Below are positions 1-32,221 of a stretch of DNA of 32,221 bases, one piece after another. Numbering within the stretch: the first letter of the stretch is position 1; each line of letters opens with the position of its first letter. The translations under genes were made by a program, and so were the position numbers. The notes below the pieces were generated by a model. That model did no database searches and was not told the origin of the DNA. It saw only the letters and a program-made list of their open reading frames with translations. Origin of the DNA: Candidatus Hydrogenedentota bacterium (GTDB lineage: Bacteria; Hydrogenedentota; Hydrogenedentia; Hydrogenedentales; CAITNO01); NCBI GenBank assembly GCA_012730105.1, contig JAAYBJ010000268.1:1-32221 (forward strand), in the 5' to 3' direction.

Positions 1-49
1 ATCAAAGCGGTTTAACGCGCCATGATTCAGCGGACAGGAAATAAACACC

Positions 50-1315
50 ATGGTTTTACAGCACATCAGCCAGGACGGCTACCTGAGTGATTCCGACCTG
101 GAGACCTTTGTCGCCCGGGCCTGGGCGGACGAGGCGATCGACGGGAAGCGGATCCTTTTCATCATTCCCGATCAGACACGCAGCATGCCTATGCCGCAGC
201 TGTTCCGCGCGCTTCACGGCGCGGTGCATGGCCGCGCGGCGAGGATGGATTACCTGATCGCGCTGGGCACGCACCCGCCGATGACCGACATCATGATTGA
301 ACAGTTGCTGGGCATCACGCCCGAAGAGCGCCACGGCCGCTACGGCGACATCGGCATCTACAACCACGCGTGGCAGAACCCCGAAGCACTAGCCAGGATC
401 GGCACCCTGAGCGAGGAGGACATCGCCTCCATTTCCGGCGGGCTCATGGGCCAGTCGGTTGACGTGACCATCAACAAGCGCGTGCTCGACTATGATCTCG
501 TGTGCATCGTCGGCCCGGTATTCCCCCACGAGGTGGTGGGCTTCAGCGGGGGCAACAAGTATTTCTTCCCCGGCGTGTCCGGGGCGGACATTCTCAATCT
601 GTTCCACTGGCTCGGCGCGCTCATCACGAACTACTCCATCAACGGGACGAAACACACGCCGGTGCGCGCCGTGGTGGACCGGGCGGCCGCGCTGATCCCG
701 GTGGAAAAGCGCTGTTTCTGCCTGAACGTCATCGGTAAAAACACCAAGGCCATCTATTACGGCAGCCCCGAAGCGGCCTGGAGCGAGGCGGCCGACCTGA
801 GCGCCCAAACGCACATTATCTATAAGCCGCACCCGTTCCAGAGCGTGCTGGCAATGGCGCCGCCCATGTACGACGAGATCTGGGTGGCGGGCAAGTGCAT
901 GTACAAGCTGGAGCCGGTGGTCGCCGACGGCGGCGAACTGATCATTTACGGCAAGCACATCCGCGAGGTCAGCGTGACCCACGGGAAGCTCATCGCCCAA
1001 GTCGGCTACCATGTGCGCGACTATTTCCTGAAACAGATGGACCAGTTCGCCCACATCCCCGGGGGCATACTCGCCCATTCCACCCACGTCCGGGGCATGG
1101 GCACCTTTGAGAACGGCGTGGAACGGCCCCGCGTGCAGGTGACGCTGGCCACGGCCATTCCGGAAGCGGAGTGCCGCGCCATCAACCTGGGCTACCGCGA
1201 CCCGGACAGCATCAACCCGGACGACTGGCGCGACCGGGAGGAGGAAGGGCTGCTGCTGGTACCGAACGCCGGTGAAATTTTGTACCGGTTGACTGCCGGC
1301 GGCGCCGCCGAATAA
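50..1315 (+). CDS. LarA-like (DUF2088) lactate racemase-family protein
   Basis: A 421-aa protein of the nickel-pincer lactate racemase (LarA/DUF2088) family, whose members racemise or epimerise 2-hydroxyacids. An IPDQTR motif (D41, R44), GTHPPMTD (H75) and PHEVVGFSGGNKYFFPG (H160, K170) followed by H186 match the LarA active-site set. The 10- and 16-residue spacings of the last three residues equal those of H174, K184 and H200 in the Lactobacillus plantarum enzyme. Length is typical. An AGGAAA Shine-Dalgarno lies just before the ATG. No larB, larC or larE, which make the pincer cofactor, is nearby, so the exact substrate is open; homologues outside lactic acid bacteria act on other hydroxyacids. 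The next gene is phosphofructokinase, 147 bp downstream. Family assignment is firm; lactate as substrate is not. Confidence 0.85.
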   Translation: MVLQHISQDGYLSDSDLETFVARAWADEAIDGKRILFIIPDQTRSMPMPQLFRALHGAVHGRAARMDYLIALGTHPPMTDIMIEQLLGITPEERHGRYGDIGIYNHAWQNPEALARIGTLSEEDIASISGGLMGQSVDVTINKRVLDYDLVCIVGPVFPHEVVGFSGGNKYFFPGVSGADILNLFHWLGALITNYSINGTKHTPVRAVVDRAAALIPVEKRCFCLNVIGKNTKAIYYGSPEAAWSEAADLSAQTHIIYKPHPFQSVLAMAPPMYDEIWVAGKCMYKLEPVVADGGELIIYGKHIREVSVTHGKLIAQVGYHVRDYFLKQMDQFAHIPGGILAHSTHVRGMGTFENGVERPRVQVTLATAIPEAECRAINLGYRDPDSINPDDWRDREEEGLLLVPNAGEILYRLTAGGAAE

Positions 1316-1380
1316 AATTTGGTTTCCCAAACTAAAAAATTAGTTGCGTACAACGTAGAAGCGGTTTTCGGCCGTTTAAA

Positions 1381-1400
1381 ACGCGGCAAGGATGCCGCGT
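1381..1400. repeat. perfect 8-bp-stem palindrome, REP-like or hairpin
   Basis: ACGCGGCA and TGCCGCGT form a perfect 8-bp stem around an AGGA loop in the gap between the larA-like gene and phosphofructokinase. No T-tract follows, so it is not a classical intrinsic terminator. It may be a short REP-type dispersed palindrome or an mRNA 3'-end stabilising hairpin. Confidence 0.5.
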
Positions 1401-1462
1401 CTACATTATCTTCGCAGTTGCGTCGAATGCGATTGTACCTGTCATCTTAAGGAGTATCATCG

Positions 1463-2752
1463 ATGAAGAAGAATGTTATTGTCGCCCAGTCCGGCGGGCC
1501 GAGTCCGGTCATCAACAGTTCCCTGCGCGGGGTGGTGGACGCCTGCAAGGCGTTCCCCGACAATTTCGGCACCGTGTACGCGGGCTGGCACGGCATCGAG
1601 GGGGTGCTCAAGGAGGAGCTGCTGAACCTGAGCGCCCAGGATGAGGATGAAATCGCGCTGTTGCGCTACACCCCCGCCGCGGGCGCCATCGGCACCTGCC
1701 GCTACAAGTTGAAGTCCAGCCAGCAGGAGGATTTCCAGCGGGTCATCGAGGTCTTCAAGGCCCACGATATCGGCTATTTCTTTTATAACGGCGGCAACGA
1801 TTCCATGGACACGGCCAACAAGGTGGCCAAGATGGCCGCGTCGCAGGGCCTGGACCTGGTGGCGGTGGGCGTGCCCAAAACCATCGACAACGATGTCGGC
1901 GATTCCGAGTTCAAACTGATCGACCACACACCCGGTTACGGCAGCGTCGCCCGGTACTGGATGGCCATGGTGCAGAATGCCAACGAGGAAAACGCGGGAT
2001 CCTGCCCGGCCGACCCGGTGCTGGTGCTGCAGGCCATGGGCCGCAAGATCGGGTTCATTCCCGCGGCGGCGCGGCTGGCCGACCCGAAACGGGAAATGCC
2101 GCTCCAGATTTACCTGGCCGAATCCAAGGTCCCGGCGGAGGAGATGTGCGACCTGGTGAACGACCAGTTGAAGCGGGACGGGCGGTGCATCGTGGTGGTC
2201 AGCGAAGGCTTTGACGCAGGCGAACTGGGCGAAGTGAAAGACAGTTTCGGGCACACCAGTTTCGGGTCCTCCCAGATGACGGTCGCCCAAAAGGTGGTGA
2301 ACCTGTTGAATCAGCACGGGCTGCCCGTTCCCGGCAAAGCACGGGGCCAGGTGCCGGGCACGGATCAGCGCGCCACCACGGCCTACGCCTCGGTGGTCGA
2401 CCTGGATGAAGCCTACAAGGTGGGCCAGCAGGCGGTGCTGATCGCCGCGTCCGGCGAAAACGGCTGGATGGCGACTATCCTGCGCGAGCCGGGGCTGATT
2501 TACAACGTGCGCTATGACAAGGCGCCCCTGGAGGCCGTGGCCAATTCGGAACGCACCTTCCCCGCGGAGTGGATCGCGGCGAATAAGATTGACGTGACGG
2601 ACGCCTTCACGGCCTATGCCAAACCGCTTATCGGCGAAGATTGGCCGAGCATTCCGGTAATCAACGGCCGCCAGCGCCTGGCACGGCTGCAACCCGTTTT
2701 CGCGGAGAAGAAGCTTCCGGCATACGTTTTGGAAGCGCTACGAAAGAAATAA
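1463..2752 (+). CDS. PPi-type 6-phosphofructokinase
   Basis: A 429-aa phosphofructokinase-family enzyme that phosphorylates fructose 6-phosphate, probably using pyrophosphate, in cytosolic glycolysis and gluconeogenesis. The N-terminal glycine-rich GGPSP lies at residues 11-15, GGNDS at 110-114, the catalytic PKTIDND at 138-144, and QAMGRKIGF further on. ATP enzymes usually read GGDGS and PGTIDND; the Asp in GGND and the Lys in PKTIDND are the residues associated with PPi dependence. The size exceeds the ~320-aa bacterial ATP enzyme and fits the ~400-440-aa PPi/clade-II group. A strong AGGAG site precedes the ATG. PPi use is inferred from the two diagnostic residues. The gene stands alone, followed by a decamer repeat array. 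Confidence 0.92.
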   Translation: MKKNVIVAQSGGPSPVINSSLRGVVDACKAFPDNFGTVYAGWHGIEGVLKEELLNLSAQDEDEIALLRYTPAAGAIGTCRYKLKSSQQEDFQRVIEVFKAHDIGYFFYNGGNDSMDTANKVAKMAASQGLDLVAVGVPKTIDNDVGDSEFKLIDHTPGYGSVARYWMAMVQNANEENAGSCPADPVLVLQAMGRKIGFIPAAARLADPKREMPLQIYLAESKVPAEEMCDLVNDQLKRDGRCIVVVSEGFDAGELGEVKDSFGHTSFGSSQMTVAQKVVNLLNQHGLPVPGKARGQVPGTDQRATTAYASVVDLDEAYKVGQQAVLIAASGENGWMATILREPGLIYNVRYDKAPLEAVANSERTFPAEWIAANKIDVTDAFTAYAKPLIGEDWPSIPVINGRQRLARLQPVFAEKKLPAYVLEALRKK

Positions 2753-2780
2753 TACACCATCATAGGCACGCTCATTCCGT

Positions 2781-2826
2781 GTCAGACCGGGTCAGACCTG
2801 GTCGGACGCGGTCCGAACGGTCCGAC
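2781..2826. repeat. 10-bp tandem array, consensus GTCNGACNNN
   Basis: About 4.6 consecutive decamers share a GTCNGAC core, itself a 7-bp palindrome, with variable trinucleotides between cores; the fourth unit is degenerate (GTCCGAA). The array fills the gap after the phosphofructokinase stop. An almost identical array occurs at 26180-26229 and a 9-bp version at 15456-15491. The ~10-bp period puts all cores on one face of the helix. Function is unknown. Confidence 0.75.
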
Positions 2827-2891
2827 AATCAACAAGCGAAACCGCCCTTATGTGTCACCTGTTGCTCTTATTCTTGATGGGAACCCTGCCA

Positions 2892-5459
2892 ATGACTTCT
2901 ATTGCCGATGGACCAATGTTTGCCCCAGACTTTTTTGAAATTGGGCCGGGATGTTTGTGGCGGCACGAATACGAAGCGCCGCTGTCCATGAATGAATGGT
3001 TCATCGCGGGACCGGGGCCGGGTGTGGAACGAAGCGACTGGTTGCGTGCGGCGTTTGCCTACCGGAAACAGGCGCTGGCGGGAAAAGGCCGGCACCTCGC
3101 CATGAACGGCGATGGAGGCAACGGTTGGCTGCGCCTGGCGGAACCGCTGGCGGAAACCTTATCCCTGAAGAGCGGCGACGGGCTGTTTCTTTCGGTGACC
3201 GCCCGTTCCGTTGAGGGACGCAACCGATTGTGCTTCTTTGTGGACCATCTCAACGGCGCCAGGACACTCGTGGCATCGGCGCAACTGGACCTGCCTAATG
3301 ACGGCGAATGGCACGAACTTTCCCTGTCCCTGGACCTTCCGGATTTGGAAGCCGAAACAGGCACGGTCCGCCCCGGGCTGCTGCTGGAATCGGTGGAGGC
3401 GGGCGGACCCGCGCGGGCCGACCTGACAGGTGTGATTCTCGGCGTGGACGACACGGCGCGCATGGGCGCGTTCGGCCAGGTGTTGCGCGCCCTCGACACC
3501 ACCCACGTGTGCCGCTGTGTTTATGACCGTGACGACCTGCGCTGGACCCTTTCAGCCTTCGGCGCCTATTTCCTGTTTCTGTACGACCGGCGTTTCTGGC
3601 AACCGGGCGAAGGCTACCGGGTGGACGCCTTCATGGAGGAAATGCGTGAACGTTTTGGCGGCGTGGAAACGGTCATCCTCTGGCCGGCCTACCCGCGCAT
3701 CGGCACGGACGACCGCAACCAGTTCGATTTTTTCCGGGACATGCCGGGCGGGCTGGAAGGGTTAAAAGACGTCTGCAGCCGCTTCCACGAACACGGCGTG
3801 CGCGTCCAGATCCCCTTATTGCCCTGGGACAAGGGCACCCGCCGCGAAGACCAGCCCGACACGACGGTGATCGCCGACCTCGTCGCGCAGCTGGAGGCGG
3901 ACGGCGTGTTTCTGGACACACTGACAGGCGCGGATTCCGCGCTGCGTCAGGCCGTGGACGCGCGCGGCGCGGGGATCGCGCTGGTGCCGGAACTGGGCCC
4001 GCCCGTCCGCCAGCTGAGCCTGTGCAATCTTTCGTGGGCGCAATGGGCCCACGACCCGGAACCGCCGGGCATGCCCCAGTTGAAGTGGATCGAGCCGCGC
4101 CACATTCAGCACTTTACGAAACGCTGGGAGACCTCCCACCGGGACGAAATCGAAACGGCTTTTTTTAATGGTGCGGGGCTTCTCCTTTGGGAGAATATTT
4201 TCGGAACGGCCAACCCGGTTTCGGGAGAGGACGCGCTGCTCTGGAAGCGCAGCGCCTCCATTCTGCGTGCTTTCCCGGAAGTGTTCACCTCCACCCTGTG
4301 GGACCCCTTCTACCCGGCCGTCCAGGAAGACATGTATGTGCACCGGTGGCCCGGCGCGCCGACCACGCTCTTCACCCTGCGCAACTTCGGCGAGCCCCTG
4401 GAACACGGGCCGCTGCTGCGCTGGCAGTTCCCCGAGGAACGGCGGGCGGATGACATGCATGTTTATGATCTGTGGCAAGGCCGCCAGACCCGCTGGGAAA
4501 TGACGGAATTCGGCACGGTCCAGGTCTGGGGCGACATGGACCGGCTAGGCTGCATTGCGGTAACCTTTGGCAACGACCCGCGTCTTGAGGCATTCCTGGC
4601 CGCCCAGGCCGCGCTGGCGGAACAGGAAGCGCCCGCGCCGCAACCGCCGATTTACCCGGCACCGAAACCGCAGACAACCGTAAAGCCCTCCGGCGGCGAG
4701 GGCACGGGGATGGTACGCATTCCCGGCGGCACCCAGCGCATGCGCATTCAGCACACCCGCCGCGAGTGCGGCTGCTATCCTGACCCGGGGACGCCGGAGG
4801 AAGAGAAAAACCGGTTCACCTGGGGCAGTCCCCATGACGAGATGCTGGAACACGACTATACGGTGGAAGTGCCGGAGTTCCTCATAGACGAGGCCCAGGT
4901 CAGCAACGCGGACTTCAACCGCTTCCTGAAAGAAACAGGATACCGTCCGGAATACCCGGAGAACTTTCTGCGCCACTGGCCGGACGGCGTCATGCCGGAA
5001 GCCATCGCGGAACTGCCGGTGGTCTATGTGGATCTGGAAGATGCCCGCGCCTACGCGCGCTGGGCGGGCAAACGCCTGCCCGCTGAAGCCGAATGGCACC
5101 GGGCGGCGCAGGGAGAGGACGGGCGCACGTGGCCCTGGGGCAATGATTTCGACGCCGCGAAATGCGCTTCCGCCGCGTCCGGCCCGATGCCGGTGCGCTC
5201 GCTCCCGGAAGGACGCGGACCCCATGGCCTATACCATACCAGCGGCAACGTGTGGGAGTGGACGGAAAGCGAATATGAAGACGAATACACCCGCTTCTGC
5301 ATCCTTCGCGGCGGCTCCTGGTATCGTCCCTCGGGCAGCGGCTGGTACATGCCCGGCGGCCCCCAGCCTTTGCATTCCCACACCAAGTTCCTGCTCCTGT
5401 GGCCGGGGCTGGACCGCTGCGCCACAATCGGTTTTCGCTGCGCGAAAGATATACAATAG
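2892..5459 (+). CDS. Two-domain protein: barrel-like N-terminal region plus FGE/SUMF1 domain
   Basis: An 855-aa protein from the chosen ATG, which has GGGAA 8 nt upstream; in-frame ATGs at 2850 and 2877 are alternatives. Residues ~605-852 are a formylglycine-generating-enzyme-sulfatase (SUMF1/EgtB/PvdO) domain: MVRIPGG, VSNADFNRF, AGKRLPAEAEWHRAA, WPWGN, SGNVWEWTE, LRGGSW and a final GFRCA. The copper-binding Cys pair of true FGE, which should lie between LRGGSW and GFRCA, is absent, so sulfatase activation is unlikely. Residues ~1-200 look like a beta-rich domain. Residues ~205-520 resemble a glycoside-hydrolase-like (beta/alpha)8 barrel, with GVFLDTL around D342 and LLLWENIFGT around 433. 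A Pro/Ala-rich linker (~578-604) joins the halves. No clear signal peptide is visible. The FGE domain is certain; the barrel call is tentative and no activity can be assigned. Confidence 0.8.
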   Translation: MTSIADGPMFAPDFFEIGPGCLWRHEYEAPLSMNEWFIAGPGPGVERSDWLRAAFAYRKQALAGKGRHLAMNGDGGNGWLRLAEPLAETLSLKSGDGLFLSVTARSVEGRNRLCFFVDHLNGARTLVASAQLDLPNDGEWHELSLSLDLPDLEAETGTVRPGLLLESVEAGGPARADLTGVILGVDDTARMGAFGQVLRALDTTHVCRCVYDRDDLRWTLSAFGAYFLFLYDRRFWQPGEGYRVDAFMEEMRERFGGVETVILWPAYPRIGTDDRNQFDFFRDMPGGLEGLKDVCSRFHEHGVRVQIPLLPWDKGTRREDQPDTTVIADLVAQLEADGVFLDTLTGADSALRQAVDARGAGIALVPELGPPVRQLSLCNLSWAQWAHDPEPPGMPQLKWIEPRHIQHFTKRWETSHRDEIETAFFNGAGLLLWENIFGTANPVSGEDALLWKRSASILRAFPEVFTSTLWDPFYPAVQEDMYVHRWPGAPTTLFTLRNFGEPLEHGPLLRWQFPEERRADDMHVYDLWQGRQTRWEMTEFGTVQVWGDMDRLGCIAVTFGNDPRLEAFLAAQAALAEQEAPAPQPPIYPAPKPQTTVKPSGGEGTGMVRIPGGTQRMRIQHTRRECGCYPDPGTPEEEKNRFTWGSPHDEMLEHDYTVEVPEFLIDEAQVSNADFNRFLKETGYRPEYPENFLRHWPDGVMPEAIAELPVVYVDLEDARAYARWAGKRLPAEAEWHRAAQGEDGRTWPWGNDFDAAKCASAASGPMPVRSLPEGRGPHGLYHTSGNVWEWTESEYEDEYTRFCILRGGSWYRPSGSGWYMPGGPQPLHSHTKFLLLWPGLDRCATIGFRCAKDIQ

Positions 5460-5552
5460 AGCGAGTACTGAGCCGAAGCGCATCCGCGAAGCCTATGCGC
5501 CTGCGGCGGTTTCGCCAATGACAACACATTTATCAGGAAATGAAGCTTGGCT

Positions 5553-7007
5553 ATGCCCAACACCCGTAATCATTCCGGAAAAAATACACGGACCAAGCCC
5601 TGGGTGCGCGCACGGCGCATCATGCTGGCCGTTGCCTTTCTGGCCTTCGTCGTTCCCTGCATGATCCTTGTGGGGCTTAAAGTGTTTTCGGAACGCAACC
5701 TTGAGGGCCATATCGCCTCGATCCGCGCGGAGGGGTATCCCGCCGCCCTTGAGGAATTGCCACCATGGCAGGAGCGCATCCTGCCCAGTCCTGAAGGTGA
5801 GGGCGAAGCCGATGCCACAGCCGCGCAACTATATCTTCAAGCCTTCGAGACGCTGGACCGCGCCAACGACCCGCATCCGCTGGATAATTTACGAGATATA
5901 CTGACGCAGCTTGGCCAGGAAGGCACGCTCCCGGCGGAAAAACTACAGGAAATCGAGAAAGAACTAGCCGCGAATACGGAAGCCCTGGCGTTGCTTCACC
6001 AGGGGGCAGGGCTGCCGTCGGGCAAGTACCAACCGGAGTACGCGAAGGGTTGGGATATGGTATTGCCCCATGTGCCCGGCACGCGCCGCGCGTTCCTGCT
6101 GTTGCGCGCGGAGGCCGTGGACGCAACGTTCAAACAGGAACCCGAGCGGGCCTGCACCGCCTTGCTGGCCGCCATGGCGCTCCTGCGCCCGCTTCAGCAG
6201 GAACCGCTCCTCGCTTCACAGGGGGCGCGGACCGCGTGCATCGAGTTAATGCTCGATATTCTGGGCAACGCGTTGAAGCGGTTGACGTTCACGGAAGAGC
6301 ATCTGGCGCGGCTTCAGGGTGCGTTTCAATTCATCCCCGTTCGGGAGGCGCTTTCCAATGCGCTGGTCACCGAACGGGTTCTGGGAATTCAAGCTTATGC
6401 CTATCCCCCGCTCTTGGCCACCGGCGATGAGGACTGGCGGGGCGGCGACGACGCAGCGCCGCTGCTTGAAGTGTCCAGTTCGCTCGGGGTTTTTGTGCCG
6501 GACAGGAAACGATATTTCGGCGGCATGGAGGAACTGATTGCCGGCATACGCCTGCCCTATCCGGACGCCCGAAAGATTTTTGACCGCGTTGCCGAGCGAA
6601 TCGATCCCCGCTACCGGCGGCGCCTCGAAACAGCTACGGGTCAACCCCGCCGCAACCGTCACCACCATCATGCGCCCCTGCCCAGCTTCAGCAAAATACT
6701 CGTTCGCTACAATCCTCTCCCGCTGCAGGCGGCGCAAAACGAGGCCTATCTCGGCCAGTGCGCCGCCGCCATCGCCCTCGAACGGTACCGAGTCGCACAG
6801 GGAACACTTCCGGAGCAATTGGACCTCCTGGCGCCGGCGTACCTGGCCGTCCCACCCGTGGATCCTTTCGATTTCCAGCCGCTGCGCTACCTTATAAAAG
6901 ACCAGGGGTATATACTCTACAGTGTCGGCCTGAACGGCGTGGATGACGGTGGTGTGCCCGGGGAAAACCCGGGCCTGGGCGATCTGGTCTTTCAGGTGCA
7001 GCGGTAA
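5553..7007 (+). CDS. Membrane-anchored protein of unknown function, paralogue 1
   Basis: A 484-aa protein I cannot name. A basic N-terminus (KPWVRARR) leads into one hydrophobic segment (~residues 22-44), predicting an N-in single-pass anchor with the bulk outside the cytoplasm. An IRAEGYPAALEEL motif follows the anchor. The last ~70 residues (ALERYRVAQGTLPEQL, PVDPF, LYSVGLNGVDDGG) resemble the C-terminal part of type II secretion pseudopilins (GspG), but there is no prepilin peptidase site. The middle is helical, and a natural RHHHH run lies near residue 370. The next gene has the same plan and is a tandem duplicate. A TTG at 5547 is better spaced from the AGGA at 5535 and is an alternative start. 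Such proteins are recurrent hypotheticals in planctomycete-like genomes. Confidence 0.7.
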   Translation: MPNTRNHSGKNTRTKPWVRARRIMLAVAFLAFVVPCMILVGLKVFSERNLEGHIASIRAEGYPAALEELPPWQERILPSPEGEGEADATAAQLYLQAFETLDRANDPHPLDNLRDILTQLGQEGTLPAEKLQEIEKELAANTEALALLHQGAGLPSGKYQPEYAKGWDMVLPHVPGTRRAFLLLRAEAVDATFKQEPERACTALLAAMALLRPLQQEPLLASQGARTACIELMLDILGNALKRLTFTEEHLARLQGAFQFIPVREALSNALVTERVLGIQAYAYPPLLATGDEDWRGGDDAAPLLEVSSSLGVFVPDRKRYFGGMEELIAGIRLPYPDARKIFDRVAERIDPRYRRRLETATGQPRRNRHHHHAPLPSFSKILVRYNPLPLQAAQNEAYLGQCAAAIALERYRVAQGTLPEQLDLLAPAYLAVPPVDPFDFQPLRYLIKDQGYILYSVGLNGVDDGGVPGENPGLGDLVFQVQR

Positions 7008-7079
7008 GGCCGTTGTGCCGCTTTGAAGCCCCGGCCGTGAAATCCAGTACACTGTTGCTGTGTATGGGAGGAAATTGCG

Positions 7080-8522
7080 ATGATGAAACGTGACCCTCAT
7101 GACGCGTGCCGGCGTCCACCGGTAAAGCCCTGGGTGCGCAACAGGCGTATTCTGTTGACCTCCTTTTTGGGCATTACCGCCGGGATTGTCCTCTTCCTGG
7201 GCGTGACACATCATCTTAACACGCGGCGGTACGCGGCCCTCCTGGAATCCATCCGCGCCCAAGGGGCACCCGCGACCGTGGCGGAACTGCAACAATGGCA
7301 GAATAAAGAAGATGCCGAGATTCTCGGGGAAACGCCCTCCCCGGAGAACGGGGCGACGCCCGTCGCCGAGAATGGCGAAACCGCCGTTGACATTTATCTC
7401 AAGTCGACCGATCTTCTCGAAGCCTTGCGCACAAGCGCCGCCCATGATGAAATAAACGATATGCTGAAACAACTGGACGACGGGCAAGCACTTTCTCCGG
7501 AGGATCTGAACAAACTCAGGGCTTACCTGGAAGAACACCAGGAGCTGCTGCAGATGCTGCACGAGGCAGCCGCCCTGCCGCCCGGAAAATTTCCCCTCGA
7601 CTATTCCAAGGGTTTCGCCATGGAGCTACCCCACCTGGCCAGAATCCGCGATGCAGCCCGGCTTCTTCGGGCAGAAGCTGTCTATGCGGCAATGACAGGA
7701 GACACGGATCTCAGTTATGAAGCCCTGATGTCATGCCTGGCTGTTCAAAGTCCCCTTCGCGGAGAGGCTCTAATTATCTCCCAACTAGTGAGCATCGCCT
7801 GTCAGACTATAGCCTCAGAAGGACTTCAAAACACCCTGGCGTATGCAGGATACAACGATGAACAGCTGGCGGTACTGCAGCAAAGATTGTCCGCCGAACA
7901 TAATACAACCAGCCTGACCAACGCGCTTATGGTGGAACGCGTGTTCGCCCTGGAAGCTTACAATGATCCCGCGACATTCATCGCCCCTGGAAGGACCTGG
8001 ATGGATGAAATCATTCCCGGTTCCTACGCGGCCCTGCTTCGAACGGCAAACGCCTTCGGCTGGTTCTCCGGGGACCGTCAGGAATATCTGGAATGTATGG
8101 AGGAAATGATTGCCGCCTCCCGCCTGCCTTACGCAGAGGCCCGACCAACCTACGCGGCCTTGGAGACGCGGGGGAACGACCGGTCAATCCTGCCTTACCT
8201 AAATTCAAGTTTATTTGCCAGTTTAACCCGCGTTCCCGCAGTCATGGCACGAGGGGACGCCCAGTTAAGCCTGGGAAGTACTGCCGCCGCCATTGAGCGA
8301 TACCGATTGGCAGCCGGCGCGGCGCCGGACCAGCTGGACGCCCTGGTACCCGCCTACCTGAGCGGCGTGCCGGAAGATCCCTTTGATCAACAGCCCTTGC
8401 GCTACCGCCGTGAGGGAGAGGGATACACGCTTTACAGCATCGGCGCCAACGGTGCGGATGACGGCGGAACTCCGGCCGTTTCAACCTTCGAAGGGGATCT
8501 TGTCTTCAACGTGCGGCGCTGA
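7080..8522 (+). CDS. Membrane-anchored protein of unknown function, paralogue 2
   Basis: A 480-aa paralogue of the gene ending at 7007. Shared landmarks in the same order are KPWVRNRRI at ~19-27, one transmembrane segment (~28-47), IRAQGAPATVAEL just after it, a helical middle with PPGKFPLDYSKGF, and a pseudopilin-like tail (IERYRLAAGAAPDQLDAL, PEDPFDQQPLRY, LYSIGANGADDGG). GGAGG lies 7-8 nt before the ATG, and the 72-bp gap to the upstream copy suggests one operon. Residues ~70-100 are rich in Glu, Asn and Pro and look like a flexible insert that differs from the other copy. The central part (around 7740-7900) looks less GC-rich than its neighbours. No enzymatic motif is visible; function is unknown. 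Confidence 0.72.
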   Translation: MMKRDPHDACRRPPVKPWVRNRRILLTSFLGITAGIVLFLGVTHHLNTRRYAALLESIRAQGAPATVAELQQWQNKEDAEILGETPSPENGATPVAENGETAVDIYLKSTDLLEALRTSAAHDEINDMLKQLDDGQALSPEDLNKLRAYLEEHQELLQMLHEAAALPPGKFPLDYSKGFAMELPHLARIRDAARLLRAEAVYAAMTGDTDLSYEALMSCLAVQSPLRGEALIISQLVSIACQTIASEGLQNTLAYAGYNDEQLAVLQQRLSAEHNTTSLTNALMVERVFALEAYNDPATFIAPGRTWMDEIIPGSYAALLRTANAFGWFSGDRQEYLECMEEMIAASRLPYAEARPTYAALETRGNDRSILPYLNSSLFASLTRVPAVMARGDAQLSLGSTAAAIERYRLAAGAAPDQLDALVPAYLSGVPEDPFDQQPLRYRREGEGYTLYSIGANGADDGGTPAVSTFEGDLVFNVRR

Positions 8523-8533
8523 TCTGCCCAGTT

Positions 8534-8968
8534 TCACATATTCGGCGCACTCTGGCGGCGTTGTTGTTCCACCAGGTCCAGCAGGAAGTTGCGGGCCTGT
8601 TCGGCTTTCAGGGCGTGAGGATTTACCCTGCCAGTGGTAGTGTATTTCGCCAGGGTTTCTTTGTCGAGTATATTCGGACGGAGAAAACCCATGGTCCAGT
8701 TTTCAAACAGGCGCCCGTCAACTTCGGTGTATTCCAGCAGAGTAATATTTTTGTGCCGCTCATCCGACGTGATCCGGGAGTAAATTTCGTTGACCGCGTC
8801 ACGTGGCCCTTCCAGGCATTGCATAAAAAAGGCGGGATCATAACACAACACACCCGAGATGCCCCGTTCTGCGTTGTTCTTTTTCGAGGCGGACAGGATA
8901 TCCTGCAACGCTTCTGTGTCGCAGGCGTCCGTCATGGTGCTCACATAAATCAATCTCACCATATGCAT
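8534..8968 (-). CDS. BLUF-domain blue-light sensor protein
   Basis: A BLUF protein (sensor of blue light using FAD), 144 aa from the chosen ATG, with a C-terminal helical tail and no attached output domain. Numbered from an upstream GTG at 8989, Y15, N39, Q57, W98 and M100 keep exactly the spacing of Y21, N45, Q63, W104 and M106 in AppA, so the flavin photocycle residues are complete (RLIYVS, GISGVLCY, FMQCLEG, NWTMGF). The ATG at 8968 has AAGGAA 6 nt upstream and puts the key Tyr at position 8, as in other short BLUF proteins, so it is preferred. Short BLUFs work by docking a partner such as a diguanylate cyclase, EAL protein or regulator; no partner is adjacent. It converges with the plus-strand membrane-protein gene, 11 bp away. 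Confidence 0.93.
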   Translation of the reverse strand: MHMVRLIYVSTMTDACDTEALQDILSASKKNNAERGISGVLCYDPAFFMQCLEGPRDAVNEIYSRITSDERHKNITLLEYTEVDGRLFENWTMGFLRPNILDKETLAKYTTTGRVNPHALKAEQARNFLLDLVEQQRRQSAPNM

Positions 8969-9032
8969 AGCCGGTTCCTTTACTGACACCCCTTGTGTTT
9001 AACTAAAGATTCTCCCCTGTTTATCGTTTTGG

Positions 9033-9038
9033 ATTATA
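9033..9038 (-). promoter_or_regulatory. possible -10 box for the BLUF gene
   Basis: A perfect TATAAT on the minus strand lies about 65 nt upstream of the BLUF start codon. No good TTGACA is found 16-18 bp upstream, so this is only a plausible promoter. Confidence 0.3.
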
Positions 9039-9157
9039 CACTTATCAACACTGCAAAGGGACTTCTTATTTCCGACATGGGTATCGGCGATAACCGGTAC
9101 AGAAAATCGATTCGCATCAGAGAACCGCACGCTTCAATACCAACGTCCCCGATAACC

Positions 9158-9998
9158 GTCTTTCCGGTTTTTCACGGCCGGACCGCAGCCTTCGACGATA
9201 GCATGATCGCCATAACCGGTTAAGTCCCGCAGGGACGATTGAATACCCGACTCATTCAACCGTCCCTACAGGACGAGCATAAATAACGCCCCGACATCCC
9301 CGCCTCTAAAGAAGCGGGCTACCATCAATCGTCCCTACGGGACTGGATGGAAGCACGCCGAGGGTAATGTAAACATATCGGTATCCAGATTCATAACACT
9401 CAAGGAAAGAATTGCAGACTTTTCTGTGCCTGCCGACAGATTTTGAAGATGGGTTCCGGTCTTTTCGCGGTCGGGCCACACCCTTTGATAACACATAGAC
9501 ACCCATACCCGGGTTAAGTCCCGTAGGGACGATTGAGGGTAGCCCGCCAGTTCAGTGGCGGGTAGAATACCCTTTCCCTTACCAAGTCCCGTAGGGACGA
9601 TTGAATACCCAACTCATTCAACCGTCCCTACAGGACGAGCATAAATAACGCCCCGACATCCCCGCCTCTAAAGAAGCGGGCTACCATCAATCGTCCCTAC
9701 GAGACTGGATGGAAGCGCACCGAGGGTAATGTAAACATATCGGTATCCAGATTCATAACACTCAAGGAAAGAATTGCAGACTTTTCTGTGCCTGCCGACA
9801 GATTTTGAAGATGGGTTCCGGTCTTTTCGCGGTCGGGCCGCAGCCTTCGACAATAGCGTGATCGCCATAACCGATTCAGTCCCGTAGGGACGATTGAGGG
9901 TAGCCCGCCAGTTCAGTGGCGGGTAGAATACCCTTTCCCTTACCAAGTCCCGTAGGGACGATTGAATACCCGACTCATTCAACCGTCCCTACGGGAAT
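9158..9998. repeat. ~361-bp tandem repeat array built of palindromic 20-mers
   Basis: Two full units (9222-9583 and 9584-9944) are followed by a truncated third (to ~9998) and preceded by a truncated unit end (9158-9221). Each unit contains the 20-mer AGTCCCGTAGGGACGATTGA, whose core GTCCC-GTA-GGGAC is a palindrome. It occurs on the plus strand at 9223, 9517, 9585, 9878 and 9946, and on the minus strand (exact or diverged) at 9256, 9325, 9618, 9687 and 9979. Two further hairpins lie in each unit: CCCGCCA/TGGCGGG, and CCCGC/GCGGG around TCTAAAGA. The two full units are nearly identical outside one ~50-bp stretch. Small open frames inside are repeat artefacts. It lies between the BLUF gene and the XRE-cupin gene; no transposase is present. 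Confidence 0.9.
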
Positions 9999-10127
9999 GG
10001 AGTAAGGCGCGCCACCAACCCGTGTGAATTGGGAATTATCATTGGGGTATACTTCCGTAGCATCAGGGGCAAGTTACGCCGGCCTTCACTGGTACGGCCA
10101 GAAACATCATAATCGTGGAGTACATCA

Positions 10128-10703
10128 ATGGTTAAAGAATGTCACATAGGCGGCAAAATCCGCCAGTTGCGGGAAACCCTCCAGATGAGCGCGGAAGAAC
10201 TTGCCGGAAAATGCCAGATGAATCCGGCGGTCATTGAACATATCGAAACCGGCGAACTCTTGCCGTCGCTGGCGCCGTTGATGAAAATCGCGCGGGCGCT
10301 GGGCGTGCGCCTGGGCACGTTTCTGGACGATGAAACGCAGGGAGGCCCTGTGGTGGTGCGCGGCGGACAGGCGGAATCGATGGTTCGTTTTTCCGGTTCC
10401 GGCCCGGTCAACCAGGGAGAACTGGACTTCTATTCGCTGGCCTCCCACAAGCGGGACCGGCACATGGAACCCTTCATCGTGGATGTGCACCCCGGGGAAG
10501 AAAAAGCGCCCAGCCTGTCCTCCCACGAGGGCGAGGAGTTTCTGTATGTGCTTCGGGGCGCCATAGAGGTGCGTTACGGCAAGGAAACGCGCCAGATTGG
10601 CGAAGGGGACAGCATTTATTATGATTCCATTGTACCCCATGAGGTGCGGGCCGCGGGTGGCGCGGACGCGCGCATTCTCGCCGTGGTATATGCGCCGTTT
10701 TAA
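10128..10703 (+). CDS. XRE-family HTH regulator with C-terminal cupin domain
   Basis: A 191-aa transcription regulator of the common XRE-cupin architecture. Residues ~8-62 form a helix-turn-helix domain (IRQLRETLQMSAEELAGKC, then IEHIETGELLPSL) for operator binding. Residues ~105-190 form a cupin barrel (SSHEGEEFLYVLRG, IGEGDSIYYDS, PHEV) that probably senses a small molecule or metal. GGAG lies 8 nt before the ATG. It is the first gene of a row with a second cupin and an iron alcohol dehydrogenase, so it may regulate that operon. Family members control alcohol, polyamine or amino-acid metabolism; the ligand here is unknown. The upstream 130 bp contain a possible TATACT -10 at 10048 with a poor -35. 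Confidence 0.9.
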   Translation: MVKECHIGGKIRQLRETLQMSAEELAGKCQMNPAVIEHIETGELLPSLAPLMKIARALGVRLGTFLDDETQGGPVVVRGGQAESMVRFSGSGPVNQGELDFYSLASHKRDRHMEPFIVDVHPGEEKAPSLSSHEGEEFLYVLRGAIEVRYGKETRQIGEGDSIYYDSIVPHEVRAAGGADARILAVVYAPF

Positions 10704-10743
10704 AAAGCATATGCCCGGTGTCTATGGGAACCATGGGACTTAG

Positions 10744-10760
10744 GGGACCTATACGGTCCC
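10744..10760. repeat. GGGACC/GGTCCC stem-loop in degenerate ~10-bp repeats
   Basis: A perfect 6-bp stem with a TATAC loop lies between the XRE-cupin and small cupin genes. It sits at the end of a loosely 9-10-bp periodic stretch (10721-10760) of ATGGGA/GGGGAC-type words. No T-run follows. It could be a weak attenuator or another short-period repeat. Confidence 0.4.
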
Positions 10761-10793
10761 GGGAGAATAGTCTACTTTAGAGAGGATGGCGTC

Positions 10794-11159
10794 ATGATAC
10801 GAAAACATGCCGACATGGAAGGTGAAGTGCGGGAACACATGCGCGGCGGTCCGGGCAGCGTGACCTTCAAACATCTGTTCAAGAAAGAGGAGTTTACGGC
10901 CAACGTCCGGTTTTGCGCGATGGGCGTCATCCCTCCAGGCGCGGGCATCGGCCCTCACACGCATGAGGCGGAAGACGAGGTGTATATCATCACCCGGGGA
11001 TCGGGCATTCTCGATGATGGCCGGACCCAATCCCGTGTAAGCGCGGGCGACGCCATCCTGACGGGAAACGGCGAATCCCACGCCATTTATAATGACGGCG
11101 AGGAACCCCTGGAATTGATCGCGGTCATCGCCTGTTACCCGGAGCCGAAGCAGCCATGA
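10794..11159 (+). CDS. Small single-domain cupin protein
   Basis: A 121-aa cupin. Both metal-binding motifs are intact. Motif 1 is GAGIGPHTHEAEDEVYIITRG with H55, H57 and E62; motif 2 is GDAILTGNGESHAIYN with H96 and N100. It is therefore probably a metal-containing isomerase, dioxygenase or sensor-type barrel, but the family is too broad for a reaction. A GAGAGGA ribosome site lies just upstream. Its TGA overlaps the ATG of the following iron-type alcohol dehydrogenase, indicating translational coupling and a shared pathway. It follows an XRE-cupin regulator. The second domain of that regulator is a different cupin subtype, so this is not a simple duplication. Confidence 0.85.
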   Translation: MIRKHADMEGEVREHMRGGPGSVTFKHLFKKEEFTANVRFCAMGVIPPGAGIGPHTHEAEDEVYIITRGSGILDDGRTQSRVSAGDAILTGNGESHAIYNDGEEPLELIAVIACYPEPKQP

Positions 11160-12271
11160 ATACCCTGCCCGACACCCTGATTCTGCCCCCGGAAACCCGG
11201 CTGGGAAGGGGCGCGTCACAGCAACTGCTGGAACTGTGCGACGCCTTCGGGGGGCGGGGCTGTCTCGTTTGCGGACAATCCCAGGTACGCAGCGGCGCGC
11301 TGGACAAGATTTTGGACAAACAGTCTTCCGACGTGGAATTGCGGGTGTGGCTCCACCCGGGCAGCGAGCCCACCCTGGAGCAACTCGAAGACCTGCTGGA
11401 GATAGTGCGCGCCCATAACCCCCAGTGGGTGGCGGCCATCGGCGGCGGCAGCGTGCTGGACATTGCCAAGGCCGCCGCAGGACTGCATCACGCCCCGATG
11501 TCGGTACTCTCCTACCACGACGGCCAGCCCATTCCCCCGTCACCGACGTCCTTTATCGCCGTGCCCACCACGGCGGGAACCGGTTCCGAAGCCACCATGG
11601 TATCCGTGCTGACCAATTCGGACACAGGCGTCAAGAAGTCTATCCGCCACCCGTCGTTCCTGGCGCGACTGGTCCTTCTCGACCCCGACCTGCTGGAAAG
11701 CTGCCCGAAAGAAGTATTGGCGGCATCGGGCATGGACGCCCTGACCCAGGCCATTGAATCCTATTGCAGCCGGGGCGCCACGTGGCTGTCGGACACCTTC
11801 GCCCTGGAAGGGCTCCGGCTGATTCACGGCAGCCTTGACAAAGGCTACCAAGGAGATTCCGACGCATTTTTGGACCTGATGAACGGCAGTTACCTGGCCG
11901 GCATCGCCCTGTCCAACGCCCGGCTCGGGCTGGTGCACGGGCTGGCCCACCCGCTCGGCGCGCGCTTTCACACGCCCCACGGCCTGGTGTGCGCCGTGTG
12001 CCTCCCCCCCGTGCTCGCCTTCAACCGGGAAGTCATCTCCGAGAAATACGCGCGCATGAGCGAAATCGTTGGTGAAGACCTGCTCGCCTATGCACAGTCC
12101 ATGGTGGGTAAACTCGGAATCAGGAATCCTTTCGCGGGGAAAGCCCTGCATGATCCCGAAACGGTGATCGAGGAAACGCTGGCGTCCGGTTCCACAAAAG
12201 CCAATCCCAGGCCCGTCGCCCAGGAAGACGTTTCAACCCTTTTAAACACGCTTTTCCAGGCGGAGGCATAA
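11156..12271 (+). CDS. Iron-containing (group III) alcohol dehydrogenase
   Basis: A 371-aa NAD(P)-dependent dehydrogenase of the Fe-ADH family. The Rossmann-like N-terminal half carries GGGSVLDIAK (residues 96-105) and PTTAGTGSE (137-145). The helical half carries the metal ligands D194, H261 and H275, with exactly the spacings of FucO D196, H263 and H277. The fourth ligand position reads Q198 (GMDALTQAIE) where FucO has His, a substitution also seen in some family branches such as phosphonoacetaldehyde reductase-like enzymes. The ATG overlaps the cupin stop codon. The substrate is not predictable; a short aldehyde or alcohol is likely. It converges on the lipoprotein gene 19 bp downstream. 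Confidence 0.9.
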   Translation: MNTLPDTLILPPETRLGRGASQQLLELCDAFGGRGCLVCGQSQVRSGALDKILDKQSSDVELRVWLHPGSEPTLEQLEDLLEIVRAHNPQWVAAIGGGSVLDIAKAAAGLHHAPMSVLSYHDGQPIPPSPTSFIAVPTTAGTGSEATMVSVLTNSDTGVKKSIRHPSFLARLVLLDPDLLESCPKEVLAASGMDALTQAIESYCSRGATWLSDTFALEGLRLIHGSLDKGYQGDSDAFLDLMNGSYLAGIALSNARLGLVHGLAHPLGARFHTPHGLVCAVCLPPVLAFNREVISEKYARMSEIVGEDLLAYAQSMVGKLGIRNPFAGKALHDPETVIEETLASGSTKANPRPVAQEDVSTLLNTLFQAEA

Positions 12272-12290
12272 ACGCTGCCGGACGTGAAAC

Positions 12291-12671
12291 TTATTTTTCC
12301 CGGACCCGCACCGTGTCCGAGCCCTCAAACATCTCCCCGGTCAGATAGGCGCCTGTCAGCGTGAGTTCCGCGCTGGGCGGACTCACCAATGCCTTGACTG
12401 CATACTCGTCAAAATACCCGACGATTTCTCCCCGCGAATCCACGCCTGTGTGATGGACATGGATACCGTGCAATATCAGTGTTTCGCTGTCAACGAGCCG
12501 CGCGGGAACGTTGATATGAACGGTTATCCAGCCTCCTTGATCGCTGTTCAGGATAAGCGTCTCGGGCGCGACCTCGACAACGACCGGGTCTTTACTGCAA
12601 GCTCCGGCAAGACCGATAGTGACGGAAAGCAAGAACAGCAGCGCGACAGTGCGTGCACCTCTTTTTGTCAT
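12291..12671 (-). CDS. Small predicted lipoprotein
   Basis: A 126-aa secreted lipoprotein of unknown function. A basic N-terminus (MTKRGAR), a hydrophobic stretch and a lipobox LAGAC with the acylated Cys at residue 25 are visible. The mature part of ~100 residues looks beta-rich: VVVEVAPETLILNSDQGGWITVHI and a later LTGAYLTGEMFEGSDTVRV. It resembles a single Ig-like or cohesin-type beta domain, such as those predicting quantities of a property or ligand binding. AAGGAG lies 8 nt before the start. It is monocistronic; the next minus-strand gene upstream (URO-D-like) ends 137 bp away. No specific function is assigned. Confidence 0.8.
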   Translation of the reverse strand: MTKRGARTVALLFLLSVTIGLAGACSKDPVVVEVAPETLILNSDQGGWITVHINVPARLVDSETLILHGIHVHHTGVDSRGEIVGYFDEYAVKALVSPPSAELTLTGAYLTGEMFEGSDTVRVREK

Positions 12672-12808
12672 AGCCGGAACTCCTTGGTTTAAGAATTTGG
12701 TAAAGAATCACACCTGAAAAGAAAACAGCGCTAATCTACCACTAATTCCCGGGCGGGGACAGATAAGGGAAAAAGCACTCGGGAACATCCAAGCACAGCG
12801 TTACATGT

Positions 12809-13831
12809 TCATGGATTTACCGCATCCTCTTCAGAACAGGCGCGGAAAGCGCAGACGTTTTCATGGGGCGTGTCCCGGGTCACCTCGCAGCCTGCGGAAA
12901 AAATATACGTGTCGCCCGCTTCCGCATGACATTGCCTCAGGGCGGCCTGAACTTCCGCGGCGGTTTTGTCCCGGACCACAGACACCGGATCGAGGTTACC
13001 CAGCAACACCTGGTCCGGCCCCATGACGGACCGGGCCTCGTGGAGCGGATTCATCCAGTCCAGATCCACAATGTCACAACCCATCCGGCCCATGCCGGCA
13101 AAGAGGGCCCGGGTGTTGCCGCAGATGTGCAGGCGCACCCGGCCGCCCAGTTGCTTGATCCCGTCGACCAGCCGTTTTTCATACGGCCAGACGTACTGCT
13201 CATAAATCATGGGCCCCACCAGGGACGCCGCGGCATCACCTATGCCGATAATGTCCGCACCGGCTTCCAATTGCGCCCGGGCGAAATCCAGTTCCAGATC
13301 CAAGACGAAGGCGAACAGGTCTTCCACGAATCCGGGGTCTTCAATAAAATCCATCATGAGTGCGTTGATGCCGCGCAAATCGGCGCCCTCGGCGCAAGGC
13401 CCCTCCACCCAGCCTTCAATCATCAACTTGCCGCCCACCTTCTCCCGGAATAACGCTGCGGCCTTGACGCGGTCGTGCATGCGGCCGCCGCCCAATGGAT
13501 CGGGCGCTTTCAAACCGACAAGTTTCGTTTTATCCGCCAGCAGGGCGTTGCCCTCACGGATAGCCGGCGGCTGGTTGTCATAAAAGGCGATATCGGCGCC
13601 ACAGTCCGCGGCTTCCCGGGCGGGATCGGAAATGCAGGAAACATAATCGAAGCCAAAATCTTCCGCCACCCGCAGTTGGCCCTCGACCAAGGTACGGTAA
13701 TCCGTCGCATACCGACCGTAAGGCGCGCCGATGTAATCCCCGGCGAACATCATCGTGATCGGCATCACCGGCAGGCGGTCCACAGGTTTACCGTCGATCA
13801 GGTTCCGTATCCGTTCATACCCGTTCATCAT
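12809..13831 (-). CDS. URO-D superfamily protein, MtaA-like methyltransferase type
   Basis: A 340-aa protein of the uroporphyrinogen decarboxylase superfamily. The N-terminus (MNGYERIRNLIDGKPVDRLPV) is typical of the MtaA/CmuA-like branch rather than HemE. HICGNT (H235, C237) and SAGCEVTRDTP (C315) reproduce the HxC...C zinc site that activates a thiol in cobalamin-dependent methyltransferases. EGWVEGPCAEGADLRG and GDAAASLVGP are other family signatures. It is therefore probably a corrinoid- or thiol-dependent methyl- or alkyl-transferase rather than a heme-pathway enzyme. It starts 33 bp after the rhamnulokinase stop, so the two are likely co-transcribed. No corrinoid-binding protein is nearby. 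Such genes are abundant in sugar-degradation clusters of Planctomycetes and relatives, with mostly unknown substrates. Confidence 0.85.
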   Translation of the reverse strand: MMNGYERIRNLIDGKPVDRLPVMPITMMFAGDYIGAPYGRYATDYRTLVEGQLRVAEDFGFDYVSCISDPAREAADCGADIAFYDNQPPAIREGNALLADKTKLVGLKAPDPLGGGRMHDRVKAAALFREKVGGKLMIEGWVEGPCAEGADLRGINALMMDFIEDPGFVEDLFAFVLDLELDFARAQLEAGADIIGIGDAAASLVGPMIYEQYVWPYEKRLVDGIKQLGGRVRLHICGNTRALFAGMGRMGCDIVDLDWMNPLHEARSVMGPDQVLLGNLDPVSVVRDKTAAEVQAALRQCHAEAGDTYIFSAGCEVTRDTPHENVCAFRACSEEDAVNP

Positions 13832-13864
13832 GAAAATTTCCGGTTCGGGCCATGCGGCGCGTGT

Positions 13865-15334
13865 TTATTTTTCCAGGGCGTCCCAAGCGGCGGTATTTTG
13901 AGGCTCGTAGCGTTCCAGTTCCACGGAACAGCCTATGGCGGCACGCACAGCGGCGAGCCCGTCCAGCACACCAACGGCCATGGCCTGCACACCGATATTG
14001 CCGAGGGCCGTGGCCTCGATGGGTCCGGTCACCACGGGAACGCCGCAGGCGTCCGCGGTCATCTGACACAGCAGCCGGTTCTGCACACCACCGCCGATGA
14101 TATGGAGACACTCCGATTTCCTGCCCAGAAGACGATCCAGGTTGCGCAGGGTGGTGCGATATTTCATAGCAAGGCTTTCCAGGGCGCAGCGGATAATGGC
14201 GCCCCGGGTATCCGGAACCGGGCAGCCACCCTCGCGACACATTTCCTGGATAAGTCCCGGCATGTCGTCCGGTGCGATCAGCCGGCCATCGTCCAGGTTG
14301 ATAAGAGACTGGAAAGCGGGCGATTTTTCCGCCTCGATGGTCATGGCGCCGTAATCGAGGGGTGCGCCATCGATGCGTTCCCAAGACCGCCGGCATTCCT
14401 GCACCAGCCAAAGGCCGAAAATGTTTTTCAGGAAGCGTATTTTCCCGCCCACGCCGCCTTCATTGGTGAAATCCTGCGCCAGGCTCTCCTCACTGATATG
14501 GGGGCCGTCCAACTCGGCGCCCAGCAACGACCAGGTGCCACTGGAAAGATAGGCCCAGGGTCCTTCATCGGCGGAGACGGGGACGGCGGCCACGGCGGAC
14601 GCCGTATCGTGGGTTCCGGGCGCAATGACCGGCACGCCCGGGCACAGTCCGGTCTGGGCGCATATATCCTCGCGCACCGGGCCCAGGATGGTTCCCGGCG
14701 GCACGGGATCCAGCAGCAGACGCCTCGGAAGTCCCAGTTTTTGGAGCAGTTCATCATCCCACGTGCGCGTGTAAGGATTCAGCATCTGGGTGGTGGAGGC
14801 ATTGGTATATTCACACGCCTTAACGCCCGACAGCAGGTATCCGAACAGGTCGCCCATCAGGAGCATGGAATCAGCCACCTCGAGCAGGGGCGAATCCGCC
14901 TTTTTGAGGCTCAGCAGTTGATACACCGAATTGAAGGGGAGGAACTGGATGCCCGTGGCCTTGTAGACCTCCGCGCGCGGTACCATGCCGAACGCATAGT
15001 CCTGCATGCCCTCGTTGCGCTTGTCCCGGTAATGGCGCGGGTTGCCCAGCAAGTTGCCGTCCCGGGCAAGCAAGCCAAAGTCCACGCCCCAGGTGTCCAC
15101 CCCGATACCATCGAGCTCCGGCCCATGAAGGCGCACGCACTGGGCCAGCCCCTCGCACAACTCTTCATAAATGCGCGCCACATCCCACTGGCGCACGCCC
15201 AGCATGATCAGCCCTTCGGTACGGAAGCGGTGCACCACCTCAAGGGTAATACGGCCCCCGTCCAGTACTCCGTACACCGCACGCCCGCTTTCGGCGCCCA
15301 GGTCAAAAGCAAGAAAACGATACGCTTTACTCAT
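13865..15334 (-). CDS. rhaB: L-rhamnulokinase
   Basis: A 489-aa FGGY-family sugar kinase, the same length as E. coli RhaB, which phosphorylates L-rhamnulose at O1. FDLGAESGRAVYG (10-22), GVDTWGVDFGLL (78-89), THDTASA with the likely catalytic D243, and YLSSGTWSLLG follow in order. GVDTWGVDFGLL and the central NSVYQLL segment are characteristic of rhamnulokinases. The start ATG has a strong AGGAGG 7-8 nt upstream; a frame extends further 5' but without such a site. It heads a minus-strand unit with the URO-D-like gene and is divergent from lipA. No rhamnose isomerase, aldolase or transporter is visible in the window, so a related deoxy-sugar (fuculose-type) is an alternative substrate. Confidence 0.88.
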   Translation of the reverse strand: MSKAYRFLAFDLGAESGRAVYGVLDGGRITLEVVHRFRTEGLIMLGVRQWDVARIYEELCEGLAQCVRLHGPELDGIGVDTWGVDFGLLARDGNLLGNPRHYRDKRNEGMQDYAFGMVPRAEVYKATGIQFLPFNSVYQLLSLKKADSPLLEVADSMLLMGDLFGYLLSGVKACEYTNASTTQMLNPYTRTWDDELLQKLGLPRRLLLDPVPPGTILGPVREDICAQTGLCPGVPVIAPGTHDTASAVAAVPVSADEGPWAYLSSGTWSLLGAELDGPHISEESLAQDFTNEGGVGGKIRFLKNIFGLWLVQECRRSWERIDGAPLDYGAMTIEAEKSPAFQSLINLDDGRLIAPDDMPGLIQEMCREGGCPVPDTRGAIIRCALESLAMKYRTTLRNLDRLLGRKSECLHIIGGGVQNRLLCQMTADACGVPVVTGPIEATALGNIGVQAMAVGVLDGLAAVRAAIGCSVELERYEPQNTAAWDALEK

Positions 15335-15455
15335 TTGCAGATCCTCCTGTCCGTTACTTAAACCAAATCCGTATGACCTATACAATACGCATTTTGGATT
15401 GACTGGAGCAACCCGGTCTTCACGGAACAAAACAACAAGGCTGATTACGCCTGCC

Positions 15456-15491
15456 GGGACATATCGGACGGATCAGACCGATCAAACAGTA
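15456..15491. repeat. 9-bp tandem repeat, TCNGAC-related core
   Basis: Four consecutive nonamers of the form CNGACNGAT (degenerate) lie between the divergent rhaB and lipA genes. The core resembles the decamers at 2781 and 26180, here with a 9-bp period. An 8-bp inverted repeat (CTGATTAC at 15441, GTAATCAG at 15489) brackets the array. Confidence 0.5.
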
Positions 15492-15559
15492 ATCAGGCGC
15501 CTGGCGAAAGAAAAAGAGGTCATCTTCAAGGGATAAGACTAAACATGATATACTGAAGC

Positions 15560-16483
15560 ATGCCTGCAGAAACTGATATGACAAAAAATCGGCCAACTCC
15601 CCCAAAGTTTCCACCCTGGATCCGCCAGTCCTGGCCGCAATCCGGGGCAGTGGATGAGGTGCGCGACCTGTTGCGGGAGCTGGGCCTGAACACGGTCTGT
15701 CGCAGCGCGCAGTGCCCTAATCAGGGAGAGTGCTGGAGCCACCGCACCGCCACCTTCATGATATTGGGCGAGGTGTGCAGCCGAAACTGCGCGTTCTGCG
15801 GCGTCGGCACAGGCACACCCGCCGCACCCGATGAAGGGGAACCGGCGCGCGTTGCCGAGGCGATAGCGCGGCTGGGCCTGCGGCACAGCGTAATCACCTC
15901 GGTCACCCGGGACGATCTGCCCGACGGCGGAGCCGGCCAGTTCGCCGCGGTCATCCAGGCCATACGCGGCCGGTGCCCCGGTGTTACGATTGAAGTGCTG
16001 ACCCCGGATTTCGGGGGCGATGCGGACGCGATTAGGCTGGTTACCGAAGCGAAGCCGGAGGTGTTCGCCCATAATGTGGAAACGGTGCCACGCCTGCACC
16101 GCCTGCTGCGCGACGCCCGCGCCTCCTATGAACGCTCCCTGGGCGTATTAAAAACCGCCCGTGAAGCCCTTCCGGAATCCTGTTATGTCAAGTCAGGGCT
16201 TATGGTCGGCTGCGGCGAAGGGGAAGACGAGGTTTGGGCAACCCTGGAAGACCTGCACCGGGCGGGATGCGACGCGGTTACCATCGGCCAATACCTGAAA
16301 CCTCGGGGCGGCCGCGCCGAAGTGGCGGCGTTCATCACACCGGAACAGTTTGTCCGATATGAAAAGAAGGCCCTGGAGACGGGTTTTGTTTTCGCCATGG
16401 CGGGCCCTTTCGTGCGTAGTTCCTATCATGCCGACGAACTTTTAACGGGAACATTCAGGCGTCCCGCCGCCGCGAAAACGTGA
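15560..16483 (+). CDS. lipA: Lipoyl synthase
   Basis: A 307-aa radical-SAM enzyme that inserts two sulfurs into octanoyl groups on lipoyl domains. The auxiliary cluster ligands CX4CX5C (C47, C52, C58; CRSAQCPNQGEC) and the radical-SAM CX3CX2C (C73, C77, C80; CSRNCAFC) are both present. The C-terminal RSSYHA motif (286-291) supplies the serine ligand of the auxiliary cluster. TSVTRDDLPDGGA is a further family signature. Neither the ATG at 15560 nor the in-frame ATG at 15578 has a strong ribosome site. A TATACT sequence at 15549 could be a -10 box, which would favour the downstream start. The neighbouring downstream gene encodes a free lipoyl domain, an obvious substrate. No lipB or lplA lies in the window. 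Confidence 0.96.
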   Translation: MPAETDMTKNRPTPPKFPPWIRQSWPQSGAVDEVRDLLRELGLNTVCRSAQCPNQGECWSHRTATFMILGEVCSRNCAFCGVGTGTPAAPDEGEPARVAEAIARLGLRHSVITSVTRDDLPDGGAGQFAAVIQAIRGRCPGVTIEVLTPDFGGDADAIRLVTEAKPEVFAHNVETVPRLHRLLRDARASYERSLGVLKTAREALPESCYVKSGLMVGCGEGEDEVWATLEDLHRAGCDAVTIGQYLKPRGGRAEVAAFITPEQFVRYEKKALETGFVFAMAGPFVRSSYHADELLTGTFRRPAAAKT

Positions 16484-16622
16484 CCTTGTTTCCCTGCCGC
16501 CCCGTAATTTGGCATAATACAGTCCTGCCGCCACGGAGGGCATGCAACAAAAGCGCAGTGCTCCCTGCCGGATATGGCAACACGGCAGTGTAGAATCCTG
16601 GCAACCCGAAAGGCCCATTCCC

Positions 16623-16877
16623 ATGGGTAAGATGATAGAAGTTCCCCTGCCCGATTTCGGCGACGGAGACGCCGCGGATCTCGAAGCGGTGGTTTCCTGT
16701 TGGCCCGTCACGGTAGGCACGGCCTTGCAGACCGGCGACGACTTGCTCGAAATCGTGACCGACAAGGCCAGTTTTGTTGTACCCTGTCCCTGTACGGGTA
16801 TCCTGAGGGAACAGCGCGTGTTCGAGGAAGACCGCGTTCGCACGGGTGACATCATTGCAGTAGTGGAAGAAGCATAA
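16623..16877 (+). CDS. Stand-alone biotinyl/lipoyl-attachment domain protein
   Basis: An 84-aa protein consisting of a single lipoyl (E2-type) domain. It starts MGKMIEVPLPDFG, runs through VVSCWPVTVGTALQTGDDLLEI, and carries the modification lysine K48 in VTDKAS, ending with GDIIAVVEE. E2 subunits of 2-oxoacid dehydrogenases carry this domain as an N-terminal module followed by a linker, E1/E3-binding domain and catalytic domain. Here the frame stops straight after it, at the natural end of the domain, so it is either a free carrier or a detached module. AAAGG lies ~9 nt before this ATG; an upstream in-frame ATG at 16542 would add 27 residues that do not look like protein. It lies 139 bp after lipA, whose product would modify it. 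It is not GcvH, which is longer. Confidence 0.82.
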   Translation: MGKMIEVPLPDFGDGDAADLEAVVSCWPVTVGTALQTGDDLLEIVTDKASFVVPCPCTGILREQRVFEEDRVRTGDIIAVVEEA

Positions 16878-16938
16878 CCTCCGGGGTGTCCAGATCAGGA
16901 CGCGTTACTCCCGGCCGAAAAAGAGGAAATACCTTCTT

Positions 16939-18213
16939 ATGGACATTGGTGTAGGCGTAATCGGCGCCGGTACGGTCGGCGGCGGCGTTATTGAAATCCT
17001 GTCCGCCAACACGGACGTCATCGAAGACAAAACCGGCGCGCGCGTGGCGCTTCGCCATGTGGCCGAACTCCGGCAAGACCTGCTGAAAGACTTGTCGTTA
17101 AACGGCGCGACAGTCAGTAATGACGCCCTGGCCCTGATTCAGGATCCTGCGGTACACGTGGTCTGCGAGTTGATCGGGGGGATGGAACCCGCCAAACGGT
17201 TCATTCTCGCCGCCCTGAATGCGGGGAAACACGTCGTCACGGCAAACAAGATGTTGCTGGCCAAATGTGGCCAGGAACTGGCCGAAGCGGCAATAAAAAA
17301 TAACGTGCAGCTTCGTTTTGAGGCGGCGGTCGCCGGGGCGGTGCCTATCATCAAGGCTCTGCGCGAAGGGTTGGCTGCGAACCATATACACAGCATTCAC
17401 GGCATCCTGAACGGCACGTGCAACTATATTCTTAGCCGCATGACTTATGAGGGCCTCGAATTCGAGGAGACCCTGCAACAGGCCATCGCCAAGGGTTTTG
17501 CCGAAACGCCCCCTGACCTGGACATCCTTGGGCACGACACGGCGCACAAGTGCCAGATCCTGGCGTCGCTGGCCTATAGCACCCGGGTCAGCCTGGATGA
17601 GATACCCGTGGAAGGCATCACCAAAATCACGCACCTGGACGTTGCCTATGCCCGCGAGATGGGCTATATCATCAAACTGCTTGCCATTATCCGCAAGGTG
17701 GAGGGCGAGATCGAGGCGCGCGTCCACCCGACGCTGGTGCCTGAAACCCACCTGCTCGCCTCGGTGCGCAACGAGTTCAACGGCATCTACGTGGAAAGCG
17801 ACTGCGCCGACGCCACGCTGTACTACGGCCGCGGCGCCGGGCGCATGCCCACAGCCAGCGCGGTGGTGGCCGATATCGTGGACATTGCCCTGCGCGGGGA
17901 GTGCCGCGCGCTGCCGCCCTTTGTTTACACCCATGACATCGCCGTGCGGGACATCGGGCTGATGGAAGGCCGCTATTACCTGCGGCTGACCACGGAAGAC
18001 CATCCGGGCGTGCTCGGCCAGGTCTGCACCACACTGGGGCGACACGGGGTCAGCATCGCGTCCTGCATCCAAAAGAGCCAGTCCGAGGACACGCCGGTCC
18101 ACGTGGTATTGATGACCCATGAAACGATCGAATCGGGAGTAGTTGCGGCGCTGGCGGAAATCGATCAGATGGATTTTATAACCGAGCCTACGCAGCTGCT
18201 GCGGGCGCTTTAA
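16939..18213 (+). CDS. hom: Homoserine dehydrogenase
   Basis: A 424-aa monofunctional enzyme converting aspartate semialdehyde to homoserine for threonine and methionine synthesis. [11 protein letters not shown] (residues 6-16) is the NAD(P) site; [13 protein letters not shown] and [14 protein letters not shown] are strongly conserved. The active-site region reads [16 protein letters not shown] (usually DPTxDVxGxDAAxK), keeping the Asp and the catalytic Lys. The C-terminal ~80 residues ([28 protein letters not shown]) form an ACT domain, implying allosteric control, probably by threonine. GAGGAAA lies ~10 nt before the ATG. The stop is 14 bp before thrC. No thrB lies here, so homoserine kinase must be elsewhere. 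Confidence 0.96.
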
Positions 18214-18227
18214 AAGAAAGGCATACC

Positions 18228-19322
18228 ATGCACAACGCCGGCCTGATCGCACGTTACCGCGAACATCTGCCCGTATCGGACACCACGCGCATCATTACCC
18301 TGAACGAGGGTTCAACGCCGCTTGTGGCGGCCCCGGCACTGGGCGCGGCTTTGCACCCGAAACTTGAAGTATACCTCAAGTACGAGGGTCTGAATCCCAC
18401 AGGTTCCTTCAAGGACCGCGGGATGACCATGGCCATCACCAAGGCGTTGGAAGAAGGCTATGAGATGGTAATGTGCGCCTCCACGGGCAACACGTCGGCC
18501 TCCGCCGCCGCCTATGCCGCGCGGGCGGGGATCAAATGCATCGTGCTGATTCCGCAAGGGAAAATCGCGCTCGGAAAACTATCCCAGGCAATGGTGCACG
18601 GCGCACAGGTCATTCAGATTCATGGCAATTTCGACGAGGCGTTGACGCTGGTGCGCAAGATTTGCGAAAACTTTCCCGTAGCGCTGGTCAATTCGATCAA
18701 CCCCTTCCGCATTGAAGGTCAAAAGACCGGAGCCTTTGAGATCCTGGACGATTTCGGCGGTGTCGCGCCTGATTTCCAGTGCATGCCCGTGGGCAACGCG
18801 GGCAATATCACGGCGTACTGGAAAGGCTACCGGGAATATCACGCCTTGGGTAAAAGCGACGGGCTGCCGCGCATGATGGGCTTCCAGGCGGCGGGTTCCG
18901 CGCCGATCGTGCTGGGACACCCGGTACTGGAACCGCACACCTTCGCCACGGCCATACGCATCGGCAACCCGGCCAGCTGGAAAACCGCCGAGGAAGCCCG
19001 GGATCAGTCGGGCGGCATGATCGACATGGTGACTGACGATGAGATCCGGGACGCCTACAAACTGGTCGCGCGAACGGAAGGCATCTTCTGCGAGCCGGCG
19101 AGCGCGGCGAGCATTGCGGGCCTGGCGAAATTGTCACGGGAAGGCTTCTTTGACACGGTCACGCCCAGGCAGGGCGACCGCATCCGGGTGATATGCATCT
19201 TAACCGGGCACGGGTTAAAAGACCCGGACAACGCGATCGCGGCAGCCTCAGAACCCTACACAGTGGAACCGAAAGAAGAACAGATCCTCGAATTGCTCGG
19301 GTTCTCGCCCGCTCTCGTTTAG
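18228..19322 (+). CDS. thrC: Threonine synthase
   Basis: A 364-aa PLP enzyme that converts O-phosphohomoserine to threonine. The PLP lysine is K62 in [29 protein letters not shown] binds the substrate phosphate and IPVGNAGN-type glycine-rich sequence ([16 protein letters not shown]) cups the cofactor phosphate. The length fits the short class-II-like ThrC of Bacillus rather than the longer E. coli form. AAGAAAGG sits 6 nt upstream of the ATG and only 14 bp separate it from hom, so the two form an operon. It converges on a minus-strand membrane protein gene 36 bp later without an obvious terminator hairpin. Confidence 0.96.
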
Positions 19323-19358
19323 AGCATAGGGAGCAGACACAGGGTTCAAGAACAGGAC

Positions 19359-20078
19359 TCAGCCGTTCAGTCCGTCCGCTTCCTCGTGCTCTTCTTCTTC
19401 GGCATTCGCGCCTTCCACGGAAGTCGTTTCGAGAATGCGGCTGATCTTTTTCATACGCAAGGGGAGCAGGGGAACATTCCTGATGGTCACCAGTTTCTGG
19501 GTGCCCAGGGAACTGTACACCTCAATCGTGCCGGAAAAGCAGATCAGGAGTTCCAAGGCATCGGGGTACCTGGCCAGCACCCGTTTCGCCCCCCGGCCGG
19601 TGGCGTCTTCCTTATGGCCGAAAGAACGGTGCTCAATCTCATTGTGCGTGATGCGCCACCGATCATTGAAGAATGCCATTACGATCATCATCAGGTAGAT
19701 GATAGAAAGAATGATGCTGATGGCAACCATGGCCGCAGCCGAGATGTTCGGCTGGAGATTTCGAATAAATTCGCCGATCCGCTCGAAAAAGGTGACACCG
19801 TGCGCCGCCTGCAACCATAAGATGCCAAACAAGCCGCCCACGAACAGGACCAGGCAGAAAATACTTGAATTGCGCCCCAGGTCCACGCCCATGGCCAGCA
19901 TTACCAGGCAGACGAGGGTGATATAGATCCATGCGATGGCACTTTGCCCGGCTGGACCGACCCAGCCGGCGCTTTGTATGCCTGCGAAAATAAACCCGAA
20001 AACAATCACCGGCCAAGAGAATACAAACTGGGGATAGGAGTAGATTACAACCGCATCCGGGGTATTGTTGGATTTCAT
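19359..20078 (-). CDS. Four-helix membrane protein of unknown function
   Basis: A 239-aa membrane protein. Four hydrophobic segments lie at about 16-34, 44-66, 70-90 and 112-137, followed by a ~100-residue cytoplasmic domain (WRITHNEIEHRSFG, ALELLICFSGTIEVYSS, KLVTIRNVPLLP) that could be a PH-like beta domain, and an acidic EEEEHEEADG tail. The pattern 'WRITHNEIEHR' after the last helix resembles bacterial PH-domain membrane proteins, but I cannot name a family. AAGGGA lies 8 nt before the ATG. It follows a DUF2007 gene on the same strand with 109 bp between, so co-transcription is possible. Confidence 0.7.
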   Translation of the reverse strand: MKSNNTPDAVVIYSYPQFVFSWPVIVFGFIFAGIQSAGWVGPAGQSAIAWIYITLVCLVMLAMGVDLGRNSSIFCLVLFVGGLFGILWLQAAHGVTFFERIGEFIRNLQPNISAAAMVAISIILSIIYLMMIVMAFFNDRWRITHNEIEHRSFGHKEDATGRGAKRVLARYPDALELLICFSGTIEVYSSLGTQKLVTIRNVPLLPLRMKKISRILETTSVEGANAEEEEHEEADGLNG

Positions 20079-20187
20079 GATGCTAGTTCCCTTACTTGGT
20101 AAAACAACCGTTTCGTATCACACGCCACTGCATGATAAACCTATCATTTCGGAAAATGCAACTGATGGATTCCCTGCCGGGGGCAAT

Positions 20188-20643
20188 TCACCCCTGCCGC
20201 TCACGCCGCGAGTCCCAATCACAGTCCCGGCAAATCCACAAAGGCGCGCCAAAGGGTTTCGCGATTCCGAAGGTAAGCACCGACACCAGCCAGCCCCGTA
20301 GCAGGTTGCCCGGAACGGACACGATATTTCCGGACCCGCAGCAGGGGCATGCCTGGGGTTGCTCCCCCGGTATCCAGTCCGTTTTCGGCGCCTCGGTCTG
20401 AAACTCATAATCCTCATCGATCGGGGGAGGCGGATTTTGCAGCAGTTGCCGGGCCTTGGGGGCGTCCTTGGGGTACACACGCAGGACAGGACCTCGGGCC
20501 AGCATCGAATAGCGGCCTGACCACGCCCCCATCTTTTCCATGCTGTTCTCGACATGGATGCCGTTTTCTTCCAGGTAATTGGCGAGAAACGCCGCTTCCG
20601 CGGGATCACTGCATTGTTTTACCGTTACTAATTTTGCCTGCAT
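20188..20643 (-). CDS. DUF2007-domain protein with C-terminal zinc ribbon
   Basis: A 151-aa protein. Residues 1-70 (VKQCSDPAEAAFLANYLEEN, VLRVYPKDAPKARQLLQ) match DUF2007, a small ferredoxin-like fold proposed to be involved in signal transduction. Residues ~98-145 contain two cysteine pairs, CPCC and CRDC, flanking a short hydrophobic stretch (GWLVSVLTFGIAKPFG), i.e. a zinc-ribbon-like module. DUF2007 plus zinc ribbon is a recurrent arrangement. TAAGG lies ~10 nt before the ATG. The molecular function is not known. An inverted-repeat element (20677-20839) sits immediately upstream and may carry or disrupt its promoter. Confidence 0.75.
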   Translation of the reverse strand: MQAKLVTVKQCSDPAEAAFLANYLEENGIHVENSMEKMGAWSGRYSMLARGPVLRVYPKDAPKARQLLQNPPPPIDEDYEFQTEAPKTDWIPGEQPQACPCCGSGNIVSVPGNLLRGWLVSVLTFGIAKPFGAPLWICRDCDWDSRRERQG

Positions 20644-20676
20644 GGCGCGTATACCTTAGAAGTCTTTCCTGGTTAC

Positions 20677-20839
20677 GAATGGCACTAACTTAAGCCCGCA
20701 AAGAAGGGACAGACACCCAAAAAACAATGTTGTTCTTAATCATGATAAGTCTTGGGCGCGTTTTTTGGGAGTCAGTCCCTTCTTTGCTTCATTGTATGCT
20801 GCGATTTGCAAAATGCAAGTGCCTTAAGTAGTGCCATTC
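20677..20839. mobile_element. 163-bp inverted-repeat element (MITE/REP-like)
   Basis: Near-perfect arms face each other. GAATGGCACTAACTTAAG at 20677 pairs with 20823-20839 with one indel. GCAAAGAAGGGACAGAC plus the following CCC and A-run (20697-20724) pairs with 20760-20787 at about 26 of 28 positions. The centre (20725-20759) is unpaired. There is no open frame and no transposase. Structure and size fit a non-autonomous element of the kind moved by IS200/RAYT-type Y1 transposases, which would have to act in trans. It separates the DUF2007 and Nudix-MBL genes. Confidence 0.7.
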
Positions 20840-20901
20840 GGAGCAGTCTCAGTAATAATTCCTCTTTCCACGCACACAAACCGGTCGCGTCCCGAAAGCG
20901 C

Positions 20902-22374
20902 TCAGCCTCCCTGTAAACGAATAAGATGGGCGCGAAGCTGACAGGCCGCCAGGGGATACAATTCAACCGGGGTGTCATCATAGGCGAGCGGTAACAACTC
21001 TTCGACGGTTTTCGCGCCCTTTCCCAAGGCGTCCCTGATTTTGTTTTCCCGCATGAGCCGGTGTTCCAGGGTTTTGCGAAACATGGCGACGCCATCGGCC
21101 CCCATCAGCGGCGCCCCGTGCCCCGGCACGGTCAGCAACGCGTCGATCCGTGCCAGCCGTTCCAGGCTGTCGAGATAAGCGTTCATATCGCCGCCGTCAT
21201 CCGGGTTAATCACGATGGTTCCCGGATTGGCAATCACGTCTCCGCAAATCAGGGTGCGTGTTCGCTCCTCGAAGAGGCAGAGATGGCCGGGATGGTGCCC
21301 GGGGGTATGCGCGCAGCGCAGCCGCCAAGGATGCAGCCCCGGAAACTCCAAGGTATCACCCTCGCGTAAGGGTCGTCCTGCCGGGAATCGTTCGAGGGAG
21401 GCCGCGTGCGCGTACACGGGAACATCGTAACGCCCGGACAAGCCCGCCGCAAAGGCGGCATGATCCGGGTGGCTGTGGGTCAGCAGTATGGCGGCGGGCC
21501 GTCCGCCGACGCCCTCGCACATATCATCCAGATGGAGCACGAAACGCTTCTGCTCCTCTTCATCCTGTACCCCCGGGTCAATGATGGCCAGTTCCGTTTC
21601 CCCCACGATCACACAGTTGGTATGGGTGGCCGGCGGCAGGGTATGGGCCTTGACGGGCACGATATGGATGCCCGGCGCGGGCTCAATATAATCGATAAGC
21701 GTATCCGAAAAGCCCGGCGTGCGCTGGAGCCGGTCCAGCGCTTCCGAAAGGGAAAATGTCGCCAGCCGCTGAAGCACAAAGACGGGAGGCGTGGACAAGG
21801 TCATCGTCCCCATTCCACGCCTTTCAAGCGCCTGTTGTGGCGTCAGCCAATCAACCTCCGTAATCTCTTCCGCCTCCCCCATAGGCGAAGCGGACAGGGG
21901 CGCGGGGCAACGGTATAGAAAATACCGGGTATCGAAACGCATGGGCGAAAAGGACGGGGTAATCCAGCGGCCCGCAGGCACGAAATCGTCCATGTCAATA
22001 TGATACCCCTCCGACTCCAGGAACGGTTCAAACTTCTCTGGCGCTTCCACCACCCCCCTCCGGACGGGATCATCCTGGCCATAGCACCGACAAAATCCCT
22101 TCGCCAGCAATATCCCCGTTTCTTCAAAGACCTCGCGCACGGCCGCGGTAAGATAGCGGGCCAGCCCGGGATCCGACACATTCTTGACGCAGCGGCCCGT
22201 GTCGGATTCCGAAACACGGCCGCCTGGAAAGGCGTAATGACCGCCCATGAAGGCCAGCCGCCGGTTGCGCTTCACGAACAGGACCGAGCCGCCTGCTTCC
22301 TCATAGAGGATGACGACCGCCGCCTGCCGCGGAGTTGCGCCTTCCGTGCTGTTATAGGTCAGCCATGTGGCCAT
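20902..22374 (-). CDS. Nudix hydrolase fused to metallo-beta-lactamase-fold hydrolase
   Basis: A 490-aa fusion. Residues ~12-200 form a Nudix domain: the sequence after AFPGGR (48-53) contains a ~20-residue insert, then AAVREVFEETGILL (77-90) supplies the REVxEE metal-binding helix. This arrangement resembles the NUDT19/RppH-like coenzyme A-type branch. Residues ~235-430 form an MBL-fold hydrolase with THSHPDH (H300, H302, D304, H305), HTPGHHPGH (H360), D379 (CGDV) and H419 (VPGHG). The C-terminal ~60 residues resemble the winged-helix tail of LACTB2. Both active sites look intact, so it should hydrolyse a nucleoside-diphosphate-linked substrate and a second ester or RNA bond. AAGGA precedes the ATG. 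The substrate is unknown. Confidence 0.85.
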   Translation of the reverse strand: MATWLTYNSTEGATPRQAAVVILYEEAGGSVLFVKRNRRLAFMGGHYAFPGGRVSESDTGRCVKNVSDPGLARYLTAAVREVFEETGILLAKGFCRCYGQDDPVRRGVVEAPEKFEPFLESEGYHIDMDDFVPAGRWITPSFSPMRFDTRYFLYRCPAPLSASPMGEAEEITEVDWLTPQQALERRGMGTMTLSTPPVFVLQRLATFSLSEALDRLQRTPGFSDTLIDYIEPAPGIHIVPVKAHTLPPATHTNCVIVGETELAIIDPGVQDEEEQKRFVLHLDDMCEGVGGRPAAILLTHSHPDHAAFAAGLSGRYDVPVYAHAASLERFPAGRPLREGDTLEFPGLHPWRLRCAHTPGHHPGHLCLFEERTRTLICGDVIANPGTIVINPDDGGDMNAYLDSLERLARIDALLTVPGHGAPLMGADGVAMFRKTLEHRLMRENKIRDALGKGAKTVEELLPLAYDDTPVELYPLAACQLRAHLIRLQGG

Positions 22375-22397
22375 AGAAGATATCCTTTATCCGGCAT

Positions 22398-22419
22398 CCG
22401 GTAAAATCCATTTTGCCGG
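22398..22419. repeat. Stem-loop upstream of the Nudix-MBL gene
   Basis: CCGGTAAAAT and ATTTTGCCGG pair at 9 of 10 positions (the mismatch is G-T tolerant) around a CC centre, in the 83-bp gap before the Nudix-MBL start. It could be a 5'-UTR hairpin or an operator for a dimeric repressor. No T-tract follows. Confidence 0.35.
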
Positions 22420-22457
22420 GTATTATGCGCCTTCTTACGAAACGGGCCGGTACCGCC

Positions 22458-23654
22458 TTAAAACAGACTTTCAAACTGAACGGCCGGAATAATGGTCAGG
22501 GCGGAATCCGGCGTCGCGTTCAAGATCTGCACCTGATGGGATTCCGCCCAGGCGCGGGCGCAACGGTAATCGGCTTCGGCGTCCTGGGGCCGCGGCATGA
22601 GAAACTGTCTCCGTTCGCCTGTATACTGGGAATCGAAATGGGTCGCCCCGCCGGCGTCACCGGCATTCCACAGACGCGACGCGGGCACGGCCATACCGCC
22701 GCCGCGCAGCCTGAAATATTCCCGCCATGCCGCCAGCCCGCAGCGATACCATGCGCGGTCGTCATAGTTCCTGGCCGTCCACCTTCCAGCCAGCCGCGCC
22801 AGGCGCATCAGGCTGTTTTTTTTCTTCAACTGGTAGCGATGGTCCAGGCCGACCAGAATAATGGGGTTACATCCCATGATCACGGCCGCCTGCAACAGCA
22901 TGTAGACCACCGAATAGCCCACGAACAGGCGGTCCGGGGAATCGCTGAATTCCCGGGAGGCGCGGCGCGGCCAATCCATAAACACAGGACACGCATTCTG
23001 AACCCGCAGATAGGACCAGTATTGCAGCGGGAAAAGCTTAATGCAGGAATCGGGAACGTTTTGTTCATATTCGGTGCCGTACGATTCAATCTGGAGCGGA
23101 TCGTAAACGCCCCAATAGGGGGCAATAAATCCCCAGCGCTCAAAACCCAGGTAGCCCCGATTGGCGGCAAAGACAACCTCCCCTGCCAGTTTTGTCATAT
23201 CAACCCGATTGAGGCTGGGGCCGTTCCCGACAATAAAACAACGCTGCCCCGCGTGGCGCCCTTCAAACGCATGCAACAGATGCGGCAATAGCAACACCCG
23301 CGAACCGCCCTCATGATACAACTCCACCTCGCGAAAGCCGAGTTGCCAGAGATTACTTAAAGGTGCGGCCAAGGGGCGGCAGTCTGGCACCCGCACCGGG
23401 AACTGGTAACGTAACGGGAACTCGTCGGGCGTCCAGGGCAGGGTAACGCGGGCGGGCACGCCTTCCTGTACCCCGGCGGCACGTTCCAACGGCACGATTT
23501 CCGTGATGACAGAAAAAGCGCGTTGCAGTGCGATGGCATCCGCTTCGGCGGCAGGCGCGTGAATCAGGCATACGGCCACGCCGGCCGCCTGTTCCCGGAG
23601 CCAGCGCGCCGCAAGAAAGTGATTGTCTTCTGGCAGGTATAAAAATAATCGCAT
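22458..23654 (-). CDS. DUF115 / MptE-like (motility-associated-factor type) protein
   Basis: A 398-aa protein related to DUF115 (6-hydroxymethylpterin diphosphokinase MptE-like; the Maf glycosyltransferase core). The characteristic segments are CFIVGNGPSLNRVDMTKL, with the GNGPSL nucleotide-binding loop at about residue 148, VFAANRGY, GYSVVYMLLQAAVIMGCNPIILVGLDHRY and a terminal NATPDSALTI. In such proteins this core is thought to bind a nucleotide-sugar or nucleoside diphosphate in glycan or surface modification. The N-terminal ~110 residues are a separate, unrecognised region. Only a weak GGGG precedes the ATG. It is upstream of the Nudix-MBL gene on the same strand with 83 bp between. Transfer of a sugar to a surface polymer is inference. 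Confidence 0.72.
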   Translation of the reverse strand: MRLFLYLPEDNHFLAARWLREQAAGVAVCLIHAPAAEADAIALQRAFSVITEIVPLERAAGVQEGVPARVTLPWTPDEFPLRYQFPVRVPDCRPLAAPLSNLWQLGFREVELYHEGGSRVLLLPHLLHAFEGRHAGQRCFIVGNGPSLNRVDMTKLAGEVVFAANRGYLGFERWGFIAPYWGVYDPLQIESYGTEYEQNVPDSCIKLFPLQYWSYLRVQNACPVFMDWPRRASREFSDSPDRLFVGYSVVYMLLQAAVIMGCNPIILVGLDHRYQLKKKNSLMRLARLAGRWTARNYDDRAWYRCGLAAWREYFRLRGGGMAVPASRLWNAGDAGGATHFDSQYTGERRQFLMPRPQDAEADYRCARAWAESHQVQILNATPDSALTIIPAVQFESLF

Positions 23655-24059
23655 AGGTGCCCCATTGTATCAGGGCCGCGCTTTCAGCCGCCAATTCCAC
23701 CCGCCCACGGGCGCGAAACCGTTATACAGGCAGGAAATAGGCCCCCTGATTCGGGTAAAATACCGGAAATGCGATCCCGGCTCAGGGGAAGCACCGTTCA
23801 ACGCCCCGCCCCCTCCCAGGTTCAACAGGAAAAGAAAAGGGTTGTCGACTCGGGCAGTAGCACGGGTGTTGTCCGTAACCCAGAAAGAGAATATTCAGAG
23901 TATGTTGTTCACACTTTAGTGTGCGTCTTAACACGTGAATCTTGAACAACATAGCACGCTAAAGCGCGAACAACATACCTAACTTCGTGTTTTTGTTGAT
24001 GGAAAACTTTCCACAAGGCACTAGGCTAACTAACGCTAAGGCAATCAAAGGAATCTTGT
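23655..24059. other. Gene-free 405-bp divergent intergenic region
   Basis: The region lies between the divergent DUF115-like gene and trpS. It contains the inverted-repeat element at 23901-23977 and a short IR (GGAAA-AC-TTTCC, ~24001). No coding frame looks real; a 98-aa frame at 23623-23919 overlaps the DUF115 gene and lacks protein character. No tRNA cloverleaf or T-box is apparent. Confidence 0.6.
23901..23977. repeat. 77-bp inverted repeat upstream of trpS
   Basis: The left arm (23901-23924, starting TATGTTGTTC) pairs with the right arm (23954-23977, ending GAACAACATA) at 21 of 24 positions. Each arm contains its own small hairpin: CACAC-TTTA-GTGTG on the left and CGC-TAAA-GCG on the right. 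A second partial right arm (GAACAACATA, 23944-23953) abuts the first. It looks like a REP/BIME-type dispersed element. Confidence 0.65.
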
Positions 24060-25118
24060 ATGTCTGACAAAAAGGAAGTCATTCTCTCGGGCATCCGCCC
24101 GACGGGACGGCTGCACTACGGCAATTATTTCGGCGCGATCCATCATTTTCTGCGGCTCCAGGAAACGGACGCCTGCTGTTACTATTTCATCGCCGATTAC
24201 CACGCCCTGACCACCATCACGGAGCGTCAGGAAATTTTCCGCAATACGCTGGACATGCTGCGCACCTATGTGGCCTGCGGGCTGGACCCGGTGCAATCGG
24301 TCATTTACCGGCAAAGCGATCTGCCCTGCACGGCGGAGCTGAGCCTGCTGTTGGGCATGCTGACCAATATCGGCCACCTGGAACGAGGCACCACCTACAA
24401 GGATAAACTTATCAAGCTGCAGGAAGACCCCAAGAGCGAAGGGAACCCGCTCTCCTACGGGCTGCTGGGATACCCGGTGCTCATGGCCGCGGATATCCTG
24501 ATCGTGCGCGCCGACCTGGTCCCCGTGGGCGACGACCAGCGCCAGCACCTCGAGATGGCGTGCGACATTGCGGCCAAGTTCAACCACCGCTTCGGCGAAG
24601 TGTTGCATATCCCCCGCCCCCTCGGCCGGGACGCGCTGCGCCTGCCCGGCCTGGACGGCTCGGAAAAGATGGGAAAAAGCGACCACAACACGCTGGATCT
24701 GCTCGACCCGCCCAAGGTGGTCCTTGAAAAGATCAAGGCCGTGCCCACCACCACGGAACCCGCGCCGCTGGACACGGACAGCAACGACCCCGATGTGGTC
24801 GTGGGCAAAATGCCGTCCGGCGTAGGTGTATTGTACCGGCTGCTCGCGCTGCTCGCGCCAGAGGAAGTCTATCTCGACTACCTCGATCAGTACCGCAAAG
24901 GTGGTAAGTTCTATGGTTCCCTGAAGAAAACGGTGGCCGAATACGCCTCCCAATTCAACGCGCCCATCATTGAAAGCTACAATGACCCGGCCCATGACGA
25001 TGATTTTATCAAGGACTTTCTGCGTGAAAACGCCAAGCGAGTCACGCCGGTGGCGCTGGAAACCGTCGAGCGCTGCCGCGAGGCCATGGGCATCGGCCGG
25101 AGCCTGTTCCGCGCCTGA
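24060..25118 (+). CDS. trpS: Tryptophanyl-tRNA synthetase
   Basis: A 352-aa class I aminoacyl-tRNA synthetase charging tRNA-Trp. The HIGH-type motif reads TGRLHYGNYFGA (residues 15-26), YFIADYHALT follows, and the KMSKS loop is EKMGKS (202-207). GYPVLMAADIL and VGDDQRQHLEMACDIA are classic TrpRS signatures. The length is normal for bacteria. AAAGGAA lies 6 nt before the ATG. The Gfo/Idh-family gene begins 16 bp after its stop with its own strong ribosome site, so the two are probably co-transcribed. The only upstream element seen is an inverted repeat; no T-box or leader peptide is evident. Confidence 0.97.
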   Translation: MSDKKEVILSGIRPTGRLHYGNYFGAIHHFLRLQETDACCYYFIADYHALTTITERQEIFRNTLDMLRTYVACGLDPVQSVIYRQSDLPCTAELSLLLGMLTNIGHLERGTTYKDKLIKLQEDPKSEGNPLSYGLLGYPVLMAADILIVRADLVPVGDDQRQHLEMACDIAAKFNHRFGEVLHIPRPLGRDALRLPGLDGSEKMGKSDHNTLDLLDPPKVVLEKIKAVPTTTEPAPLDTDSNDPDVVVGKMPSGVGVLYRLLALLAPEEVYLDYLDQYRKGGKFYGSLKKTVAEYASQFNAPIIESYNDPAHDDDFIKDFLRENAKRVTPVALETVERCREAMGIGRSLFRA

Positions 25119-25134
25119 ACAAGGAGGAAGAGCC

Positions 25135-26163
25135 ATGGATGACATCCGGATAGGCTTTGTGGGACTCGGTGGCATCTGCCACGCGCGGCATGTGCCCGGA
25201 TTCCGCAAGATTGACGGGGTCCGCCTGTGCGCGGTGGCCAACCGCACCCGCGCGTCCTCGGAAAAGGCCGCCCGGGACGCCGGCATCCCGGAGATCTGCG
25301 ATTCCTGGCGGGAACTCGTCGCGAGAGATGACATCAACGCTGTGGTCATCGGCGCCTGGCCCTACCTGCACTGCGAGGTCAGCGTGGCCGCGCTGGAAGC
25401 GGGCAAGCATGTGTTCTGCCAGGCGCGCATGGCACGGAACCAGGAAGAGGCGGAAATTATGGCCGCAGCCTCGCGCCGCAGCGGCCGGGTGGCGGCGCTA
25501 TGCCCGGTGCCTTACGGGCTGCGCATTGATAAACTCATGGCCCGACTGCTCCGGGAAAACGCACTCGGCCCGGTGCGTTATGTTACCGTTAACAGTTTTT
25601 CAAACGCATGGACGGATCCAAAGACGCCCATCAGCTGGCGCAAAGACCACTACCTGTCCGGACTGAACGTGCAAACCCTGGGCATGTTTATCGAGGTGAT
25701 TCACCGCTGGTTCGGCGGAACGAAGAAAGTAAGTGCGGAGACCTTTCTGTTCACGAAAGAACGGCCGGATGCGAACGGCGCCATGACGCCGGTGCACATC
25801 CCGGACCAGGTGGTCGCGAACACCGTGGTCGGCAACAGCATACCGGTCCACTACGTCATCAGCGGCGTTTCCGGCCTCACAGGCGATACCATCGGCATCT
25901 ACGGCGAAAAAGGTATGCTCCATTATGATGTGGACCGCGATATCCTGTACCGTTCCATCAACGGCGCCATGGAAACAGTCGAGCCCACTGAAGACGAACG
26001 GTATGATGTCGACAACTGGCGGGTGGAGCGGGATTTTGTGGAGGCCATCCGCCAGGGCGCGCCCTACCATCCCGATTTTGAGGACGGGCTGCGCTACATG
26101 AAGGTGATTCAGGCGATCCACGATTCCGCGGCCTCCGGGAAAACGGTGGCAGGGATCCTGTAA
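25135..26163 (+). CDS. Gfo/Idh/MocA-family protein lacking the usual EKP lysine
   Basis: A 342-aa member of the Gfo/Idh/MocA NAD(P)-dependent oxidoreductase family. The N-terminal Rossmann fold carries GFVGLGGICHARHVPGF (residues 6-22) and VVIGAWPYLHCEVSVAAL. The C-terminal alpha/beta domain ends with DGLRYMKVIQAIHDSA. The motif after GKHVF normally reads CEKP, with the Lys acting in catalysis, but here it is CQARMARN. The downstream D-x-x-x-H pair is also not recognisable (GLNVQTLGMFIEVIHRW). The reaction is therefore uncertain: an atypical dehydrogenase or a non-catalytic homologue. AAGGAGG lies 6 nt before the ATG, and the spacing to trpS is 16 bp; the longer frame starting at 24970 runs over trpS and is rejected. 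A 10-bp repeat array follows the stop. Confidence 0.85.
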   Translation: MDDIRIGFVGLGGICHARHVPGFRKIDGVRLCAVANRTRASSEKAARDAGIPEICDSWRELVARDDINAVVIGAWPYLHCEVSVAALEAGKHVFCQARMARNQEEAEIMAAASRRSGRVAALCPVPYGLRIDKLMARLLRENALGPVRYVTVNSFSNAWTDPKTPISWRKDHYLSGLNVQTLGMFIEVIHRWFGGTKKVSAETFLFTKERPDANGAMTPVHIPDQVVANTVVGNSIPVHYVISGVSGLTGDTIGIYGEKGMLHYDVDRDILYRSINGAMETVEPTEDERYDVDNWRVERDFVEAIRQGAPYHPDFEDGLRYMKVIQAIHDSAASGKTVAGIL

Positions 26164-26179
26164 GGGCGTTGTTCCGCCT

Positions 26180-26229
26180 GTCGGACAACGTCGGACGGAG
26201 TCAGACCCTGTCGGACTGTGTCTGACGGA
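26180..26229. repeat. 10-bp tandem array, consensus GTCNGACNNN
   Basis: Five consecutive decamers with the core GTCNGAC lie between the Gfo/Idh gene (plus) and the convergent saccharopine-dehydrogenase-like gene (minus). All five cores match the consensus. It is the same motif and period as at 2781-2826, on a gene-end-to-gene-end boundary. Confidence 0.78.
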
Positions 26230-26259
26230 GAATGGAAGTGAGGACGGCACAGGCGGCGC

Positions 26260-27351
26260 TTACAGGCGGATATCCACGCCGAGTTCTTTAAGGCCGTTAA
26301 CGAAATCGTCCGGATCTTTCAACAGGCGCTCGGGCGCATACACCCCGCCAGGCAACGCATCATAGGCGCCTTCACACAGCCGCTTTGCCGCGAGGTAGGC
26401 CGGCATGGACGTGATGTCGGCAATGTGTCCGACATAAGAATAACTGAGACACACTTCCCGCCCGTCCTTCTCCCCGATGACATCCACGCGGCCCACGGAC
26501 TTGTCGAGCCCGCCGGAAGGGAACCAGGATTCGACGCGATGGAAGAAGCGCGCAAGCGCGGCGCGGCGCTGGTGGGTCTTGAAGGCGCCCGTCGCCCGCA
26601 TCAGTTTCAGGAGGGTGACAATGTAATGCGGCTTGGTGCCGCCATGCAGGGTGACTTCCTCCAGCCCGGGCAGATTCCTCGGCAGCGAGACCGATTCGGC
26701 ATGTCCGGTATAGTAGATGATCGCGTCGTGGATCGGTTCCGGAAATATGACCCGTTTCGGGCAGGTCCCCGTTTGAACGCGCACTTCCTTCCCGTCCTGC
26801 CATTGCAGGGTGGAGCCTTCAAAAATGTGGAACAGGTGCATCAGGTTCGAGGCGCCCACGCTTTCCCCGGCGCCGGCGCACCAGTTCACGTGGATGCGGC
26901 GCGGCCGGTCCAGCGCATGGTACCCCTTGGCGGCAAGCACCTGCGTTATACCGGGCGAATTGCCGAAGCCGCTAAGGATCTTGACGCCAGCCTGGCGCGC
27001 GGCCTCGTCCAGCGTAATAACATCGAGATAGGCGTCATAATCATCGGCGATAGACACATAGTGAACGCCCGCCTCTATGGCACAGGCGGCCAAGGCACGT
27101 TCAAAGCGGTAAAAGGGGCCGACGTAGCAGACAGCGACATCGTAGCCCCGCATCAACGACACCACGCAGGGAGCATCGGTGGCGTCACAAAAGATGCCGG
27201 TGAATTTGCCGCCGTAGGCTTCCGCCAAACGTTTCGCCTTCGCTTCATCAAGATCCGCCAGCATGACCCCGGACACGGCGTCATCCTCATGAAGCCGTTT
27301 GAGCAGGGGCATCGCCATATCCGCACACCCGCCAAGCACCAGAAATTTCAT
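26260..27351 (-). CDS. Saccharopine dehydrogenase-family NAD(P)-binding protein
   Basis: A 363-aa protein from the chosen ATG (27351), which has AGGAAGAG ~5 nt upstream; a longer frame to 27429 has a doubtful N-terminus. The Rossmann N-terminus reads MKFLVLGGCADMAMPLLKRL (residues 1-20), with GGCADM in place of the usual GxGxxG of saccharopine dehydrogenase family proteins. The middle contains the family's long catalytic-domain features (YYTGHAESVSLPRNLPG, HGGTKPHYIVTLLK). It probably oxidises an amino- or imino-acid derivative such as a saccharopine-like or carboxynorspermidine-type substrate, but the substrate is unknown. It converges with the Gfo/Idh gene. The TIR-like inverted repeat at 27434-27601 lies directly upstream of its start. 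Confidence 0.82.
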   Translation of the reverse strand: MKFLVLGGCADMAMPLLKRLHEDDAVSGVMLADLDEAKAKRLAEAYGGKFTGIFCDATDAPCVVSLMRGYDVAVCYVGPFYRFERALAACAIEAGVHYVSIADDYDAYLDVITLDEAARQAGVKILSGFGNSPGITQVLAAKGYHALDRPRRIHVNWCAGAGESVGASNLMHLFHIFEGSTLQWQDGKEVRVQTGTCPKRVIFPEPIHDAIIYYTGHAESVSLPRNLPGLEEVTLHGGTKPHYIVTLLKLMRATGAFKTHQRRAALARFFHRVESWFPSGGLDKSVGRVDVIGEKDGREVCLSYSYVGHIADITSMPAYLAAKRLCEGAYDALPGGVYAPERLLKDPDDFVNGLKELGVDIRL

Positions 27352-27433
27352 AGGGCTCTTCCTGTTAAACAGTATCGCGGCCAACAATTCATCAGATGAT
27401 AGCAACCACGAAAAGAAGGCAGAATACAAAGAA

Positions 27434-27601
27434 TTTTATCAACCACGGAATTCACGGAATAACACGGAAAAAAGAAAAGAAAAAAGAAGGTGACCACAAA
27501 AGACACGAAAGAACACGAAAAAAAGCGTTAAGAAGAACGATGAATTGCTTTTTTGAATTTTTTCCTTTCCGTGTTATTCCGTGAATTCCGTGGTTATAAA
27601 A
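27434..27601. mobile_element. 168-bp terminal-inverted-repeat element
   Basis: The left arm (27434-27470) and the right arm (27566-27601) are reverse complements at 36 of 37 positions with a single one-base indel, and each is built of CACGGAA words at ~10-bp spacing. The interior (27471-27565) is A-rich and contains a related series of CACAAAA/CACGAAA words, also ~10 bp apart. No open frame is convincing. It lies between the saccharopine-dehydrogenase-like gene and the winged-helix gene, ending 10 bp from the latter's stop. It looks like a non-autonomous palindromic element; the hairpin could also terminate transcription of the minus-strand gene pair. Confidence 0.75.
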
Positions 27602-27610
27602 ACTCCTGTA

Positions 27611-27907
27611 TCATTCCCGGGTGTCGCGCATGGCGCGGATGGAATCCAGTTCCTCCCAGTATTTCTCCAGGGCCTCGCGCCCCTCGGCGGTAATGCTGAA
27701 ATCCGTGTGGGGAATACGTCCGTTAAAGGACTTCACAATGGTGACGTACCCCGCTTTTTCGAGTTTGTCCATGTGGGACGAAAGATTGCCCTTGGTCAGG
27801 CCGACCATGTTGAGCAGAAAATTGAAGTCGGCCTCGTCCACACCCGACAACAGGGTCAGGATGCGCAGGCGCGCGGGTTCGTGTATGGTGCGGTCCAGAT
27901 CATCCAT
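27611..27907 (-). CDS. Winged-helix (HTH_34-like) transcription regulator
   Basis: A 98-aa protein of the winged-helix DNA-binding type (MarR/ArsR-like, HTH_34 class). HEPARLRILTLLSGVDEADFNFLLNM opens the first helices, GLTKGNLSSHMDKLEKAGYV is the recognition helix-turn-helix, and VKSFNGRIPHTDFSITAEGREAL is the wing. It is dimeric in known relatives. Its ATG overlaps the end of the membrane-protein gene by 8 bp (27900-27907), so translation is coupled. Pairing with a membrane protein is typical of this regulator class. A longer in-frame start at 27961 lies within the membrane gene and is less likely. The ligand or signal is unknown. Confidence 0.85.
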   Translation of the reverse strand: MDDLDRTIHEPARLRILTLLSGVDEADFNFLLNMVGLTKGNLSSHMDKLEKAGYVTIVKSFNGRIPHTDFSITAEGREALEKYWEELDSIRAMRDTRE

Positions 27908-28688
27908 GCATCGCGTCCCCGCCGTCTTCCCCGTTTTCGCCGTCGGGCGAAGCCATGTCATCGTATTCGGGAATGTTGCCCCGGGTGAGCGCCTTCAGTT
28001 TCCAGAGCGCGTAACGACTGTAGAGATGCCCGGTAAGGATCGCGATCAGGCCGTACCCGAAAATGGGCGCCACGATATTAAGCAGTTCCAGTTCATAGCC
28101 GAAGCGGACGGGCAGGTTCAGCAGCAGCGCGACGGCGTGCAACCCGTACAGCACGGGCCACAACCAGGCCCAGAACCCCAGGCGCTGGTAGACCACCATG
28201 AGAATAAGGTAGGGCGTCATGTACGCCGCGGACCAGGGCTGCATGTAGCGTATGCTCACATAATTAAAACTGATCAGCAGCGCCCCCAGCAGGTGGTAGG
28301 CCAGCAGGCCGCCCCCCAGGCCGGTCAGCCAGATGGGCAACGGCTTTTCCGGGCAGCTGCCGGAGTAGGACACATAGCCTTCACGCCCGTAGAGCCAGTT
28401 GGTGATGCTGAAGACCAGTTCGCCGCTCCAGCGGGACACGGAAAACCATACCAGCGTCAGCGCGGCCACGATCATGGAAATTACGGACAGGGTGAAAGTC
28501 GCTGTCCTGCCCTGCTGATGGGCCATCTGGGTCAGGCTGGCGGCAATGCCGATACACATGACCATGACCATAATGAACACCCACTGGACGAGGAAGGAAA
28601 TGGTTCTGCTTTGGGCATAGCGGCGGGCCCACCGGACAATCTGCCTCGGATCCCCCGCCTGGTATGATTTTTTCGCGCTCGTATTCAT
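27900..28688 (-). CDS. Polytopic membrane protein of unknown function
   Basis: A 262-aa integral membrane protein with five or six hydrophobic segments: ISFLVQWVFIMVMVMCIGIAA, TFTLSVISMIVAALTLVWF, LTGLGGGLLAYHLLGALLI, YLILMVVYQ, FWAWLWPVLYGLHAVALLL and LNIVAPIFGYGLIAILTG. It has a basic N-terminus (MNTSAKKS) and an acidic cytoplasmic tail (EYDDMASPDGENGEDGGDAMHG). No family can be named. The chosen ATG has GGAG 8 nt upstream; a longer frame begins at 28724. It lies directly upstream of, and overlaps, the winged-helix regulator, so the pair probably functions as a regulated membrane unit (sensor, or controlled transporter). The obgE gene ends 80 bp upstream on the same strand. Confidence 0.72.
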   Translation of the reverse strand: MNTSAKKSYQAGDPRQIVRWARRYAQSRTISFLVQWVFIMVMVMCIGIAASLTQMAHQQGRTATFTLSVISMIVAALTLVWFSVSRWSGELVFSITNWLYGREGYVSYSGSCPEKPLPIWLTGLGGGLLAYHLLGALLISFNYVSIRYMQPWSAAYMTPYLILMVVYQRLGFWAWLWPVLYGLHAVALLLNLPVRFGYELELLNIVAPIFGYGLIAILTGHLYSRYALWKLKALTRGNIPEYDDMASPDGENGEDGGDAMHG

Positions 28689-28767
28689 GGCCACACTCCA
28701 GCATTCTTCCCCTCTTTTTACCACAACAACAGGGCAAAAGGAAAACAGCGCGGAAAAGGCCGATTGT

Positions 28768-30027
28768 TCACTCCCGGTATTCCAGCTCGTAATCGCCGAT
28801 GCGGACGATCTGTCCGGGCTGCGCCTTCATCCGTTTCAGGGCTTTGAATATGCCCATCTTCTCCAGCCTTCGCTGCAGGTGGGCGATGGCCTCCTCGTTT
28901 TCAAAATCAGTCATGGCCACGGCCTGCAGCACCTTCTCGCCGGTAACGCGGAATCCCCCGTCTTCGGGGACGACTTCAAAGGGCGCCTGGAAAGCATACT
29001 CCCGTTCGGGCGGCCTGAAGAATTCCTCCTGTTCGGCCTCCGCTTTTCGGGAGGCCTCGACATCTTTCCACAGCGCCTCCAGCAACGGCCGCGTGCCCTC
29101 ACCCGTCGCCCCGGAAATGAGCCAGGCCCCTTCGGGGAGCCGGCCCGACAACTCCTCAAAGCGGCCCTTGTTTTCTTCGATGTCGGCTTTGTTGAAGGCA
29201 TATTGGCGCGGCCGCTCCGCGAACAACGGGCTGTACCGGTTTAACTCCTGCTCCAGCACCTGGAGCGTCTCAAGCGGGTCGGGATCTCCCAGGTCCACCA
29301 GGAACAGCAGCACCCGGGTCCGTTCGATATGCCGGAGGAAATCATGGCCCAGCCCCTTGCCGTCGGCGGCGCCCTCGATAATGCCGGGAATGTCGGCCAC
29401 CGTCAGCATGCGGTCGTCGGCAAGCCACGCCACCCCCAGGTTGGGCGAAAGCGTGGTGAAGGGGTAATCGCCGATCTTGGGCTTCGCCGCGCTGATCACG
29501 GAGAGCAGCGTGGATTTCCCCGAGTTGGGCAGCCCCACGAGCCCGACCTCCGCGATCAATTTCAGCTCCACCAGGAACTCCCGCGTCTCGCCCGGCTCCC
29601 CCTTTTCCGCGAAGTGCGGCGCCCGGTTGGCGGCCGTGGCGAAACGCGCGTTGCCCTTCCCGCCCCGCCCGCCCCGGACCGCAAGAAAGCGCTGGCCTTC
29701 TTCGGTCAGGTCCGCCAGCACCTCTCCGCCGTGGTAGTCCTGGACCACCGTGCCGCAGGGAACCGTGATAATCGTATCCTCGCCCTTCTTTCCGTGACAG
29801 TCCTTGCCCTGCCCGTGGGCGCCCCGTTTTCCCGTCCGGTTAGGATAATACCGCAGGTCGGACAGCGTGTTATGCCGTTTCTCGGCCACGAGGTAAATGG
29901 AACCGCCGTCGCCGCCGTCGCCGCCGTTCGGGCCGCCCAGCGGCACATAGGATTCGCGCCTGAAACTACAGCAGCCGTTGCCACCCGCGCCGCTGGTCAG
30001 TCGGATACGCACCCGGTCTACAAACAT
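28768..30027 (-). CDS. obgE: GTPase ObgE/CgtA
   Basis: A 419-aa essential GTPase for 50S ribosome assembly and stress control. An N-terminal Obg domain (residues ~1-158) contains glycine-rich turns such as [12 protein letters not shown]. The G domain has G1 GLPNSGKS (165-172), switch [12 protein letters not shown]3 DIPG (212-215) and FNKAD near 278. The C-terminal OCT domain (~340-419, ending GDYELEYRE) is complete, so it is the long form. AAGGA lies 6 nt before the ATG. It follows rplU-rpmA, the usual partners, but an intrinsic terminator (30083-30117) separates it from them, so it may use its own promoter or read-through. Confidence 0.96.
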
Positions 30028-30082
30028 GGCTTATCCTTACCGTCCCCGGAAATGGTCCGGTCCGTCACAACAGTATAGCACC

Positions 30083-30117
30083 AATAAAAAGCACCCTCAA
30101 TCATCTTGAGGGTGCCG
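30083..30117 (-). terminator. Intrinsic terminator of the rplU-rpmA transcription unit
   Basis: On the minus strand a perfect 10-bp stem (30091-30100 with 30106-30115, loop of 5 nt) is followed by TTTTTATT. It is located after the rpmA stop and before obgE, and is the clearest rho-independent terminator in the window. Confidence 0.85.
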
Positions 30118-30142
30118 AAAAATCTTTGGCCCGGCGCTGCCG

Positions 30143-30409
30143 TCAGGATTCGGACGTGGTCGGGAGAATATCCACACACTTACGTCCGCGCTTGAAAAAG
30201 CGGAAGGACACCGTGCCGTCCACCTTCGCGAAGAGGGTATGGTCGTTGCCAATGCCGCAGTTCACGCCCGGGTGGAGCCGGGTGCCGCGCTGCCGGACAA
30301 TGATGTTGCCCGCACGGACCAGCTGGCCGCCGTAACGTTTCATACCGAGGCGTTGCGCATTGCTGTCGCGGCCGTTTCTCGAGCTGCCGCCTGCTTTCTT
30401 GTGAGCCAT
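30143..30409 (-). CDS. rpmA: 50S ribosomal protein L27
   Basis: An 88-aa ribosomal protein of the large subunit, close to the peptidyl transferase centre. The start [20 protein letters not shown] has the conserved N-terminal arm, followed by [33 protein letters not shown] and the basic [13 protein letters not shown]. No cleavable N-terminal extension as in some Firmicutes is present. AAAGGAG lies 8 nt before the ATG. It starts 14 bp after the L21 stop, so they form an operon. Confidence 0.97.
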
Positions 30410-30423
30410 GACGCTATCTCCTT

Positions 30424-30738
30424 TTAAGCCTTGATTTCGTGGATTCGGATCAGGGTATAGGCCTGGCGGTGCCCGCGGGTGCGCTCATAGCCTTTCCGCC
30501 GCTTCTTCTTGTACACCATGACCTTCTTGCTTTTACCGTGTCCCTCGATTTCGGCGACGACACGGGCGGATTGCAGGGCGGACGCATCCGAAACCACATC
30601 CGCGTCATCCGTGATCACCAGCCGAACTGAATCCAGTTCCACACGTTCGCCGACGGGTAAATCCAGTTTCTCCACCCGCAACCGGCTGTTCTCGGCGACC
30701 TTGTACTGTTTGCCGCCCGTCTGAATCACTGCATACAT
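30424..30738 (-). CDS. rplU: 50S ribosomal protein L21
   Basis: A 104-aa ribosomal protein that binds 23S r[17 protein letters not shown] at the start, GERVELD and [21 protein letters not shown] in the C-terminal half are diagnostic. The start is the ATG at 30738; the longer frame begins with a TTG at 30753 that overlaps the ribosome site and is rejected. GGAG lies ~10 nt before the ATG. The preceding minus-strand gene, encoding an aspartate-dehydrogenase-like protein, ends 42 bp upstream with no terminator, so co-transcription with it is likely. Confidence 0.96.
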
Positions 30739-30780
30739 GATTTTGTTCTCCAAGCTCTAATCCGCCCGTAAGGCGAACCT

Positions 30781-31599
30781 TCAACTCTTGCCCGCGCGCG
30801 CGGCAAACAGGGTTGCCGCCGACGCCACTTCAACGCACGCTGAAAGCGATGCCATATAACTCGATTTAGGGTTTCTCGGCGAAGGACGGTTCCGCATGAT
30901 GGCCGTCAGTTCGCCAAAAGGCCCTTTCGCATGAATCTCATGGGTATTCACAGTCGCCGCCGGATCGGCCACAATCCGCACCCGGGTGCGGTCGGGACCC
31001 AGCCCGGCCAGGCTCAGCGACGCCGCCACATTGACATTGGCCGGGAAGGCCTTCACCGCCTCGCGGGCGGTGCCTTCAAACACCACCAACGGTTCCGCAA
31101 GGTTCTCGAGGTCCAAGCCCTTCGCCACGAGGTAGGGCGCGCCCTTGAGACCCTTGGGCGGCTTGCTTGTGGTCAGCGTAACTTTTTCGAGACCGGCCTG
31201 CATGGCCGCACGAATGCCGTCAACGCCGCAAATCGCTCCGGAAGGCACCCACAGGTTGACGTTGTTGTCGCGGGCCAGATCAAAAAGGTCCGGGCACTCA
31301 AGCAGGCCGCCGACACTCATGATCAGGCAGTCCACATGATGGGCCACGGCCGTGGCCACGACATCGGGAACCACCGCGGCCACCGCGCATTCCACGAGGT
31401 AATCCACGGCGCCCGCCACGTCATCAAGGGTGCCGATAAAGGCATTCAACTTATAAACATCCCGCAGCGTTTCCGCGTGCGATGGCTCGATGTCACAAAG
31501 CGCTACCACTTCCGCAGGAACGGCCCGGTCGCCGATCGACTGGCAAATGTCAGACGCGATATTGCCGCACCCGACCAAGCCGACGCTCATCTTGGCCAT
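30781..31599 (-). CDS. nadX: Aspartate dehydrogenase-like protein
   Basis: A 272-aa NAD(P)-dependent enzyme related to L-aspartate dehydrogenase, which makes iminoaspartate for NAD synthesis. The Rossmann loop is GLVGCGNIAS (7-16); VSVGGLL-like MSVGGLLECPDL, VPSGAICGVDGIRAA and a late NTHEIHAKGPFGEL with the expected catalytic His follow, and the central AspDH domain is complete. GGAGG lies 5 nt before the ATG. A good sigma-70-type promoter (31720-31749) is upstream. The rplU gene follows 42 bp later without a terminator, so it appears to lead an operon with ribosomal genes, which is unusual. No nadA or nadC is nearby. The exact substrate could instead be a related amino acid. Confidence 0.86.
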   Translation of the reverse strand: MAKMSVGLVGCGNIASDICQSIGDRAVPAEVVALCDIEPSHAETLRDVYKLNAFIGTLDDVAGAVDYLVECAVAAVVPDVVATAVAHHVDCLIMSVGGLLECPDLFDLARDNNVNLWVPSGAICGVDGIRAAMQAGLEKVTLTTSKPPKGLKGAPYLVAKGLDLENLAEPLVVFEGTAREAVKAFPANVNVAASLSLAGLGPDRTRVRIVADPAATVNTHEIHAKGPFGELTAIMRNRPSPRNPKSSYMASLSACVEVASAATLFAARAGKS

Positions 31600-31719
31600 A
31601 AGGCCTCCACTACAGCTATTTCAAGGCTGTTTAAGTCCGGGTAAAACAACAAAAAGGAACCACATTTTGCTTCCCCGCTGCCAACCACCACCGACACTTC
31701 CCCCGTGGTTAAGGGTCAT

Positions 31720-31749
31720 ATCTTAGCAAAATAACGCAGGCATTGTCAA
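31720..31749 (-). promoter_or_regulatory. Predicted sigma-70 promoter of nadX-rplU-rpmA
   Basis: On the minus strand a perfect TTGACA (-35; 31744-31749) is separated by 18 bp from TAAGAT (-10; 31720-31725). It lies ~120 bp upstream of the nadX start. This is the best-looking promoter in the window. Confidence 0.55.
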
Positions 31750-32037
31750 TTAACAGATGGCCGGAATTTAAAGATGGCCGGAACCGGCATCTCGAGACAT
31801 ATAGGTGTGATTATTCCCCGTATCACAATATTTCCGTATTCACTTTAGCCCGCCCGTTGAAGCTTCAAATGAAAAAAGCAACGCTTCTTAAAGACCTACG
31901 CTTCGACAGGGACCTTGCCTGGAAAAAGGGGCGCCTTCGGCACAACCAATATACAGCACTCAGTCAGGAAGAAACACATGAAAAACGCCCATAACAAAGC
32001 ATTTTGCATTTCATTATAAACAACCTTAAGCAACGTC

Positions 32038-32221
32038 ATTCCGGTTTTTTCGCGACCTTTGGCCCGCATCGAAGAACGGCTGTGGACAACGCGAAAAAGA
32101 CCGGAATCCAGATTCATCCCACTGCAATGAATGCTCATTTCTCTTCTTAAAAATAAAGTTAACGCAGACTGTCCCTCCCACACGGCACCAGAAGATAGAT
32201 TCCGGTCTTTTCGCGGCCTGG
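32038..32221. repeat. Inverted and direct copies of the CCGGTCTTTTCGCG word
   Basis: ATTCCGGTTTTTTCGCG at 32038-32054 pairs with its reverse complement at 32090-32107 (two differences); a third copy in direct orientation lies at 32198-32215. The same word with flanking GAAGAT occurs in the 9-kb array (9445-9470 and 9807-9832). The window therefore ends inside another member of that repeat family. Confidence 0.65.

What the first reader, a model, noticed from the sequence alone, without database searches (positions are those of the whole stretch)
9158..9998. ~361-bp repeat array made of inverted 20-mers, without transposase
Two nearly complete units plus truncated ends carry about ten copies of AGTCCCGTAGGGACGATTGA in both orientations plus two other hairpins. 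The near identity of the two units implies recent duplication. The fixed arrangement of hairpins could be a structured RNA or a mobile non-coding element.
Basis: partly seen in the sequence, partly recalled or inferred. Interest (0 to 1): 0.5.

Follow-up and report, generated by a model that had tools for sequence, protein, structure and literature searches.

The report
Transposon ends mistaken for RNA
The repeat array is a cluster of small gene-less elements, probably jumping DNA, whose hairpin ends are listed in the Rfam RNA library as a possible small RNA but which in other bacteria, of several phyla, flank a gene for a single-strand-DNA transposase.

Summary
The array is real: ten copies of the 20-mer (0-3 mismatches), units 361-362 bp apart, with 57 further places (<=2 mismatches) elsewhere in the genome. 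It is one complete 190-bp element (9517-9706) and two truncated ones, separated by repeated ~171-bp spacers. Each end reads [hairpin A]-9 nt-TAG-[hairpin H]-linker-[hairpin A']. The outer A+H part is Rfam RF01687, 'Acido-Lenti-1 RNA'. In other genomes such ends flank a ~150-aa HUH/Y1 transposase (Y-x3-Q-x2-HH), fitting TnpA-Y1 subclass 1.2, whose describing paper denies it IS properties and REPs. A covariance model trained only on transposase-flanking ends of other genomes finds the window ends at E ~1e-6. A Sumerlaeota element (L250) carries the window's exact 20-mer and has the gene where the window has a short centre. Two same-genus genomes lack the array at the orthologous site. Stem mismatches are strand-symmetric (35 G.T, 38 A.C), favouring DNA over RNA selection. 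Best reading: non-autonomous (REPIN/MITE-like) elements of subclass-1.2 transposons. In the window's genome only a transposase fragment at a contig end was found, so present mobility is unknown.

The parts
9169..9222 (+). partial copy of the end of the inter-element spacer, left of the array
   Evidence: part of a 74-nt match 9169-9242 / 9824-9897, 89%
9223..9344 (.). truncated element A: inner A' (+), inner A' (-), H, outer A (-); lacks the left outer A+H
   Evidence: RF01687 at 9299-9344 + (38.6 bits); R1 at 9299-9343 -, E 1.1e-6
9345..9516 (.). spacer 1 (172 bp); its core (spacer 101-146, window 9445-9490) is a different dispersed repeat
   Evidence: 40 places reported, 2 of them the window's own spacers
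9517..9706 (.). complete element B (190 bp): left end A-TAG-H-linker-A', short centre, right end A'-linker-H-CTA-A
   Evidence: R1 at 9518-9562 + (E 2.2e-6) and 9661-9705 - (E 1.1e-4)
9517..9562 (-). RF01687 (Acido-Lenti-1) match = left outer end of element B (A + TAG + H)
   Evidence: 37.8 bits, gathering 37
9661..9706 (+). right outer end of element B, below the RF01687 gathering score
   Evidence: 27.3 bits; R1 E 1.1e-4
9707..9877 (.). spacer 2 (171 bp); its first 147 bp are 96% identical to spacer 1
9878..9998 (.). truncated element C: outer A, TAG, H, inner A' (+), inner A' (-); lacks the right outer A+H
   Evidence: RF01687 at 9878-9923 - (37.8 bits); R1 at 9879-9923 +, E 2.2e-6
8534..8989 (-). 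flanking gene left of the array; its counterpart marks the site in G002/G003 (BLUF-like by inspection, recalled, not searched)
10128..10703 (+). flanking gene right of the array; its counterpart marks the site (HTH-plus-cupin type by inspection, recalled, not searched)

Best explanation
The array is a cluster of non-autonomous (MITE/REPIN-like) copies of an IS200-like transposon. Its autonomous form is a ~450-bp gene for a single-domain HUH/Y1 transposase (TnpA-Y1 subclass 1.2) between two ~90-bp inverted ends, each made of hairpin A, about 9 nt, a TAG-footed hairpin H, a linker and a second hairpin A'. SHOWN: the window element has this anatomy with a short centre instead of the gene; such ends flank such genes elsewhere; in one genome (G054) 20 pairs of cognate ends stand too close together for the gene against one pair around it; two congeners lack the array at the orthologous site. 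INFERRED from known IS200/IS605 biochemistry (recalled): TnpA recognises the ends as hairpins in single-stranded DNA, cuts with its tyrosine and moves them as a single-stranded intermediate, acting in trans on gene-less copies. INFERRED: the ~361-bp tandem array grew locally afterwards by duplication or recombination between the A hairpins with the spacer included, as described for REP clusters (PMC3733652 section 5). Rfam 'Acido-Lenti-1' is thus the outer half of a transposon end, not primarily an RNA. In the window's genome the elements may now be immobile, since only a fragment of a cognate transposase was found.
For: 1) Architecture at transposases. 38 Y1_Tnp loci were examined: 8 of the own genome's 10 matches (two with stops left out) and the 30 loci fetched of 97 matches in ten relatives. 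25 of 38 carry Y-x3-Q-x2-HH. An A-TAG-H structure in the right orientation is on at least one side in 21 of these 25 and 0 of the other 13; shuffled flanks 13 of 3800 (the rule was written after seeing some of these loci). Inverted repeats across the gene beat all 30 shuffles in 20 of 24 testable subclass-1.2 loci (scores 50-161) and, weakly (28-43), in 5 of 12 others. In 20 later loci from ten genomes of other groups the rule is met in 16 (L235-L254). 2) A model (R1) from 12 transposase-flank ends of other genomes finds the window's outer ends at E 1.1e-6, 2.2e-6, 2.2e-6 and 1.1e-4; best hit outside the array E 0.4. 3) L250 (Sumerlaeota genome G067): its left end shares the first 21 nt with the window end; TAGCCC, H, linker and inner A' follow in the same order; the gene is 1501-1953. 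L171 (Calditrichaceae) and L119 (Bacteroidota) are built alike. 4) RF01687 passes gathering on both sides of the gene in inverted orientation in 6 of 15 subclass-1.2 loci scanned (L053, L091, L240, L241, L250, L253; the 15 were chosen mostly for GTCCC-type ends) and nowhere in 5 control loci. 5) G054: 54 copies of the cognate end (<=3 mismatches), 21 outward pairs, 20 spaced 162-313 bp (mode 224) and one at 588 bp around the gene; 26 copies in G056 of the same genus, 0 in six genomes of other genera. 6) 60 genomes: RF01687 and subclass 1.2 both 34, RF01687 only 6, transposase only 6, neither 14 (Fisher p 7e-5); 10 of 10 named genomes picked for the end motif encode subclass 1.2. 7) Array absent in G002 and G003. 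8) The window genome's transposase fragment is closest to L053/L246/L245/L253/L237/L250, most of which have this end type. 9) Protein profile matches solved IS608/ISDra2-type transposases, E 3e-13 to 1.3e-16. 10) Strand-symmetric H-stem mismatches.
Against: No intact subclass-1.2 transposase was found in the window's genome: only a classical IS200 protein and a 41-residue fragment at a contig end with stops upstream. No transposase with the window's exact H hairpin was found. 6 of 40 RF01687-positive genomes had no subclass-1.2 hit (the own genome, counted so because its one profile hit is the classical IS200 protein, and G055 with 61 RF01687 hits, among them). The partial rank correlation given genome size is only 0.29. 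4 of 25 and 4 of 20 subclass-1.2 loci did not meet the A-TAG-H rule. RF01687 at gathering missed 4 of the 15 chosen loci altogether (L052, L242, L243, L247) and the CP059258.1 array (L255). The covariation counts lean towards the structure, because the ends were picked by a rule that demands perfect stems. In the A hairpin alone G.T exceeded A.C (9 vs 3, few cells). No transposition, cutting or single-stranded intermediate was observed. The array is from a 343-contig draft, so its copy number is not secure. At the site in G002/G003 flank homology is partial, the junction was not resolved, and a lone GGTAGCCCGTC string there could be chance or a remnant.
Confidence: 0.86

Rival explanations
1. 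Acido-Lenti-1 is a genuine small RNA (or mRNA 3' element) whose genes happen to be repeated; the array is a multi-copy sRNA locus.
For: Rfam match over gathering at three window places; Weinberg et al. 2010 rate it 'y' (probably) an RNA in Table 1 (passage); stems are conserved with changes on both sides (ends chosen for perfect stems).
Against: Paired changes are equally expected of DNA palindromes. G.T and A.C mismatches in H stems are equal (35 vs 38 in 193 distinct elements, 52 vs 57 in 338; copies are related, so not independent), whereas an RNA constraint should favour G.U. Cognate ends come in outward pairs at set distances and RF01687 matches flank transposase genes.
Confidence: 0.06
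2. The element is an ordinary GTAG REP/BIME moved by a long RAYT (TnpA-REP, class 2) of the kind also present in this genome.
For: The H hairpin has a GTAG or xTAG foot; the window's genome encodes several long RAYT-like proteins, one (L013) with its own GTAG hairpins around it; REP clusters with reiterated flanking DNA are known (section 5 of PMC3733652).
Against: None of the 10 Y1 loci of the window genome has the 20-mer or its core in its fetched flanks, some of which are short at contig ends; A-TAG-H was found at 0 of 13 loci without the subclass-1.2 motif.
Confidence: 0.04
3. Assembly artefact: the tandem units are collapsed or wrongly joined reads of dispersed copies.
For: The genome is a 343-contig draft and several copies lie near contig ends.
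Against: Units differ by substitutions (94% and 98% identity), three other loci have arrays with other periods, and dense arrays beside a transposase gene occur in a single 4.69-Mb record titled chromosome, CP059258.1, itself a MAG.
Confidence: 0.05

Closest known systems
TnpA-Y1 subclass 1.2 (Quentin et al. 2018, PMC6006769; abstract, sections 13, 17, 18, 27 and passages read)
   Same: Length ~150 aa, mostly DH[VI]H, WQ, Y-x3-Q-x2-HH in the transposases that carry these ends
   Different: [quoted passage not shown] Here 21 of 25 and 16 of 20 examined members have structured ends on at least one side, such ends also occur as gene-less repeats, and the genomes are mostly outside the Cyanobacteria and Bacteroidetes to which the paper mostly restricts it.
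Rfam RF01687 Acido-Lenti-1 (Weinberg et al. 2010, PMC2864571; passages read)
   Same: Its 46 positions coincide with the outer A+H part of the window ends and of transposon ends
   Different: Listed there as a probable RNA of Acidobacteria and Lentisphaerae; here it is part of the end of a probable mobile DNA element, and an exact end motif occurs in records titled as about ten phylum-level groups
REPINs and RAYT REPtrons (Bertels and Rainey 2011, PMC3116915, abstract and outline seen; Di Nocera et al. 2013, PMC3733652, abstract, sections 5 and 16 and passages read)
   Same: Inverted doublets of tagged hairpins, gene-less copies in excess of the transposase, clusters reiterated with flanking DNA
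   Different: Each end holds three hairpins (A, TAG-H, A') instead of one tagged hairpin, and the transposase is class 1 (subclass 1.2), not a class-2 RAYT
TIRtrons / TIRYT (Di Nocera et al. 2013)
   Same: Y1-type transposase between inverted repeats that can also occur as a dispersed family; some 'double palindromic'
   Different: Quentin et al. assign the 26 TIRYT examples to subclasses 2.1, 2.2 and 2.5 (passage), none to 1.2; I did not see the figure sequences
IS608 / ISDra2 (IS200/IS605)
   Same: HUH/Y1 family by sequence (PDB matches) and hairpin ends
   Different: The four classical IS200-type loci examined (L009, L049, L050, L058) lack the A-TAG-H ends

Membership tests
Rfam RF01687 Acido-Lenti-1 | score at or above the curated gathering score (37 bits) | tested here: met
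   three window stretches, 38.6, 37.8, 37.8 bits; 21 of 31 genome hits at E <= 0.01 over the cut-off (150 of 1298 candidates scored; 1 of 14 control genomes rang, below the cut-off)
Rfam RF01687 Acido-Lenti-1 | acts as an RNA (type 'Gene; sRNA') | tested here: inconclusive
   mismatch symmetry in H stems speaks against RNA-strand constraint; no transcript data available
Non-autonomous element (MITE/REPIN) of a subclass-1.2 transposon | inverted ends homologous to those of a gene-bearing element | tested here: met
   R1 model; alignment to L250 ends
Non-autonomous element (MITE/REPIN) of a subclass-1.2 transposon | no transposase gene inside; multiple dispersed copies | tested here: met
Non-autonomous element (MITE/REPIN) of a subclass-1.2 transposon | site without the element in relatives | tested here: met
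   G002 and G003 lack the array between the same two genes; R1 finds nothing there at E <= 10, nearest 20-mer match 9-10 mismatches; junction not resolved
Non-autonomous element (MITE/REPIN) of a subclass-1.2 transposon | cognate transposase present in the same genome | tested here: not met
   only a 41-residue fragment at a contig end; draft genome
Non-autonomous element (MITE/REPIN) of a subclass-1.2 transposon | mobilisation in trans demonstrated | not testable with these tools
   needs an excision or cleavage assay
TnpA-Y1 subclass 1.2 (for the partner proteins) | DH[IV]H, WQ, Y-x3-Q-x2-HH, ~148 aa | tested here: met
   25 of 38 loci have Y-x3-Q-x2-HH, all 25 with WQ and most with DH[VI]H; a few have NHVH, DHLH, DHMH or lack the HUH match; second H of HUH (H57), Y115, Q119, H122, H123 invariant in the alignment
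TnpA-Y1 subclass 1.2 (for the partner proteins) | clusters with the published members and shares their C-terminal domain | not tested
   published sequences and profiles were not available
GTAG REP of a class-2 RAYT | repeat flanks a RAYT gene | tested here: not met
   no 20-mer in the fetched flanks of the 10 Y1 loci of the genome; 0 of 13 non-1.2 loci with A-TAG-H

The most novel reading that the evidence does not exclude
Subclass-1.2 HUH transposases, described as lacking IS properties, are the engines of a large, cross-phylum REP system of their own, with a distinct end architecture (A-TAG-H-linker-A'). Rfam's Acido-Lenti-1 'RNA' is one sequence type of these ends, and end type and transposase lineage have evolved together. 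Where transposase and arrays lie together (CP059258.1, Desulfococcaceae HSG8), units of ~50-70 bp stand in tandem next to the gene, a possible product of the enzyme itself.
Probability: 0.74. Interest if true: 0.72.

Novelty: new variant of a known kind. Interest (0 to 1): 0.63.

Why it matters
An Rfam family of unknown function gets a concrete, testable identity as part of a transposon end, and a transposase group published as having no IS properties gets a candidate substrate. It would also change how such marks are read: a 2026 paper (PMC13298647, one passage read) found no evidence of mobile elements near Tannerella protease genes yet suggested that Acido-Lenti-1 'ncRNAs' beside two of them may regulate those proteases; on the present evidence such marks could themselves be traces of mobile DNA (the Tannerella copies were not examined here). 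DNA palindromes with paired changes can pass as RNA families, and the strand-symmetry count used here is a cheap check.

Tried and rejected
Considered and set aside without a dedicated test: CRISPR-like reading (the spacers are themselves repeats). Rejected: a class-2 RAYT of the same genome as the mover. 4 of 116 named loci hold a subclass-1.2 frame in the fetched DNA, only mild enrichment; in three (L119, L171, L218) the motif stands beside the gene, in L135 about 800 bp away. Border analysis of 32 outer ends showed a sharp edge at AGTCCC and only a weak T-T-A/C preference just outside; no cleavage site could be named. Of 35 ends found by the rule, the 20 with shorter loops were aligned first, then 17, then 12 in register, from which the model was built; the dropped rows include both ends of L053, the one most like RF01687. 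The A-TAG-H scan has false positives (3 in the window outside the array; L069 downstream is probably one). My first pass over the loci did not turn minus-strand loci; redone. The count (39 of 50) includes loci already counted, so only L235-L254 are used as new; two of these (L237, L241) are the genes of L171 and L119, which were found through the motif.

Full report
OBSERVATION. The repeat is in the sequence as described. Two direct repeats of 290 and 122 nt recur at 362 and 361 bp. Ten copies of the 20-mer, 0-3 mismatches, lie between 9223 and 9998 in both orientations. In the whole genome (5.63 Mb, 343 contigs) the 20-mer has 65 places at up to 2 mismatches, 8 of them in the window, against 0 for the reversed control. 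The complete copy 9517-9706 forms one long hairpin as single-stranded DNA (-53.4 kcal/mol, z -11.3).

ANATOMY. 20 genome regions were fetched and scanned, 17 of them printed beside the window. They show the real unit: a ~190-bp element with two inverted ends, often present as partial copies. Each end reads A (AGTCCCGTAGGGACG...), about 9 nt, TAG, hairpin H (CCCGCC..GGCGGG or CCCGC..GCGGG), a linker, then a second A'. The window holds one complete element (9517-9706), one lacking its left outer A+H (9223-9344) and one lacking its right outer A+H (9878-9998), with spacers of 172 and 171 bp between. Three other arrays in the genome repeat at 489, 390 and 457 bp, so the 361-bp period is local. The outer edge is sharp: over 32 outer ends conservation stops at AGTCCC, with a weak T-T-A/C preference outside. 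The spacer core is a different dispersed repeat (40 places reported, 40 of 86 candidates scored).

RFAM. Three window stretches pass the gathering score of RF01687, Acido-Lenti-1; genome-wide 31 stretches at E <= 0.01, 21 over cut-off, 150 of 1298 candidates scored. The 46 positions equal the outer A+H part of an end. Of 60 genomes (the own one plus relatives), 40 have a match at E <= 0.001, up to 80 per genome; 84 candidates per genome were scored, so high counts are lower bounds; 0 of 14 control genomes.

WHAT THE ENDS BELONG TO. Y1 transposase matches (PF01797) number 10 in the own genome and 97 in ten relatives rich in RF01687, one of which (G055) has none. I examined 38 loci: 8 of the own 10 (two with stops left out) and the 30 fetched from relatives. 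Comparing upstream with reverse-complemented downstream DNA showed long inverted repeats with the architecture of the window element. 25 of 38 carry Y-x3-Q-x2-HH with WQ and mostly DH[VI]H. Inverted repeats beat all 30 shuffles in 20 of 24 testable loci of this kind (scores 50-161) and, with low scores (28-43), in 5 of 12 others. A structural rule (A, gap 2-13, [TC]AG, H) is met on at least one side in 21 of 25 and 0 of 13 others; shuffled flanks met it in 13 of 3800. The rule was framed after seeing some of these loci; on 20 later loci from ten genomes of other groups it was met in 16. The motif set fits TnpA-Y1 subclass 1.2 of Quentin et al. 2018 (Table 1 and section 18), for which they state no REP, generally no IS200-type terminal structures, and no IS properties. 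A profile of the 25 proteins matches solved IS608 and ISDra2-type transposases. NCBIfam names two of three such proteins tested IS200/IS605 family transposase above its cut-off, the third below it.

TRANSFER TEST. A covariance model (R1) built from 12 transposase-flank ends of other genomes finds the four outer ends in the window at E 1.1e-6, 2.2e-6, 2.2e-6 and 1.1e-4, and a weak fifth place inside the array (9947-9969, E 0.015); the best hit outside the array has E 0.4. On the training ends 7 of 12 pairs change on both sides and 0 of 500 shuffles reach the covariation score, but these ends had been picked by a rule that demands perfect stems, so those counts lean towards the structure. R1 also finds a second family in the own genome (61 hits at E <= 1 in all) whose ends resemble those of transposases in the congeners G002 and G003.

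AUTONOMOUS COUNTERPARTS. L250, from a Candidatus Sumerlaeota genome, reads AGTCCCGTAGGGACGATTGAG.GTAGCCC, H, linker, A', gene 1501-1953, then the inverted end: the window element with a gene in place of its short centre. L171 (Calditrichaceae), L119 (Bacteroidota) and L053 (G054) are built alike. Rfam's own model, at gathering, hits both sides of the gene in inverted orientation in 6 of 15 subclass-1.2 loci scanned (L053, L091, L240, L241, L250, L253), has no RF01687 hit in 4 of them (L052, L242, L243, L247), and none in five control loci; the 15 were chosen mostly for GTCCC-type ends. In a second scan L119 is hit on both sides; L255, the CP059258.1 region, has no hit at gathering although the exact motif occurs there 22 times. 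In G054 the cognate end occurs 54 times (<=3 mismatches): 21 outward pairs, 20 of them 162-313 bp apart (mode 224, too short for the gene) and one, 588 bp apart, around the gene, with one neighbouring pair of the other orientation. G056 of the same genus has 26 ends and 8 pairs; six genomes of other genera, the own one included, have none.

DISTRIBUTION. All 10 of 10 genomes then picked from different groups encode subclass 1.2 (E <= 1e-15, best E in each at most 3.4e-50). Among the 60 genomes: both 34, RF01687 only 6, transposase only 6, neither 14 (Fisher p 7e-5; partial rank correlation given genome size 0.29). The own genome was entered as without transposase, because its single profile hit (E 2.8e-16) is the classical IS200 protein. 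On a tree of 66 such proteins the 14 with GTCCC-type ends need 9 changes against 13.0 in shuffles, 0 of 500 as low; part of this sample was found through the end motif, which favours clustering. The window genome's only subclass-1.2 trace, 41 residues cut by a contig end with stops upstream, is nearest to L053 and its kin.

DNA OR RNA. If the RNA strand were constrained, G.U should be tolerated and A.C not. In H stems of 193 distinct elements there are 35 G.T and 38 A.C mismatches, in a broader set of 338, 52 and 57; copies are related, so the counts are not independent. In the A hairpin the counts are 9 and 3, too few to weigh but in the other direction. With outward pairs at set distances and transposase linkage, selection on DNA structure is the better account. 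That some copies are also transcribed and used was not tested.

SITE WITHOUT THE ARRAY. The two genes flanking the array are neighbours in G002 and G003 with 334 and 384 bp between the aligned parts, against about 1.2-1.3 kb in the window. R1 finds nothing in those loci at E <= 10 and the nearest 20-mer match has 9-10 mismatches; a lone GGTAGCCCGTC string is present in both. Homology next to the insertion is too weak to read the junction.

ORGANISM. A relative of the same order, G052, has a contig of 10,863 bases with the motif at the same place as DDYW01000197.1, Candidatus Hydrogenedentes UBA2224, so the window probably comes from Hydrogenedentota (inference).

PRINT. In the searchable library Acido-Lenti-1 appears in three papers; passages of all three were read and none of those passages links it to a transposase. 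Searches for REP/RAYT/GTAG, RAYT groups, IS200 MITEs, Rfam repeats, TIRYT, TnpA-Y1 subclass and Verrucomicrobia repeat terms showed no such link in their listings. Most subscription papers are not held. That Acido-Lenti-1 was noted near group II introns is recalled, not from a call.

VERDICT. New variant of a known kind: REPIN/MITE-like elements of a transposase subclass for which none were reported in the papers seen, and a re-reading of an Rfam family.

Noticed in passing
G000 contigs C57, C81, C153, C328, C73, C266 (L256, L257, L259-L262): A second element family in the window's genome with the same A-TAG-H architecture but other sequence (mostly AGCCCAGGGTTGCGGTACTCCGC..CCCTGGG), resembling the ends of the subclass-1.2 transposases of congeners G002 and G003.
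   Followed up: partly
window 9445-9490 and 38 other reported places in G000: A different dispersed repeat (around GGTTCCGGTCTTTTCGCGGTCGGGCC) forms the core of both spacers; the search reported 40 places and scored only 40 of 86 candidates.
   Followed up: no
L245 (Desulfococcaceae HSG8 genome G068) 882-3398; L255 (CP059258.1) around 1,719,200: Tandem arrays lie directly beside a subclass-1.2 transposase gene: RF01687 matches in mostly 68-71-bp steps, all in one orientation (L245), and motif copies in ~50-bp and ~250-bp steps (L255).
   Followed up: partly
L013 (G000:C316): A RAYT-like gene with many GTAG hairpins of two types around it, a classical-looking REPtron in the same genome.
   Followed up: no
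L011 2149-2759 (G000:C56): Group II intron matches (RF02005, RF00029) downstream of a RAYT-like gene.
   Followed up: no
G063 (reached through L123, record titled Akkermansia muciniphila MAG): The genome is given as about 7.9 Mb with five subclass-1.2 matches, one with a stop inside, far above the usual size of that species (recalled); the label or the bin may be wrong.
   Followed up: no
G055: 61 RF01687 matches but no Y1_Tnp or subclass-1.2 match, while G052 of the same genus has three subclass-1.2 matches: a candidate for recent loss of the mover, or an assembly gap.
   Followed up: no
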